NCBI GenBank assembly: GCA_022764275.1
Contig: JALERH010000172.1
Coordinates: 1 to 64,000, forward strand
Direction: 5' to 3'
DNA length: 64,000 nucleotides
DNA from: Blautia sp.
GTDB taxonomy: Bacteria > Bacillota > Clostridia > Lachnospirales > Lachnospiraceae
Both the position numbers and the translations under genes were made by a program. Of this stretch, positions 1 through 64,000 are shown one piece after another (within the stretch, counting starts at the first letter, position 1; each line of letters begins with the position of its first letter). The notes beneath the pieces were generated by a model, which searched no databases, was not told where the DNA came from, and saw only the letters and a program-made list of their open reading frames with translations.

Positions 1-165
1 GATTTCCCAGCGCCAGACACACAATAAGCAGAAATGCCATGGTTCGTTTTCTTGCTTTACCCCACATAAAGTTCTCCCGGAAACTATACTCTATTCTATT
101 GTAAAAAAGTGATGGTGAAAATATGCTAAAAAAAGGAAAGAGACGGAATAGAATCCGTCTCCGTT

Positions 166-1716
166 TTACAGCATCGGCGCAAAAAGTCTGAGAATACTCT
201 GCATCGCACGGACAACAATGTTTCTGCCCTTACAGAAATCCAGGCTGATAGGATTGCAGTAATTCAGGGTTTCCATGAAATCACTCTTAATGTCGTCAAT
301 GACTTTGTTTTTATAAATCCAGACACCGTCCTCAAAATGCAGATACAGACTGCGGTAATCCATATTGATGGTGCCCACAACGCCCACCTCATCATCGCAT
401 ACAAAGGATTTTGCATGGAGAAAGCCTGGCTGATACTCATAAATTTTTACGCCTGCCTCCAGAAGCTGTTCATAGTAGGACTGTGTGAGCAGGAACACGA
501 TTTTTTTATCCGGAATGCCCGGTGTCATAATCCGGACATCGATACCACTTTTCGCTGCCAGGCAAAGGGCAGTCATCATCTCATTGTCAATAATCAGATA
601 CGGCGTACAGATGTAAACATACTGCTTTGCACGATTGATGATATTCAGATATACATTTTCACCGACTGTCTCATTATCCAGCGGTGAATCGCAAAATGGC
701 TGAATATATCCGTCACTTTCAAATTCCCCGGGATGGTACGTATGAGGAAGGTAATTTTCGAATTCAACCTTCTCCTTCGAACGTGTCACCACACTCCACA
801 TATGAAGGAACATGGCAGTCATATTCCAGACTGCTTCGCCTTTTAACATCACAGCCGTATCCTTCCAGTGTCCGAAACGCTTTTTCTGGTTGATATACTC
901 ATCTGCCAGATTGATTCCGCCGGTAAAACCCACATAACCGTCTATGATACAGAATTTTCTGTGGTCACGGTTATTCTGGATAATATTCAGAAATGGTCGG
1001 AAGGGGTTAAAGACTTCACATTTGATTCCCTTTGCCCTCAGCTGCTCGTAATACTTATGCGGAAGAGTCGTGAGGCATCCCATATCGTCGTAGAGTAGGC
1101 GTACATCCACACCTTCCTTTACCTTTCGCTCCAGAATGTCCAGAATGGTCTGCCACATCACACCGTCATGAATGATAAAATATTCGATGAAGATGTAATG
1201 CTTTGCCTGTTCCAGCTCTCTCACCAGTACCGGAAACATATCATCTCCCACCTGGAAATATTCTGCTGTTGTATTTTCATAAGCCGGATAACCGGAGTTA
1301 TTTCGAATATAGTCAGACTGCACACAGATGGACGGGTCCTCCGCTTCCAGCCTTTCATGAATTCCTTCATCTTCTACAAGATAGTCCCTTGTCTGATCCA
1401 GCATATCAGCGAAACGGTTTTCCATATATGTCGCCACACGGGACTGTCCGAATACGAGATAAAGCACAAGACCAAAAACCGGCAGGCAAAGAATCAGCAT
1501 GGTCCAGGCAAGCTTGTAAGAAGGATTGATTTTCCGGTTCACGATCCACAGAACGATCACAATGCTCAGTACATCAAGTCCAAATGAAATATATTTTGAG
1601 TATCCGGCCAGGCGAAAAAAGATGGTCAGCAGCCAGCCGAGCTGTACCGCCATAGCAATTATCACATAGAAAATCCGGTTAAACAAAAGCTTTGATATTT
1701 TTTTCAATATCATCAT
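166..1716 (-). CDS. cls: Cardiolipin synthase (phospholipase D family)
   Basis: 516 aa ORF with N-terminal TM segments and two HKD motifs (HRKFCIIDG, HAKSFVCDD). Confidence 0.93.
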   Translation of the reverse strand: MMILKKISKLLFNRIFYVIIAMAVQLGWLLTIFFRLAGYSKYISFGLDVLSIVIVLWIVNRKINPSYKLAWTMLILCLPVFGLVLYLVFGQSRVATYMENRFADMLDQTRDYLVEDEGIHERLEAEDPSICVQSDYIRNNSGYPAYENTTAEYFQVGDDMFPVLVRELEQAKHYIFIEYFIIHDGVMWQTILDILERKVKEGVDVRLLYDDMGCLTTLPHKYYEQLRAKGIKCEVFNPFRPFLNIIQNNRDHRKFCIIDGYVGFTGGINLADEYINQKKRFGHWKDTAVMLKGEAVWNMTAMFLHMWSVVTRSKEKVEFENYLPHTYHPGEFESDGYIQPFCDSPLDNETVGENVYLNIINRAKQYVYICTPYLIIDNEMMTALCLAAKSGIDVRIMTPGIPDKKIVFLLTQSYYEQLLEAGVKIYEYQPGFLHAKSFVCDDEVGVVGTINMDYRSLYLHFEDGVWIYKNKVIDDIKSDFMETLNYCNPISLDFCKGRNIVVRAMQSILRLFAPML

Positions 1717-1765
1717 AAAAGATGTCTTCCTCCCCTTCGCACGTCCATGTCCTTCTTAGTTAAAA

Positions 1766-1790
1766 ATCCCTGACTGATGCAGTCAGGGAT
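1766..1790 (-). terminator. Rho-independent terminator (possibly bidirectional) between rpsU and cls
   Basis: Perfect 10-bp stem ATCCCTGACT-gatgc-AGTCAGGGAT, flanked by an A run on the left and a T run on the right. Confidence 0.85.
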
Positions 1791-1803
1791 TTTTTGCGCA
1801 CAA

Positions 1804-1980
1804 TTAATTATATTTACGTTTTCTTGCGGCTTCAGATTTTTTCTTACGACGAACGCTTGGTTTCTCGTAATGCTCTCTCTTGCGGATTTCCTGCTGAATT
1901 CCTGCTTTAGCACAGCTTCTCTTAAATCTGCGAAGAGCGCTATCTAAAGTCTCGTTTTCTTTTACGATAACGTTTGACAT
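1804..1980 (-). CDS. rpsU: 30S ribosomal protein S21
   Basis: 58 aa [58 protein letters not shown]; start trimmed from the longer ORF. Confidence 0.96.
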
Positions 1981-2126
1981 AGACTCACACCTAACCTCCC
2001 TCCAGTTGTAGATTGTGCTTAAATACAACTGTCTGGGTATTTTTCTTGCACGAACATCATTATATATCATTCACTTCGAGTTCGTCAACAACTTTTGGCT
2101 AATTTTGCAAAAAAGTTGTAAAATTT

Positions 2127-4766
2127 TTATTTCAGCTGACCTTCCAGGATTCCGGCAGCTGCATCCACGGCTTCCTGTGCCTTTTCCGGATTCTTACCGC
2201 CGGCCTGTGCCATGTTCGGACGTCCGCCGCCGCCACCGCCAACGATTGCTGCAACTGCCTTGATCAGATTTCCTGCATGGGCACCTGCTTTCTGTGCGGC
2301 ATCTGTCACCATGGAAAGAAGATTTACTTTTCCGCCGTTTACTCCGGCCAGAACGACTACACCTTCCCCAAGCTTCTCCTTCAGCTGATCGCCCAGATCA
2401 CGAAGGCCGTTCATATCCACGCCTTCTACCTTTGCAGCCAGAAGCTTCACACCATTGACTTCTACAACTTTATCCATCACGTTTCCAAGAGCGCCCTGAG
2501 CCAGTTTGCTCTTTAAGGATTCGTTCTCGCCTGCAAGAGCCTTTACCTCGCCCTGCAGATGTCCGATCTTTTCTACAATCTCAGACGGATTTGCCTTCAG
2601 AGCCTTCGCAGCCTCCAGAAGCAATTCCTCCTGTTTCCGGTAATATTCCAGAACGCCATTGCCGGTCAGTGCCTCGATACGGCGCACGCCCGCTGCGATA
2701 CCGGACTCGGATACGATCTTGAACAGCATGATGGAGCTTGTATTGGAAACATGGGTACCGCCACAAAGTTCTTTTGAGAAATCGCCCATGGATACCACAC
2801 GTACCTTCTGGGAATATTTTTCGCCAAACAGTGCCATAGCGCCGGATTTTTTTGCCTCTTCGATGTCCATGATATCCGTGGTAACCGGCAGTGCTGCCTG
2901 GATTTCTTCGTTTACAAGCTTCTCAACCTTTTCAATTTCCTCTGCCGTCATAGCCTGGAAATGAGCAAAGTCAAAGCGCAGTCTGTCCGGAGTTACCAGT
3001 GAACCCTTCTGCTCTACATGGGAACCAAGCACGGTCTTTAATGCTTTCTGCAGAAGATGTGTAGCACTGTGGTTCTTTTCCGTATCTTTTCTGGCAGCGG
3101 TATCTACCTTCAGGGAAACAGTCTCGCCTGTAGAGATCATGCCGGATTCCATATAACCTACATGACCAAATTTGCCTCCGCGAAGCTTAATGGTATCCTC
3201 AACCACAAATTTTCCATTTGCAGTCTCGATCACACCACTATCACCTTCCTGACCGCCCATGGTCGCATAGAAAGGAGTCTTTTCTACGAAAACAGTACCT
3301 CTCTGTCCTTCCATCAGGGAGCCTGCGATTTCTGTCTCAGTTGTAAGGACAGTCACCTTCGACTCAAAGCTCAGATGGTCATATCCCACAAATTCAGTGG
3401 TAATGGATGTGTCAATCTCATCGTAAACCGTTGCATCGGCACCCATATAGTTCGTCACTTCACGAGCCTCACGTGCTTTGGTACGCTGCTCATCCATCGC
3501 TTTATGGAAGCCGTCCTCATCCACCTCGTAACCTTTTTCCTCCAGGATTTCCTTTGTCAGATCCAGAGGGAATCCATAGGTATCATATAACTTGAACGCA
3601 TTTTCTCCGGAAAGTACTTTTTCTCCGGCAGACTTCATCTCATCTTCCATCTCGGAAAGGATACGAAGTCCCTGGTCAATAGTCTTGTTAAACTGATTTT
3701 CCTCATTGGTAAGAACATTGAAGATAAATTCTTTCTTTTCTTCCAGTTCCGGATATCCGTCTTTGGAACCATCAATTACCTCTGCACTTAATTTTGCAAG
3801 GAAGGTTCCTTCGATTCCCAGAAGACGTCCATGTCTTGCAGCACGGCGAATCAGACGACGAAGCACGTATCCGCGGCCCTCGTTGGTCGGCATGATTCCA
3901 TCAGAAATCATGAACGTAGCAGAACGGATATGGTCTGTGATCAGACGGATGGACACATCATCCTCGTGATGTACTCCATATTCCTTGCCAGCAATCTGGC
4001 ATACCAGGTTACGCAGGGAACAGATGGTATCCACATCAAAAATGGAGTCCACATCCTGAACCACAACTGCAAGACGCTCCAGGCCCATTCCGGTATCGAT
4101 GTTTTTCTGTTTCAGTTCTGTGTAGTTGCCATTGCCATCGTTTTCAAACTGAGTAAACACGTCGTTCCATACTTCTATATAGCGGTCACAGTCACAGCCA
4201 ACCGTACAGCCCGGTTTGCCGCAGCCGTATTTTTCTCCGCGGTCGTAGTAGATTTCAGAACATGGGCCGCATGGACCTGCGCCGTGCTCCCAGAAGTTGT
4301 CTTCTTTTCCAAAACGGAAAATACGCTCTGCCGGGATACCGATCTCTTTATTCCAGATCTCATATGCTTCATTATCATCCGTGTAAACAGATGGATAGAG
4401 ACGGTTCGGATCAAGACCTACCACTTCTGTCAGGAATTCCCAGGACCAGTGCAGAGCTTCTCTTTTAAAATAGTCGCCAAAAGAAAAGTTGCCAAGCATC
4501 TCAAAGAAAGTACCGTGACGTGCGGTTTTTCCAACGTTTTCAATATCACCTGTACGAATACATTTCTGACAGGTGGACACTCTTGTGCGGGGCGGTTTTT
4601 CCGCACCTGTAAAATATGGTTTCAGCGGAGTCATACCTGCATTGATCAGCAGGACGCTCTTATCACCCTGTGGTACCAGGGGAAAACTTTTCATGACAAG
4701 ATGACCTTTACTCTCCATGAAGTCCAGAAACATCTTTCGAAGCTCATTTACTCCGTATTTTTTCAT
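2127..4766 (-). CDS. alaS: Alanine--tRNA ligase
   Basis: Full-length AlaRS; MKKYGVNELRKMFLDFMESKGH start, HSATHLLQKAL and CGGTH motifs; start trimmed to 4766. Confidence 0.97.
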   Translation of the reverse strand: MKKYGVNELRKMFLDFMESKGHLVMKSFPLVPQGDKSVLLINAGMTPLKPYFTGAEKPPRTRVSTCQKCIRTGDIENVGKTARHGTFFEMLGNFSFGDYFKREALHWSWEFLTEVVGLDPNRLYPSVYTDDNEAYEIWNKEIGIPAERIFRFGKEDNFWEHGAGPCGPCSEIYYDRGEKYGCGKPGCTVGCDCDRYIEVWNDVFTQFENDGNGNYTELKQKNIDTGMGLERLAVVVQDVDSIFDVDTICSLRNLVCQIAGKEYGVHHEDDVSIRLITDHIRSATFMISDGIMPTNEGRGYVLRRLIRRAARHGRLLGIEGTFLAKLSAEVIDGSKDGYPELEEKKEFIFNVLTNEENQFNKTIDQGLRILSEMEDEMKSAGEKVLSGENAFKLYDTYGFPLDLTKEILEEKGYEVDEDGFHKAMDEQRTKAREAREVTNYMGADATVYDEIDTSITTEFVGYDHLSFESKVTVLTTETEIAGSLMEGQRGTVFVEKTPFYATMGGQEGDSGVIETANGKFVVEDTIKLRGGKFGHVGYMESGMISTGETVSLKVDTAARKDTEKNHSATHLLQKALKTVLGSHVEQKGSLVTPDRLRFDFAHFQAMTAEEIEKVEKLVNEEIQAALPVTTDIMDIEEAKKSGAMALFGEKYSQKVRVVSMGDFSKELCGGTHVSNTSSIMLFKIVSESGIAAGVRRIEALTGNGVLEYYRKQEELLLEAAKALKANPSEIVEKIGHLQGEVKALAGENESLKSKLAQGALGNVMDKVVEVNGVKLLAAKVEGVDMNGLRDLGDQLKEKLGEGVVVLAGVNGGKVNLLSMVTDAAQKAGAHAGNLIKAVAAIVGGGGGGRPNMAQAGGKNPEKAQEAVDAAAGILEGQLK

Positions 4767-4851
4767 TTCTAATCTCCTCCTACGCTGTAAGAATTGCCGG
4801 GTCACACTGTTTCCCGGCAGTTACCATTAAAGTACATCATAGCATATCTTC

Positions 4852-6081
4852 TTACTTAGCGCAAACTTTATTAAATTTTTTCTTTCCTCTTTTCAGAACT
4901 ACGCCGTCACCCTGAAGAGTCTCTCTGGAAACGGTATAGCGGATATCCGTGATCTTTTCGCCGTCGATGGATACACCGCCCTGTTCAATGGCACGGCGTC
5001 CTTCGGAACGGGTCGGTACCAGTTCCGCTTTCACGAGCATGGAGATCAGATCAATGGTTCCATCTTCCGCAAAATCTTCTGCAGAAAGCTCGGTAGTCGG
5101 CATATGATCAGTGTTAGCTCCTCCTGCAAACAGTGCCTGAGCGCCAGTCTGTGCTTTTTTTGCCTCTTCTGTTCCATGAACCAGCTCGGTAAGATGGAAA
5201 GCAAGAATCTCTTTTGCCTTGTTCAACTGGCTTCCTTCCCATTTTTCCATCTCCTGGATTTCTTCCAGCGGAATAAAGGTAAGAAGCTTCATGCATTTGA
5301 TTACATCGGCATCGTTTACATTTCTCCAGTACTGGTAGAAATCAAACGGGGAAGTCTTGTTTGGATCCAGCCATACAGCGCCGGATTCGGTTTTGCCCAT
5401 CTTCTTGCCCTCAGAATTCAGAAGCAGGGTAATGGTCATCGCGTAAGCATCTTTACCCAGTTTACGACGGATGAGTTCGGTGCCGCCCAGCATATTGCTC
5501 CACTGGTCATCACCTCCGAACTGCATGCAGCAGCCGTATTTCTGGAACAGCATGTAAAAGTCGTAGCTCTGCATGATCATGTAGTTGAATTCCAGGAAGC
5601 TTAATCCACGTTCCATACGCTGTTTGTAGCACTCTGCAGTAAGCATACGGTTTACGGAAAAATGTGCTCCCACTTCTCTTAACAGTTCAATGTAATTCAG
5701 GTTCATGAGCCAGTCAGCGTTGTTTACCATCAAAGCTTTCCCGTCAGAGAAGTCAATAAAGTGTTCCATTTGTTTTTTGAAGCAGTCAATGTTGTGCTGA
5801 ATGGTTTCTTTTGTCAGCATTTTACGCATATCGGTTTTTCCGGAAGGATCCCCGATCATACCGGTACCGCCGCCAAGCAGGGCGATTGGTCTGTTTCCTG
5901 CCATCTGCAGACGTTTCATCAGGCACAGTGCCATAAAGTGGCCTACATGAAGGCTGTCTGCCGTAGGGTCAAAGCCGATATAAAATGTGGCTTTTCCATT
6001 GTTTACAAGCTCTTTGATTTCATCCTCGTCTGTCACCTGTGCGATGAGGCCGCGTGCTTTCAGTTCTTCCCAAACTGTCAT
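4852..6081 (-). CDS. tyrS: Tyrosine--tRNA ligase
   Basis: 409 aa class I aaRS with HVGH and KMGKTESG (KMSKS-like) motifs and a C-terminal S4-like domain. Confidence 0.97.
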
Positions 6082-6129
6082 TTTCCTTTTCCTCCTGAAA
6101 CTAATATGTTATTATCCATTGAAATAAAA

Positions 6130-6490
6130 AATCCCCGGTTCCATGTCCCTTTAGGACGAGAACCGGGTCCCGTGATACCACCTAATTTCGCAGAAGACTC
6201 GCATCTTCTGCCTCCGTAAGTGACGCATTCAGATTCAAGTCGAACGCACGTGAGACTTGGCGCGCGATTCTGGTCAGCTTAAGCTGACATCTTTCTTCTC
6301 CGACTGAGATAAATGATCACCCCAGCGCGATAACGGGCGCCGCTCCGCTGCAGCCTACTGATCGTCAAAACGTTCGGTGCAAAGCTCCGGGATGTATTCA
6401 CACAGGTTCCACAGGTGCCTCTCACCAGCCGGCAGCTCTCTGTCTGCTTTCCCAATGCTACTCTTTCCCTTCAAAGCCTTTGTCATTTGA
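6130..6490 (-). ncRNA. T-box leader of tyrS, tyrosine specifier
   Basis: On the minus strand: T-box sequence AGGTGGTATCACGGG, a CCCGGTTC...GAACCGGGGATTTTTT terminator, and a specifier-loop context GAATACATCC with UAC (Tyr) at 6394-6396. Confidence 0.93.
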
Positions 6491-6498
6491 TACTTGCA

Positions 6499-6527
6499 AG
6501 TATACAAAGGCGTTTGAAATTTGTCAA
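6499..6527 (-). promoter_or_regulatory. SigA promoter for the tyrS T-box transcript
   Basis: TTGACA-N17-TATACT on the minus strand (-35 6522-6527, -10 6499-6504). Confidence 0.8.
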
Positions 6528-8236
6528 GTTTTTTCTTTCATTGGCGCCCAGACGCCGTTTTGTTCAAAGGAAACGGCTGCATTTTTGGCATCCTCCACCA
6601 GTTTGGGGTCATATCCCAGCATATCCAGGAGCCGAATGGCGTTTCTGGTGGTTGCCCGGCCTTTTTTGAGAATGTAGTCAAATATCACCTTTTTCTCCCT
6701 GACATCTTCGGAGAAATGATAATTCGTGTAAATTCCGTCCAGGATATAGCTGAGCTCAATATCATGCGTTGCCGCAAAGGGCAGTACCCACTTTCTCGAC
6801 AGTTCCTTCAGGATTCTGGAGGATGCCGCGATCCGTTCAATGGTATTGGTACCGCGCAGCACCTCATCAATGATGCAAAGAAGGGGTTCCTCTTTCTTTG
6901 ACTCATCCAGAATTCTCTTCAATGATTTGATCTCCACGATAAAATAGCTCTCTCCTCCGGACAGATCATCCCGAAGTGCCATGGAGGTCATGACCTTAAG
7001 AAATGGAGCGCGATAGGAAGCACAGGTACAGGTGCAGATCGTCTGAGCAAGAATGCTGTTAACTGCCACATTTTTCAGAAACGTAGATTTTCCCGAAGCA
7101 TTTGACCCGGTAACCAGAATCCCTCCTGACACATGGATGCTGTTTGCCACTGCCTCATGAAGGAGAGGATGGTACAGGTCTTCCACATCGAGGGTAATCT
7201 TTCCCTGATTCCCGGGAACGAACTGCGGTCTGCACTGCAGAGACAGCATTTCCCGGAAAGAGGACACAGAAATGGCGGCATCCAGCTCTCCGATGTTATC
7301 CAGAAGCTCTGTAATCTTATCCGTTTTTCCCTGTATTTCGCGCAGAAGACTGTTGTAAATCAGGATGTCCACGTGGAATACCATACGCACATAATCCATG
7401 AAGACCTGTAGAAGATCTCCTCCGTCCGAGGTTTTACCAGTAAGAAAAAATGCTTTCCTTCGAATCTTACGAAATGCCTGCTTCCCGTCTGAGATGGCAT
7501 CCATCTGTTTTTTTACCTCAGGCCATTTTACTTTCTCCATATCATCAGCAGCGGACAGCATTCCAAACAAATGCGCGAAACAGTCCAGATATGCTTCAAT
7601 CAGTTTTCGATCCCTGCCCGTATAGTAGATGACAATGTTCACGATCATCAGAACCATCAGAAGGAAAAAGCCCAGCACCGGGTAAACGAAAAGTGCTGCC
7701 GCAAGGCTTCCCAAAAGCAATGCCAGCATCACGATATGGATTCCCACAGAGGCTTTTGGCGCCTCATTCAGCTCCAGCACCGTATCGGAAAGAGAACCCA
7801 GGCGTGTTTTTCCTACTTTTGAAAGAAGAAGCTGCATTTCCTCCCTTTCTTTCGCATGGGAGGAAAAAAAGTCGATCAGCCTCTCTCTGTCGTCAACCTC
7901 CTCCTGGGAAAACAGGGGCCTGCGCATCATGTCATACAGGACATCTTCTCCCGGTGAGGACATCGTCTGATTTACCATCTGATAAACACGATCCATATCC
8001 AGATCGTTCCACGTAATATCGTCAATCACAAATTCCTGCCGGCATCTACGACGGAAATAGTGAGAGATTTTCTCCATATCACCGGTCTCATACTGCCGTT
8101 CGGAAGGCGCTCCGTAGTTACGCCTTATATTTCTCAGAATGGTTTTCTTTCGCTTTCTTTCTTCATAAAAGATCCAGATGATAAACAGCAGGACAAGGCC
8201 TGCTGCTATCAAGAACGTGGTCATATATGGATTCAT
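6524..8236 (-). CDS. MutS-like ATPase (MutS domain V family membrane protein)
   Basis: N-terminal TM segments, Walker A GSNASGKSTFLK, Walker B LLCIIDEVLRGTNTIER, ATHDIEL. Confidence 0.85.
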   Translation of the reverse strand: MNPYMTTFLIAAGLVLLFIIWIFYEERKRKKTILRNIRRNYGAPSERQYETGDMEKISHYFRRRCRQEFVIDDITWNDLDMDRVYQMVNQTMSSPGEDVLYDMMRRPLFSQEEVDDRERLIDFFSSHAKEREEMQLLLSKVGKTRLGSLSDTVLELNEAPKASVGIHIVMLALLLGSLAAALFVYPVLGFFLLMVLMIVNIVIYYTGRDRKLIEAYLDCFAHLFGMLSAADDMEKVKWPEVKKQMDAISDGKQAFRKIRRKAFFLTGKTSDGGDLLQVFMDYVRMVFHVDILIYNSLLREIQGKTDKITELLDNIGELDAAISVSSFREMLSLQCRPQFVPGNQGKITLDVEDLYHPLLHEAVANSIHVSGGILVTGSNASGKSTFLKNVAVNSILAQTICTCTCASYRAPFLKVMTSMALRDDLSGGESYFIVEIKSLKRILDESKKEEPLLCIIDEVLRGTNTIERIAASSRILKELSRKWVLPFAATHDIELSYILDGIYTNYHFSEDVREKKVIFDYILKKGRATTRNAIRLLDMLGYDPKLVEDAKNAAVSFEQNGVWAPMKEKT

Positions 8237-8258
8237 TTCTGCTCCTTATTTTGTATCA

Positions 8259-9614
8259 TCAAACCCAGTCTACAAAGAAGATGTGATCTTTATACTGTTC
8301 ATATTCTACCTTATCAAAGCTGAGAGGCTGTTTCCAGAAGGAACTGTCCATCATGAAATACATGTAGTTAAAGTCCTTTGTCTGGAATCCATTTATGACT
8401 CTCTTTTTGTTATTCAATACATAATCATTAAAAACGATCAGCGCTTTCTGTGCTGCAGAATAAGCAAGTTCCCGGTTCTCAAACTGACCGTTCAGACGTT
8501 TTAACAGTGCTCCGTCTGTGACTACGGAATACTGTGGGAAAGTGGTACCCTGATAGATCACGTAACGTACAGAGGATGGGAATTCCTTATCTGCCTTAAT
8601 CGTTCGGTTCAGAACGCACAGGGCAACTGCCTCCATTCCCTCTTCACCCTGATCACCGGCTTCAGCTTCACAAAATGCAGCCAGAAGATCCAGGTCTGAT
8701 TTTGTACCATCCGCAATACCCGGATGAATCTTATACTCATTCATGAGGGTATAGTTTCTGCAGTTTTTTTCATCATAGGCGGTGAAGGTGATAGAGGCTG
8801 ACTTCTCCGCAGCAATCCCATTCGCATCAAAGATATAGGTCTTACCGTCGATGGTTGCCGTTTTGCTGACATACATGACTCCCTTGGAGCTGAAATAATA
8901 CTGATTTCCATTGACGGCCAGCCAGCCAGTCGCAGCACGCCCGTTTTTCATACTGAAATAATAGCGGTTGCTGCCTACGGTTCCAAATCCCTTCTGATAA
9001 CGGACACCTGTTGTTTTGGAAAAATAGTAATAGTAGTTTCCAATTTTCTGAAGTCCTGTATACATATATCCGGTGGACTTGTCAAAATAGTAGGCCTCCC
9101 CTTTGGAATTCTTATACAGACCCACTATCATCTTGCCGGTTTCCTCATCAAAATAGCGCTTTCGGCCCTGACTGTCAGTCATCCAGCCCTTTGCCATGAT
9201 TCCGTTACCGCTGGTAAAATAATATTTACTTCCCGAAAGAGTCAGCCAGCCGCGGGTAAGAAGCCCCGTTTTTTTGTTAAAATAGCGGGTGTTTCCTTTA
9301 CTGTCGGACATAAATCCGGTCACCATTGCTCCTGTTCCACTGGTAAAGTAGCGGATCTTGCGGCCTTTTTCATCCCTCTGCCAGCCTTTTAACTGGACAC
9401 CTGTCTTCGGATCAAAATAATATTTCTTTTTATTTAAGGTCAGCCAGCCTTTCTGTTTACTACCGTCCGCATTTATGTAGTATGTCTTCCCGTTAATGGT
9501 CTTAAATCCGGCTGTGGCAGCATCTGCCGTCTTTGCCGGTACCAGTGCCAGGAATAAAAGTGCAGCCAGAAGCAGCAGCCAGGTACTGATCCCTCTTTTT
9601 TTGTACTCTTTCAT
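8259..9614 (-). CDS. Secreted cell-wall-binding-repeat protein with C-terminal SleB-type cell wall hydrolase domain
   Basis: Signal peptide, about ten ~20-aa repeats of the type (K/R)YYF..G....GW, and a C-terminal LLAAFCEAEAGDQGEEGMEAVALCVLNR typical of Hydrolase_2/SleB. Confidence 0.85.
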   Translation of the reverse strand: MKEYKKRGISTWLLLLAALLFLALVPAKTADAATAGFKTINGKTYYINADGSKQKGWLTLNKKKYYFDPKTGVQLKGWQRDEKGRKIRYFTSGTGAMVTGFMSDSKGNTRYFNKKTGLLTRGWLTLSGSKYYFTSGNGIMAKGWMTDSQGRKRYFDEETGKMIVGLYKNSKGEAYYFDKSTGYMYTGLQKIGNYYYYFSKTTGVRYQKGFGTVGSNRYYFSMKNGRAATGWLAVNGNQYYFSSKGVMYVSKTATIDGKTYIFDANGIAAEKSASITFTAYDEKNCRNYTLMNEYKIHPGIADGTKSDLDLLAAFCEAEAGDQGEEGMEAVALCVLNRTIKADKEFPSSVRYVIYQGTTFPQYSVVTDGALLKRLNGQFENRELAYSAAQKALIVFNDYVLNNKKRVINGFQTKDFNYMYFMMDSSFWKQPLSFDKVEYEQYKDHIFFVDWV

Positions 9615-9699
9615 AAACCAGTCTCCATTTCCCCCATTTTTCGTATTTCTGATTTGTGTCATTTTTTTTGCAAAAATTACAAAATTGTTACATGCTTAT

Positions 9700-9728
9700 A
9701 TTATATCCAAATACCCTCTTACTGTCAA
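9700..9728 (-). promoter_or_regulatory. Consensus SigA promoter for the SleB-type hydrolase gene
   Basis: TTGACA-N17-TATAAT on the minus strand (-35 9723-9728, -10 9700-9705). Confidence 0.8.
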
Positions 9729-9738
9729 CTAATTTGTA

Positions 9739-9766
9739 ACATCCCCCCTGTCCCACTCATATGATG
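9739..9766 (+). promoter_or_regulatory. Putative SigK-like promoter of the Cys-rich protein gene
   Basis: AACA (-35) then 17 nt then CATATGATG (-10), close to mACm-N16/17-CATAnnnTA. Confidence 0.4.
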
Positions 9767-9796
9767 GAGTGTAAACAAAACTTGGAGGATTTTAAC

Positions 9797-10075
9797 ATGA
9801 GTGATTTAGCTGCTACAAACTGTGGATGCGGCGAGGAAAGAACAGGCTGCGGATGTGACAATAACTGTGGATGCAACAATGGATGCGGCAACTGGGGCAT
9901 GGGCAACTGGGGCGGAAATTGCTGCAATATCATCTGGATCATCATCCTGCTTTCCTTCTGCGGCGGAAACAACTGGGGAAATAACTGCGGATGCAACCAC
10001 GGCAATGGTGACTGCTGCTGGATCATCATCATCCTTCTGCTTCTGTGTGGATGCGGCAACGGATTTGGATGCTGA
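9797..10075 (+). CDS. Small Cys/Gly/Asn-rich protein ('high-cysteine' type), possible spore/envelope component
   Basis: MSDLAATNCGCGEERTGCGCDNNCGCNNGCGNWGMGNWGGNCCNIIWIIILLSFCGG...CCWIIIILLLLCGCGNGFGC; RBS TTGGAGGA upstream; terminator directly downstream. Confidence 0.85.
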   Translation: MSDLAATNCGCGEERTGCGCDNNCGCNNGCGNWGMGNWGGNCCNIIWIIILLSFCGGNNWGNNCGCNHGNGDCCWIIIILLLLCGCGNGFGC

Positions 10076-10087
10076 TATCATCACGCC

Positions 10088-10120
10088 GGGCAGAGGTTAA
10101 CTCCTCTGCCCGCTTTTTTT
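10088..10120 (+). terminator. Rho-independent terminator downstream of the Cys-rich gene
   Basis: GGGCAGAGG-ttaact-CCTCTGCCC stem followed by GCTTTTTTT. Confidence 0.9.
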
Positions 10121-10237
10121 GGAATCCCTACGGGGGGAATCTGCGCTTTTCTTTTTCTCCTTTTCTCTGAGACATTCCAGATCCAGCTCATACACCGCAT
10201 TTCCTTCTATGATCAGCTTTTCTTTTTTTGATTCCAT
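10097..10237 (-). CDS. Small 46-aa protein not in the supplied ORF track
   Basis: Reading on the minus strand: MESKKEKLIIEGNAVYELDLECLREKEKKKSADSPRRDSKKSGQRS*; RBS-like AAAGGATGG upstream; stop codon lies within the convergent terminator hairpin. Confidence 0.6.
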   Translation of the reverse strand: MESKKEKLIIEGNAVYELDLECLREKEKKKSADSPRRDSKKSGQRS

Positions 10238-10287
10238 ACAGTTACCATCCTTTCTATACCAATAGCATATGTCAAATATTTTTTCCT

Positions 10288-10317
10288 GTCATATTTTAAT
10301 AACAAAAACATAGATTA
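10288..10317 (+). promoter_or_regulatory. Putative SigE-like sporulation promoter
   Basis: GTCATATTT ... CATAGATTA just upstream of the 10336 ORF; resembles a SigE -35 (ATATT) and a CATAnnnT -10. Confidence 0.35.
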
Positions 10318-10335
10318 AGGAAAAAGGACATCAAT

Positions 10336-10683
10336 ATGGAACAGGAATATATTGCCCAGACAACTCTTGACCAGATGGTAGGAACTGACCAGGATCAGCT
10401 GCTGAAAGCTGCAATTCCTTATCTGCCTCCCAGAGGACAGCAGATTCTTTCGATTTATTCCAAGGTAAAAGAACTTTCCAATACGCTGGCTCTGTTCGGT
10501 CCCTCCAGTCATCATATGGAAATGTGTGCGGCGTCCGCTCCCAGCGATCAGCCACTTGATGTATTAAACGATATCCGCCGTTACTGCTATGGAGACAGCC
10601 GAAAAATGCTGGACCAGATGGTAAATTTGATGGCCATGGTTCAGATGATAAAAGTTATGAATGAAACACCTGTAAATTCGTAA
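10336..10683 (+). CDS. Small conserved hypothetical protein
   Basis: 115 aa ORF, RBS AAGGAAAAAGG, directly followed by a second small ORF with its own RBS. Confidence 0.75.
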   Translation: MEQEYIAQTTLDQMVGTDQDQLLKAAIPYLPPRGQQILSIYSKVKELSNTLALFGPSSHHMEMCAASAPSDQPLDVLNDIRRYCYGDSRKMLDQMVNLMAMVQMIKVMNETPVNS

Positions 10684-10697
10684 AAGGAGGAAAAATC

Positions 10698-10979
10698 ATG
10701 GAAAAGATGGACGACGACTGGAGAAACAATCCCAAGCTTGCAGGAATGGATAAATCCAAACTGGATATGCTTCAGAATATGGCACAGCAGGGAATGGGAA
10801 AAAGCCCTTCTGATCTGCTGCCTTTTATTATGAGTGCTGCTTCCCAGGGCAGAAAATCCGGCCTGAAATTTGACAATAATGAAATCAACGCAATCATAGA
10901 AGTACTGAAAATGGGAAAATCCCCGGAAGAAGCAGCGAAGCTTGACCGGGTAGTCTCTCTGATGAAAATGATACACTGA
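10698..10979 (+). CDS. Small conserved hypothetical protein
   Basis: 93 aa ORF, RBS AAAAGGAGG 14 nt after the upstream ORF. Confidence 0.75.
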   Translation: MEKMDDDWRNNPKLAGMDKSKLDMLQNMAQQGMGKSPSDLLPFIMSAASQGRKSGLKFDNNEINAIIEVLKMGKSPEEAAKLDRVVSLMKMIH

Positions 10980-11020
10980 CGGACAACGTACCGTCTTAAA
11001 GGTGACTTCATGATAAAAAA

Positions 11021-11052
11021 GTGCTGCGGATATGATAGCATTTCCGCAGCAC
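11021..11052. terminator. Bidirectional Rho-independent terminator between the 10698 ORF and cinA
   Basis: Perfect 10-bp stem GTGCTGCGGA / TCCGCAGCAC with an A run upstream and a T run downstream. Confidence 0.88.
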
Positions 11053-11063
11053 TGTATTTTTGA

Positions 11064-12329
11064 TTATTTTTTGTTGATTCCTTCCATAATACATTCTCTC
11101 AGGAGTGCCAGCGCATGTGCAGTAGCCTGCTCCCTGATTTTTCCGCGATTTCCAGTAAAATGAAATTCCCGTGTGATTACCTTTCCATTATAGCAGCATC
11201 CCATAAAGACCGTACCCACCGGTGTTTCCTTGGTTCCTCCTCCAGGACCTGCAAGTCCGGTGATGGACAGACAGATATCAGCATCTGAAAAAATGCAGCC
11301 TCCCTTTGCCATCTCTCTTGCACACTTTGCAGAAACAGGTCCATCCGTCTTCAGAGTGACTTTTTTTACTCCAAGACATTTTCTCTTGGCACGATTACTG
11401 TATGTAACATAACCGTGGCCGAATACCTCTGATGCTCCCGGGACATTTACAATACGTGCGGCAATCTCCCCGCCTGTACAGGATTCTGCCAGTGCCAGGG
11501 TCAGCTTCTGATCCTTCAGCATATCTACAACTGCTTCTTCCAGAGATTTTTCCGCATCCGTAGCAAAAATATTCCTGCCAAACCGGTTTTTCAGCTCCCG
11601 CACAATAGGTTTGATCATTTTTTTGCATTCTTTTTCATCTTCCCCCTTTGCAGTGATTCGAAGATGAACTTCACCCACCTTTGCGTACGGTGCAATGGTG
11701 GGATTACTCTGCGCCTTGATCAGATCCTGAATATCTTCTGCGACCTGGCTTTCCCCGATTCCGCAGATTTTTACGACCTGAGAAAAAATGGTTTCCGGAA
11801 GCTTTTTACGGAGAAATGGGTAAACGGACTCCTCAAACATAGGCTTCATCTCATTTGGAGGTCCGGGCAGAAGGATTGCAGTCTTACCGTTCTTCTCGAT
11901 GATCAGTCCAGGAGCTGTCCCGTTATGATTATCCAGAACGAGCGAACCCTCCGGAACAAGAGCCTGTTTATAGTTATTTGAGGTGATACGCCTCTGAGGG
12001 TTGTTTTTTTCATATTGCTTCATATACTTTTCCAGAAGCTCTTTGGAATGGGAATCTTCCACAAGTGGAAGTCCCATCAGCTGTGCAGTCACTTCTTTTG
12101 TCAGATCATCTTCCGTAGGTCCCAGACCGCCTGTCAGAATCACCACATCGGAGCGCTCCAGTGCCGTGGAAATCACAGCCTTCATCCGCTCTTCATTATC
12201 TCCTACCACAGTCTGATAGTATACAGACAGTCCAAGTCCCGCACACTGCTCGGAAAGGTAGACACTGTTGGTGTTGACAATGTTTCCCAACAGAATTTCT
12301 GTGCCTACAGATACCAGTTCTGCAATCAT
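11064..12329 (-). CDS. cinA: CinA family competence/damage-inducible protein (nicotinamide-nucleotide amidase)
   Basis: MIAELVSVGTEILLGNIVNTNS N-terminus, LTGGLGPTEDD, C-terminal AESCTGGEIAARIVNVPGAS. Confidence 0.95.
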   Translation of the reverse strand: MIAELVSVGTEILLGNIVNTNSVYLSEQCAGLGLSVYYQTVVGDNEERMKAVISTALERSDVVILTGGLGPTEDDLTKEVTAQLMGLPLVEDSHSKELLEKYMKQYEKNNPQRRITSNNYKQALVPEGSLVLDNHNGTAPGLIIEKNGKTAILLPGPPNEMKPMFEESVYPFLRKKLPETIFSQVVKICGIGESQVAEDIQDLIKAQSNPTIAPYAKVGEVHLRITAKGEDEKECKKMIKPIVRELKNRFGRNIFATDAEKSLEEAVVDMLKDQKLTLALAESCTGGEIAARIVNVPGASEVFGHGYVTYSNRAKRKCLGVKKVTLKTDGPVSAKCAREMAKGGCIFSDADICLSITGLAGPGGGTKETPVGTVFMGCCYNGKVITREFHFTGNRGKIREQATAHALALLRECIMEGINKK

Positions 12330-12349
12330 TTGTATTACTCCCTTCTAAA

Positions 12350-12889
12350 CTATTCCTGCATGGAAATAACTTTTTTGTTCTGAACGATATAGGTAATCAG
12401 GGAAATCACAGTAAGAGCCAGTGAAATCCAGAAAAAGATCTGAGTCAGTACCGCAAAAAATCCATCAAAATTCAAAATCAGAAGGATAATGAGTACCATC
12501 TGTGACACGGTTTTGAATTTTCCCCAGTAATTAGCCGCGATCACAACCCCGTTTTCAGCAGCAATGAGACGGAAACCGCTGATGATAAATTCTCTTGCAA
12601 TGATGATGATAACAAACCATGCCGGAAGTCTGTCCAGTTCGATCATACAGATCAGTGCAGAACATACCAGAAGCTTATCCGCAAGCGGATCCATAAACTT
12701 TCCAAAATTTGTTACAAGATTGTTTTTCCTTGCCAGGTAGCCATCAAACCAGTCTGTGACACTGGCACCCACAAAAATTGCAAGACAGATATAACGGTTG
12801 GCATCTCCGCCCCATCCGGTCAGAATAAAAAGAACAAAAAACGGAACAAGGATCATTCTTGCAACTGTCAGTTTATTCGGTGTATTCAT
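12350..12889 (-). CDS. pgsA: CDP-diacylglycerol--glycerol-3-phosphate 3-phosphatidyltransferase
   Basis: CDP-alcohol phosphatidyltransferase motif DWFDGYLARKNNLVTNFGKFMDPLADK. Confidence 0.95.
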   Translation of the reverse strand: MNTPNKLTVARMILVPFFVLFILTGWGGDANRYICLAIFVGASVTDWFDGYLARKNNLVTNFGKFMDPLADKLLVCSALICMIELDRLPAWFVIIIIAREFIISGFRLIAAENGVVIAANYWGKFKTVSQMVLIILLILNFDGFFAVLTQIFFWISLALTVISLITYIVQNKKVISMQE

Positions 12890-14210
12890 CTTCCAATTCT
12901 CCTATCAAATCATATTCCATAGCGCCTGACACCCGCACTTTTACAAAGTCACCGGTCATAAGCAGCTCTCCTGTCTGGACAAAAATATAACCGTCTACTT
13001 TTGGTGCATCGCCATAAGTTCTGCCGATATAAGCACTTTCCCCGGATACCTGTCCCTCGATCATAACGGTCAGCACCTGCCCGATACGCTCCTGCCCCTT
13101 TTCGTAGGAAATCTCCTGCTGAAGCTCCATCAGTTCATCCCTGCGTGCTTCCTTTATTTCCTGTGGAACCTGATTCTCCATTGCTGCAGCCGGAGTATCC
13201 TCCTCTGCCGAGTAAGGGAAAACACCCAGACGGTCAAATTCCATATCATCCACGAATTCCATCAGCTCCTCATGGTCCTCCTGGGTTTCTCCGGGAAATC
13301 CGCTGATCAGTGTCGTCCGCAGGAAAATGTCCGGAATTTCCTGCCTGAGTTTTTCCACGATATTGATCAGTTCCTGCTTCGTGGTCCGCCGCCCCATCCG
13401 TTTCAGGATCCTGTCACTGGCATGCTGAATGGGAAGATCCAGATAATGGCAGATTTTCTTTTCCTCTTTCATGGTCTGGATCAGTTCATCATAAATCTCC
13501 TCCGGATAACAGTAAAGAATACGTATCCATCGAATGCCCTGTATTTTACAGAGTTCCTGCAAGAGAATATGGAGAGATTTTTTTCCGTAAAGATCCGTAC
13601 CATACATGGTCGTTTCCTGTGCCACAAGGATGAGCTCTTTCACACCCTTTTCCGCCATCTGGCCTGCCTGTCGAAGAAGTCGTTCCATGGGAACGCTGCG
13701 ATATCTGCCCCGAAGCTTCGGAATGATGCAGTAAGTACAGTGCTTGTCACAGCCTTCCGCAATCTTCAGATACCCGAAATGGCCTCCGGTAGTCAGAACC
13801 CGCTCTCCAAGCTCTTCCGGAAGGAAATCAATATCCTTAAACTCTTCAAAATGGCGGCCTGCTTCTGCTTCCTCCACAGCTTTCAGGATATCTCCATATG
13901 ATGTGGTACCGAGAACAGCATCCACTTCCGGAATCTCCTGAATGATCTCATTCTTATAACGCTGCGCCATACATCCGGTCACAATGAGAACTCTGCAGGT
14001 GCCAATTTTTTTATACTCTGCCATTTCCAGAATCGTATTTACGCTTTCTTCCTTGGCATCACCGATAAAACAGCAGGTATTGATAATGATCGCCTCAGCC
14101 TGTGTTTCATCATCCACGATTTCATGACCGTTTCTGGAAAGAAGCCCCAGCATCTCCTCGGAATCCACAAGGTTTTTGTCACATCCTAAAGAAATGAATA
14201 GTAATTTCAT
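12873..14210 (-). CDS. rimO: Ribosomal protein S12 methylthiotransferase
   Basis: SLGCDKNLVDSEEMLG, radical SAM CxxxCxxC (CDKHCTYCIIP), TRAM-like C-terminus. Confidence 0.95.
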   Translation of the reverse strand: MKLLFISLGCDKNLVDSEEMLGLLSRNGHEIVDDETQAEAIIINTCCFIGDAKEESVNTILEMAEYKKIGTCRVLIVTGCMAQRYKNEIIQEIPEVDAVLGTTSYGDILKAVEEAEAGRHFEEFKDIDFLPEELGERVLTTGGHFGYLKIAEGCDKHCTYCIIPKLRGRYRSVPMERLLRQAGQMAEKGVKELILVAQETTMYGTDLYGKKSLHILLQELCKIQGIRWIRILYCYPEEIYDELIQTMKEEKKICHYLDLPIQHASDRILKRMGRRTTKQELINIVEKLRQEIPDIFLRTTLISGFPGETQEDHEELMEFVDDMEFDRLGVFPYSAEEDTPAAAMENQVPQEIKEARRDELMELQQEISYEKGQERIGQVLTVMIEGQVSGESAYIGRTYGDAPKVDGYIFVQTGELLMTGDFVKVRVSGAMEYDLIGELEDEYTE

Positions 14211-14307
14211 AAATTCTCCTCGATATATGTCAGGGCCACCGCATAACTCTGCAGCAGCCCTTTTATTGTATGCAGGATATCCATGCAGCCTGCTTCATTC
14301 TTCCGGC

Positions 14308-14649
14308 TCAGGCCTCATCCACCGGAGCAGAAGTCTCTTCTTCAGGAGCCTCTTCGTTGGTTTCCTCTACAGAAAGAATTTCCTCTGCGGATTGTTCCAA
14401 AGCCTCTTCCTCACCTTTACCCGGCAGAATTTTAACCTTACCCTGATAAAGCTCATCAATTGCGATGGATAATGGTTTTTTGCCATTCGCTCCGTCTACC
14501 AGCGGTTTGGAACCTGCAATGAGCTGACGAGCACGTTTGCTGGTAGCAAGAACCAGTGAATAGCGGCTGTTCAATACCATTGCCTCATCGTCGTCCTCGT
14601 TGTTTGTATTAATAGCCTCAATTAATTCTGAATAAGATGGATGAATCAT
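14308..14649 (-). CDS. rpoZ: DNA-directed RNA polymerase subunit omega
   Basis: MIHPSYSELIEAIN...NSRYSLVLATSKRARQLIAG...KPLSIAIDELYQGKVKI, followed by an acidic tail; adjacent to gmk. Confidence 0.92.
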   Translation of the reverse strand: MIHPSYSELIEAINTNNEDDDEAMVLNSRYSLVLATSKRARQLIAGSKPLVDGANGKKPLSIAIDELYQGKVKILPGKGEEEALEQSAEEILSVEETNEEAPEEETSAPVDEA

Positions 14650-14720
14650 TTATATACTCCTTTCAATTTTGATCCCTTTTTTAACGACTGCAGTTTTTTT
14701 CCTGCGCCGGATTTTCTCTT

Positions 14721-15350
14721 TCACTCTTCCGCTGCAAACACTGCGGCTTCCAGCTGAATCGTCCGAACGAATTCCAGATTCCGATTCATACGGAAATGCT
14801 CCCCCTGAATGATACCATGAAGCGTATCCACACATTCCTCAAGTGTATCGTTTACAAGCAGATAATCGTATTCTTCCACGCCTTCCGCCTCCTGTGATGC
14901 TCTGGCGAGACGTTCTGCGATTACCTCTGCTGTCTCCGTACCACGCCCTGTCAGACGTTCCTTCAGTACTTTCATGGAAGGCGGCGTCACAAATACAAGA
15001 AGAGCTTCCGGTAATTTTTTCTTAATCTTCCTTGCACCCTGTATCTCAATTTCCAAAATGACGTCTCTTCCGGCTTCCAGCTGTTCTTCCACGTAAGACC
15101 TGGGAGTGCCGTAATAATTCTCCACGTACTGTGCATACTCGATCAGTGCGTCTTCTTTTATGAGACTTTCGAATTCTTCCTTTGTGCGGAAAAAATATTC
15201 TCTGCCTTCTTCTTCTCCCGGTCTGGGATTTCTGGTGGTTACGGAAATGGACAGCGCATAATTGTCATATTTTTCCATCAGACGCTTCATAACCGTGCCT
15301 TTTCCTGCACCGGAAAAACCGGATACCACAACCAAGATTCCTCTACTCAT
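14721..15350 (-). CDS. gmk: Guanylate kinase
   Basis: MSRGILVVVSGFSGAGKGTVMKRLMEKY, SVTTRNPRPGEEEGREYFF. Confidence 0.96.
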   Translation of the reverse strand: MSRGILVVVSGFSGAGKGTVMKRLMEKYDNYALSISVTTRNPRPGEEEGREYFFRTKEEFESLIKEDALIEYAQYVENYYGTPRSYVEEQLEAGRDVILEIEIQGARKIKKKLPEALLVFVTPPSMKVLKERLTGRGTETAEVIAERLARASQEAEGVEEYDYLLVNDTLEECVDTLHGIIQGEHFRMNRNLEFVRTIQLEAAVFAAEE

Positions 15351-15624
15351 GGTCTTCTCTCTTATCTCCCTTATTTTCATTTTCATATGCATCCGCAAAC
15401 CTTCGTGCTATGGTGTCCGGCTGGATTGCGGATAAAACAAGGTAATCATCCGATGTAACAATGACCGCCTTTGTTTTTCTCCCCTGGGTAGCGTCTATCA
15501 GGGAACGGGTTCCCTTTACGCTCTGCACCATACGCTTTACCGGTGCCGCATCGGGACTCACCACCGCCACGATCTTCTGTGAGTTTACCACATTGCCAAA
15601 GCCTATGTTAATCAATTTTGCCAT
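15343..15624 (-). CDS. remA: RemA-family regulator (DUF370)
   Basis: MAKLINIGFGNVVNSQKIVAVVSPDAAPVKRMVQ...GRKTKAVIVTSDDYLVLSAIQPDTIARRF; located between yicC and gmk as expected. Confidence 0.93.
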   Translation of the reverse strand: MAKLINIGFGNVVNSQKIVAVVSPDAAPVKRMVQSVKGTRSLIDATQGRKTKAVIVTSDDYLVLSAIQPDTIARRFADAYENENKGDKREDHE

Positions 15625-15645
15625 GTAATCAACCTTCTGTCAATA

Positions 15646-16524
15646 TTACTCTATATTCTGGATCTGCTCACGGATTTTCTCGATTTCGGTTTTCAGGTCA
15701 ATGGCGATATCGGAAACAATAAGGTCACTGGACTTGGAAAGAATGGTATTTGCCTCCCGGTTCATCTCCTGCGCCATAAAATCAAGCTTTCGTCCAACGC
15801 TTTCTTTTTCCTCCAGCATTTTCTTCATACCCTGGATATGGCTGTGCAGACGAACTGTCTCCTCGTCGTTACAGATCTTATCGGAAAACAGGACAACCTC
15901 CGCAGCAATCCGGGAATCTTCAATCTGGGAATCAGCAAGAAGCTCATGAACCTTCGCCTCCAATTTCTCCCGGTAAATGTCCACAACCTCAGGGGAACGC
16001 TCCTCAACCTGTCTGACCTTTTCATCCAGGCCATTCAGTTTCTCGATCAGGTCACGTTTGAGATGTTCACCCTCGCGCTCCCTGGTAGCAACGAATTTCT
16101 CACATGCTTCCCGAAGCGGTCCCTCCAGGAATCCCCACAGCTCGTCCTCATCCAGAGACTGCTCCTCCATGGAAAGGACCTCCGGATAACGGGAAAGAGT
16201 AGAGGCCTTTATATCATTTTCCAGGCCAAACTCCTCTGCCATCTCCCGGATGTAGGTCAGATATTCCTTGGCGAGCTCCTTATTATATTTCAGAGCCACG
16301 CAATTTAAGGAATAGTCCTCATAAGTGATGAAAACATCCACCTTACCACGCTGAATATATGTCTTCAGCAGGTTACGGATGGCTCCTTCCAGAAAATTCA
16401 GCTTCCTTGGCATCTTGATACTCAGATCCAGATACCTGTGATTCACGGATTTTAACTCCACCGTGATCTTTCGCTCGTTTGTAATCACTTCGGCTCGGCC
16501 GAAGCCAGTCATACTTTTAATCAT
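15646..16524 (-). CDS. YicC/YloC family endoribonuclease-like protein
   Basis: MIKSMTGFGRAEV N-terminus and C-terminal LDFMAQEMNREANTILSKSSD...EIEKIREQIQNIE. Confidence 0.95.
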   Translation of the reverse strand: MIKSMTGFGRAEVITNERKITVELKSVNHRYLDLSIKMPRKLNFLEGAIRNLLKTYIQRGKVDVFITYEDYSLNCVALKYNKELAKEYLTYIREMAEEFGLENDIKASTLSRYPEVLSMEEQSLDEDELWGFLEGPLREACEKFVATREREGEHLKRDLIEKLNGLDEKVRQVEERSPEVVDIYREKLEAKVHELLADSQIEDSRIAAEVVLFSDKICNDEETVRLHSHIQGMKKMLEEKESVGRKLDFMAQEMNREANTILSKSSDLIVSDIAIDLKTEIEKIREQIQNIE

Positions 16525-16570
16525 TTTTTCTCTCTCTGTAAAAATTTGTCAGCAGTTTACATACAGATTT

Positions 16571-16599
16571 ATTATAGTTCATTCTAAAAGACTAGTCAA
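16571..16599 (-). promoter_or_regulatory. SigA promoter of the yicC-remA-gmk-rpoZ operon
   Basis: TTGACT-N17-TATAAT on the minus strand (-35 16594-16599, -10 16571-16576). Confidence 0.8.
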
Positions 16600-16627
16600 A
16601 CTCTTTTTTCATGTGTTACAATAGGTA

Positions 16628-16700
16628 TCGCAAGGCGGTTGCTTTCCACGCTCTGCCACACGCATGCGTCTGGCAGAGCGTGGGAAGCAGCTCCTTGCGA
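16628..16700. repeat. Long near-perfect palindrome/hairpin in the rqcH leader
   Basis: TCGCAAGGcggTTGCTTTCCACGCTCTGCCA-(cACGCATGCGTc)-TGGCAGAGCGTGGGAAGCAgctCCTTGCGA; about 30 bp of stem. Confidence 0.85.
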
Positions 16701-16725
16701 ATCGTATTGTGAGAGGAGTTTTTTT

Positions 16726-18483
16726 ATGGCATTTGACGGAATCACCATTGCTGCAATGGTTTCTGAATTAAAAAAAGATTTAACAGGCGGGCGTATTAAC
16801 AAGATCGCGCAGCCGGAAAATGATGAACTTCTGATCACGGCAAAAGGTGCAAACGGATCGAAGCGGCTTCTTCTTTCCGCAAGCGCCTCTCTCCCGCTGA
16901 TTTATTTTACATCCAAAAACAAAGTAAGCCCTCTGACTGCGCCAAACTTCTGTATGCTTTTGCGAAAGCATGTAGGCAGTGCCAGGATCATCGGCATTCG
17001 TCAGCCCGGTATGGAGCGTGTGGTGGAATTCGAGCTGGAGCATCTCAATGAGCTTGGCGATGTGTGCCATAAAGTGCTGATCATGGAGCTGATGGGGAAA
17101 CACAGCAACATTATTTTCTGCGATGATAAGAATATGATCCTGGACAGCATCAAACATGTTTCCTGCAATGTCAGCTCTGTGCGTGAGGTTTTGCCCGGAC
17201 GTCCCTATTTTATCCCGCAGACACAGGAAAAGCTGAATCCGCTTACTGTCACGGAAGAGGAATTTCGGGAGAAGGTCTGCAAAAAACCGATGCCGGTTTC
17301 CAAAGCCATCTATACTACACTTACCGGATTAAGTCCTGTGATGGCAGAAGAAATCTGCTTTCGCGCGTCCATCGATGGAAACGATGCTGCACAGTCCCTG
17401 GATGGGCCAGCCTGTACCCACCTGTATCATACTTTCCAGAGGATTATGGAGCAGATCAGAGAAGAAGATTTCACTCCTACCATTGTATATCGCGGGGACG
17501 AACCGGTAGAGTACGGAGTGCTGCCCTTCCAGCAGTATGGCTCAGAATATCACTTTGAAACCTTTGAAACGGTTTCCGAAATGCTGGAAAGCTATTATGC
17601 ATCCCGGGATACCATTACCAGAATACGTCAGAAATCCGCAGACCTGCGCCGCATTGTCCAGACTGCGCTGGAGAGGAACCGAAAAAAACTCATACTCCAG
17701 GAAAAACAGATGAAGGATACACAGAAAAAAGACAAATATAAGGTTTACGGGGAGCTGATCAATACTTATGGCTATGGTCTTCCCGAAGGCTCCAGGTCTT
17801 TTCAGGCGCTTAATTACTATACAAACGAAGAGATTACCATCCCCCTTGACCCTACCCTGACTCCCCAGGAGAATTCCAAGAAGTATTTCGAGCGGTACGG
17901 AAAACTGAAGCGTACGGAAGAGGCCCTTACCGGACAGATTGCAGATACTCAGAGCGAAATTGAACATCTGGAGTCCATCTCCAACGCTCTGGACATTGCG
18001 CTGGAGGAAAGCGACCTTTCCCAGATCAAGGATGAGCTGACTGAGTACGGTTATATCAAAAAGCACTATTCCGGCAAAAAAGGTGCCAAAATGCAGGCAA
18101 AGTCCAAACCCTTCCATTATCTTTCCAGCGACGGCTATGATATTTATGTGGGAAAAAACAATTATCAGAATGATGAGCTGACCTTTAAGCTGGCGACAGG
18201 AAACGACTGGTGGTTCCACGCCAAAAAGATGCCCGGCTCACATGTGGTGGTAAAGACAAAGGATGGTACCCTGCCTGACCGAACCTTCGAGGAGGCCGGC
18301 AGTCTGGCAGCCTATTATTCCAAAGGCAAAACCGCACCAAAGGTGGAAATCGATTATCTTCAGAAAAAGAATGTAAAGAAGCCAGCCGGGGCAAAACCTG
18401 GATTTGTGGTGTATTATACCAACTATTCCCTGATGGCAAGCCCGGATATTTCCGGCTTACAGCTGATAAATGAGAAAAAATAA
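16726..18483 (+). CDS. rqcH: Rqc2/RqcH ribosome-quality-control NFACT-family protein
   Basis: NFACT-N start MAFDGITIAAMVSELKKDLTGGRINKIAQPENDELL and NFACT-R motif DIYVGKNNYQNDELTFK...WWFHAKKMPGSHVVVK. Confidence 0.93.
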   Translation: MAFDGITIAAMVSELKKDLTGGRINKIAQPENDELLITAKGANGSKRLLLSASASLPLIYFTSKNKVSPLTAPNFCMLLRKHVGSARIIGIRQPGMERVVEFELEHLNELGDVCHKVLIMELMGKHSNIIFCDDKNMILDSIKHVSCNVSSVREVLPGRPYFIPQTQEKLNPLTVTEEEFREKVCKKPMPVSKAIYTTLTGLSPVMAEEICFRASIDGNDAAQSLDGPACTHLYHTFQRIMEQIREEDFTPTIVYRGDEPVEYGVLPFQQYGSEYHFETFETVSEMLESYYASRDTITRIRQKSADLRRIVQTALERNRKKLILQEKQMKDTQKKDKYKVYGELINTYGYGLPEGSRSFQALNYYTNEEITIPLDPTLTPQENSKKYFERYGKLKRTEEALTGQIADTQSEIEHLESISNALDIALEESDLSQIKDELTEYGYIKKHYSGKKGAKMQAKSKPFHYLSSDGYDIYVGKNNYQNDELTFKLATGNDWWFHAKKMPGSHVVVKTKDGTLPDRTFEEAGSLAAYYSKGKTAPKVEIDYLQKKNVKKPAGAKPGFVVYYTNYSLMASPDISGLQLINEKK

Positions 18484-18495
18484 AGGAGCTTTTAC

Positions 18496-20052
18496 ATGAG
18501 TATTTTAAATGTGGAACATCTGACACACGGTTTTGGTGACAGAGCCATTTTCAACGACGTATCATTTCGACTTTTAAAGGGCGAACACATTGGCCTTGTC
18601 GGGGCAAACGGAGAAGGAAAATCAACTTTTTTCAATATCGTGACCAACAAGCTGATGCCGGACGAAGGCAAGATTGAATGGGCCAAAAATGTCCGTGTTG
18701 GTTACCTGGACCAGCATACGGCACTCACTCCCGGCATGACTATCCGGGACGTTCTGAAATCTGCCTTTTTCTGGCTTTTTGAAATGGAAGAACGCATGAA
18801 CGCTATCTGTGATTCCCTGGGCAGCGCTTCTCCTGAGGAAATGGACACCCTTATGGAAGAACTCGGAACCATTCAGGATACTCTCACCATGCACGATTTC
18901 TATGTTATTGATGCAAAAGTGGAGGAAGTTGCCCGGGCTCTTGGACTTCTGGACATCGGTCTCGACCGGGATGTCACAGACTTAAGCGGCGGTCAGCGTA
19001 CCAAGGTTCTACTGGGAAAACTCCTTCTGGAAAAGCCTGACATTCTTCTTTTGGACGAGCCTACCAACTACCTTGATGAAGAACATATTGCATGGTTAAA
19101 ACGATATCTTCTGGATTATGAAAATGCGTTTATCCTTATTTCTCATGACATTCCGTTCCTGAACGAAGTCATTAACCTGGTATATCACATGGAAAACCAG
19201 GAATTGAACCGCTACGTAGGAAACTACGATCATTTCCAGGAGGTTTATGCAGTCAAAAAAGCTCAGCTGGAAGCCGCTTACCGGAAACAGCAGCAGGAAA
19301 TCAGCGAGCTGAAGGATTTCGTAGCACGAAACAAAGCCCGCGTTGCCACCCGGAATATGGCCATGTCCCGTCAGAAAAAGCTGGATAAAATGGATGTCAT
19401 CGAGCTGGCTGCGGAAAAGCCGAAGCCGGAATTTCATTTCAAACAGGGCCGCACCCCGGGCAAATATATTTTTGAGACAAAAGACCTCGTTATCGGCTAT
19501 GACGAACCGCTGTCCAGACCTTTATCTCTCACTATGGAACGGGGAAATAAAATCGCCCTTGTAGGTGCCAACGGTATCGGAAAAACTACCCTTTTAAAGA
19601 GCATTCTCGGCCTGATCCCTGCTCTGAAAGGAGAATGCCAGCTTGGAGAAAACCTCCAGATCGGTTACTTTGAACAGGAGGTAAAGGGAGACAACAAAAC
19701 CACCTGTATTGATGAAATCTGGGCAGAATTCCCGTCCTATACCCAGTATGAGGTACGCTCCGCCCTGGCAAAATGCGGGCTTACCACCAAGCATATTGAA
19801 AGCCAGGTCCGTGTCTTAAGCGGCGGAGAACAGGCGAAAGTCCGGCTGTGCAAGCTGGTAAACAAAGAGACCAATATCCTGCTTCTGGATGAGCCTACCA
19901 ATCACCTGGATGTGGATGCCAAGGAGGCCTTAAAGCAGTCTCTGATCGAATACAAAGGAAGCATTCTTCTGATCTGCCATGAACCGGAATTTTATCAGGA
20001 TGTGGTCTCACAGGTATGGGACTGCAGCAAATGGACCACAAAAATCCTGTAA
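18496..20052 (+). CDS. ABC-F family ATP-binding protein
   Basis: Two ABC cassettes (GANGEGKST/LSGGQRTKV, GANGIGKTT/LSGGEQAKV), no TM domain, linker typical of ABC-F. Confidence 0.93.
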   Translation: MSILNVEHLTHGFGDRAIFNDVSFRLLKGEHIGLVGANGEGKSTFFNIVTNKLMPDEGKIEWAKNVRVGYLDQHTALTPGMTIRDVLKSAFFWLFEMEERMNAICDSLGSASPEEMDTLMEELGTIQDTLTMHDFYVIDAKVEEVARALGLLDIGLDRDVTDLSGGQRTKVLLGKLLLEKPDILLLDEPTNYLDEEHIAWLKRYLLDYENAFILISHDIPFLNEVINLVYHMENQELNRYVGNYDHFQEVYAVKKAQLEAAYRKQQQEISELKDFVARNKARVATRNMAMSRQKKLDKMDVIELAAEKPKPEFHFKQGRTPGKYIFETKDLVIGYDEPLSRPLSLTMERGNKIALVGANGIGKTTLLKSILGLIPALKGECQLGENLQIGYFEQEVKGDNKTTCIDEIWAEFPSYTQYEVRSALAKCGLTTKHIESQVRVLSGGEQAKVRLCKLVNKETNILLLDEPTNHLDVDAKEALKQSLIEYKGSILLICHEPEFYQDVVSQVWDCSKWTTKIL

Positions 20053-20098
20053 GATTTCATTCTGATTTTTATGAAACGTAATTTCGCGAAACAAAACA

Positions 20099-20128
20099 GA
20101 GCGCCTGGAAAAACTATTCCGGACGCTC
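20099..20128 (+). terminator. Terminator hairpin after the ABC-F gene
   Basis: GAGCGcCTGGAA-aaacta-TTCCGGaCGCTC followed by TTTG...TTTTTT. Confidence 0.65.
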
Positions 20129-20141
20129 TTTGCTTACTTTT

Positions 20142-20864
20142 TTATTTTTTGTTTTTCGCTTTTCCAAGATATGCAGCCTTTACAGACTCATTCTCAGCCA
20201 GCTCTTTTCCGGTACCGGAAAGGGTAATGGTACCGGTCTCCATGACGTAGCCATGATGCGCTGCTGCAAGAGCCATATTCGCATTCTGCTCCACCAGGAG
20301 AATGGTTTTACCCTGACGGTTGATCTCGCGGATGATGTCAAACACACCCTTTACTACGATTGGTGCAAGACCAAGAGACGGCTCATCCATCATGATCACA
20401 TCCGGACGGCTCATCAGCGCTCTGGCGATGGCGAGCATTTGCTGTTCGCCTCCGGAAAGGGTTCCGGCAAGCTGCCAGCTTCGCTCCTTCAGTCTTGGGA
20501 ACAGATCGTAACACCAGTTGATGTCATCCTCCAGATTGTCTTTTCTCAGATAAGCCCCTACCTTCAGGTTTTCCAGAACCGTCAGATCTGAAAACACTCT
20601 TCTGCCCTCCGGTACAAGGGTGATTCCCTGAGAAACAATATTCTCTGCCGTTTTTCCGGCAATCTCTTTTCCATTTAACAGGATGCTTCCGGCGGAAGGC
20701 TTCACAAGTCCTACGATAGAACGGAGTGTGGAGCTTTTTCCGGCACCGTTTGCACCGATCAGCGTGACCACTTCTCCCTTCGGCACCGCAAAACTGATAT
20801 TTTTCACAGCCTGGATACCGCCGTAGGATACACTTAAACCTTTTACTTCCAAAACATTACTCAT
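20142..20864 (-). CDS. livF: Branched-chain amino acid ABC transporter ATP-binding protein LivF
   Basis: GANGAGKSSTLRSIVGL, LSGGEQQMLAIARALMSRPDVIMMDEPSLGLAP. Confidence 0.93.
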   Translation of the reverse strand: MSNVLEVKGLSVSYGGIQAVKNISFAVPKGEVVTLIGANGAGKSSTLRSIVGLVKPSAGSILLNGKEIAGKTAENIVSQGITLVPEGRRVFSDLTVLENLKVGAYLRKDNLEDDINWCYDLFPRLKERSWQLAGTLSGGEQQMLAIARALMSRPDVIMMDEPSLGLAPIVVKGVFDIIREINRQGKTILLVEQNANMALAAAHHGYVMETGTITLSGTGKELAENESVKAAYLGKAKNKK

Positions 20865-21699
20865 CGACGGCACCTCCCAGATATGCTTCAATTACTCTCT
20901 GATTGTTCTGAATTTCTTCCGGCAGACCCTCTGCAATAGATTTACCGAAATCAAGCACGTAGATTCGGTCGGAAATCTCCATAACGAGATCCATGTGATG
21001 CTCGATCATAAAAATCGTCAGACCGAAATCATCGCGGATCTGGCCGATAAATGCGGTCAGTTCATCGGTTTCCTGCGGGTTCATACCTGCCGCAGGCTCA
21101 TCCAGAAGAAGCAGCTGTGGCTTTGTCGCAAGGGCACGGGCAATCTCCAGACGTCTCTGTTTTCCATAGGGAAGAGAGGTCGCCATCTCGTCACGCAGGT
21201 CTTCAAGCCCCACGATTTCCAGAAGCTGCTCTGCTTCCTCGCGCATCTGCGCCTCCTCTTTTCCATTCAGATGAAAAGTAGCGGTAAACAGGTTGCTGGT
21301 TCGTCTCACATGCTTTGCAATCAGAATGTTTTCAAATACAGTCTGGCTCTTAAACAGTCGGATATTCTGGAACGTTCTGGCAATGCCAAGCTTTGTAATC
21401 TTATCCGGAGTAGGTGCCAGCACATGAGAATACATATCCGCATTCTGTCCCTGGTAGAGCTTCTTCATTTTTCCCTGCGGATGATTCTCGATAATCTTCT
21501 GACCATTGAAATATACCGCTCCGTTTGTAGGCGCATATACACCTGTTACCACGTTGAAAGCCGTCGTTTTTCCGGCGCCGTTTGGACCGATCAGAGAAAC
21601 AATCTCGCCTTTGTCTACTACAATGTTCATATTGTCAACTGCAACCACGCCGCCAAACTGCATGGTTACATTTTCAACCTTCAGTACATGATCACTCAT
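20857..21699 (-). CDS. livG: Branched-chain amino acid ABC transporter ATP-binding protein LivG
   Basis: GPNGAGKTTAFNVVTGVY, LPYGKQRRLEIARALATKPQLLLLDEPAAGMNPQET. Confidence 0.93.
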   Translation of the reverse strand: MSDHVLKVENVTMQFGGVVAVDNMNIVVDKGEIVSLIGPNGAGKTTAFNVVTGVYAPTNGAVYFNGQKIIENHPQGKMKKLYQGQNADMYSHVLAPTPDKITKLGIARTFQNIRLFKSQTVFENILIAKHVRRTSNLFTATFHLNGKEEAQMREEAEQLLEIVGLEDLRDEMATSLPYGKQRRLEIARALATKPQLLLLDEPAAGMNPQETDELTAFIGQIRDDFGLTIFMIEHHMDLVMEISDRIYVLDFGKSIAEGLPEEIQNNQRVIEAYLGGAVDE

Positions 21700-22777
21700 T
21701 GGAGCCGCCTCCTTTTACTGCTTTTTTCTTTCTGGATTTCCCCGTAAAGAAGTCGCAGATCCTCTGCACGGAAAATTCCCTGGTTCCCATAATACCCTGT
21801 CTGAAGAACAGTACGATGATCATAATAATGATGGAGAATACGACCTTACGGAAACCGGAACGAAGGAGCGGAACATGGAAGTCTCCGATATAAGTGTCGT
21901 TGTCCAGGAAACGAAGCAGCCACTCGGAACAGGTGATAAACAGGAAGGAACTGATACAGCTTCCTGTCACGGAACCGATACCGCCGATTACCACGATCAG
22001 AAGGATCTCATATGTCATGGCGGATTTGAACATGGATGCCTGTATCGTAGTCTGATACATTGCCAGCAGCGCGCCGGAAATACCGGCAAAGAAAGAGCTG
22101 ACAGTGAATGCGATCCGTTTGTGATGGGCGAGATTGATGCCCATGGCTTCCGCGGCCACCTCATCATCGCGGATAGCCTTAAACGCACGTCCGTATGTGG
22201 AATTGATCAGCATCACGATGATGGCGATACAGATACCGGAAACCACAAACGGGAAAATTACGCTCTTAAAGGTTGGATAGCTTCTGAGAAGGTTGGATCC
22301 ATTTGTAAGCGGTCCAAGCTTATCCCACTGGAATACGGCACGTATGATCTCCGCAAAACCAAGAGTTGCGATTGCAAGGTAATCACTTTTCAGGCGAAGT
22401 ACCGGAAGACCGATCAGGTAGGCAAAAATCGCTGCCACGATACCGGCTGCCACGAGCGCAGCAGCCACCGGCACAGTAAACTGTACGATACCGCCGTCAA
22501 AATACTGGTAAACATTGATCCTCTGTTCTACCGGAATGGTCAGGATTCCATAGGTATAAGCACCCAGGAGCATAAATCCTGCCTGACCCAGAGAAAACAG
22601 ACCGGTAAAACCATTTAACAGGTTCATGGAAACTGCTACCAGAGCATAGATTGCACCCTTTTTCAGCACAGTAAAGATCATGGCAGTCGGTGCCATCACA
22701 TGCTCCATTATGTATAAAACAAGCAAAAGCCCGGCAATGAGGGCAACGTTTATGATGGTTTCTTTTTTCTTAGACAT
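21692..22777 (-). CDS. livM: Branched-chain amino acid ABC transporter permease LivM
   Basis: Polytopic; SMNLLNGFTGLFSLGQAGFMLLGAY and VVIGGIGSVTGS motifs. Confidence 0.92.
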   Translation of the reverse strand: MSKKKETIINVALIAGLLLVLYIMEHVMAPTAMIFTVLKKGAIYALVAVSMNLLNGFTGLFSLGQAGFMLLGAYTYGILTIPVEQRINVYQYFDGGIVQFTVPVAAALVAAGIVAAIFAYLIGLPVLRLKSDYLAIATLGFAEIIRAVFQWDKLGPLTNGSNLLRSYPTFKSVIFPFVVSGICIAIIVMLINSTYGRAFKAIRDDEVAAEAMGINLAHHKRIAFTVSSFFAGISGALLAMYQTTIQASMFKSAMTYEILLIVVIGGIGSVTGSCISSFLFITCSEWLLRFLDNDTYIGDFHVPLLRSGFRKVVFSIIIMIIVLFFRQGIMGTREFSVQRICDFFTGKSRKKKAVKGGGSNE

Positions 22778-22792
22778 AACATTCCCTCCTTT

Positions 22793-23677
22793 TCAGACTT
22801 TGTCAGTTGCTTTTTCACCAAACAGACCGGTTGGTTTTGCAATCAGAATGACAATCAGAAGAGCAAAGGTGAATGCGTCGGAGAACGTCGTAAGGCCCAT
22901 GCCCTTGATGATATTTTCACAGATACCGATGATAAATGCACCAATTACAGCTCCCGGGATGGAACCGATACCGCCGAATACTGCCGCAACGAAAGCCTTC
23001 AGACCCGGCATTGCACCAGATGTAGGTACCACGCCTGTATAGTTGGAAAAATACAGAAGGCTGGCTACTGCTGCCAGGAAGGAGCCGATGATAAAGGTCA
23101 TGCTGATGACGGAATTGATCTTGATTCCCATAAGCTGCGAAGTCTCAAAATCCTTGGAAGCAGCTCTCATTGCCATACCGATCTTTGTGTGCTTGATCAG
23201 GATAACAAGCGCGATCACAAGAACAATGGTAAGCACAGGAGTGATCACTGTTACACGTTTTGTGGTAGCACCAAATACCTGGATGGTATCACTGATCCAT
23301 GGGATAGAAGGATACTGCTGGGCAAGACCGCCTGTGATATAAAGTGCCAAGTTCTGAAGCAGATAGGATACGCCAATCGCAGAGATCATAATTGACATTC
23401 TGGGTGCCTGACGAAGAGGCTTATACGCTACACGTTCTACCAAAAAACCTATAACAACGGTTGCGACAAGTACGATAGGAATCGCAACATAAACCGGCAG
23501 AGAAGCCGATAAATAAACCATAATCAGGCCCGCGACCATAAAAATATCACCGTGGGCAAAGTTGATCAAACGTAATATACCGTAAACCATGGTATATCCG
23601 ATGGCTATCAGAGCATACTGACCGCCTACGGAAATACCCGCTAAAAGATACGGCAGATTTCTACTGAACCATTCCAT
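22793..23677 (-). CDS. livH: Branched-chain amino acid ABC transporter permease LivH
   Basis: GGQYALIAIGYTMVYGILRLINFAHGDIFM and VFGGIGSIPGAVIGAFIIG. Confidence 0.93.
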   Translation of the reverse strand: MEWFSRNLPYLLAGISVGGQYALIAIGYTMVYGILRLINFAHGDIFMVAGLIMVYLSASLPVYVAIPIVLVATVVIGFLVERVAYKPLRQAPRMSIMISAIGVSYLLQNLALYITGGLAQQYPSIPWISDTIQVFGATTKRVTVITPVLTIVLVIALVILIKHTKIGMAMRAASKDFETSQLMGIKINSVISMTFIIGSFLAAVASLLYFSNYTGVVPTSGAMPGLKAFVAAVFGGIGSIPGAVIGAFIIGICENIIKGMGLTTFSDAFTFALLIVILIAKPTGLFGEKATDKV

Positions 23678-23708
23678 AGGAATCCTCCCTTATTTTTAAA
23701 ATCAGAAA

Positions 23709-23779
23709 GCGGGACAATTACTTCCCGCCCTTTTCTCTACGCGACTTTTCCGGATTGCACATGGCTCTCCGGAAAAATC
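23709..23779 (-). other. Two tandem hairpins between livK and livH
   Basis: GCGGGA...TCCCGC and TTTTCCGGA...TCCGGAAAA in the livK-livH intergenic space. Confidence 0.6.
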
Positions 23780-23805
23780 GCTGTATTTATTCTGTTTTTA
23801 ATGTT

Positions 23806-24981
23806 TTATTTTACACCCTGCTCTCCAACAAAATCCCATGCTCCGGTTTCTGTGTTGGCAGTTTTTACATATGCGGTATCTCTGATCGCATCGCCGTTTT
23901 CATCGTCAAACTCAACCTTACCGCAAACGCCCTCATAAGTTACATCCCAGAGTGCTTCGTTTACTTTTGCCGGGTCTGGGGAGCCAGCTGCCTTTAATGC
24001 CTCCAGTGCTACATAGTAAGCGTCAAAGCCCATTGCGGAAACTGCTGCGATGGTATCGTCACCACCATTGTTTGCTTTTGCTGTGGAATCGGAATTTACG
24101 TATTCCTTCATACCTTCGTCAAATTCCGGATTACCGCCTTCCTGATAGAAGGTTGTAACATAAATCTGAACGTCTTTGCCTTTGGCTGCATTTAAGATAA
24201 CGTTGGAATCCCAGGTATCGCCTGCCAGAAGAGGCATCTCCATACCCTGTGCTGCTGCCTGTTCAATGATCAGTGCTGCTGCTTCTGTGGATACAGGAGC
24301 AAAGAATACGTCTGCTTCTGCATTTTTCGCGGATGTAATGTAAGAAGTAAAATCACTGTTTCCATCCGGGAAAGTCTCCTCAACAACTTCACCGCCAAGT
24401 TCCTCAAATGCTTTCTTGAAGTAATGTCCAAGACCTGCGCTGTAGTCATCACCCAGTTTTGTCAGGATGTATGCTTTCTTTGCTTCAAAGTTATCCTGTG
24501 CAAAGTTTGCAAGGACAGTACCTTGGAACGGATCCAGGAAGCAGATACGGAAGTAATGGGTATTTCCCTGGGTTACCTGCGGGTTTGTACAGGTTACGCC
24601 CATTGCCGGAACACCGCCATCCTTGAAAATATCGGATGCTGCGATGGATACACCGGAGCCATAGGAACCAAGTACGATGGATACGCCGTCACTTACCAGT
24701 GTGGAAGCTGCGGATGGTCCTTTATCTGTAGAAGATTCGTTATCCACAATATCAAGCTCTACGTTGTATTCTGTACCGTCAATCTCAACGGTTGGAGTCA
24801 GGCTGTTCGCATACTGAATACCAAGAGTCTCCTGTTTTCCACCTGCGCCGTTATCACCGGATGCCGGCTCGTAAACACCGATCTTAACAGTATCGGCTGC
24901 AAATGCAGATGCTGCGGTTCCAACCACTGTTGCAGCAGCAATCGCTGCTGTCATTAAAACAGATAATGCTTTTTTCTTCAT
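23806..24981 (-). CDS. livK: Branched-chain amino acid ABC transporter substrate-binding protein
   Basis: Signal peptide MKKKALSVLMTAAIAAATVVGTAASAFA, type 1 periplasmic binding fold; first gene of the liv cluster. Confidence 0.9.
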   Translation of the reverse strand: MKKKALSVLMTAAIAAATVVGTAASAFAADTVKIGVYEPASGDNGAGGKQETLGIQYANSLTPTVEIDGTEYNVELDIVDNESSTDKGPSAASTLVSDGVSIVLGSYGSGVSIAASDIFKDGGVPAMGVTCTNPQVTQGNTHYFRICFLDPFQGTVLANFAQDNFEAKKAYILTKLGDDYSAGLGHYFKKAFEELGGEVVEETFPDGNSDFTSYITSAKNAEADVFFAPVSTEAAALIIEQAAAQGMEMPLLAGDTWDSNVILNAAKGKDVQIYVTTFYQEGGNPEFDEGMKEYVNSDSTAKANNGGDDTIAAVSAMGFDAYYVALEALKAAGSPDPAKVNEALWDVTYEGVCGKVEFDDENGDAIRDTAYVKTANTETGAWDFVGEQGVK

Positions 24982-25047
24982 AGTCATATCTCCTCCTTGT
25001 GTTTCTATCCTGAGGACAAGTGTCTTTGTCGCTCACACATTGTGGAA

Positions 25048-25076
25048 ATTATAGCACGCTTTTCTGCTTTAATCAA
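25048..25076 (-). promoter_or_regulatory. SigA promoter of the liv operon
   Basis: TTGATT-N17-TATAAT on the minus strand (-10 25048-25053). Confidence 0.7.
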
Positions 25077-25095
25077 TAAAAATTTTATACTTTTT

Positions 25096-26772
25096 TTATT
25101 TTTTTTGATCGTCTTCCGCTTCCGTTTCCGTTGGTTCGGTCTCTTCTGTTTCTACAGCTGCCTGCGCATCCCCTTCTTCTCCTTTGAGGGAAACCACCGT
25201 GCAGGCAGGATCACCTTCATTATAGGCTATGGTTATCGTATCTCCTTCATGGTATTTTATAATGCCGAGGAAATCCGTAATCGGTACATCAAAGATCAGA
25301 TTCTTCTGGTTTTCCAGGACAATATAAAAATGCGTATTTCCGTCAATGACACCCTGTACCATACGCTCTATTTTGCCGGTGATGGTTTTTGTATTCTCAT
25401 CTGCCAGTGTCGCACTGGTTCCGGTTATCATCTTCAGGTATGTCTTCTGGCAGGCAGAAACCGTATCACCGATGGCAACATTCTGGTATTTCTGTACATT
25501 GACCATGGCATATTTTTTCACCAGGCCCGCATTATCCTTCAGTGCAAGGAAATAAGTGGGTTCTCCTGATATGTTCAGAAGCAGCGGGAAGGTCGCCCGG
25601 TACCCCAGATTCTGTACCTGTCCTTCTGCCGAATCCATGGCAGAATATTCTTCTGCTCCGGGAATCTCATAATATTTTGTCTCTTTTGTACGCTGGTTCA
25701 TAAGCACAAAACCGACATTGGAACGGTCACCGCTCACAGAGGTCACACCGGTATAAACCCATACATCATCGTTGATTGCCAGGTAATTGTAGCCATCTGT
25801 TGTTTTCAGACAGCCTTTCTGTCCCAGGATACTGTTAAAATATCCGTTTTTCAGAGTGCCGTGGTAATCATAAAGCTGAACCAGAAGATCTGCAGGATAA
25901 ACACGGTCTACCCAGGTCGGACAGTCCGCTACCTTATAATCCGTACATTCTCCTGTAATCGCGTTGCAAAGCACGACTCTTCCGATCGTCTGTCCGCCGA
26001 AAAGGCCGATGCTGTATTTTTTTACCGGGCAGATCCAGTAAGGTGTTCCTTCCTCATCCAGCTCAAAGCTCAGCTGGTCAAAGATATAGGTAGGATAATG
26101 AAAACGCAGATGGCGGTAGATATAGCGGTTAAAATACTCGGATTCCGAATATCTGATGCCCTCACTCAGCTTGACAAGCTCTGTATTCTGGGTAGCCATA
26201 TCAATGGTAATATATGCCGGGATCCCTTCCCGCATATTGGTAAACCATTTTACAGGGCTTGCATAAACCAGAGGAGTCACACGTACCGGACGTCCTTTGT
26301 AATTGATCTGAGAATAAAGATCACTGACCTCAAACTGAGAGACCATGTCCACCATGCTTCCCATTTTACGGTTTCCCAGAAGCTGTGCGGAATCTTTGTC
26401 CAGAAGCGGAATCTGATCAAAGCTGATCTGCTCGATATCTTCTGTAAAGTTTCCGGTTTCCGGCTCAATGAGCTTCTGATATTTTTTTGCATTGATGATT
26501 GGGGATGAAAGGATCGATCCCGCAATATAAACGATCACAAGCAAAACGATGGCGCAGATTCCGATTTTCAAAATCCTGCTCTCTTTTATCTCGGACACAG
26601 AACGGATCCGGCGGGTTCCATAAATCAGTAAAATCAGGATCATTACCATCAGGATAAATCCCCAGAATCCGCTGGAATGAATGTTAATGGCCGGAATGGT
26701 GACATAATAATAGGCTGCTGCAATGACCAGTGCCGCGATCACAGCAAACAGTTTTCCCTTCTTTCTTTTCAT
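25096..26772 (-). CDS. Conserved membrane protein of unknown function with large extracytoplasmic domain
   Basis: Three N-terminal TM segments then ~450 aa soluble region, acidic C-terminal tail (ETEETEPTETEAEDDQKK); no motif I can name. Confidence 0.75.
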   Translation of the reverse strand: MKRKKGKLFAVIAALVIAAAYYYVTIPAINIHSSGFWGFILMVMILILLIYGTRRIRSVSEIKESRILKIGICAIVLLVIVYIAGSILSSPIINAKKYQKLIEPETGNFTEDIEQISFDQIPLLDKDSAQLLGNRKMGSMVDMVSQFEVSDLYSQINYKGRPVRVTPLVYASPVKWFTNMREGIPAYITIDMATQNTELVKLSEGIRYSESEYFNRYIYRHLRFHYPTYIFDQLSFELDEEGTPYWICPVKKYSIGLFGGQTIGRVVLCNAITGECTDYKVADCPTWVDRVYPADLLVQLYDYHGTLKNGYFNSILGQKGCLKTTDGYNYLAINDDVWVYTGVTSVSGDRSNVGFVLMNQRTKETKYYEIPGAEEYSAMDSAEGQVQNLGYRATFPLLLNISGEPTYFLALKDNAGLVKKYAMVNVQKYQNVAIGDTVSACQKTYLKMITGTSATLADENTKTITGKIERMVQGVIDGNTHFYIVLENQKNLIFDVPITDFLGIIKYHEGDTITIAYNEGDPACTVVSLKGEEGDAQAAVETEETEPTETEAEDDQKK

Positions 26773-26820
26773 TGTCTCTACCTCTTTACATTTTTTTAAT
26801 ATCAGATTGAAAAAACAGAT

Positions 26821-26857
26821 GGCAGAGAATCCTCATCTCTATCTCAGATTCTCTGCC
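26821..26857 (-). terminator. Terminator downstream of the EF-G-like gene
   Basis: 11-bp stem GGCAGAGAATC / GATTCTCTGCC with T runs on both strands. Confidence 0.85.
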
Positions 26858-26889
26858 ATTTTTCTCATTTTGTATCGAAGTCTGCCTGA

Positions 26890-28980
26890 TTATTCTTCAG
26901 TGCTGTCAAGCTTGCTTGCTCTTGCCTCGATTTCCTTCTGCTGGATATCGCTCGGAGCCTGCTCATAGCGCGCAAATTCATAGGAAAAATCGCCGCTTCC
27001 GCCTGTTGCAGAACGAAGATCTGTAGAATATCCGTAGATTTCCAGAAGCGGAACATCAGCCTCAATGATGGTATTTCCATTGTGGTCAGGATTCATACCC
27101 AGAACACGGCCACGACGTTTGTTCAGATCGCCCATAACATCACCGGTGTATTTATCCGGAACTGTAACCTTCATGGAAACGATCGGCTCTAACAATACCG
27201 GAGAAGCATCCATAAAGCCTTTCTTAAATGCCAGAATGGTAGCCATCTTAAATGCCATCTCAGAGGAGTCTACCGGATGGTAGGAGCCATCATACAGAGT
27301 AGCTTTCACACCAACAACCGGGTATGCAGCCAGAGGTCCCTTCTGAACGCATTCCTGCAGACCTTTTTCTACTGCCGGGAAGTAGTTCTTCGGAACGGCA
27401 CCGCCTACTACAACCTGCTCAAATTCGTATGGGGTCTCCAGATCACCGGATGGCTCGAAACGCATCTTAACATGACCATACTGTCCATGACCGCCTGATT
27501 GTTTCTTATGTTTGCCTTCCACGTCGGAATTCTTGCGGATGGTCTCACGGAACGGAACCTTTGGTTTGCAAAGCTCCACACCTACTTTATAACGCTCTTT
27601 CAGCATGCTGACAACGATGTCCAGATGCTGGTCACCCATACCATAAAGGAGACTCTGGCGGTTTGCTCCGTCGTTTACGACGCGGATCGTCTTATCCTCA
27701 CTCATGATCTTTGCAAGGGCCTGGGAAATCTTATCCTCATCGCCCTTGTTAATTGCCTTATATCTCTTATAAGTATAAGGTGTGGACAGGACTGCCTTCG
27801 GATAAAGAATCGGAGCTGCCTTGGTTGCAAGGCTGTCACCGGTCTGAACGCTTACAAGTTTTGCAATGGCACCGATATCACCAGCATGAAGCTCCGGAAC
27901 CTCGATCGGTTTGGAACCTTCCAGGATATAAAGCTTATTCAGACGCTCTTCTGTTCCCTTCTCTACGTTCAGCAGAGCGTCATCGGATTTGATAACACCG
28001 GAGCATACTTTGATGAGAGAATATTTTCCAAGGAACGGATCCACGATGGATTTCCATACATATGCAGATTTCGCTTTTGCAAAATCATAGTTTGCTTCAA
28101 ATATCTCATTTGTCTTCTGGGAAATACCATTGCAGGGACGTTTGTCCGGGCTTGGGAAGTATCCGCAGATATCATCCAGCAGGTTGGAAACGCCGCGAAG
28201 GTTCACCGGTGAACCCATGCATACCGGCACGATACTTGCTTCCTGTACATTCGTAGCCAGTGCAGCGGAAACCTCTGTCACAGAGAACTCGTCTCCTTCA
28301 AAATAACGATCCATGAATTCCTCGCTGGTCTCTGCTACGGATTCCATCAGGATTTCATGATATTTTTCCAGATACTCATTCAGGTATTCCGGAATCTCGC
28401 ATTCTTCCTTCATACCTTTGTCGATATATTTTCTTCCGGCCTGTTTTACAACGTTAACATAGCCGACAAATTTTCCATCTTCACGGATTGGGAAATGAAG
28501 AGGCGCAATCTTCTTTCCATAAAGTTCGGTCAGCTGTTCCACGACCTTACGATAGCTGACATCATCCACATCCATATCTGTTACGAAAATCATACGCGGA
28601 AGTTTATACTTCTCGCAGAGATTCCATGCCTTCTGAGTACCAACCTGAACGCCGGCTTTTCCGGAAACAACAATGATTGCTGCATCTGCCGCGCTGACAG
28701 CTTCCTCCACTTCACCCACAAAATCAAAGTACCCCGGTGTGTCCAGAATGTTTATCTTATTTTTCTGCCACGGAACCGGAATCACGGACGTAGTGATGGA
28801 AAAGTGTCTTTTGATTTCTTCTTTATCATAATCGCTGACAGTGTTGCCATCTTCTACTCTGCCCAGACGGCTGGTCATACCTGCCAGATATGCCATTGCC
28901 TCTGCCAAAGTTGTCTTTCCAGCCCCACCGTGACCTAATAGGACTACATTTCTAATTCGGTCAGTTCTAAAAACGTCCAT
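26890..28980 (-). CDS. Elongation factor G-like GTPase (divergent EF-G paralogue)
   Basis: GHGGAGKTTLAEAM (G1), DTPGYFDF (G3), domain IV/V of EF-G; G4 is TDMD, not NKxD. Confidence 0.9.
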   Translation of the reverse strand: MDVFRTDRIRNVVLLGHGGAGKTTLAEAMAYLAGMTSRLGRVEDGNTVSDYDKEEIKRHFSITTSVIPVPWQKNKINILDTPGYFDFVGEVEEAVSAADAAIIVVSGKAGVQVGTQKAWNLCEKYKLPRMIFVTDMDVDDVSYRKVVEQLTELYGKKIAPLHFPIREDGKFVGYVNVVKQAGRKYIDKGMKEECEIPEYLNEYLEKYHEILMESVAETSEEFMDRYFEGDEFSVTEVSAALATNVQEASIVPVCMGSPVNLRGVSNLLDDICGYFPSPDKRPCNGISQKTNEIFEANYDFAKAKSAYVWKSIVDPFLGKYSLIKVCSGVIKSDDALLNVEKGTEERLNKLYILEGSKPIEVPELHAGDIGAIAKLVSVQTGDSLATKAAPILYPKAVLSTPYTYKRYKAINKGDEDKISQALAKIMSEDKTIRVVNDGANRQSLLYGMGDQHLDIVVSMLKERYKVGVELCKPKVPFRETIRKNSDVEGKHKKQSGGHGQYGHVKMRFEPSGDLETPYEFEQVVVGGAVPKNYFPAVEKGLQECVQKGPLAAYPVVGVKATLYDGSYHPVDSSEMAFKMATILAFKKGFMDASPVLLEPIVSMKVTVPDKYTGDVMGDLNKRRGRVLGMNPDHNGNTIIEADVPLLEIYGYSTDLRSATGGSGDFSYEFARYEQAPSDIQQKEIEARASKLDSTEE

Positions 28981-29112
28981 ATGTAATACCTCCCTGTTTG
29001 TCTAATATGTCCATATTCTACTAAATTTTTATTTAACTTTCAAGTATTTTATATAATTTTAACAACCTTTTTTGAAAAAAATATAGGGTTTTTTTAGCAT
29101 TTTCACTTGTAA

Positions 29113-29141
29113 TTGACTTTTTCCGTCAAAACTCTTACAAT
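29113..29141 (+). promoter_or_regulatory. SigA promoter of tyrA-aroA
   Basis: TTGACT-N17-TACAAT. Confidence 0.65.
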
Positions 29142-29205
29142 ATTATCATGTTTTTACTATAATATTATTACAAAATTGAAATCGCGAAAGGATGCATTAC
29201 CAGAC

Positions 29206-30297
29206 ATGAAGACCATTGGTTTTATCGGTCTCGGTCTGATCGGCGGCTCAATTGCCAAAGCCATCCGGAAATTTCATCCGGATTACCATCTTCTGGCCTA
29301 TGATCAGAACCGGGATACTCTCGCCGCTGCAGTTGGCAGCAATATCATTGATGGAGTCTGCGAGGACAAGGATAGCCGTTTCGGAACCTGCGATTACGTA
29401 TTTCTTTGTGCTCCTGTGGAATTTAATATAGAGTATCTTTCTTTTTTAAAGGAAATACGTCAGTCAAACTGCATCATTACAGATGTGGGAAGTGTGAAAG
29501 GAATTATCCACGAACAGGTGGATGCCCTTGACATGAATGACTGTTTTATCGGCGGCCATCCCATGGCCGGCTCGGAGAAATCCGGTTTCGATCACTCTCA
29601 CGACAGATTGATTGAGAATGCATACTATATTCTCACTCCTGGCGGCGAGATTCCGCTGGATCGGCTTACGGATTTCACAGAGCTTGTAAGCTCCCTGGGT
29701 GCCATTCCCATGGTTCTTACTGCTGATGAGCATGATTTTATTACGGCAGGGGTAAGCCATCTGCCCCATATCATTGCATCCGCGCTGGTGAATCTTGTAA
29801 AAAATCTGGATAACGATGCAGAGTATATGAAAACGATTGCAGCCGGAGGTTTCCGTGATATTACACGGATCGCATCCTCTTCCCCTGTCATGTGGCAGCA
29901 GATCTGCCTGGAAAATAACAAAAATATTTCCAATGTACTGGATGACTATATCCGTATGCTCATTCAGATCCGCTGTGCCATTGACAACCAGGATCCGGAT
30001 TATATTTATCACATGTTTGCCAGCTCCAGGGATTATCGTGATTCCATCGATGTAGTGGATAACGGTGCAATCCGCAAGTCCCACGTGCTGTATCTGGATA
30101 TTGCGGACGAAGCCGGTGCCATTGCCACCTGCTCCACCATCCTTGCCATGGAGAAAATCAGCATTAAAAATATTGGCATCATCCATAACCGTGAGTTCGA
30201 GGAAGGCGTGCTGAAGATTGAATTTTACGAGGAAAATGCCATGAAGGAGGGGGCTGCTCTCCTGAGAAAACGAAATTACATTGTATATGAACGGTAG
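29206..30297 (+). CDS. tyrA: Prephenate dehydrogenase with C-terminal ACT-like domain
   Basis: MKTIGFIGLGLIGGSIAKAIR NAD-binding N-terminus, GGHPMAGSEKSGFDH, ACT-like C-terminus. Confidence 0.93.
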   Translation: MKTIGFIGLGLIGGSIAKAIRKFHPDYHLLAYDQNRDTLAAAVGSNIIDGVCEDKDSRFGTCDYVFLCAPVEFNIEYLSFLKEIRQSNCIITDVGSVKGIIHEQVDALDMNDCFIGGHPMAGSEKSGFDHSHDRLIENAYYILTPGGEIPLDRLTDFTELVSSLGAIPMVLTADEHDFITAGVSHLPHIIASALVNLVKNLDNDAEYMKTIAAGGFRDITRIASSSPVMWQQICLENNKNISNVLDDYIRMLIQIRCAIDNQDPDYIYHMFASSRDYRDSIDVVDNGAIRKSHVLYLDIADEAGAIATCSTILAMEKISIKNIGIIHNREFEEGVLKIEFYEENAMKEGAALLRKRNYIVYER

Positions 30298-30309
30298 GTA
30301 GACTTTATT

Positions 30310-31584
30310 ATGGAAATCAGAAAAATGACAGGCTTACATGGTGAACTGACGGTTCCGGGAGACAAATCCATCTCCCACAGAGCAGTCATGTTCGGCTCTC
30401 TTGCAAAAGGAACCACGCGAATCACTCATTTTCTGGAAGGGGCTGACTGCCTTTCCACCATTTCCTGCTTCCGTAAAATGGGAATTGATATTGAAAAAAC
30501 AGACGGGGAAGTGCTTGTCCACGGAAAAGGACTTCACGGCCTTTCAGCGCCATCGGAAATTCTGGATGTGGGCAACAGCGGAACGACAACGCGTCTGATC
30601 TCCGGTATCCTCGCAGGACAGGATTTTGACTGTGAACTGAACGGAGATGCTTCCATCCAGTCCCGCCCCATGAAGCGGATCATGACCCCGCTCTCTTTGA
30701 TGGGGGCTGACATTGAAAGTATAAAAGGCAACGGCTGTGCTCCTCTTCGCATCCGCGGAAAAAAGCTCCATGCTGCTCACTATAATTCTCCGGTAGCTTC
30801 CGCCCAGGTAAAATCCTGTGTACTGCTTGCCGGGATGTATGCGGACGGTATTACCAGCGTGACGGAACCTGTTCTTTCCCGAAATCACACAGAGCTGATG
30901 CTGAATTATTTCGGAGCCCATGTAAATAGTATAGACACCACGGCTTCCATTGAGCCGGAACCATTCCTGGAAGCCCGCGATATCACCGTACCGGGAGATA
31001 TCTCTTCGGCCGCTTACTTTATCGCTGCAGGACTTCTCACATCTGGAAGTGAAATTCTGCTGAAAAATGTTGGCATTAACCCTACACGTGATGGAATGCT
31101 CCGTATCTGTAAAGCGATGGGCGCGGACATCACTTTGCTGAACGTAAATGATGACGGAGAGCCTACTGCGGACCTTCTGGTACGCACCAGCACTTTACAT
31201 GGAACCACCATTGGCGGCTCCGTGATTCCGGCACTCATTGACGAAATCCCAATGCTTGCCGTTATGGCTGCATTTGCAGATGGAACCACCATCATCAAAG
31301 ATGCCGCGGAGCTGAAAGTAAAAGAATCTGACCGTATCGCTGTCATGGTGGAAAATCTGAGCCGCATGGGCGCGGACATTACAGCAACGGATGACGGCAT
31401 GATCATTCACGGCGGACGACCGCTGCACGGTGCAGAAATCGATTCCCACCTGGATCACAGAATCGCCATGTCCTTTGCCGTAGCCGGCACGATTGTGGAC
31501 GGTCCTCTCTCCATTCTTGGCGGAGACTGTGTCAATATCTCTTATCCGGACTTTTACAGTGATTTATATAAGCTTGGTGAATAA
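30310..31584 (+). CDS. aroA: 3-phosphoshikimate 1-carboxyvinyltransferase (EPSP synthase)
   Basis: PGDKSISHRAVMFGSLAKGTT, GNSGTTTRLISG, LKVKESDRIAVM, DHRIAMSFAVAG. Confidence 0.96.
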   Translation: MEIRKMTGLHGELTVPGDKSISHRAVMFGSLAKGTTRITHFLEGADCLSTISCFRKMGIDIEKTDGEVLVHGKGLHGLSAPSEILDVGNSGTTTRLISGILAGQDFDCELNGDASIQSRPMKRIMTPLSLMGADIESIKGNGCAPLRIRGKKLHAAHYNSPVASAQVKSCVLLAGMYADGITSVTEPVLSRNHTELMLNYFGAHVNSIDTTASIEPEPFLEARDITVPGDISSAAYFIAAGLLTSGSEILLKNVGINPTRDGMLRICKAMGADITLLNVNDDGEPTADLLVRTSTLHGTTIGGSVIPALIDEIPMLAVMAAFADGTTIIKDAAELKVKESDRIAVMVENLSRMGADITATDDGMIIHGGRPLHGAEIDSHLDHRIAMSFAVAGTIVDGPLSILGGDCVNISYPDFYSDLYKLGE

Positions 31585-31641
31585 TACCTGAGCTTCTGAA
31601 GAATTAGTACAAGTTGATATACAAATCATGGGGTATTCGTC

Positions 31642-32138
31642 ATGAAAGCAAATAATTTCGTAAAAAAATACTTTTGGCTGCCATTTTACTGACGGCGCTT
31701 TTACTAATCCTTGGAGGAAGTGCGCAAAGGAAGCTTTACAGTTTATACCAGTATCAATCTGGGTATTTTCATCCTTCTTTCCGGAATATGGATTCTTACG
31801 GATTCCCAGACTCTGACTGTTTTTACCAGAGAATATGGCGGGTTTCTGGACAGGAACAGCATTGTCTTTGTTTCCTTTATATGCTTTATGCTTTTGCCCA
31901 TTGTATTCATTGGTTTTCTGCATAATATTGCACCGACCAGTCCCAGACATCTTGTTCTGGAGATCAGGCACAGGAGAATCTTGCAGTAAATGAAACTGTC
32001 TGTTATATTGTACTTGATGTGAACGGATTAAAAAAAGTCAACGATACGCTGGGACATCATTATGGAGATGATCTGATCTGCCGTGCATCCCGTGTGGTAA
32101 AGGAAGTTTTCTCTTCCTTAGGTACCTGCTACCGCATG
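31642..32138 (+). pseudogene. Decayed membrane-bound diguanylate cyclase (GGDEF) gene
   Basis: Fragments in several frames: LLAAILLTALLLILGGSAQ, EEVRKGSFTVYTSINLGIFILLSGIWILTDSQ, then DVNGLKKVNDTLGHHYGDDLICRASRVVKEVFSSLGTCYRM ending before the GGDEF signature. Confidence 0.75.
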
Positions 32139-32300
32139 AATCTCAGCCATCCTCTCCAGAGATTCCAGCATCCCGTCATCTTCCACATCAGTCAGATCCA
32201 TTTCTATTTTTGTATCGTCCGTAAGCTCTGTCAGCGCATCGTAAAGCGCTGACAGACTTTTTAGTTTCCGGGATTTTCTCAAGGAAAAATGGGCTCTTCG
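32138..32300 (-). pseudogene. C-terminal remnant of an unidentified gene
   Basis: Minus-strand open frame ...RAHFSLRKSRKLKSLSALYDALTELTDDTKIEMDLTDVEDDGMLESLERMAEIHAVAGT*, no start or RBS visible. Confidence 0.4.
32228..32255 (+). terminator. Hairpin with T run between the pseudogene and the TA locus
   Basis: Perfect 10-bp stem CTGTCAGCGC-atcgtaaa-GCGCTGACAG followed by ACTTTTT. Confidence 0.5.
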
Positions 32301-32312
32301 ATAAAATATTAT

Positions 32313-33356
32313 TTAAAAACTTCTTATTTCTTTTGCCAGGCTAAAAGGAATAATCTCTCCCGCATTCGTCTCCTTATATGCCTTTTCTTCATGCATATAA
32401 TCTACAATGTCCTTCGCCTTATAATTTTTGAATTTCTCAATCACCTTATCCAGAATAGCCTTTTCTCTATCACATAATATAGAATAATCCATTCCAACAG
32501 TCGGATAAACATGAAGCATCGTATCATAGTTATAGCTCATCTCTTCTATAATGTTGAGATTTTCAAGATTCATTAAACTATAATGTCCTATAGGCAAGGC
32601 TCCCATTGGTTCATGTCTATAAACCATACCTGTCATGGCAATTCCATTCTCAATAAATGACAGAACATCCGAATACCACAGCATTTTCATCAGCTTTACC
32701 TTGAATAAGTTTGATACTTTCTCCGCAATGTAGGAAATCATTGCCTCTATTTTATCAATATTCAAAACCGTAAAACCATTTGAATCAGACGGTTCTTCAA
32801 AATTAGCATACTCACCTTCAAAGGTTTGGCGTGTCAAATATTCCTTTCCGTATGAGTCAAGTTTATCAACTATTTTTGACCTTATTTCCATTCTCTTCAT
32901 TGGAGTAAATTTATCCGCGTTCTTTTTCAGGAATTCCAATGCCTGAAGCGGATTGTCTTTAATCAGGCGAAGCATGGTATCATACGCCTCATCTTGAATC
33001 GCTTTACTCTCATAACGAGAAATAGTAGCTTCTCCCCACCCCAGAAGTTTTGCTAAATCGACCTGGGATAGTCCATAGCTTTCTCTTATCTCTACTATCT
33101 CATAAGATGTAAGCAAGCCTTTCTTAACTCGGTATGCATTTCTGGCATTTAAAAGATTCTCATTGGTCATAGCTCCCGTTTCAAATTCATTCTCATCTTC
33201 GTCAGCATTGGCACAAAAATAAAACCTCTCCTCGTAGGTTACTTCTTCCCCCTTTATTACAATTGAAGTAAAACGTTTTCTTTCTTCAACTTCATGTGCC
33301 CTGTCGCATAATGGACAATTCATATGAACCTTTCTTAATAATGCGTTGGCCTCCAT
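32313..33356 (-). CDS. Antitoxin-like protein: zinc-finger (YgiT/MqsA-type) + XRE HTH + DUF4065/Panacea (SocA-like) domain
   Basis: NCPLCDRAHEVEER..., HTH ESYGLSQVDLAKLLGWGEATISRYESKAIQDEAYD, C-terminal VKLMKMLWYSDVLSF...YRHEPMGALPIGHY; RBS AAAGGAGGT before ATG at 33356. Confidence 0.85.
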   Translation of the reverse strand: MEANALLRKVHMNCPLCDRAHEVEERKRFTSIVIKGEEVTYEERFYFCANADEDENEFETGAMTNENLLNARNAYRVKKGLLTSYEIVEIRESYGLSQVDLAKLLGWGEATISRYESKAIQDEAYDTMLRLIKDNPLQALEFLKKNADKFTPMKRMEIRSKIVDKLDSYGKEYLTRQTFEGEYANFEEPSDSNGFTVLNIDKIEAMISYIAEKVSNLFKVKLMKMLWYSDVLSFIENGIAMTGMVYRHEPMGALPIGHYSLMNLENLNIIEEMSYNYDTMLHVYPTVGMDYSILCDREKAILDKVIEKFKNYKAKDIVDYMHEEKAYKETNAGEIIPFSLAKEIRSF

Positions 33357-33381
33357 TTTTCTTACCTCCTTTACAATTCCA

Positions 33382-33795
33382 TTATGCGTAAGGAAATGAC
33401 ATTTTTTCCTTCGCATAGTGGAACGACACGCATAATACATGTCTCTGTTGATCTCCTTTAATTTTTAACTTCACATATACAAGCTTACTATTTATATCCT
33501 TCCCAAAAACAAATAATAATGGCGGATTCAAATCGTCTTTATCTATTTTGGTTTCAGAGTATTCTGCTACGGTAAGTTCTTTCAGCCGTTCTACTACATC
33601 TTCTGTATCGTAATCAAGATCCAATAAAGTATATGGTGTTGAATATTTTTGATCTTCACCCTGTTTCTTTTTGCTAATCAAAATAATATCTGTATCTACC
33701 TCAAAATCTGCATTCTCCAGTATCGACTTTAATTCATCCAGAAAAGCAATGACTTCTCTCTTTTTCGATTGTGTACTAAGGAAAATTATAACCAC
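33382..33795 (-). CDS. Candidate toxin partner (small RelE/MqsR-like fold suspected)
   Basis: ~135 aa ORF immediately upstream of the antitoxin; C-terminus LLFVFGKDINSKLVYVKLKIKGDQQRHVLCVSFHYAKEKMSFPYA; exact start uncertain (GTG or non-canonical). Confidence 0.65.
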   Translation of the reverse strand: MVIIFLSTQSKKREVIAFLDELKSILENADFEVDTDIILISKKKQGEDQKYSTPYTLLDLDYDTEDVVERLKELTVAEYSETKIDKDDLNPPLLFVFGKDINSKLVYVKLKIKGDQQRHVLCVSFHYAKEKMSFPYA

Positions 33796-33809
33796 CTCCG
33801 TACATATTT

Positions 33810-33851
33810 ACTATCAATTGATAGTATACTCGTTAATTGATAGTTTGTCAA
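33810..33851 (-). promoter_or_regulatory. TA operon promoter with overlapping palindromic operator
   Basis: TTGACA-N17-TATACT (minus strand) overlapping perfect 16-bp palindrome ACTATCAATTGATAGT (33810-33825) and a second AATTGATAGT at 33835-33844. Confidence 0.8.
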
Positions 33852-34075
33852 GTTGGGTATAAAATCAACAAAATTTGTGATTGAGGAAAAAATTCAGCAA
33901 ATTTTCCATTTTTATAAAAAATCAACGAATATTTTCGTCATATCGGGGAATTTTATTTCCGTAGAAATTTTTACTTTCCTTATCCATTAAAATGTCGTAT
34001 AATAGCATTGTAAATGATAAAAATTTAACAATCAATAGCCGCACGGCCAGGATTCAACGAAAGGAGCATACAATC

Positions 34076-35065
34076 ATGAAGATCTTATTTTATGGCACCA
34101 AAAACTATGACCAGCAGTTTTTTGACAAGCTTTTGCCTGATTATCCGGGAATTGAAATCAAATTCATCGAGGCAAATATTCACGAAGATACCGCATCCCT
34201 TGCAAAGGGTTATGAAGCCATCTGTGCTTTTGTAAATGCTGATCTTTGCACCCAGGTCATCGAAGAGCTGAATCGCCAGGGTGTGAAGCTTATTCTCATG
34301 CGCTGTGCCGGATATAATAATGTAGACCTGGAAACGGCTCACAAATATGGCATGAAGGTACTGCGTGTACCGGGATATTCTCCGGAAGCCGTTGCTGAGC
34401 ACGCCATGGCACTTGTTCTGACTGCAAACCGCCACACGCACAAGGCTTATATCAAATGCCGTGAGAACAACTTTGCATTAAACGGCCTTATGGGCGTCAA
34501 CCTTTACCAGAAAACCGCCGGCATCATTGGCACCGGAAAGATCGGCCAGGCTATGGCGCGTATCTGCCAGGGTTTTGGAATGAAAGTTATCGCATATGAT
34601 CTTTTCCCGAATAAGAACCTTGATTTCCTGGAGTATGTATCTCTGGATGAGCTTCTTGCCACAAGTGATCTGATCAGCCTTCACTGCCCGCTGACAGACG
34701 AGACAAAGCATCTGATCAATGCTTCCACGATTGCGAAAATGAAAGATGGTGTAATTCTGGTGAATACCTCCCGCGGCGGTCTGATCAAAACAGAAGACCT
34801 CATCGCAGGTATCCGTGATCATAAATTCTTTGCGGTAGGTCTGGATGTTTACGAGGAGGAGACAGATTACGTATACGAAGATATGTCGGAGCGTATCATG
34901 CAGACTTCTCTGATTCAGCGTCTTCTCTCCTTCCCGAATGTAACCATGACTTCCCACCAGGGATTCTTTACAGAGGAAGCGCTTACCAACATCGCGGAAA
35001 CAACACTTGGAAATGCATATGCCTTCATGAATGGTGAAGAACTGAAAAATGAAGTAATTTCCTGA
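34076..35065 (+). CDS. ldhA: D-lactate dehydrogenase / D-2-hydroxyacid dehydrogenase
   Basis: GIIGTGKIGQAMARICQGFGMKVIAYD, LVNTSRGGLI, RVPGYSPEAVAEHAMAL. Confidence 0.9.
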   Translation: MKILFYGTKNYDQQFFDKLLPDYPGIEIKFIEANIHEDTASLAKGYEAICAFVNADLCTQVIEELNRQGVKLILMRCAGYNNVDLETAHKYGMKVLRVPGYSPEAVAEHAMALVLTANRHTHKAYIKCRENNFALNGLMGVNLYQKTAGIIGTGKIGQAMARICQGFGMKVIAYDLFPNKNLDFLEYVSLDELLATSDLISLHCPLTDETKHLINASTIAKMKDGVILVNTSRGGLIKTEDLIAGIRDHKFFAVGLDVYEEETDYVYEDMSERIMQTSLIQRLLSFPNVTMTSHQGFFTEEALTNIAETTLGNAYAFMNGEELKNEVIS

Positions 35066-35089
35066 TTACTTTTATAAAAAATGCAGGAT

Positions 35090-35271
35090 AAAATCCTCTG
35101 ACGGGGCCTATATGAAATTTTAGAGTTCCCAGGCCCCGTTTGCATCTCAAATCCGTGAAAATACACAGTTTTATAGGGCAAATTTTCTCTATACTGAAAA
35201 AATTGCTTCTGAGACCCCGTTTTTAAGTATTTCCGGGATCTGGGGAAGCAATTTTTTTGTATGGATACTTT
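35090..35271. repeat. Structured intergenic repeat, copy A
   Basis: Hairpin 1 ACGGGGCCT...AGGCCCCGT (35101-35139); CAAATTTTCTCTATAC; hairpin 2 ATTGCTTCtgagaccccg...GAAGCAAT; GTATGGATAC. Shared layout with 45994-46170 and 55123-55304. Confidence 0.8.
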
Positions 35272-35289
35272 TGATATTGGAATTAAAAA

Positions 35290-36123
35290 CTATTCCTCAT
35301 ACATTTTTCTCAGAAGCGCAATCTCTCTCGCCCAGCCTTCGTCATCGTTCGGCGTTTCCAGGATAAATGGCCTGCCTTCCAGCGCAGGATGACGCACAAC
35401 ACGCACCAGTGCATCCAGCCCGATCTGTCCCTCTCCTATCTTTGCATGGCGGTCTTTGTGGCTTCCCAGTCCGTTCTGGCTGTCATTCAGATGAATGGCC
35501 TTCAGATTGGAAAGTCCGATGCAGCGGTCGAATTCTTCCAGAACACCGTCCAGATCATTCACAATATCGTATCCCCCATCCCACACATGACAGGTATCCA
35601 GACAAACTCCTATTTTGTCTTTCTTCTCCACAAGATCCATGATGGCTTGGATCTCCTCAAATTTTCCACCTACCTCAGAACCCTTTCCGGCCATGGTCTC
35701 CAGAAGCACTGTAGTCGTCTGCTCATCCGTCAGTACATCATTCAGAATTTCTGCAATTTTTTCAATGCCGGTTTCCATTCCCTGTCCTACATGGCTGCCG
35801 GGATGAAAATTATAATAATTTCCCGGCGTCGCTTCCATACGCCGCAGGTCATCTGCCATGGTCTCTCTGGCAAACACACGAAGGTTTTCCTTTGCCGCAC
35901 ATGCATTCAGTGTATAAGGCGCGTGCGCCACGATTTTTCCGAAATGCTGTTCTCCGGCAATCTCCAGATATTTTTTAACATCTTCTGGATCAATTTCCTT
36001 TGCATTGCCGCCCCTGGGATTTCTGGTAAAAAATGCAAAAGTATTTCCGCCGTTTTTCACCATCTGACGTCCCATTGCCGCATAACCTTTGGAAGATGTT
36101 GTATGATTTCCGATATATAACAT
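35290..36123 (-). CDS. nfo: Endonuclease IV (deoxyribonuclease IV)
   Basis: AP endonuclease 2 motifs: [49 protein letters not shown]. Confidence 0.95.
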
Positions 36124-36201
36124 ATAATCTGTTCCTTTCTGCTTTCGTAGACTTGCTTTAAAATTATATCAAAAATATTTCCGCATGAAAAGAGATATCT
36201 G

Positions 36202-36230
36202 TTGACGTAAGATGGAATTATCCATATACT
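36202..36230 (+). promoter_or_regulatory. SigA promoter of the NSS transporter gene
   Basis: TTGACG-N17-TATACT. Confidence 0.65.
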
Positions 36231-36264
36231 TGAAAGGAGATAAGAAGGAGGAAATTATAGAATT

Positions 36265-37638
36265 ATGAAAGAAAGAGAAAAATTTTCATCCCGGCTCGGG
36301 TTCATTCTGATTTCTGCCGGATGTGCCATTGGAATCGGAAATGTATGGCGTTTTCCATATATCACCGGCCAGTATGGAGGTGCCGCATTCGTATTACTAT
36401 ATCTGTTGTTTCTTATTATTCTGGGTCTTCCCATCATGGTAATGGAATTTGCTGTGGGACGCGCCAGCAGACGCTCCGCTGCAAAGAGCTTCCACGTTCT
36501 GGAACCGAAAGGAACCAGATGGCATCTGTACAGCTATGGCGCCATGCTTGGAAATTATCTGCTCATGATGTTTTACACCACAGTCGGCGGTTGGATGCTT
36601 GCCTACTTTTTCAAAATGGCTGACGGAACCTTTACGGGACTCGAACCGGACGCTGTTGGAAATGTTTTTGGGGAAATGCTGCAAAGTCCCGGAGAAATGA
36701 CCTTCTGGATGGTTGTGGTAACCGTTCTTGGATTTGGTATCTGCAGCATGGGACTTCAAAAGGGAGTAGAGCGCATCACCAAAGTCATGATGGTCTGCCT
36801 TCTGTCCATTATGGTGGTTCTTTGTATCAAAAGTCTGACACTGCCAAACGCTGTGGAGGGACTCAGATTTTATCTTCTCCCGGACTTTGAACGCCTGAAG
36901 CAAAATGGACTGGCACAGGGAATTTATGCAGCTATGGGCCAGGCATTTTTTACACTGAGTCTTGGCATCGGAGCTCTCGCTATTTTCGGCAGCTACATAG
37001 ATAAAAACCGCAGACTCACAGGGGAAGCCATCCAGATAGCGGTTCTGGACACATTTGTGGCATTGATGGCGGGACTTATTATCTTCCCGGCATGTTTTTC
37101 CTTTGGCGTGGACCAGAGCCAGGGTGTAGGACTTGTTTTCGTGACACTTCCAAATGTGTTTAATCAGATGGCAGGTGGACGTTTCTGGGGCGCATTATTC
37201 TTCATTTTTATGACATTTGCTGCTCTCTCCACCATCATCGCTGTATTCGAAAATATTTTAAGCTTTGCCATGGATTTATGGGGATGGAGCCGTAAAAAGG
37301 CTGTTATCATCAACGGAATTGCCCTGTTGCTGCTCTCTATGCCCTGTGTGCTTGGCTTTAACGTATGGAGCGGCTTTCAGCCATTCGGCGCCGGCAGCAA
37401 CATTCAGGATCTGGAGGATTTCATCATTTCCAACAATCTTCTGCCTCTGGGCAGCCTCGTGTACCTTCTTTTTTGCGTCAGCCGTTATGGATGGGGATGG
37501 GACAAATTTATCAAAGAGGCGGACACCGGAGAGGGAATCCGTTTTCCAAAATGGTCAAGAGCATATGTTACTTATGTTTTGCCGCTCATCGTGATTCTCA
37601 TATTTATCATGGGATATTACGACAAATTTTTCAAATGA
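36265..37638 (+). CDS. Sodium-dependent transporter, NSS/SNF family
   Basis: FSSRLGFILISAGCAIGIGNVWRFPYITGQYGGAAFVLLYLLFLIILGLPIMVMEFAVGR. Confidence 0.95.
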   Translation: MKEREKFSSRLGFILISAGCAIGIGNVWRFPYITGQYGGAAFVLLYLLFLIILGLPIMVMEFAVGRASRRSAAKSFHVLEPKGTRWHLYSYGAMLGNYLLMMFYTTVGGWMLAYFFKMADGTFTGLEPDAVGNVFGEMLQSPGEMTFWMVVVTVLGFGICSMGLQKGVERITKVMMVCLLSIMVVLCIKSLTLPNAVEGLRFYLLPDFERLKQNGLAQGIYAAMGQAFFTLSLGIGALAIFGSYIDKNRRLTGEAIQIAVLDTFVALMAGLIIFPACFSFGVDQSQGVGLVFVTLPNVFNQMAGGRFWGALFFIFMTFAALSTIIAVFENILSFAMDLWGWSRKKAVIINGIALLLLSMPCVLGFNVWSGFQPFGAGSNIQDLEDFIISNNLLPLGSLVYLLFCVSRYGWGWDKFIKEADTGEGIRFPKWSRAYVTYVLPLIVILIFIMGYYDKFFK

Positions 37639-37696
37639 TTTTATTCCTCTGAATTTTGAAATAATTATATACCCTTGAAAAAGGAAGGAGTATTCC

Positions 37697-38935
37697 ATGT
37701 CCGGAAAAAGAAAGAAAAAAATTTACAAAAAGTCCCGGTATTATCGCCAGCAGCAGCTGAAAAGACGGATTTTGCTGATTGCTTTTTCCATTGTCGCTGT
37801 TCTGCTCATAATACTCGGCATTCGTTCCTGTTCTTCCAAAAAGAAAGCTCAGGAAGCAGGCTCTTCCTCTGTACAGAACGATGTTTTGACGGAAGAGGGA
37901 ACACAATCAGCAAATACATCCTCTCAGGAAGAGGATGGCTCTGAAGCAGACGATGCCGCCACTCAAGATGACAAAGTCGAAAAAGACCCTGATACAGCAG
38001 CCCTTCCGGAGGAACCTGTTACACTCACCGTAAGCGTGGTAGGTGACTGCACCCTGGGAACCGACGAAAATTTTGACTACAGTTCCAGCCTGAACGCGTA
38101 TTTTGAAAATTACGGAAAAGAATATTTCCTTCAAAATGTGAAAAGCATATTTGAAGCTGATGATCTGACCATCGCCAATATGGAAGGAACACTGACCGAT
38201 TCCACGGACCGTGCGGACAAGCAGTTCGCCTTTAAAGCACCGGCCTCCTTTGCAGGAATTCTTTCCAGCGGATCTGTGGAGGCCGTAAATATGGCAAATA
38301 ATCACAGCCAGGACTATGGTACTCAGAGTTTCAATGATACGCTTTCCAATCTGGATAAGGAAGGAATCGTTCATTTCGGCTATGACGAGACAGCCGTCAT
38401 GGAGATAAAAGGAGTTAAGGTAGGGCTCGTTGGCATTTATGAGCTGTATGACCACCTGGAACGAACGCAGCAGCTAAAAGACAACATCGCAAAGGTGAAA
38501 TCCGAGGGTGCTCAGCTTGTCATTGTAATCTTCCACTGGGGAAATGAAAAGGAAACCGTCCCGGATTCCAATCAGATGACACTGGGACGTCTGGCTATAG
38601 ATGAGGGAGCCGACCTGGTATGCGGCCACCATCCCCATGTTCTTCAGGGTATTGAGTCATACAAAGGGAAAAATATCGTCTACAGCCTCGGCAATTTCTG
38701 TTTCGGCGGAAACAGCGCCCCAAGCGATATGGACACCATGATCTTCCAGCAGACCTTTACCATTTCGAAGGATGGCGTTCAGGCGGACAATGTTACCAAT
38801 ATCATCCCCTGTTTCATCTCCTCTGAGTACGGTTACAATAATTATCAGCCAACCCCTGCCCAGGGAGATGAAAAGACCCGTATCATGGAAAAAATCCAGG
38901 AGCGCAGCTCCTGGATCGATACAGCCGAATCGTAA
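37697..38935 (+). CDS. CapA family protein (PGA_cap metallophosphatase-like)
   Basis: N-terminal TM, VSVVGDCTLGTD, NNHSQDYGTQSFNDTL, HWGNEKETVPDSNQ, GHHPHVLQGIE, YSLGNFCFGG. Confidence 0.92.
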   Translation: MSGKRKKKIYKKSRYYRQQQLKRRILLIAFSIVAVLLIILGIRSCSSKKKAQEAGSSSVQNDVLTEEGTQSANTSSQEEDGSEADDAATQDDKVEKDPDTAALPEEPVTLTVSVVGDCTLGTDENFDYSSSLNAYFENYGKEYFLQNVKSIFEADDLTIANMEGTLTDSTDRADKQFAFKAPASFAGILSSGSVEAVNMANNHSQDYGTQSFNDTLSNLDKEGIVHFGYDETAVMEIKGVKVGLVGIYELYDHLERTQQLKDNIAKVKSEGAQLVIVIFHWGNEKETVPDSNQMTLGRLAIDEGADLVCGHHPHVLQGIESYKGKNIVYSLGNFCFGGNSAPSDMDTMIFQQTFTISKDGVQADNVTNIIPCFISSEYGYNNYQPTPAQGDEKTRIMEKIQERSSWIDTAES

Positions 38936-38937
38936 AA

Positions 38938-39963
38938 CTAAAGAATAAGCATGGCATCCCCAAAGGAGAAGAATCGATACTTCTCCTTCACTGCCTCTTC
39001 ATAGGCTTTCATAATATTTTCTTTTCCTGCAAGGGCAGAAACCAGCATAAGCAATGTGGATTCCGGAAGATGGAAATTGGTGATGAGTCCATCAATCATC
39101 TTAAACCGGTAACCCGGATAGATGAAAATGTCCGTCCATCCGCTTGTGGCTTTTAAAATACCATCTTCTCCGGTCGCGGATTCCAGGGTACGGCAGCTTG
39201 TCGTACCCACGGAGATCACGCGGCCGCCATTTTTTTTCGTATCGTTAATGAGTTTTGCCTGCTCCTCTTCCACAACGTAAAATTCCGAATGCATGTGATG
39301 GTTTTCCACGTCATCCACCTTTACCGGCCGGAAGGTGCCAAGCCCCACATGAAGGGTCACATGAGCGATAGAAACGCCTTTTGCCCTGACCTCCTGCAGA
39401 AGCTCCTTTGTGAAGTGAAGCCCTGCTGTAGGAGCTGCCGCAGAGCCTTCGTTTTTTGCATAAACCGTCTGGTAGCGGTTTTTATCTTTTAATTTATGGG
39501 TAATGTAAGGCGGCAGGGGCATTTCTCCCAGTTTGTCCAGGATTTCTTCAAAAATCCCGTCATAATGAAACTGAATCAGACGGTTTCCTTCCTCCACCAC
39601 ATCAATGATCTCACCCTTTAAAATTCCATCACCAAATGTGATTTTTGCGCCGGGGCGTGCTTTTTTTCCGGGCTTTACCAGACACTCCCAGACGTCGTTT
39701 TCCTTTCTTTTTAAAAGAAGTATTTCAATCACAGCGCCCGTATCTTCCTTATGCCCATAAAGTCTGGCCGGAATTACCTTTGTATCATTGATAACAAGAC
39801 AATCCCCCGGATTCAGATACTCCAGAATATCCCGAAAATGCCTGTGCTCGATACTCCCGTCCTCCAGAGAGAGATGCATAAGCCTCGAGGAGCTCCTGTC
39901 CTCCAGAGGATCCTGGGCGATCAATTCCTGTGGGAGATCATAATAAAAATCTGATGTTTTCAT
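38938..39963 (-). CDS. queA: S-adenosylmethionine:tRNA ribosyltransferase-isomerase
   Basis: [58 protein letters not shown]. Confidence 0.96.
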
Positions 39964-39968
39964 AATCG

Positions 39969-40721
39969 TTACTTTCCTTCTTCCTCTTTCCATTGCTTTT
40001 TCAGCTGGCGGACAAAATTCCATTCTTTATTTGTCAGGTCTGCCCCTTTCAGAAGGTCCGGCCTGCGTTTCGCCGTACGGATGATGGACTGTTCTCTCCG
40101 CCATTTTTCAATATTGGCATGATGTCCGGACATGAGAACCTCCGGAACCTTTTTCCCATGCCATTCTTCCGGCCGGCTGTACTGAGGATATTCCAGGAGA
40201 TTTCCCGCAAAGGATTCTGTCTCACCGGATTCCTGATTGCTCAAAACCCCGGGAACCATTCTGGAGATAGAATCCATCATCACCATAGCAGGAAGCTCTC
40301 CGCCTGTGAGTACATAGTCCCCGATGGAAACATAATCCGTCACGATTTCCTCCAGGACACGCTCATCAATTCCTTCGTAATGTCCGCATAAAAAGACCAG
40401 ATCCTCTTCTTTTGCCATTTCCCGTGCCATTCCCTGATGAAAAACGGTTCCCTGCGGGGTCAGATATACCACACGCGGTTTCCTTCCGATTCGCTCTGCC
40501 ACTGACTGATAAGCAAGATATACCGGTTCTGCCTGCATCAGCATCCCTGCTCCGCCCCCGTACGTATAATCATCTACCTTCTGATGTTTGTTAAACGCAT
40601 AATCGCGGATATTGATGGCTTCCACCGAAAGCAGCCCGCCTGCAATGGCCCGCCCGATAATGCTGGTATTCATGCCGGACTGGATCATTTCCGGAAATAA
40701 TGTCAATACATGGAAATTCAT
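39969..40721 (-). CDS. trmD: tRNA (guanine-N1)-methyltransferase
   Basis: [57 protein letters not shown]. Confidence 0.97.
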
Positions 40722-41225
40722 CTATAAAAGTCCTTTCATCAGGTGTATCGTCATGGCATTTTTTTCTATATCTACATCCATAATGCAGTCATGGATAGCT
40801 GGAAGAAGTACTTCCTTCCCCTCCTCTGTTTCAACCACGTAAACGTCATTGGCTCCTGTTTCCATGACATCCTTCAGGCTTCCGAAGCGTGTACCGTCTT
40901 CCAGAAGAACATCCATGCCGATCAGGTCACCGATATAATATTCGTCTTCGTCAAGCTCCTGGGCTTCCTCACGGGGAACCCACAGTTCTTTTCCTTTGTA
41001 TTTCTCAATATCGTTGATATTGTCTATGCCTTCGAATTTCAGAATCACAAGATTCTTAAAGAATTTTACATTCTGAATCGTAAGCTCCCTTTTCTCTCTG
41101 CCTGTATCCAGAATCACATATTCAAGCTCCATAAAACGCTCTGCATCTGTAGTGGGAAAAACCTTTACTTCCCCCCTGACGCCATGTGTTGTGGTGATAA
41201 CGCCTACCTTTAATAAATCTTCCAT
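40722..41225 (-). CDS. rimM: 16S rRNA processing protein RimM
   Basis: VGVITTTHGVRGEVKVFPTTD, adjacent to trmD. Confidence 0.95.
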   Translation of the reverse strand: MEDLLKVGVITTTHGVRGEVKVFPTTDAERFMELEYVILDTGREKRELTIQNVKFFKNLVILKFEGIDNINDIEKYKGKELWVPREEAQELDEDEYYIGDLIGMDVLLEDGTRFGSLKDVMETGANDVYVVETEEGKEVLLPAIHDCIMDVDIEKNAMTIHLMKGLL

Positions 41226-41275
41226 GCCCGATACTCCTTAAGGTTTTCAATATACGATGTCAAAAAAGTTAAAAA

Positions 41276-41301
41276 CAGGAGCCATGTCTCCACAGCTCCT
41301 G
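41276..41301 (-). terminator. Terminator/attenuator after khpA
   Basis: CAGGAGC...GCTCCTG followed on the minus strand by TTTTTAACTTTTTT. Confidence 0.75.
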
Positions 41302-41329
41302 AATGATGCCTACTTTCGCATGCAGTATT

Positions 41330-41560
41330 TCATTGCAGAATATCTACAATCACTTTTTTGCTGCTTTTGGAAGAAGCCGCTTTTACTACGGTACGAATTG
41401 CCTTGGCAATCCTACCCTGACGTCCGATGACCTTACCCATATCGGAAGGTCCTACCTTTAATTCGATGACAATGGCATCGTCCTTTTCAGTCTCGGTAAC
41501 GACTACTTCATCCGGATTTTCAACAAGAGATTTTGCAATTACTTCTACTAATTCTTTCAT
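41330..41560 (-). CDS. khpA: KH-domain RNA-binding protein
   Basis: MKELVEVIAKSLVENPDEV...DMGKVIGRQGRIAKAIRTVVKAAS; between rpsP and rimM. Confidence 0.92.
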   Translation of the reverse strand: MKELVEVIAKSLVENPDEVVVTETEKDDAIVIELKVGPSDMGKVIGRQGRIAKAIRTVVKAASSKSSKKVIVDILQ

Positions 41561-41619
41561 CACATACCTCCCTGACTTGTCCCTCATGGACGTCACAGAA
41601 ATACCAAATCTGGTAATTC

Positions 41620-41865
41620 TTATTTCTCGATTCCGGCTTCTTTGAAGATTTTTGCAACAATTTCTGTAGGCTGTGCGCCTGCTGCGAGCCATTTTTTAGC
41701 TGCTTCCTCATCTACCTTGTAGAAGCTTGGCTCCAGGTTCGGATCATAGGTACCGATCTCTTCGATACATCTTCCGTCACGTTTGCAGCGGGAATCTGCA
41801 ACTACGATTCTATAGAAAGGTGCTTTCTTCTGTCCCATTCTTCTTAATCTGATCTTTACTGCCAT
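41620..41865 (-). CDS. rpsP: 30S ribosomal protein S16
   Basis: [26 protein letters not shown]. Confidence 0.97.
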
Positions 41866-41917
41866 TTTTGTTTTCCTCCAATTTTAAAATGTTCTTTTAA
41901 TTTTTATATTTTTTATG

Positions 41918-43267
41918 TTAAAAAGGAAGCCTGAAGCCGCCTATTTTACCACCTTTTTTACCGCCCATCATGCCGGGCATCTGCTTCATCATTTTCTTGC
42001 TCTGTTCAAACTGCTTTACCAGACGATTGACTTCTGTAACATCCACACCGGCGCCTCTGGCAATCCTGTTCTTTCTGGATATATTCAGGATGTTCGGGTT
42101 GCTTCTCTCCTGGGGTGTCATGGAAAGGATGATGGACTTGGTTCTGCTCATGGCACTCTCATCGATCATGCCTTCGATGTCCTTCATCTTGCTGCCCATT
42201 CCCGGAAGCATATTCAGAACACTGGAAATACCGCCCATCTTATTCATCTGGTCAAGGCTGGTCAGATAATCGTTAAAGTCAAAATCCATTTTCTTTAACT
42301 TCTTGGACATTTCCTGTGCTTTTTCCTGATCCACGGCTGCCTCAGCCTTTTCAATCAGGCTCATCACATCGCCCATGCCCAGGATTCTGGATGCCATCCT
42401 CTGCGGATAAAACTGCTCCAGATCAGAGAGCTTCTCTCCCATACCTACGTACAGGATTGGCTTGCCTGTCACCGCTTTGATGGAAAGTGCGGCACCACCT
42501 CTGGTATCACCATCCATCTTTGTGAGGATCACTCCGTCAATGCCTACCTTTTCAGTAAAGGTCTTTGCAACGTTTACTGCATCCTGACCGGTCATGGCAT
42601 CCACTACAAGGACAGTTGCGTCTACATTTACATTTGCTTTGATGTCTGCAAGCTCCTGCATCATGTTCTCATCAATATGCAGACGACCTGCCGTATCAAT
42701 GATGACGACATTCTGCTGATTTGCCTTCGCATGCTCAATGGAAGCCTTTGCAATGTCCACCGGACTCTGTTTGTCCCCCATGGAAAAAACTTCCACACCC
42801 TGCCTCTCACCATTTACCTGAAGCTGCGTGATAGCGGCCGGACGGTATACGTCACAGGCTACCAGCAAGGGGCGTTTTCCTTTTGACTTCAGCTTACCTG
42901 CAAGTTTGGCTGCTGTAGTGGTCTTACCTGCACCCTGCAGACCTGCCATCATAAGGACAGTCAAATCGTTTCCTGGCTTTATGGGAAGCTCTGTAGTGTC
43001 ACTGCCCATCAGATTCACCAGTTCATCATTTACGATCTTAATAACCATCTGTCCGGGATTCAGACCGTTCATGACATCCTGTCCGACTGCCCGCTCCTGA
43101 ACGGATTTGGTGAACTGCTTCACGACCTTGAAATTAACGTCAGCTTCCAGAAGAGCCATCTTGACTTCCTTCAGAGCAATCTTTACATCCTCCTCGGTCA
43201 GCCTTCCCTTGCTTCTAAGCTTCTTAAACACATTCTGTAATTTTTCTGTCAAGCTTTCAAATGCCAT
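41918..43267 (-). CDS. ffh: Signal recognition particle protein Ffh
   Basis: GLQGAGKTTTAAKLA, DTAGRL, TKMDGDTRGGAALS, Met-rich C-terminus. Confidence 0.97.
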   Translation of the reverse strand: MAFESLTEKLQNVFKKLRSKGRLTEEDVKIALKEVKMALLEADVNFKVVKQFTKSVQERAVGQDVMNGLNPGQMVIKIVNDELVNLMGSDTTELPIKPGNDLTVLMMAGLQGAGKTTTAAKLAGKLKSKGKRPLLVACDVYRPAAITQLQVNGERQGVEVFSMGDKQSPVDIAKASIEHAKANQQNVVIIDTAGRLHIDENMMQELADIKANVNVDATVLVVDAMTGQDAVNVAKTFTEKVGIDGVILTKMDGDTRGGAALSIKAVTGKPILYVGMGEKLSDLEQFYPQRMASRILGMGDVMSLIEKAEAAVDQEKAQEMSKKLKKMDFDFNDYLTSLDQMNKMGGISSVLNMLPGMGSKMKDIEGMIDESAMSRTKSIILSMTPQERSNPNILNISRKNRIARGAGVDVTEVNRLVKQFEQSKKMMKQMPGMMGGKKGGKIGGFRLPF

Positions 43268-43270
43268 CTA

Positions 43271-43594
43271 TCATAACTCCTCTAAAATCACATTGGAAAT
43301 CGCCGCAATTTCATCGGCGTGACTCTCAGCTGCAAGCTCGTGAATACGCTGCACCTGCTTACGGATATTTAAAAACTTCTCTACCAGATGAAGCTTCTCC
43401 TCGTAATCGGAAAGAGCCTTATCACAGCGTTTGATCATATCATGTACGCCCTGACGGCTGATTCCCAGATCCTCTGCAACCTCGCTCAGGGAACAATCTT
43501 CCAGGACGACGTCCTCGTACACCTGCTGCTGTCTGGTTGTCAGAAGCTCTCCGTAAAAATCATATAACAATGCGCGTTCTACAAACTTCTCCAT
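43271..43594 (-). CDS. YlxM-family DNA-binding protein
   Basis: Sigma-70 region 4-like HTH ([41 protein letters not shown]-type), directly upstream of ffh. Confidence 0.92.
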
Positions 43595-43696
43595 GTGTAA
43601 TCACCTTGGCTATCATATCGTATTTTGTCATCACTGTCAAGTGTTTTTTCTTGACAGTTTAATTTTTTATTTTTCCTTTTTATATTTCCTGACAGT

Positions 43697-44521
43697 TTAA
43701 TCCAATTTGATTCCGATATCCATGCTGCCGCTGCGAAAGCCTTCCAGATCAAGGGTCACATAAGGACATCCCACCTTTTTCAGATGATCCATGATTTCTC
43801 TGCGGTGCTCCACCACATTCAGAATGGATTCCGCGTCTACTTCCAGTCTCAGGATATCGCCGTGAACCCTGACACGGACATTTTTCAGTCCCATGGCTCT
43901 TAAAGTCTCTTCCGCTGTATCAATCCGTTTCAAAAGTTCCAGATCAATTTCAGCTCCATATGGAAGTCTTGTCGCCATGCATGGCGCCGAGGGACGGTCA
44001 GCCACTGGGATTTTATATTCTTCTGCAAGAGCGCGCACTTCCGCCTTTGTCATATGGCAATCTGCCAGAGGACTTTTTACCCCAAGCTCACGCACTGCTG
44101 CAAGTCCCGGACGATACACATGAAGGTCATCCTCATTGCTTCCCTCCAGCATCAGAGAAATTCCTTTCTCCTTTGCAAAAGTAAGCATTCTGGAAAAAAT
44201 AGCTTTTTTACACAGATAGCAGCGATTTACCGGATTATTGCGGATTTCGGGAACGGCCAGTTCGTCCATGGTAATGACCACATGCTCTGCAGTTGTCCCA
44301 CTCAGAACTTTTTTTGCGATTTCCAGGTCTGCCTTCGGATGGAGTATGGTATCCATTGTAAGAGCATAAACTTTTTTTCCAGTGCTTTTCGCCGCCTCGC
44401 ATGCCATCACAAGAACAAGGCTGGAATCCACGCCTCCGGAAAAGGCGACACACATGTCCTCAGAAGCGCACTGTGCAAATATTGATTTTAAATTTTCTTT
44501 TTTTGCTTTGCTGATATTCAT
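43697..44521 (-). CDS. larE: ATP-dependent sacrificial sulfur transferase LarE
   Basis: PP-loop CVAFSGGVDSSLVL, NRCYLCKKAIFSRM, CMATRLPYG. Confidence 0.9.
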   Translation of the reverse strand: MNISKAKKENLKSIFAQCASEDMCVAFSGGVDSSLVLVMACEAAKSTGKKVYALTMDTILHPKADLEIAKKVLSGTTAEHVVITMDELAVPEIRNNPVNRCYLCKKAIFSRMLTFAKEKGISLMLEGSNEDDLHVYRPGLAAVRELGVKSPLADCHMTKAEVRALAEEYKIPVADRPSAPCMATRLPYGAEIDLELLKRIDTAEETLRAMGLKNVRVRVHGDILRLEVDAESILNVVEHRREIMDHLKKVGCPYVTLDLEGFRSGSMDIGIKLD

Positions 44522-44651
44522 ATTCTTCACCCCGGATATCTTACCATAATTTCCTTGCCAATTCCACACGAAAAAGGTATTATTAGGTAGAGTAACCGGA
44601 CGGATTTACAGACCGGAACTTTTATATTCTATCTTTGGAGGTATGAATCAA

Positions 44652-45761
44652 ATGGAAAAAGCAAAAGTATATTATACGAATATGCGTACTGGTTTTAACA
44701 ACAATCTTCTTGACAAACTGGCCCGCCTGATCAAAACTGCCGGCATCGGCAATATTGATTTTGACGGAAAATACACCGCAATTAAGATTCATTTCGGAGA
44801 GCCGGGTAACCTGGCTTACCTTCGTCCCAATTATGCAAAGGTCGTAGCCGATGTGGTCAAAGAGCTTGGCGGCAAACCTTATCTCACAGACTGCAATACG
44901 CTGTATGTGGGAGGCCGTAAAAATGCTCTGGATCATATAGATACTGCTTACACAAACGGATTTTCTCCCTTTTCCACAGGGTGCCATGTCCTGATCGGTG
45001 ACGGGCTGAAGGGAACTGACGAGGTATATGTTCCGGTAGAAGGCGGCGAATACATAAAAGAAGCGAAAATCGGACGTGCCATTATGGATGCGGATGTGTT
45101 TATTTCCCTTACCCATTTCAAGGGCCATGAAGCAACCGGATTTGGCGGTACTCTGAAAAATATTGGTATGGGCTGTGGTTCCCGCGCAGGGAAGATGGAA
45201 ATGCACAGTGCCGGAAAACCCCATATCGACCGTGATCTCTGTATCGGCTGTCACCGTTGTGAAAAAATCTGCGCACACGGCGCACCTTTCTTCACAGATA
45301 AGAAAGCAAACATCGACCATGACAAATGCGTAGGCTGCGGCAGATGCATCGGAGTCTGTCCAAAGGATGCCGTACTTCCGGCTTCCGATGAATCCAACGA
45401 CGTTCTGAACTGTAAAATTGCAGAATACTCCAAAGCAGTTATCGACGGTCGTCCGAATTTCCACATCAGTCTCGTTATTGATGTATCTCCGTACTGTGAC
45501 TGCCATGCGGAAAACGATGCAGCCATTGTACCGGATGTAGGATTCTTTGCCTCCTTTGACCCGGTTGCTCTGGATGTGGCATGTGCCGATGCCGTAAATG
45601 CACAGCCGGTCATCGCCAATACGGTGCTGGCTGAGTCCGACCATGAAGGACATGATCACTTTGGCGCTGTTTCCCCGGATACCAACTGGCATTCCTGCAT
45701 TGAACATGCGAAGAAGATTGGACTGGGGACGGATGAGTATGAATTGATTGAAGTTCGGTAA
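44652..45761 (+). CDS. DUF362 domain 4Fe-4S protein
   Basis: Two ferredoxin clusters CIGCHRCEKICAHGAP and CVGCGRCIGVCPKDAV within a DUF362-like protein. Confidence 0.92.
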   Translation: MEKAKVYYTNMRTGFNNNLLDKLARLIKTAGIGNIDFDGKYTAIKIHFGEPGNLAYLRPNYAKVVADVVKELGGKPYLTDCNTLYVGGRKNALDHIDTAYTNGFSPFSTGCHVLIGDGLKGTDEVYVPVEGGEYIKEAKIGRAIMDADVFISLTHFKGHEATGFGGTLKNIGMGCGSRAGKMEMHSAGKPHIDRDLCIGCHRCEKICAHGAPFFTDKKANIDHDKCVGCGRCIGVCPKDAVLPASDESNDVLNCKIAEYSKAVIDGRPNFHISLVIDVSPYCDCHAENDAAIVPDVGFFASFDPVALDVACADAVNAQPVIANTVLAESDHEGHDHFGAVSPDTNWHSCIEHAKKIGLGTDEYELIEVR

Positions 45762-45922
45762 GTCAATTACGCACGCCCCGGAGGCGCTTTCCCATTTGGG
45801 GACGGCTTCGAGAATCAGGAGCATCTAAGGCGCCGGAAATTCACGTTGCCCGGCACCTAAGATGATCCGATTCTCTGCAGATTGCCCCCAAATGGGAAGC
45901 GCCTCCTGGGCTGTGTATTGAC
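45762..45922. repeat. 161-bp long imperfect palindrome immediately after the DUF362 stop codon
   Basis: GTCAAT...GGAGGCGCTTTCCCATTTGGGG...GAGAATC.GGA.CATCT...GCCGG / CCGGC...AGATG.TCC.GATTCTC...CCCCAAATGGGAAGCGCCTCC...ATTGAC. Confidence 0.85.
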
Positions 45923-45993
45923 TTCCTCACACATCCCCCCATATAGTTGGAGACATACCTTAATATTTTCTTCTGTCCTACAGAAATTGTTTC

Positions 45994-46170
45994 AGTTTGG
46001 GCATATGCGGAGGGCAATTCTTCCTCAGGCCCAATATCATGGGAATTCTTATGAAAATATAAGAATTTTGCCTGCAATTTTCTCTATGTCGGTATAAAAT
46101 ACTCCCCAGACCCAGAATTTTGCGTTTTTCTGGGTCTGGGGACAAATTTTGTTTGCTGTAGATACAAAAG
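45994..46170. repeat. Structured intergenic repeat, copy B (most diverged)
   Basis: TTGGGC...GCCCAA; CAATTTTCTCTATG; 15-bp perfect stem TCCCCAGACCCAGAA/TTCTGGGTCTGGGGA (46104-46143); ...TAGATAC. Confidence 0.65.
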
Positions 46171-46275
46171 ACATCTAAAATGCCCTGTTTTACCGTAAAA
46201 TCCCAGGAAATTTTCTCCAGCGAGGTATCTTTTTTCATATATGCCCAAAAGTGTTTCGAACAGCAGCAACTGTTC

Positions 46276-47346
46276 TTACCTTTCTCTTCTCTCTATGCCG
46301 CGTTCCCGGTAGAATCGTCTTTTTTCCTCATACATCTCTTTTTCCGCATTTTTGATAAGGGTGTCCATATCAATGGAACTACAGGTCTGAGTCGCATGTC
46401 CGACAGAGATGTGATAATTTTCTTTTTCTACAGAATGTATGACTGCATTCATTTTTTTCTCTATCTCTTCTGATGCTGCATCTGTGATAAATACTACAAA
46501 TTCGTCTCCGCCTATGCGGTAAGTATCCTTTTTCCCGAATTGCGCCTGCAGAACCGAAGCGATGTATTTCAGCATGATATCTCCGGCTTCATGACCTTTG
46601 GTGTTGTTAAGCTCATGAAGACCATTTACGTCAATATAAATGCTGGTAAGAGTTTTTCTGCACAGTGACGGATATTCTTTCATACTCATCTCAAAAGAAT
46701 TTCTGTTCCGAACCCCTGTGAGCATATCCATTTCGCTTAAGGTGATGGCCTGTTGTTCATAAAGATATCTCTGACATTTTACGCTCATCATATAAGAGCT
46801 GACAATAGCGCTTATGGTTCCGAAAACTACTGCGTCTGTAATATCTACCAGGAGTACAGAGCCTTCCTTGACACAGCATGCCATGATGACAAAAACGGTC
46901 AGATGACAAAAAATACTCGCAATCATTCTGATGGGTTTGTCCGTAAAAAGAAGCGGAACCGTAAGAAGCAGTGCAATAAAAACCACTGTCTGCTCGTCTG
47001 AATCCGAGAATGCGCCCATCATAATTCCAAAAACGAACATGGCACTCATAAAAACATGAATCAGGATCTGGATATGGCACTGTTTCGCAATTCCAAATAC
47101 AGTACACGAAAAAATACAACCGGAAAACACAGCGAAGCAGGCATAAATCCAGCGATATTCATCCAGACCGGAAATCCGCAGAGAAACCAGGAACATTATC
47201 GCCAGAAATACCGTTGCGATTGCGGAAAACATGATCAGGTTCTTTCGATTGCTTTCCCTGATTTCCTCCCTGATCTGGTCATATTCTGTTCTGCTCACTC
47301 CACCGTATAGCAGAAATTTCTTCCATGAGTCCATAAATTTTTTCAT
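46276..47346 (-). CDS. Membrane-bound diguanylate cyclase (GGDEF)
   Basis: N-terminal TM bundle, C-terminal GGDEF domain with YRIGGDEFVVFITD. Confidence 0.92.
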   Translation of the reverse strand: MKKFMDSWKKFLLYGGVSRTEYDQIREEIRESNRKNLIMFSAIATVFLAIMFLVSLRISGLDEYRWIYACFAVFSGCIFSCTVFGIAKQCHIQILIHVFMSAMFVFGIMMGAFSDSDEQTVVFIALLLTVPLLFTDKPIRMIASIFCHLTVFVIMACCVKEGSVLLVDITDAVVFGTISAIVSSYMMSVKCQRYLYEQQAITLSEMDMLTGVRNRNSFEMSMKEYPSLCRKTLTSIYIDVNGLHELNNTKGHEAGDIMLKYIASVLQAQFGKKDTYRIGGDEFVVFITDAASEEIEKKMNAVIHSVEKENYHISVGHATQTCSSIDMDTLIKNAEKEMYEEKRRFYRERGIERRER

Positions 47347-47356
47347 GGTATTCCTC

Positions 47357-48568
47357 TTACAGGCTTGCTCTGATCACTTTTGGCCTGCATCCTTCATCTT
47401 CCAAAGCTTTTACAATCTGATTCTTGTGATCTGTTCCGAATGCCTCCATGGTAATCTTAAGTTCCACGGCTGCATTACGGTTGGTGCTGACAAACTGATT
47501 GTGATCCAGTTTGATGACATTACCCTGGTTATCCGCAATAATAGATGCCACACGTACCAGCTCGCCGGGCTTGTCCGGAATCAGAACAGAAACCGTAAAG
47601 ATTCTGTCACGCTGAATAAGTCCATGCTGTACCACAGAAGACATGGTGATCACATCCATGTTTCCGCCGCTCAGAATGGAAACCACTTTTTTATTCTTAA
47701 AATCAAGATGGCGAAGTGCTGCAACGGTCAGAAGTCCGGAATTCTCCACGATCATCTTATGGTTCTCTACCATATCCAGAAATGCTACGATCAGTTCATC
47801 ATCCTCTACGGTGATGATTCCATCGAGGTTTTCCTGGATATAAGGGAAAATCTTTTCGCCCGGACGCTGTACTGCGGTACCATCTGCAATGGTATTGACA
47901 TGTGGAAGGGTCACAACCTCTCCCTTGGCCAGAGAAGCCTTCATGCAGGCTGCTCCTGCCGGCTCCACGCCGATTACTTTAATATGAGGATTCAGAAGCT
48001 TCGCAAGAGTGGAAACACCGGTTGCCAGACCGCCGCCGCCAATGGGAACCAGAATATAATCCACAAGCGGAAGTTCCTGAATGATCTCCATTGCGATAGT
48101 CCCCTGTCCTGTCGCAACAGCAGGATCATCAAATGGATGAATAAAGGTATATTCCTTCTCTTCTGCCAGTTTCAGGGCATAGGCACAGGCTTCATCATAA
48201 ACATCCCCGTGAAGGATTACCTCTGCACCATAACTCTTGGTACGTTCCACTTTAATGAGCGGAGTGGTATTCGGCATTACAATAACAGCCTTTGCCTTAT
48301 ACTTCTGTGCCGCATAAGCCACACCCTGGGCATGATTTCCGGCAGAAGCCGTAATCAGTCCCCTGTCTCTCTCCTCCTGGGACAGGGTGCTGATCTTATA
48401 ATAGGCGCCGCGTACCTTATAAGCTCCGGTACGCTGCATATTTTCCGGTTTAAAGTATACCTTGTTCCCTGTCAAATCAGAAAAATAGCTGCTTTTGATC
48501 AGCTTTGTCTCCTGTGTGACTTTTTTTACGATTTCCGATGCTTCCTCGAAACTCTCTAATGTCAGCAT
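47357..48568 (-). CDS. ilvA: Threonine ammonia-lyase
   Basis: KPENMQRTGAYKVRGAYYKI, SAGNHAQGVAYAA, PIGGGGLATGVS, C-terminal ACT-like domain. Confidence 0.94.
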   Translation of the reverse strand: MLTLESFEEASEIVKKVTQETKLIKSSYFSDLTGNKVYFKPENMQRTGAYKVRGAYYKISTLSQEERDRGLITASAGNHAQGVAYAAQKYKAKAVIVMPNTTPLIKVERTKSYGAEVILHGDVYDEACAYALKLAEEKEYTFIHPFDDPAVATGQGTIAMEIIQELPLVDYILVPIGGGGLATGVSTLAKLLNPHIKVIGVEPAGAACMKASLAKGEVVTLPHVNTIADGTAVQRPGEKIFPYIQENLDGIITVEDDELIVAFLDMVENHKMIVENSGLLTVAALRHLDFKNKKVVSILSGGNMDVITMSSVVQHGLIQRDRIFTVSVLIPDKPGELVRVASIIADNQGNVIKLDHNQFVSTNRNAAVELKITMEAFGTDHKNQIVKALEDEGCRPKVIRASL

Positions 48569-49506
48569 TTCGTTTCCTCCTCGATGTCAAATAAAGCATT
48601 TACAAATGAATTGGCGTCAAATTTCTGGAGATCGTCAATACTCTCGCCTACGCCAATATATTTTACCGGAATATCCAGCTCAGACTGAATTGCCACCGCA
48701 ATACCACCCTTTGCGGTTCCATCCAGTTTGGTAAGAATGATACCGTTTACCTTTGCAACTTCGGCAAATTCTTTTGCCTGCACCATTGCATTCTGCCCTG
48801 TGGTTCCGTCCAGAACCACCAGAGTCTCCAGATATGCTTCCGGATATTCTTTTTCCAGGATCCGATAGATTTTTCGCAGTTCTTCCATCAGATTCTTCTT
48901 GTTATGGAGCCTTCCTGCTGTATCGCAGATCAGAACATCCGCATTCCTTGCCTTGGCGGCTGCCACAGCATCATATACCACAGATGCAGGATCTGCCCCG
49001 GACTGCCCGCCGATTATGTCTACACCGGCGCGGTTTGCCCACTGTGTCAGCTGTTCCCCTGCTGCCGCGCGGAACGTATCCGCAGCTGCCAGAATGACCT
49101 TTTTTCCCTGATCCTTTAATTTGCCTGCAAGCTTACCTACAGAAGTGGTCTTTCCCACACCATTTACTCCGATGACAAGAATCACGGATTTGCGGTTTTC
49201 AAACTCATATTCCGTGCTGTCCACATACATCTGCTCTTTGATGCTGTTGATCAGAAGCTGCTTGCATTCTGCAGGATCCTTAATATGTTTTTCCGCAACC
49301 TGCTCCTTCAGTTTTTCCAGAATGGAGGTGGTGGCATTAATTCCGATGTCTCCCATGATCAGGATTTCCTCCAGTTCCTCATAAAAGTCATCGTCAATAC
49401 TGGAATAGCTGCTGAAAAGAGAATCAAATCCCGCTACGATATTGTCTCTTGTCTTTGTAAGTCCGCTTACCAGCCGTTTAAAAAAACCTTTCTTTTCCTC
49501 TGCCAT
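48562..49506 (-). CDS. ftsY: Signal recognition particle receptor FtsY
   Basis: GVNGVGKTTSVGKLA, CDTAGRLHNKKNLMEEL, TKLDGTAKGGIAV. Confidence 0.97.
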   Translation of the reverse strand: MAEEKKGFFKRLVSGLTKTRDNIVAGFDSLFSSYSSIDDDFYEELEEILIMGDIGINATTSILEKLKEQVAEKHIKDPAECKQLLINSIKEQMYVDSTEYEFENRKSVILVIGVNGVGKTTSVGKLAGKLKDQGKKVILAAADTFRAAAGEQLTQWANRAGVDIIGGQSGADPASVVYDAVAAAKARNADVLICDTAGRLHNKKNLMEELRKIYRILEKEYPEAYLETLVVLDGTTGQNAMVQAKEFAEVAKVNGIILTKLDGTAKGGIAVAIQSELDIPVKYIGVGESIDDLQKFDANSFVNALFDIEEETKC

Positions 49507-49520
49507 CGCTTTCTCCTCCT

Positions 49521-52500
49521 TTACTGTGTCAACTGATTTTCTACCAGGTCTACGGAAACCAGAGTGGACACGCCTTTTTCCTGCATGGTGATACCGTATA
49601 ATCTGTCTGCTGCATTCATGGTACCGCGTCTATGTGTTATTATAATAAACTGTGTGTTTTTCGTCAACTTCTGAAGATATCCGGCAAAACGTCCTACGTT
49701 GGAATCATCCAGTGCTGCCTCAATCTCGTCAAGTAGACAGAATGGAGACGGCTTTAAGTTCTGAATGGCGAACAGAAGGGCAATTGCTGTCAGCGCTTTC
49801 TCTCCACCGGAAAGCTGCATCATATTCTGCAGCTTCTTTCCGGGCGGCTGGGAAATGATCCGGATACCTGCCTCCAGGATATCTACGTCCTCCTCCAGCT
49901 CCAGAGTACCTTTTCCGCCGCCAAAGAGCTCACGAAAGGCCTTGTCAAATTCTCTCTGAATATCCTTAAATTTCTCGGAAAACTGACGTCTCATCCCCTC
50001 GTCCAGTTCCTTAATGATCGTTTCCAGCTGTGCTTCCGCTGTTTTCAGATCCTCATATTGGCCGGACAAAAACGTATGACGTTCGGAAAGCTCCTTGTAT
50101 TCCTGGATTGCATTGACATTGACAGAACCAAGCTTTCGTATCTCATCCTTTAACTGGTTGATCTGCTTCTTCATATCTTTAATATCTGTCAGTTCTGCCC
50201 TTCGGTATTGCAGGGCATTGTTCGGCGTAATCTCATATTCCTCCCACATATAGGAAATCTGGGCCTCCCGGTTCTCCTCCAGCTTGTCAATCTGACTTTT
50301 CAGACGGAAGCATTCCTTATCCAAAAGGGAAATCTGCCCTGACAGCTCATCACGCTTCTCAAAGAAAGCTTTATGGCGTGCATTTTTCTCATCTTTTTCC
50401 TTCTGCCAGGTTTCCATCTGACCTTTTGAAGCTGTTTCTTCAGACGCATACCCCTCAATAGCCATATTCAGTGAATCTATGCTTTCTTTTTTCTGCTCTA
50501 TCTCCTGTCCACCCTTTTCCAGTATTTCATGGATGTCTGACTTCTCCTGCCCGAGTGTTTCCATCTCAGAAAGAAGTCTGGCAAGATTTTCAGAAGCGAA
50601 GCTTTCTTTTTGCTCCGCTGTGGTCGCTTCCAGACGGAGAGCTTCCAGTTTCCTGGAAACCTCAAGCTCGTCATTTTTCCACTCCTCAAGTTCCTTCTGC
50701 CTTGTTTCAATAAAGGTCTGCAGCTCCTCTTCATCCTTTTTAGATGCCTCCAGTTCCTCTTCAATCTTATCGTGATCCTCCCTGGCCTCTTCCACCTGAC
50801 GGCGAATGTCTCCCTGGTCACGCTGAATACGGGTATAGCCTTCCTGTACTTCCTTCGCTTTTTCTTCCAGCTGGGAAATGTTCATCTTTGCCGTATTCTG
50901 GGCAATGTACTGCTGGCGAAGCTTTTCCTGGAAATCAGCGATGGCATCACGCATCACGTTTCGTCTGCTGCGGTTCTCATCGATTGCCTTCTGCATGTCT
51001 TCCATATCTTTTCTGAGAGCCCTGACACTGGATTCCAGCTCCTCGATCTCACGGCGCCTTCCCAGGAGATTGCTGTTATTTTTAAACGCACCACCGGTCA
51101 TGGAACCACCCGGACTTAACAATTCTCCGTCTGTGGTAACCATCCGCAGACTGTAACGGTATTTTCTGGCAATTGCAATGGCATGATCCATATTATCCAC
51201 TACCAGGACTCTGCCCAGAAGATATCTGGCCAGTCCTCTGTACTCTTCTTCCGTCGTCACCAGATCACTGGCAATCCCGATCACTCCCGGTTCCCGGAGG
51301 GCATCCTTCTGGCCAAAATCTCCTCTGCCGTTAATGCTGTTCAGCGGCAGAAAGGTTGCCCGGCCAAAACGGTTCTTTTTCAGAAACTCAATCATTCGTT
51401 TGGCCGTCTGTTCATTGTCTGTCACAATATTCTGAATACTCCCTCCCAGGGCTGTCTCAATTGCAATCTCATATTCTTTGTTTACCTGGATCAGATCCGC
51501 CACGACGCCCCGGATTCCAGGCACGCGGTCTTTCTGCTCCATGACTCTCCGGATGCTGTTTCCGTAGCCGTCATAACGCTCTGTCAGATTTTTCAGAGAT
51601 TCCAGACGGGACTCCTCACGGTGGTATGCTGTCTGACCGATTTCCATCTGGGAGTTCTGCTTTTTCAGCTCCTCCGTAATCTTATGTACCTCGGCGTCCA
51701 GCCGTTCACACTCGGCATTCATGCTGTCGATCATGGCAGTAATGGCTTCGTATTCCACTTTCGCTTTTTTCATGACAGACTGCTGTTCGGCTTCCTCAGT
51801 TTTCAGGTGAAGGATTCTCTGGCTGATCTCCGCTTTCCGGATTCCAATCTGCTCCATGAGGGTATCAAAACGCTGTGCTTTTCCTTTTGTATTGGCACGG
51901 GAATTGAGAAGCTCGATGATCTCGTTCTTTCCGTTCTCCACTGCCTCCGTACAGTCCAGAATCTCTGCCTGGATATTTTTTAAATGCTCTTCCTCGGTTT
52001 TCAGTTTTTTGCGTGCTTCCAGAAGTGTCGCATGAAGCCCGGATTTTTCCTGTTCCTGCTCTTCACAGGATTTCCGGTGTTTTTCCAGATCCTCCTCAAT
52101 GGTCTTAAGGCGGCTCCGATAGTGCTCCTCATTCTGGAGTCCGGCGGAAATCTGTTCCGCAAGTACCTTGATCTCACCGTCAAGCTGCTGCCTGCGAAGT
52201 GCCTTATTCTGCATATCCTCCCGCAGGGTATCCATCTTCTGATTCAGCTCGTCCAGTTCCTGATCCAGGCGATCATATTCTACTTTTGTCAGGTCATAAG
52301 CTTCCTGAGTTTCGGAAAGCTGAGCCTTTGCCGTTTCATTTTTTTCTCCCAGCTCTTCAAGCTGACGGCTGCTCTGTTCATTTTCCACCAGGAACATATT
52401 GACATCCAGTTCCCGCAGGGTATCTCTTTTGGAAAGATAGATTTTCGCAGTCTCAGACTGGCGCTCCAATGGTCCCAGCTGTCTTGTCAGCTCACTTAAA

Positions 52501-53081
52501 ATATCGGTAACACGAACAAGATTCTGCTGCTCCTCTTCCAGTTTTTTGATGGTCGTATTTTTTCTTCGCTTGAATTTTACGATTCCCGCAGCTTCATCAA
52601 AAAGCTCACGGCGCTCTTCCGGTTTTCCGCTCAGGATTTTGTCAATCTGTCCCTGTCCGATGATGGAATATCCTTCCTTACCGATACCCGTGTCGTAGAA
52701 CATCTCATTGATATCTTTCAGACGGCAGGCACTTCCATTGATCAGGTATTCACTCTCCCCGGAACGGTAAAGGCGTCTTGTCACCGTCACTTCGTTAAAA
52801 TCCACCGGAAGCTTGTGATCACTGTTGTCCAGGGTAATTGCAACGGAAGCGAAGCTTAAGGGCTTTCTGGTTTCTGTGCCGGAAAAAATAACGTCCTGCA
52901 TGTTTCCGCCTCGAAGCTGCTTGGCACTCTGCTCTCCCAGAACCCATCGTACCGCATCTGCTACATTGCTTTTTCCACTGCCGTTTGGTCCCACGATACC
53001 GGTAATGCCGTTATGAAATTCAAAATTTATTTTCTGGGCAAATGATTTAAACCCGTGTACCTCAATGTTTTTTAAATACAT
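49521..53081 (-). CDS. smc: Chromosome segregation protein SMC
   Basis: MYLKNIEVHGFKSFAQK...GPNGSGKSNVADAVRWVLGEQSAKQLRG, coiled coils with hinge, LSGGEKALTAIALLFAI. Confidence 0.97.
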   Translation of the reverse strand: MYLKNIEVHGFKSFAQKINFEFHNGITGIVGPNGSGKSNVADAVRWVLGEQSAKQLRGGNMQDVIFSGTETRKPLSFASVAITLDNSDHKLPVDFNEVTVTRRLYRSGESEYLINGSACRLKDINEMFYDTGIGKEGYSIIGQGQIDKILSGKPEERRELFDEAAGIVKFKRRKNTTIKKLEEEQQNLVRVTDILSELTRQLGPLERQSETAKIYLSKRDTLRELDVNMFLVENEQSSRQLEELGEKNETAKAQLSETQEAYDLTKVEYDRLDQELDELNQKMDTLREDMQNKALRRQQLDGEIKVLAEQISAGLQNEEHYRSRLKTIEEDLEKHRKSCEEQEQEKSGLHATLLEARKKLKTEEEHLKNIQAEILDCTEAVENGKNEIIELLNSRANTKGKAQRFDTLMEQIGIRKAEISQRILHLKTEEAEQQSVMKKAKVEYEAITAMIDSMNAECERLDAEVHKITEELKKQNSQMEIGQTAYHREESRLESLKNLTERYDGYGNSIRRVMEQKDRVPGIRGVVADLIQVNKEYEIAIETALGGSIQNIVTDNEQTAKRMIEFLKKNRFGRATFLPLNSINGRGDFGQKDALREPGVIGIASDLVTTEEEYRGLARYLLGRVLVVDNMDHAIAIARKYRYSLRMVTTDGELLSPGGSMTGGAFKNNSNLLGRRREIEELESSVRALRKDMEDMQKAIDENRSRRNVMRDAIADFQEKLRQQYIAQNTAKMNISQLEEKAKEVQEGYTRIQRDQGDIRRQVEEAREDHDKIEEELEASKKDEEELQTFIETRQKELEEWKNDELEVSRKLEALRLEATTAEQKESFASENLARLLSEMETLGQEKSDIHEILEKGGQEIEQKKESIDSLNMAIEGYASEETASKGQMETWQKEKDEKNARHKAFFEKRDELSGQISLLDKECFRLKSQIDKLEENREAQISYMWEEYEITPNNALQYRRAELTDIKDMKKQINQLKDEIRKLGSVNVNAIQEYKELSERHTFLSGQYEDLKTAEAQLETIIKELDEGMRRQFSEKFKDIQREFDKAFRELFGGGKGTLELEEDVDILEAGIRIISQPPGKKLQNMMQLSGGEKALTAIALLFAIQNLKPSPFCLLDEIEAALDDSNVGRFAGYLQKLTKNTQFIIITHRRGTMNAADRLYGITMQEKGVSTLVSVDLVENQLTQ

Positions 53082-53099
53082 AGTTTTGAATCCTTACCG

Positions 53100-53783
53100 T
53101 TACCCTTTCAATTTTCGGATTGCCATATAGGCTGCCGCCTGCTCTGCAGCTTTTTTGGTATGACCGGTACCGCTTCCCATTTCCTGACCATTTACCAGCA
53201 CATTCACGGTAAAGCTCTTGTTATGATCCGGTCCTTCCTCTTTGATCAGACGGTATTCCACCGACTGGCAGACTTTTTCCTGGACAATTTCCTGCAGGAT
53301 GGTCTTGCTATCATAAAAGAGCTGTTTGTGCTCCATGTCATTCAGAATAAAATTCAGCACAAACTCCTTTGCACTAGCAAAACCACCGTCCAGATAGATG
53401 GCTCCCAAAAGCGCTTCCGTAGCGTCTGACACGATAGAGTCACGATTTCTTCCGCCTGTCATATCTTCGCCCTTTCCCAGAAGCAGATATTTCGGAAGCT
53501 CAAACTCCCTTGCACAATAGGCAAGACTTGGTTCGCAAACAAGACTGGCACGTTTTTTCGTCAGCTCTCCCTCCGGAATCTGTGGATACTTTTTGTAGAG
53601 AAAATCGCTGCTGATCAGCTCCAGCACAGCATCTCCCAGAAACTCCAGACGCTCATTACATCCTGTTTTTCCCAGCTTCTTTTCATTGGCATAAGAACTG
53701 TGGGTCATCGCCTGTGTGAGCAGATGACGGTTTTGAAAATGATACCCGATACGCTCCTCCAATGCCTCCAACTGTTTTTCCAT
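53100..53783 (-). CDS. rnc: Ribonuclease III
   Basis: NERLEFLGDAVLELISSDFLYKKYP, DATEALLGAIYLDGG, C-terminal dsRBD; start trimmed. Confidence 0.96.
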   Translation of the reverse strand: MEKQLEALEERIGYHFQNRHLLTQAMTHSSYANEKKLGKTGCNERLEFLGDAVLELISSDFLYKKYPQIPEGELTKKRASLVCEPSLAYCAREFELPKYLLLGKGEDMTGGRNRDSIVSDATEALLGAIYLDGGFASAKEFVLNFILNDMEHKQLFYDSKTILQEIVQEKVCQSVEYRLIKEEGPDHNKSFTVNVLVNGQEMGSGTGHTKKAAEQAAAYMAIRKLKG

Positions 53784-53807
53784 TTTACTTTTCCCTCCTA
53801 TACACGA

Positions 53808-53832
53808 CAGGGTGCTGGCAAACAGCACCCTG
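53808..53832 (-). other. Intercistronic hairpin between plsX and rnc
   Basis: Perfect 10-bp stem CAGGGTGCTG-gcaaa-CAGCACCCTG, no T tract. Confidence 0.8.
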
Positions 53833-53844
53833 CAAATGCTTCTC

Positions 53845-54882
53845 TTATTCTGCCTTTTCTTCTTTCGGGGAGGCTTCCTCGCCGATACGCTCTGCAATCT
53901 TTTCGTTGATCTTTTCCTGCTTAAACTGAACACACTGGAAAATCGCATGCTTTATCTCAATGGCTTTTGCACTGCCGTGTGTCTTGACCACAAGGCCTTT
54001 CAGTCCCAGAAGCGGAGCACCGCCATACTCACTGGCGTCGAAAGCCTTTAAGGTTTCTTTCATCGCCGGTTTCACCAGAAGGGCTCCCACTTTGCTGCGG
54101 GTAGTTGCCATCATTCCGGCTTTCAGCATTTTGACAAGAGTCGAACCAAGACCCTCATATAATTTCAGGATCACGTTTCCCACGAATGCCTCGCAGACTA
54201 CTACATCCGCATAACCTGCCGGGATATCCCTTGCTTCAATGCTTCCAATAAAATTGATGCTCTTACACTCCTTCAGAAGCGGGAAGGTTTCTTTTACCAG
54301 AGCATTCCCCTTTTCTTCTTCCGCGCCATTGTTCACAATGGCTACACGCGGATTTTTGACTCCGACCACATTTTCCATGTAAATGGAACCCATCTTTGCA
54401 AACTGTACCAGATGGGATGGTCTGGCATCCACGTTTGCCCCGCAGTCGATCAGAAGAGAGACACCCTTTTCTGTGGGAATCAGCGGAGCAAGAGGCGGAC
54501 GCTCCACACCTTTACTCCTGCCCACCAGTACCTGTCCGCCTACAAGAATGGCACCGGTACTGCCGGATGAAACAAATGCATCTGCTTCCTGTTTTTTTAC
54601 CATATTCAGGCCTACCACAATGGAAGAATCCTTCTTTTTCCGGATAGCCATAACCGGAGCCTCAGCCGTTTCGATCACTTCTGTGGTGTTCACCACCTGG
54701 ATTCTTTCTTTGGGGTAATTCTGATATTTTTTCAGTTCTTCTTCAATGACATCCTGCTTTCCTGTTAAGATCACAAGAATGTCGCTTCTTTCCATAACGG
54801 CGTCCACCGCGCCCTTCACTGGCTCTGTCGGGGCATTGTCGCCGCCCATGGCGTCTACTACTACTCTAACTGTTTCTGCCAT
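53845..54882 (-). CDS. plsX: Phosphate acyltransferase PlsX
   Basis: VVVDAMGGDNAPTEPVKGAVDA, SSGSTGAILVGGQVLVGR. Confidence 0.95.
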   Translation of the reverse strand: MAETVRVVVDAMGGDNAPTEPVKGAVDAVMERSDILVILTGKQDVIEEELKKYQNYPKERIQVVNTTEVIETAEAPVMAIRKKKDSSIVVGLNMVKKQEADAFVSSGSTGAILVGGQVLVGRSKGVERPPLAPLIPTEKGVSLLIDCGANVDARPSHLVQFAKMGSIYMENVVGVKNPRVAIVNNGAEEEKGNALVKETFPLLKECKSINFIGSIEARDIPAGYADVVVCEAFVGNVILKLYEGLGSTLVKMLKAGMMATTRSKVGALLVKPAMKETLKAFDASEYGGAPLLGLKGLVVKTHGSAKAIEIKHAIFQCVQFKQEKINEKIAERIGEEASPKEEKAE

Positions 54883-54950
54883 ATTTTCCTCCTGTGCCGC
54901 CTATATCGCGGCCTCTTTAAAGGGTTATCATAAAATAACCCCTATTTTGT

Positions 54951-54980
54951 ATCATACTAAAAAACGGTATGAAAAGTCAA
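54951..54980 (-). promoter_or_regulatory. Putative SigA promoter of plsX-rnc-smc
   Basis: TTGACT-N18-TATGAT on the minus strand. Confidence 0.5.
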
Positions 54981-55031
54981 TAGAATACGCTATTTTTCCC
55001 ACCCAATGGGTGTCTGGTTATTACTATTCAT

Positions 55032-55447
55032 GGCTTAGCCGAATAAGCTTTTTCAATAGTCATCTATTGAATGGGTGTTCCACAGGAGTGTGGCACCCAT
55101 TCTTTCATAGAATACCTATCAGAAAATCCTCAGCGGGGTCTATGCAGAATTTTTTCGCCCCCAGATCCCATTTTCCACAAAAATGAGGGAAAAATCACAA
55201 CTTTTCATGCCAAATTTTCTCTATACAGAAAAATCATCTTCTGAGACCCCGCTTTTTAAGATCTCCGGGGTCTGAGAACACAATTTTTCCGTATAGATAC
55301 TTTTTGCATACTAGTTTGCCGTCTTTTACTTGAATTTCCTGGTAAATGGGCTCTGTCTATGAATTTTTTCTGCATAGACCCAGGGTTGCTTATTTTCCGG
55401 CAACCCTTTCAATGGCTCAACATTGAAAATGCTCATTCGGCTAAGCC
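55032..55447. repeat. Nested inverted-repeat element between the NUDIX gene and plsX
   Basis: Outer arms 55032-55057/55422-55447 (24/26 complementary), inner arms 55136-55149/55368-55381 (14/14), side hairpins at 55069-55102 and 55383-55405. Confidence 0.8.
55123..55304. repeat. Structured intergenic repeat, copy C
   Basis: AAAATCCTCAGCGGGGTCTAT...CCCCCAGATCCC...CCAAATTTTCTCTATACAGAAAAATCATCTTCTGAGACCCCG...CGGGGTCTGAGAA...ATTTTTCCGTATAGATACTTTT; aligns with copy A. Confidence 0.8.
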
Positions 55448-55484
55448 GTCCGCCGGATTTGACACGACATCATGCAATTATTTT

Positions 55485-55991
55485 CTATTTAAAATAGCTC
55501 TCATCCAATGGAAGCGCAATCTTCTTCCCGTCCAGGACAGCCTCCACCAGTTCATCGCCCTCGTAGCTGAGCTTTAATGAAAAGAAGGGCGCACCATCCC
55601 GAAGCAGTTTCAGGAAAATATAGTCTCCTATCCAGAGATTCAGCTTCCCGATTTCCTTTTTCGGGACCCACTCCAGAGTGCCCTCATCACACTCCTTCAG
55701 CGTACCGGTAAAACCGTCTGCCGTGTACAGGCACATATATTCCGTTCCATAGCCTTCCTGGGTAAAAGTCACGATTCCGCGAAAGCGCCAGTCGGTAAGC
55801 GTCAGTCCTGTTTCTTCCATTGCTTCTCTGAGGAGACACTCTTCCGGACTCTCCCCTTTCTCCAAATGTCCGCCGATTCCAATCCACTTGTCTTTGTTCA
55901 CATCGTTCTTTTTGGAAATCCGGTGGAGCATCAGATAGGAATCGTCTTTTTCAATATAACAAAGCGTAGTTAAAGGACTTTTCATTTGCAT
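55485..55991 (-). CDS. NUDIX hydrolase (8-oxo-dGTP diphosphatase-like)
   Basis: Nudix box GGHLEKGESPEECLLREAMEETGL (GX5EX7REUXEE). Confidence 0.92.
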   Translation of the reverse strand: MQMKSPLTTLCYIEKDDSYLMLHRISKKNDVNKDKWIGIGGHLEKGESPEECLLREAMEETGLTLTDWRFRGIVTFTQEGYGTEYMCLYTADGFTGTLKECDEGTLEWVPKKEIGKLNLWIGDYIFLKLLRDGAPFFSLKLSYEGDELVEAVLDGKKIALPLDESYFK

Positions 55992-56016
55992 CCCGTCTCC
56001 TTCCTGTAGTATCAGG

Positions 56017-57867
56017 CTATTTCCGGCTCTTTTCCGCTTCAATTCGCTCCGCCAGGTCGTTTAAGTATACCCAGCGATCCATTTTTTCTTCCAGCAGCTG
56101 CTCGGCTGTTTCCTTTTCCTCCATGATCTGCCGAAGCTTCATGGAGTTCGTGGCATTGGCCAGGATATCATCATCCAGTTTTGCAATTTTTTCTTCCAGA
56201 GAGGCAATCTCGTCGTCAATGGTCTCAAATTCCCTCTGTTCCTTATAGGTAAATTTCAGTTTCTCCGGACGGTTCTGTTTCCAGTCTTTGGAAGAAGTTT
56301 TCTTTCCTACACCTTCTGCTTCCTGTGTTCCTGCATTTTTCCTGTTTCCGCCGCCCGCCGGAACATCCACACCGTTTCCGGACTCTTTTGCTTTTTTTGC
56401 CAGAGCATAATCCGTATAACCGCCTTCATACTGAACCAGCTTTCCCTCTTCCTCAAACGCAAAGATGCGGTCCACCACATCGTCCAGAAAATAGCGGTCA
56501 TGGGATACTGCAATGACGATTCCGGAAAAGGACGAAAGATAATCCTCCAGAATCGTAATTGTAGGAATGTCCAGGTCATTGCTGGGCTCGTCCAGAAGCA
56601 GTACGTTGGGTGCTTCCATAAGGACTTTCAGAAGATACAGTCTTCTCTTTTCCCCGCCGGAAAGCTTGGCAATGGGCGTGTACTGCATGGCAGAGTCAAA
56701 CAGAAACCGCTCCAGCATCATGGATGCGCTTATTTTTCCATCTCTTGTAGGGATATATTCCGCCACATCCCGAATGTAATCGATTACTCTCTGATTGTTA
56801 TCCATATCCGGAACTTCCTGGGCAAAATAACCGATCTTAATGGTCTCTCCAAGCTCTACCTCTCCAGAATCCGGTGCAAGGATTCCGGCAATCATTTTGA
56901 TCAGAGTGGATTTTCCGCAGCCGTTTGGTCCGATAATTCCCAGACGCTGATTTCGAAGTACAATATAATCAAAGTCGTCTATGATGGTTCTGTCTCCATA
57001 ATGCTTGCTGATATGATGGAGCTCCACCGTCTTTTTTCCCATTCTGGTTTCCACAGAATCCAGCTCCACATTCGCGTCCTGCACAGGCGCTTTCCCGTTT
57101 TTCAGATCCTCCAGACGCATGAGCCTTGCCTTCTGTTTGGTGCTTCTGGCACGGCAGCCCCGTTTGGCCCATTCCAGTTCCATCCGAAGGATGCTCTGGC
57201 GCTTTCGCTCACTGGCAAGCTCCATCTCCTCACGCTGTGCCTTCATCTCCAGAAATTCGGAGTAATTTGCCTCATAGGAATAAAGCTTTCCATGGCTGAT
57301 CTCCAGAATTTTGTTGGTGACACGATCCAGAAAATAGCGGTCGTGGGTCACCATGAGAACGACACCCTTAAACCGGATCAGAAAATCCTCCAGCCAGGTT
57401 ACCATCTCATTGTCCAGATGGTTGGTAGGCTCATCCAGGATCAGCACGTCTGACGGATTCACCAGAGTCCTTGCAAGCGCCACTCTTTTTTTCTGCCCTC
57501 CGGAAAGATGGGAAATCTCCTCCTCGTGTTCCGAAATTCCCAGCTTATTCAGAATATTGCGCGCCTCACTTTCCGTGCTCCAGTCCCTCTGCCATTTCCC
57601 ATCGGCCACATAGTCCAGAACGTGTGCGCCATCGGGAAAATCTGGATTTTGGGGCAGGTATGTCACACGAAGGCCATTCTGGGTAATGATCTGTCCCTCG
57701 TCCGGTGTTTCCAGGCCTGCGACAATCTTCAGAAGCGTGCTTTTCCCGGTTCCGTTAATTCCAATAATTCCGATCTTATCTCCTTCATGTACCCCATATG
57801 AGATATCGTCAAATATGACTTTGTCACCAAAAATCTTGCTGACGTGTTCTATATTCAAAACATTCAT
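56017..57867 (-). CDS. ABC-F family ATP-binding protein (Uup-like)
   Basis: Two ABC cassettes (GINGTGKST/LSGGQKKRV, GPNGCGKST/LSGGEKRRL) plus C-terminal coiled coil. Confidence 0.93.
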   Translation of the reverse strand: MNVLNIEHVSKIFGDKVIFDDISYGVHEGDKIGIIGINGTGKSTLLKIVAGLETPDEGQIITQNGLRVTYLPQNPDFPDGAHVLDYVADGKWQRDWSTESEARNILNKLGISEHEEEISHLSGGQKKRVALARTLVNPSDVLILDEPTNHLDNEMVTWLEDFLIRFKGVVLMVTHDRYFLDRVTNKILEISHGKLYSYEANYSEFLEMKAQREEMELASERKRQSILRMELEWAKRGCRARSTKQKARLMRLEDLKNGKAPVQDANVELDSVETRMGKKTVELHHISKHYGDRTIIDDFDYIVLRNQRLGIIGPNGCGKSTLIKMIAGILAPDSGEVELGETIKIGYFAQEVPDMDNNQRVIDYIRDVAEYIPTRDGKISASMMLERFLFDSAMQYTPIAKLSGGEKRRLYLLKVLMEAPNVLLLDEPSNDLDIPTITILEDYLSSFSGIVIAVSHDRYFLDDVVDRIFAFEEEGKLVQYEGGYTDYALAKKAKESGNGVDVPAGGGNRKNAGTQEAEGVGKKTSSKDWKQNRPEKLKFTYKEQREFETIDDEIASLEEKIAKLDDDILANATNSMKLRQIMEEKETAEQLLEEKMDRWVYLNDLAERIEAEKSRK

Positions 57868-57997
57868 CTGAATTTCTCCTCGTTTGTTCTGCTTCTTTTC
57901 TAATGTAATATCCTAACACAGAAGTCCGGTTTGTGCCAGACTTTCCTTTCTTTTATGCGCGAAAAGATGTATAATGATCATATTGGAGGTAAATACG

Positions 57998-59833
57998 ATG
58001 AAAATACTGGAGACACCCTGGACAAAAGATGCATTGAGCGGAGATACTTTAACAGAATATCCAAGACCGGGACTGAAACGCCGGGAATGGATCAATTTAA
58101 ATGGTCTGTGGAATTACATCATCACAGACAAAAGGATTCTTCCATCACAATTCTATGGAGAAACTCCTTTTCCCTATGACGGCGTCATTCGGGTGCCTTT
58201 TTCACCTGAAGCGCCTTTATCCGGTGTGGGAAGGCAGGTCATGCCGGAGGAAACCCTCTGGTATTCCCAGACTTTCCGCCTTCCTGAAAATTATTTTGAT
58301 CCGGATAAAAACAGACTGCTTCTTCATTTCGGTGCCGTGGACCAGATCTGTACCGTGTACATAAACGGAAAACATGCCGGATTTCACAAAGGCGGGTATC
58401 TGCCCTTTACCCTGGATATCACAGAGTTCTCTGACGGAAAAGAGCCTCTTCGGATTCTGGTGGCTGTTAAGGATTTCAGCGACACCGCTTACCATGCCCG
58501 CGGAAAGCAGAAGCTGGAATCCGGCGGTATGTTTTACACGGCACAAAGCGGCATCTGGCAGACTGTCTGGCTGGAGGTTGTCCCAAACGCTTACATAGAA
58601 AATCTTCGCCTCACGCCGGATTACGATGCAGGCGAAATCCGTATCCGTGTAAACTGTTACGAAAAGAAAGCTGTGTATGACATTACCTGCGAAATCTTTC
58701 AGCCTCAGTTCATAGGGCCGGAGGGTATTACCGAAAAGCATCTGGAAACTCTTCTGAACCGAAAAAACCTTACGCCCCAAAAAGAATGTACGATTTCACT
58801 TCCTTCCGGTGAGAAGAAGCCATGGAGTCCCGATTCACCCTGGCTTTATCCGGTACGTATCTGCTTTGGAGAAGACGAAATTTATACGTATTTTGCCATG
58901 CGAAAATGCGATATCCAGAAAGATAAAAACGGAACACTTCGATTCTTTCTCAATAACCGCCCCTGTTTCCAGACCGGCATCCTGGATCAGGGCTACTGGC
59001 CGGATGGGCTTTACACAGCTCCCGTTGATGATGCCATGATCTACGATATCCGCACGATGAAGTCCCTTGGCTTTAACATGCTGCGAAAGCATGCAAAAAT
59101 CGAGCCGGAGCGATGGTATTTTCACTGTGACCGCCTTGGAATGCTGGTATGGCAGGATATGGTAAACGGAGGAAGCAGCTATAAGGGATGGTTTGTCACT
59201 TATCTGGCTACGCTTTTTTGCTGGATGCATATCAGCGTAAAGGATTACCACCATAAGCTTCTCTCCCGGGAGTCATATGATGGACGGCAGGAATACATTG
59301 ATGAAGTACGGGAAACCATAAAATCGCTGTACAATCATCCATCCATTGTGACCTGGGTTCCCTTTAACGAAGGGTGGGGGCAGTTTTCCACCAGGAAAAT
59401 AACAAAACTCATCCATAGCCTTGACCCTTCCCGTCTGGTGGATTCCGCCAGCGGATGGTTTGACCAGGGCTGTGGGGACATCAGGAGCATTCATTATTAT
59501 TTCCTGCGTCTCAGGCTCCCGAAGGATAAGCGTGTGCTTGCCCTTTCGGAATTCGGCGGATATTCCCGGCGCATCCCGGAGCGCAGCGCCTGTGAAACTA
59601 CATATGGGTACAAACAGTTTTCTGACAGAGAAAGTCTTACCCGGGGATATGAACAGCTGATGGAAAATACTGTCCTGCCGGCAGCCCGAAATGGAGTTTC
59701 TGCTTCTGTTTACACGCAGCTCTCGGATATCGAGGAGGAGGTAAACGGAATCCTGACCTACGACCGCAAAGAAATGAAAATGAATCCTCTTGTGGTGCAG
59801 AAATGGAATGCACGCCTTAAGAAGATTCATTAA
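57998..59833 (+). CDS. Glycoside hydrolase family 2 protein
   Basis: GH2 sugar-binding N-terminus (RREWINLNGLWNYIITD), FNMLRKHAKIEPERWYFHCDRLGMLVWQDM, NHPSIVTWVPFNEGWGQF. Confidence 0.92.
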   Translation: MKILETPWTKDALSGDTLTEYPRPGLKRREWINLNGLWNYIITDKRILPSQFYGETPFPYDGVIRVPFSPEAPLSGVGRQVMPEETLWYSQTFRLPENYFDPDKNRLLLHFGAVDQICTVYINGKHAGFHKGGYLPFTLDITEFSDGKEPLRILVAVKDFSDTAYHARGKQKLESGGMFYTAQSGIWQTVWLEVVPNAYIENLRLTPDYDAGEIRIRVNCYEKKAVYDITCEIFQPQFIGPEGITEKHLETLLNRKNLTPQKECTISLPSGEKKPWSPDSPWLYPVRICFGEDEIYTYFAMRKCDIQKDKNGTLRFFLNNRPCFQTGILDQGYWPDGLYTAPVDDAMIYDIRTMKSLGFNMLRKHAKIEPERWYFHCDRLGMLVWQDMVNGGSSYKGWFVTYLATLFCWMHISVKDYHHKLLSRESYDGRQEYIDEVRETIKSLYNHPSIVTWVPFNEGWGQFSTRKITKLIHSLDPSRLVDSASGWFDQGCGDIRSIHYYFLRLRLPKDKRVLALSEFGGYSRRIPERSACETTYGYKQFSDRESLTRGYEQLMENTVLPAARNGVSASVYTQLSDIEEEVNGILTYDRKEMKMNPLVVQKWNARLKKIH

Positions 59834-59843
59834 ATTCATTTTA

Positions 59844-61220
59844 TCAGAATAGCTGCATATTTTGGTGGGAGCGCGGAAAACGACGGAAATAATAGAGGAT
59901 GAACAGTACTGCCGTGATACTCCAGGAAATGGGGTAACTAAGCATGATCGTATTGATTCCCGGTTTTCGCACTCCCATAGTTAAAAGCCACAGAATTCGC
60001 AGCGTACATACGCCGCCGCAGGTCAGCACCATAGGCACCAGTACTTTTCCGGCCCCCCGCAGTGCACCGGAAAGGATGCCTATTATGACATATATGGAAT
60101 ACGACGGAAGCAGGAAACGAATCATATGAGTACCAATCTCAATCACTGCACTGTCTGAAGTAAACAGGGCAAAAATCCTGCTTCCGAACACAAACAGAAA
60201 GCCACTGATGATAAACGCACAGAACATGGACATCGCCAGACAGATCCGAACACTTTTTCTCATCCTTTCAAATTTTCCCGCGCCATAATTCTGCCCCACG
60301 AATGTTGTGATGGAAATACCAAAGGCATTGATCACCATCCAGAAAAGGGCATCTATTTTTCCAAGAGTCCCCCATGCAGCCACCGTATCGGTTCCAAGAT
60401 CGTTGACAAAAACCTGTATCAGCACATTGGAGACGCTATACATGACGGATTCCATCCCTGCCGGGATACCAATCCGTAAAAATGCCCATAATTGCCGGCT
60501 GTGCAGCCTGATCTGTGAAAGCTTTAAGCGGTAGATTTCTCTGGTATATACCAGCATCAGTACGACAAGAAGAGCGCTGATGACCTGAGATAAAACCGTG
60601 GCAAATGCAACTCCTGCAACGCCTAGTTTAAATCCCACCACCAGAACCACATCCAGGACAATGTTTAACACACAGGTGATGATCAGAACATACAGCGGTC
60701 TTCTGGAATCACCTACTGCCCGCAGGATACCGGCTCCCATATTGTAGATCAGGTTTGCGAGAATCCCCGCAAAATAAATATGCAGATACAGGACAGACTC
60801 TTCCATGACATCTGCTGGTGTTTTCATCATTTTCAGAAGCGGCTCAGCAAAAACGAATCCTGTTACACCGATCACAATCCCCGCCACGATCGAAAAAGCA
60901 AACGCTGTATGCAGGGTCAGTTTTAAGTTTTTCTCATCTTTCGCACCGTAAAACTGCGAGATAATGACAGTGGCACCTGATGACAATCCTACAAAAAAAC
61001 CAATGACCACATTCGCAAGCTGGCTTGCAGAACCTCCTACGGCAGCAAGAGCCTCTTTTCCCACAAACCTGCCTACAACCACCGTATCCGCAGTATTGTA
61101 TATCTGTTGAAATAGTGTCCCGAATACAATCGGAAAGAAAAAAAACAGCAATTGTTTCCAGATTACTCCTTCGGTAATCTGGTTTACAGCTGTCGTTACC
61201 TTCTGCTTCATTCCCCTCAT
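59844..61220 (-). CDS. MATE family efflux transporter
   Basis: Twelve TM segments, LFFFFPIVFGTLFQQIYNTADTVVVGRFVGKEALAAVGGS. Confidence 0.95.
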   Translation of the reverse strand: MRGMKQKVTTAVNQITEGVIWKQLLFFFFPIVFGTLFQQIYNTADTVVVGRFVGKEALAAVGGSASQLANVVIGFFVGLSSGATVIISQFYGAKDEKNLKLTLHTAFAFSIVAGIVIGVTGFVFAEPLLKMMKTPADVMEESVLYLHIYFAGILANLIYNMGAGILRAVGDSRRPLYVLIITCVLNIVLDVVLVVGFKLGVAGVAFATVLSQVISALLVVLMLVYTREIYRLKLSQIRLHSRQLWAFLRIGIPAGMESVMYSVSNVLIQVFVNDLGTDTVAAWGTLGKIDALFWMVINAFGISITTFVGQNYGAGKFERMRKSVRICLAMSMFCAFIISGFLFVFGSRIFALFTSDSAVIEIGTHMIRFLLPSYSIYVIIGILSGALRGAGKVLVPMVLTCGGVCTLRILWLLTMGVRKPGINTIMLSYPISWSITAVLFILYYFRRFPRSHQNMQLF

Positions 61221-61317
61221 ACTCCCCTCTTAAAAATTCCTCATCCCACGGTGTATCACAAATTCCACGAAAAAACAGGCACCTCCCGTCAGGAAAGTAC
61301 CTGTTCATTTGTTATCA

Positions 61318-61500
61318 TTAGTCTTCAACTTTGATAATCTCTTTTTTGTTATAGCTTCCGCAAGCCTTGCAAACTCTGTGTGGCATCATAAGTGCGCCGC
61401 ATTTGCTGCATTTTACTAAGTTCGGAGCGCTCATTTTCCAGTTCGCTCTTCTCTTATCGCGTCTTGCTTTGGAAGATTTATTCTTTGGGCAGATGGACAT
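61318..61500 (-). CDS. rpmF: 50S ribosomal protein L32
   Basis: MSICPKNKSSKARRDKRRANWKMSAPNLVKCSKCGALMMPHRVCKACGSYNKKEII. Confidence 0.96.
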   Translation of the reverse strand: MSICPKNKSSKARRDKRRANWKMSAPNLVKCSKCGALMMPHRVCKACGSYNKKEIIKVED

Positions 61501-61506
61501 TGTCAG

Positions 61507-62034
61507 TTACACCTCCTTAAATTTACTAAATATATCACTGATAGCTGCCATGCGGGGATCTTTTGGCTCCTCCACACATCCACAGGGACCATAATTGAGG
61601 TTTTTCCCACATTGGCTGCAGATTCCTTTGCAGTCTTCTTTGCATAAAACCTTCAAAGGCCAGCTCATCAGTACCTCAAGATAGACCAGCTGGTCTACAT
61701 CCAGGTCCATACCATTGAGATAGCTGCTCTCATCCAGATCATTCACACGTTCTTCATCCGTAAGCTTCATGTCAAGCTTCCTCTTTATCTGCAAAGGAAT
61801 CTCCACGGAAACTTCCTCCAGACACCTGTCGCAGGGTATCCCGACTGTAATACTGCCGGCTCCCTCAAGCTCCAGAACTCTGTTTCCCGTATTCGTGATA
61901 GTGAGCTCAACCGGTTCTTTGGAAAGAATCGGAAAAGTACCTAACTGGAAGGTGATGGAATCCATCTCAAATGGCACACTTTTCTGTACACATTTTCCCT
62001 CACAGGATGAAATATCTGATAAATGTATCTGCAT
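61507..62034 (-). CDS. YceD/DUF177 family protein
   Basis: Upstream of rpmF; CDRCLEEVSVEIPLQIKRK and C-terminal CKEDCKGICSQCGKNLNYGPCGC. Confidence 0.93.
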   Translation of the reverse strand: MQIHLSDISSCEGKCVQKSVPFEMDSITFQLGTFPILSKEPVELTITNTGNRVLELEGAGSITVGIPCDRCLEEVSVEIPLQIKRKLDMKLTDEERVNDLDESSYLNGMDLDVDQLVYLEVLMSWPLKVLCKEDCKGICSQCGKNLNYGPCGCVEEPKDPRMAAISDIFSKFKEV

Positions 62035-62060
62035 AATCGTCTCCTATCCACACTCAGTCA

Positions 62061-62089
62061 ATTATACATATCAAAACAACATTTGTCAA
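62061..62089 (-). promoter_or_regulatory. Consensus SigA promoter of yceD-rpmF
   Basis: TTGACA-N17-TATAAT on the minus strand. Confidence 0.85.
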
Positions 62090-62136
62090 CGCTATTTTGT
62101 CCGGTTTTGGCAAATTTTTGCTCTACGCTCTAATAA

Positions 62137-62160
62137 GGGCACGCCGCATCCGACGCGCCC
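62137..62160 (-). terminator. Hairpin downstream of ackA
   Basis: GGGCACG...CGCGCCC stem between ackA and the yceD promoter; weak T tract. Confidence 0.5.
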
Positions 62161-62196
62161 TCAATATATGCTCTGTTCTTTAAATCAGAGAAAATA

Positions 62197-63393
62197 TTAT
62201 TTCTGAACCAGTGCTACTGTATCACGGCAGATAGCAAGCTCTTCGTTTGTCGGGATAACAGCTACTTTAACCTTGGAATCCGGTGTGGAGATCACGATTT
62301 CCTCGCCGCGTTTTCCATTTGCATCTTTATCCAGAGTGATTCCCAGATAACCCAGGTAGCTGACAACCTTTTCGCGTACCAGACATGCGTTCTCGCCGAT
62401 ACCTGCAGTAAACACGATTGCATCTACGCCATTCATAGCTGCTACATAGCCGCCGACAAATTTAGCAATGCCGTAGCAAAGAACTTCGATTGCATTTGCA
62501 GCATCCTCATTTCCGTTCTCAGCTGCTTCGCTCAGATCACGGAAATCACTGGACAGTCCGCCGGAAAGTCCGAGAAGACCGGATTTTTTATTCAGAACAT
62601 TCATAATGCCTGTGATGTCCAGGTTTTCTTTCTTTGCAATGTACTCCATGATAGCCGGATCAATGTTACCGGAACGTGTTCCCATAACAACACCTTCCAG
62701 AGGAGTCAGACCCATGGTGGTATCTACACATTTGCCGTTTTCAACAGCACTGATGGAGGAACCGTTTCCTAAGTGGCAAACGATAACCTTGGAGTTATCC
62801 TTGTCAAGGCCAAGGAACTCAACAGCACGTTTGGAAACAAAGCTGTGAGAGGTTCCGTGGAAACCATATCTTCTTACTTTATACTCTTTGTAATATTCAA
62901 TCGGAAGTCCGTACAGATATGCTTTTGCAGGCATAGTCTGATGGAAAGCGGTATCGAATACACCAACCTGCGGCACGCCTGGCATCAGCTCTGCGCAGAC
63001 ACGGATACCGATAAGGTTTGCCGGGTTGTGAAGAGGAGCAAGGTCATTGCACTCTTCTACAGCTTTGATCATTTCGTCTGTGATGATTGCAGAAGAAGCA
63101 AATTTCTCACCGCCATGTACAACGCGGTGACCGATTGCATCAACTTCCTTCAGGCTTGCAATTGCGCCTGTCTTTTCATTTGTCAGAGCATCCAGTACCA
63201 TCTGGATAGCTTCCTTATGAGTCGGCATAGCTGCCTCTGTAATCTCCTTGTCACAGCCGGCTTTCTGATAAACAAGTCTGCCGTCGATACCGATTCTCTC
63301 GCAGAGACCTTTTGCAAGAACTGCCTCTGAATCAGAGTCGATCAGCTGATATTTTAAAGAGGAACTGCCGCAGTTAATTACCAATACATTCAT
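62197..63393 (-). CDS. ackA: Acetate kinase
   Basis: MNVLVINCGSSSLKYQLID, GIRVVHGGE-type motif (GHRVVHGGEKF), RYGFHGTSHSFV, LGNGSSISAV. Confidence 0.97.
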   Translation of the reverse strand: MNVLVINCGSSSLKYQLIDSDSEAVLAKGLCERIGIDGRLVYQKAGCDKEITEAAMPTHKEAIQMVLDALTNEKTGAIASLKEVDAIGHRVVHGGEKFASSAIITDEMIKAVEECNDLAPLHNPANLIGIRVCAELMPGVPQVGVFDTAFHQTMPAKAYLYGLPIEYYKEYKVRRYGFHGTSHSFVSKRAVEFLGLDKDNSKVIVCHLGNGSSISAVENGKCVDTTMGLTPLEGVVMGTRSGNIDPAIMEYIAKKENLDITGIMNVLNKKSGLLGLSGGLSSDFRDLSEAAENGNEDAANAIEVLCYGIAKFVGGYVAAMNGVDAIVFTAGIGENACLVREKVVSYLGYLGITLDKDANGKRGEEIVISTPDSKVKVAVIPTNEELAICRDTVALVQK

Positions 63394-63432
63394 GTTTTTA
63401 CTCTCCTATTTCTAATATGTACGTATGAATTA

Positions 63433-64000
<568 letters not shown>

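Follow-up and report, generated by a model that had tools for sequence, protein, structure and literature searches.

A structured intergenic repeat of Lachnospiraceae, probably a family of MITEs with a terminator-like central hairpin

Introduction

Prokaryotic MITEs, which are non-autonomous transposable elements, are recognised by their length, inverted repeats, direct repeats, AT-rich composition, intergenic location, and origin from insertion sequences (PMC10969869). Other described systems close to the repeats reported here are the BOX, RUP, and SPRITE repeats of pneumococci (PMC3049150), the A/T-flanked bidirectional terminators of low-GC Firmicutes (PMC1590033), the REP/BIME sequences of RAYT transposases (PMC2817692), and the ISL3-family insertion sequences.

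We describe a repeat family recognised from three copies (A, B, and C) in a stretch of 64,000 nucleotides of a Blautia sp. contig (JALERH010000172.1, positions 1 to 64,000; hereafter the window). The family is very probably one of ISL3-mobilised MITEs, whose central hairpin resembles a bidirectional terminator and appears to have been exapted in some eroded copies, such as copy A.

Results

A multi-copy intergenic family

The stretches at 35090-35271 (copy A), 55123-55304 (copy B), and 45994-46170 (copy C) have the sequence features given in the original prediction, which took them for a family of structured intergenic repeats showing compensatory changes. They are homologous and not chance similarities: BLAST places copy A at 38 or more positions of its own genome (G000; 2.63 Mb in 205 contigs, 92% complete) at E < 0.001, and a covariance model built from 28 copies (R1), which matches on both strands, finds at least about 70 loci, including copies B (55128-55388) and C (45991-46253). 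None of the 70 copies lies inside a called gene and all are intergenic. About half of the copy A BLAST matches are in the wrong orientation because the central hairpin, HP2, is palindromic, and only after the matches were oriented did the complete unit become visible. The two predicted hairpins are present, but the predicted size of about 180 bp is too small, the unit being approximately 250 bp long and including one more hairpin, HP3, a mirror image of HP1; copy A is truncated on its 3' side at nfo.

There are at least three subfamilies, with a common layout and differing arm sequences. Copy A (35096..35288, plus strand; R1 match 35096-35340, 154.9 bits) aligns with complete copies as a subfamily I core that has lost its right side and is without HP3. 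Its parts, placed by sequence and alignment columns, are HP1 (ACGGGGCCT / AGGCCCCGT; 35101..35139, plus strand), containing the outer word W1 and its partner w1', the left inner box W2 (TTCTCTATAC; 35185..35194, plus strand), HP2 (35200..35258), and the right inner box W3' (GTATGGATAC; 35259..35268, plus strand). No outer arms remain, and its membership of the family thus rests on its core.

Copies B and C differ in subfamily, their sequences assigning B to subfamily I and C to subfamily III. Copy B (55128..55388, plus strand; R1 289.3 bits) is a complete core with HP1, HP2, and HP3, and has a left outer arm of the T type (TTACTATTCATGGCTTAGCCGAATAAGC...; 55018..55127, plus strand), found at 18 or more places in the genome, and a right T-type arm (55389..55449, plus strand; minus-strand match 55403-55449) that ends early within the inverted repeat. 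Beside it, at 55441-55479, a T-type arm is joined to an ISL3-arm-like fragment (GCCGTCCGCCGGATTTGACACGACATCATGC) in a mosaic of several repeat families. Copy C (45991..46253, plus strand; R1 92 bits, and 189.2 bits with the second model, R2, described below) is a complete core adjoined by the remnant of an ISL3-type right arm (GAACAGCAGCAACTGTTCTTA; 46254..46278, plus strand), and other subfamily III cores continue with the same sequence.

By codon-scored gene calls, which are simple and not a proper annotation, copy A lies between convergent genes (33992-35065, plus strand, and 35290-36123, minus strand, nfo), as predicted, while the contexts predicted for the other two had been interchanged: copy B is in a tandem interval between minus-strand genes (53845-54882 and 55485-56042), and copy C is between convergent genes (44643-45761, plus strand, and 46276-47346, minus strand).

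A 20-base pattern finds the motif in Lachnospiraceae MAGs from the ruminant gut and in a Eubacterium MAG, and the covariance model has several to tens of matches in each of six such genomes. The matches repeatedly have sizes of 78, 99, 180, and 260 bp, which looks like the gain or loss of modules of roughly 80 bp. The second model (R2), built from 50 copies from several genomes, has matches in at least 16 of the 299 Lachnospiraceae genomes sampled, this one included and nearly all of different genera, but in a 398-genome sample of the phylum it matches this genome only, and in the genus sample of 31 genomes it finds nothing besides this one, so that the element is absent from 30 sister species. 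This distribution is patchy, as for mobile DNA. Plasmid, phage, and viral-contig collections gave no match to the core or composite (none among viral contigs). A covariance-model search of this genome and of related Clostridia had been proposed as a check on the prediction, and the family was recovered in this genome and in other Lachnospiraceae.

No named family had been recognised, and this holds: no Rfam family exceeds its gathering threshold for copy B or for the eight-word element L134, and the only one to do so in the window is a T-box leader elsewhere (6149-6483, minus strand, 103 bits). The segment 55019-55234, comprising copy B with its arm, has a weak full-length match to the C. difficile sRNA family SQ1002 (21.8 bits against a cut-off of 128), which is probably a resemblance between palindromes.

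The core folds end to end

The complete unit is an imperfect palindrome whose left half resembles the reverse complement of its right half. In the oriented alignment HP1 is CGGGGTCTATGC...AGACCCC, HP2 is CTCTATAC...GAGACCCCG/CGGGGTCTG...GTATAGATAC, and HP3 is GGGCTCTG...GCATAGACCCCG. In many elements (alignment A2) one six-letter word stands at eight places in alternating orientation: in L134 all eight are GGGTCT, in L171 seven of them are GTATCT, and L136 has GGGCAT/GGGTAT. The inner word pair of the window's genome deviates (TTCTCT, GTATCT). The core has a GC content of 0.40, compared with 0.458 for the window.

A structure of local hairpins pairs 77.9% of alignment cells with a covariation score of 0.238, and an end-to-end foldback pairs 82.0% with a score of 0.279, compared with 0.06-0.11 for slid controls; the alignment rows in these counts are related to each other, and the shuffles leave that relatedness in. 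Pairing is most complete for the outermost words, W1-W4' (92% of cells), and HP2 (91%), followed by HP1 (79%) and HP3 (66%). The end-to-end foldback is the best-supported fold, with HP1 and HP3 as alternatives to it. The CTATAC and GTATAG boxes that were predicted to extend the second hairpin can indeed pair, but the prediction's hairpin 1 belongs, with HP3, to a competing local fold; two separate hairpins are the less well supported fold, the end-to-end form pairing more cells. Fold z-scores are -3.4 for the whole of copy A, -5.75 for copy B (as the end-to-end foldback), and -4.8 for copy C. Words that share an orientation, and so cannot pair, also match within elements of other genomes (W1-W2 0.956 vs 0.761 shuffled), whereas in the window's genome they are mostly without a match and it is mainly the pairing partners that covary.

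Covariation well above the controls, stable folds (z from -3.4 to -5.8), and a core common to composites with different outer arms could together describe a structured RNA family, either a cis-regulator or a small RNA, selected as a transcript and only incidentally mobile. Such a family would not be expected to be as inconsistent in position and strand relative to genes as the full copies are (5 convergent, 24 tandem, and 5 divergent), or to be missing from 30 sister species; no Rfam family is matched, and the best-conserved pairing is that of the terminal repeat W1-W4', as expected of the ends of a DNA element. We consider this explanation improbable. Because much of the pairing belongs to the terminal and subterminal inverted repeats of a mobile foldback element, covariation need not mean RNA function, and the selection on structure suggested earlier stands only in part.

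Outer arms carry the footprints of transposition

The same core is found inside three types of outer arm, G (GGTTCTTTCTGAACTTTGGG), T (GTTACTATTCACGGCTTAGCC), and ISL3 (GGSTCAATCA). Complete composites are 350, 375, 477, 518, 522, 526, and 637 bp long with no transposase gene inside, and those of subfamily III (518-637 bp) have terminal inverted repeats beginning GGSTCAATCA. Four have exact 8-bp target duplications: a G-type composite of 375 bp at L197 (CATTCTTT), a T-type composite of 477 bp at L034 (CAGAAATG), and ISL3-type composites of 637 bp at L067 (AAAATATT) and 526 bp at L073 (ATTTTTAT). A further ISL3-type composite at L067 (522 bp) has a duplication matching at 7 of 8 positions, and the 350-bp G-type composite at L057 has a 6-bp duplication, GAAAAA; several old copies are without one, and most copies are without recognisable complete ends. 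The 637-bp composite is nested in a subfamily II core; when it is removed together with one of the two 8-bp copies, the sequence left matches another subfamily II copy without interruption over 260 bp (80.8%), so that this alignment provides an empty site within the same genome.

Another Lachnospiraceae genome (G775) has an insertion sequence whose open reading frame is a DDE_Tnp_ISL3 protein (E 5.7e-31). The end of this insertion sequence that lies upstream of the transposase aligns with the right arm of the 637-bp element at 79.6% identity (E 5e-54), beginning at the outermost base and running inward for 250 bp. The subfamily III composites are thus ISL3-derived MITEs and, since one arm is the end of an ISL3-family insertion sequence, a transposase of that family would be their mobiliser. 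An ISL3 origin is apparent from sequence for this one arm type, searches having found no matching transposases for the G and T arms. No autonomous transposon with GGTTCTTTC arms was found in G000 or G041, which contain just MITEs and truncated arms, and a PF01610 search returned two fragments only, one in G000 that is interrupted and one in G045 that is unrelated. The transposon origin, evident from the 8-bp target duplications, the nested insertion, and the ISL3 arm, had escaped the original prediction.

Several further configurations were seen near arms and cores. At L175 (1276-1770, contig C26 of G000) an ISL3-family transposase gene of the same genome is broken off by a subfamily III copy, placing the MITE within a gene of its presumed mobilising family. 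At L193 (about 1480-1530, contig C48 of G000) the 3' end of a trpA-like gene holds a relic of only two T-type ends (ATACTATTCACGGCTAAGCCGTGAATAGTA) lying end to end; by inspection it has a 9-bp repeat, AAGGATGCC. In L017, L018, and L019 the left flank next to the core has two to three copies of a short direct repeat of the type GGAATACCTGTCAAAAAATCA.

Palindromic intergenic units in alternating orientation, and their mosaics of modules, also recall the REP/BIME type of family, in which a RAYT (Y1) transposase is the mobiliser, yet the 8-bp duplications and the arm of an ISL3 element with its DDE transposase make this highly improbable. Target duplication is not expected of Y1 enzymes. A second possibility is that the core moves on its own, using the W words as ends, and has been inserted into several unrelated MITEs, which would account for the same core in three outer-arm types and for copies with little or no recognisable arm. 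However, when the flanks were inspected by eye, the edge of the core (the W words) showed no target duplication, all of the footprints found are at the outer arms, and arms and core have also been reshuffled, as in the chimeric L004, L013, and L025, which explains the sharing without transposition of the core; an independent core is unlikely. The evidence leans to common descent of the shared core with exchange of arms, rather than to an independently useful module.

The central hairpin has the form of a bidirectional terminator

HP2 of copy A is a GC-rich stem between an A-tract and a T-tract, terminator-like on both strands, with a z-score of -6.5 and T tails of 7/8 on one strand and 6/8 on the other. 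Across the family a U-rich tail follows HP2 in 48 of 51 copies on the plus strand and 44 of 51 on the minus strand (median z -5.7), so that in form HP2 is a putative bidirectional terminator, with a GC stem and a U-tract on both strands. In subfamily II the hairpin folds no better than shuffles and has a U-tract on one strand only, possibly reflecting a loss of bidirectionality. The left inner box of subfamily II (L062, L064, L065, and L066) is changed to CTCTGGAGAAG.

Insertion does not look selected for termination, as the arrangement of genes around full copies resembles that of gene pairs overall (7 convergent, 35 tandem, and 7 divergent in the window). Among truncated copies in which HP2 survives, 5 of the 8 informative ones lie between convergent genes, compared with 5 of the 34 full copies (p 0.012), and this bias, although from small numbers and simple gene calls, fits later exaptation.

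In several sister species ldhA and nfo are neighbours, and all seven of the short junctions read are without the element. In most of the sister junctions the genes nearly abut, and that of G011 has a normal short bidirectional terminator (AAAACTCTCCGG...CCGGAGAGTTTTT). Copy A fills the gap between these genes in the window's genome, where there is no other obvious terminator. Given the terminator form of HP2 on both strands and the position of copy A between convergent genes, the copies might be ordinary intrinsic terminators that are alike through convergence; this is refuted by the alignment, which extends the homology over 250 bp, beyond HP2, at about 70 loci, and the sister-locus terminator in G011 is short and unrelated. 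Convergence retains next to no probability.

Discussion

We conclude that the core is, most probably, the palindromic centre of a group of Lachnospiraceae MITEs whose complete composites are 350-640 bp. Acting in trans, an ISL3-type transposase would use the outer ends and take along the foldback core, whose outer words pair end to end and whose inner boxes pair around the GC-rich HP2 with its A- and T-tracts. HP2 would be expected to stop transcription from either side and so make insertions between genes tolerable. As the mobile ends decay, some copies, including copy A, would keep HP2 between convergent genes, probably as their terminator.

This scheme is ordinary MITE biology; what is unusual is that three arm types have one core in common and that a word specific to the subfamily occurs in it eight times. 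A more speculative proposal, which we think has a limited though real chance of being correct, is that the core is a distinct module captured repeatedly by different transposon ends, the eightfold word being the recognition code of a needed protein or a means of mutual hairpin pairing, with words and recogniser co-evolving. The shared core and a word that changes as a set at eight places present a testable puzzle concerning the purpose of a MITE interior. The family adds a MITE superfamily to the Lachnospiraceae, a major gut family, our search of the literature on Lachnospiraceae and Roseburia MITEs having found nothing relevant, and explains many of the repeats at contig ends of draft genomes in this group. 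The passage from mobile hairpin to host terminator can be followed in a natural series made up of mobile composites, copies that have eroded, and sister loci where the terminator is an ordinary one.

Among described systems, the REP/BIME sequences of RAYTs (PMC2817692) share palindromic, intergenic units in alternating orientation, and differ in being associated with a Y1 transposase, where the present family has 8-bp duplications and an ISL3 arm. HP2 is like the A/T-flanked bidirectional terminators of low-GC Firmicutes (PMC1590033) in its GC stem, 5' A-tract, and 3' U-tract, but is borne by a mobile element, has a longer loop (about 14 nt), and has extra pairing boxes outside. The pneumococcal BOX, RUP, and SPRITE repeats (PMC3049150) are likewise modular, insert into one another, are in some cases terminator-like with a proposed co-option as terminators, and are rare in relatives; they have other hosts and no sequence relation was seen, and they are over-represented between convergent genes whereas the full copies here are not. 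The ISL3-family insertion sequences are linked to the family by the 8-bp duplication and by the subfamily III arm, 80% identical over 250 bp to the end of one of them, although the element described here has no transposase gene. Like prokaryotic MITEs (PMC10969869), which are typically < 500 bp and have target duplications in younger copies, the family is short and gene-less (the 637-bp composite being longer), has terminal inverted repeats of three end types (G, T, and ISL3) and target duplications, is multi-copy, AT-richer, and intergenic, folds into stable stem-loops, and shares its ends with an autonomous insertion sequence in the subfamily III right arm, such ends not having been found for the G and T arms. 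It differs from other MITEs in the structured core common to three arm types, the foldback of the whole core, and the eightfold word.

Follow-up and report, generated by a model that had tools for sequence, protein, structure and literature searches.

BIMEs are mosaics of short palindromic units that lie between genes in alternating orientation. REPINs are doublets of REP sequences that form hairpins, with conserved ends and a middle part which is kept in length and pairing and shows compensatory changes (PMC3116915). In the 64-kb stretch of DNA analyzed here (the window), we identified an intergenic palindromic repeat which is probably one copy of a non-autonomous, REPIN-like mobile DNA repeat. 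No description of these repeat sequences, or of intergenic repeats of such kind in this bacterial family, was found in the literature.

The repeat is located between a NUDIX gene and plsX. The distance from the NUDIX stop codon (55485) to the plsX start codon (54882) is 602 bp, longer than the approximately 530 bp given in an earlier note on this DNA, and no convincing open reading frame was found on either strand, in agreement with its description of the gap as noncoding. The outer arms that had been proposed (55032-55057 and 55422-55447) indeed match at 24 of 26 positions, and this inverted repeat reaches 45 bp at 82% identity (55032-55076 and 55403-55447). The inner pair (55136-55149 and 55368-55381) is perfect and sits within a 58-bp inverted repeat with 71% identity. 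One side hairpin was found exactly where it had been placed, and the other is one base longer than proposed (Table 1). The nested inverted repeats are genuine and far above chance. The minimum free energy of segment 55010-55470 was -187.3 kcal/mol on the minus strand compared to a mean of -110.8 for dinucleotide shuffles (z -13.1), and -172.5 kcal/mol on the plus strand (z -11.5); none of 100 shuffles folded as well.

The earlier note had missed a 246-bp palindrome inside these arms, which is the most widely repeated part of the element; the outer arms form a separate module that is present on some copies only. This palindromic core consists of two direct units of 33-34 bp followed by both units in inverted orientation, and can form one long hairpin. 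In aligned copies the core ends are (CGG)CGGGGTCTATGCAGAA.

Table 1. Coordinates of the repeat copies, their parts and the neighbouring promoter in the window.
Feature	Position	Strand	Basis or remark
plsX promoter, TTGACT-18-TATGAT	54951..54980	-	Intact despite insertion; similar promoter in many relatives
Outer terminal inverted repeat, A-type module, ATTACTATTCATGGCTTAGCCGAATAAGC	55020..55048	+	14 genome matches (at most 3 mismatches) vs 1 for control pattern
Side hairpin of outer module	55069..55102		Sequence and fold; kept in A-type copies
246-bp palindromic core, full copy	55134..55383	-	Model R1, 212 bits; at least 34 near-complete copies in genome
Unit U4, inverted, GGGTCTATGCAGAATTTTTTCGCCCCCAGATCCC	55136..55169	+	Sequence
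Unit U3, inverted	55217..55250	+	Sequence; family pattern match to centre module
Central loop, 16 nt	55251..55266		Sequence and fold
Unit U2, GTATCTATACGGAAAAATTGTGTTCTCAGACCCC	55267..55300	-	Sequence; family pattern matches centre module 55220-55297
Unit U1, GGGTCTATGCAGAAAAAATTCATAGACAGAGCCC	55348..55381	-	Sequence; also present in other genera
Second side hairpin	55383..55406		Sequence and fold
Opposite outer terminal repeat, without last 11 bp (GTTACTATTCA)	55431..55448	-	Runs into sequence like ISL3 transposase remnant (L091)
Second core copy, partial	35102..35305	-	131.5 bits
Third core copy, divergent, GGGCAT ends	46000..46245	-	74.2 bits; sequence

A DNA search of the host genome (G000, a fragmented assembly that is 92% complete) returned 92 matching pieces, showing that the stretch belongs to a dispersed repeat. 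The 2.63-Mb genome carries at least 34 near-complete core copies, which lie on different contigs and have different flanks. The own-genome alignment comprised 34 near-complete copies, and further partial or divergent copies exist besides these. The 14-bp core end alone gave 82 matches (at most two mismatches; 44 forward and 38 reverse) compared to 15 for a control. With the core model, three copies were detected within the window. The divergent copy adjoins a AACAGCAGCAACTGTTCTTA hairpin, and the same flank is found beside other divergent copies and upstream of an ISL3 transposase fragment. Nearly all complete copies of this genome have a core of 245-248 bp, and 22 indel events were counted against 1721 substitutions across the 34 copies, which is generally a low ratio. 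The closest pair of copies is 93.6% identical; since the copies are not near-identical, recent movement is not directly seen.

The window copy is composite, with the core nested in an outer module that has its own terminal inverted repeats. This A-type arrangement, in which the core lies within ends GTTACTATTCACGGCTTAGCCGAATAAGC, is found in about ten copies besides that in the window, several of them being partial. Older B-type copies have different outer ends (GGTTCTTTC..GGG). The best preserved A-type copy (L086 on G000:C124) is 481 bp long, has matching terminal repeats and carries CAGAAATG on both sides, an 8-bp target duplication for which the chance of an identical 8-mer pair is about 5.5e-5. 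No duplication was present on L043 and a 6-bp T-rich match was present on L103; among the A-type copies having both ends, one of two has a clean target duplication. In A-type copies L008, L010, L011, and L012, a direct repeat of approximately 22 bp (TGATTTTTTGACAGGTATTCT) is present in one to three units between the core and the right outer arm. The contigs of L010, L011, and L012 start or stop within the same A-type left arm, and copy number may therefore be underestimated. Searches among contigs of named genomes gave no match to the core pattern. The outer-repeat pattern matched a single uncultured Lachnospiraceae MAG, where a 24-26-bp match to the outer end stands alone at L160:5538-5561, without a core.

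More than 20 same-genus genomes have NUDIX and plsX side by side, and the site of the window copy is empty in them. The gap is mostly 42-161 bp without the element; a few relatives have a longer gap, up to about 1 kb. Many same-genus genomes have a TTGACT..TATGAT promoter ahead of plsX. The short junction in relatives, together with the intact promoter in the window, places the insertion point of the window copy after the NUDIX stop codon and ahead of the plsX promoter, both of which remained intact. The core model gave a match in one of 63 same-genus genomes (G010), where a single remnant is present. The dispersed copies, their shared ends, the empty sites and the 8-bp target duplication carried by the best preserved sister copy support one of the two suggestions in the earlier note, namely that the outer arms could be the terminal inverted repeats of a non-autonomous element.

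Within the same family, the core model also matched sequences in seven other genera; in four of these seven, clear cases were identified with a pattern covering the central 78 bp, which gave almost no control hits. The other-genus copies are very diverged and keep the order U1> U2> <U3 <U4, with units of 33-34 bp that have self-complementary ends (for example GTATCTATAGAAAAAAATACAACTCAAAGATAC) and a total length of 245-249 bp among clearly delimited copies. Across genera the units follow the plan GTATCT/GGGTCT-AT-nnn-AAAAAA-N10-AGATAC/AGACCC (approximately 33 bp), some copies having GTATCT/AGATAC ends and others GGGTCT/AGACCC. In nine cross-genus copies, 33 double compensatory changes were counted compared to a mean of 13.1 and a maximum of 21 in 500 shuffles, an excess that is somewhat flattered because palindromy (at least 19 of 31 pairs) was part of the basis on which the copies were chosen and the shuffle ignores relatedness. 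Judged from these sequences, pairing appears to be maintained across genera by compensatory changes, and the plan rather than the sequence is conserved. At one end of copy L178 (G118:C21), a unit and its spacer are duplicated as a direct tandem with a period of about 73 bp.

The very strong folding on both strands, slightly stronger on the strand that carries the neighbouring genes, would fit a large structured non-coding RNA, as the earlier note had considered, or a cis-regulatory RNA upstream of plsX. Such an RNA is nevertheless highly improbable, as relatives lack the element at this junction, the insertion point is upstream of the plsX promoter, and copies occupy many unrelated gene contexts and orientations. 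Rfam covariance models gave no match to the element, and alifold and pair counts were negative as well. Double changes among the 34 copies within the genome were no more frequent than in shuffles (16 vs 15.3), and the covariation score was slightly raised (0.133 vs 0.121), a difference of a size that relatedness alone can yield. G-T and A-C mismatches were alike (138 vs 114), which gives no indication that one RNA strand is under selection. Based on the lack of an Rfam match, of clear within-genome covariation and of RNA-strand bias, the structured-RNA reading is not supported, and a conserved single-locus RNA was rejected. Elsewhere in the window, a T-box leader is present at 6149-6483 on the minus strand (103.3 bits, exceeding the Rfam gathering score). 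Alternatively, the repeat could be a domesticated chromosomal element of which the copies are held in place by selection for the hairpin or cruciform, as a protein-binding site, supercoiling site or two-way terminator, comparable to BIME functions. The tree of the 34 copies is star-like with long terminal branches (5.28 of 6.70), which agrees with this explanation, as do the very few indels and the compensatory changes across genera. Compared with a neutral simulation, folding is stronger than expected in most of the more diverged copies (down to z -4.5), whereas the decay of young copies, among them the window copy, is about neutral. The presence of the element is also patchy, with none in most relatives, and its gene context is not fixed, and we consider domestication unlikely.

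An origin as an ordinary MITE of an ISL3-family insertion sequence would account for the 8-bp duplication on one copy, a length consistent with this family, and for the B-type outer ends GGTTCTTT, which we take to be similar to ISL3 ends. In addition, the sole ISL3 transposase found in the genome adjoins a divergent core copy. This transposase is a fragment, the ISL3 elements examined in relatives have other ends, and the four-unit core recurs in other genera with different outer flanks, making this origin doubtful; because of the mismatch in ends, ISL3 was rejected as parent. Neither an autonomous parent nor a mobilising gene was found among the regions searched (ISL3 relatives and approximately 1.44 Mb of carrier genome G374). 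In this part of G374, about half of the genome, all copies were compact, and no long element sharing their ends was present. A search for Y1/RAYT transposases, the known enzymes of REPINs, gave no PF01797 match in carriers G000 (92% complete), G374, G135, G308, and G118, and RAYT/Y1 was rejected as mobiliser. A phage or plasmid origin gave no match, and Tn3-like and attC-like readings were also considered and set aside.

For the REPIN-like mobile repeat, we propose that the replicating part is the 246-bp palindrome, folded into one long hairpin that may be the recognised form. Its mobilisation would probably depend on a trans-acting protein that recognises the paired units and copies or moves the hairpin, as has been proposed for REPINs. 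During the most recent burst, the core may have travelled as part of a larger carrier module that has its own terminal repeats and is associated with an 8-bp target duplication. Tentatively, the element may represent hairpin mobile DNA of a RAYT-independent class in this bacterial family, with a 246-bp four-unit palindrome of which length and pairing, but not the sequence, are kept across genera, which would imply an unrecognised enzyme acting on folded or cruciform DNA. If this plan is right, it describes a REPIN-like replicator in genomes without the enzyme known to move REPINs. The identity of the mobiliser would then be directly testable via gene co-occurrence in carriers compared to non-carriers, and the plan would offer an anchor for annotation of intergenic repeats in this bacterial family.

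Like MITEs of insertion sequences (the ISL3 type was considered), the element is short and noncoding, has terminal inverted repeats and multiple dispersed copies, carries an 8-bp duplication on one copy and has an empty orthologous site, the latter from the window copy only. It differs from these MITEs in that no parent was found in the searched parts, where an ISL3-derived element would be accompanied by an ISL3 transposase with matching ends, and in that the core keeps its plan and not its sequence across genera. With BIMEs it shares an intergenic position and short palindromic units in alternating orientation, but it has a fixed four-unit order and total length and its sequence is unrelated to REP. 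Compared to REPINs, which have two REPs, the element has four units of approximately 33 bp and a length of 246 bp, no Y1/RAYT transposase was found in the five carrier genomes searched, and no GTAG/CGTC tag was noticed in the element. As in REPINs, the copies are interspersed, intergenic and palindromic, with conserved end motifs; the variable middle retains its length and hairpin capacity and shows compensatory changes on both sides (PMC3116915).
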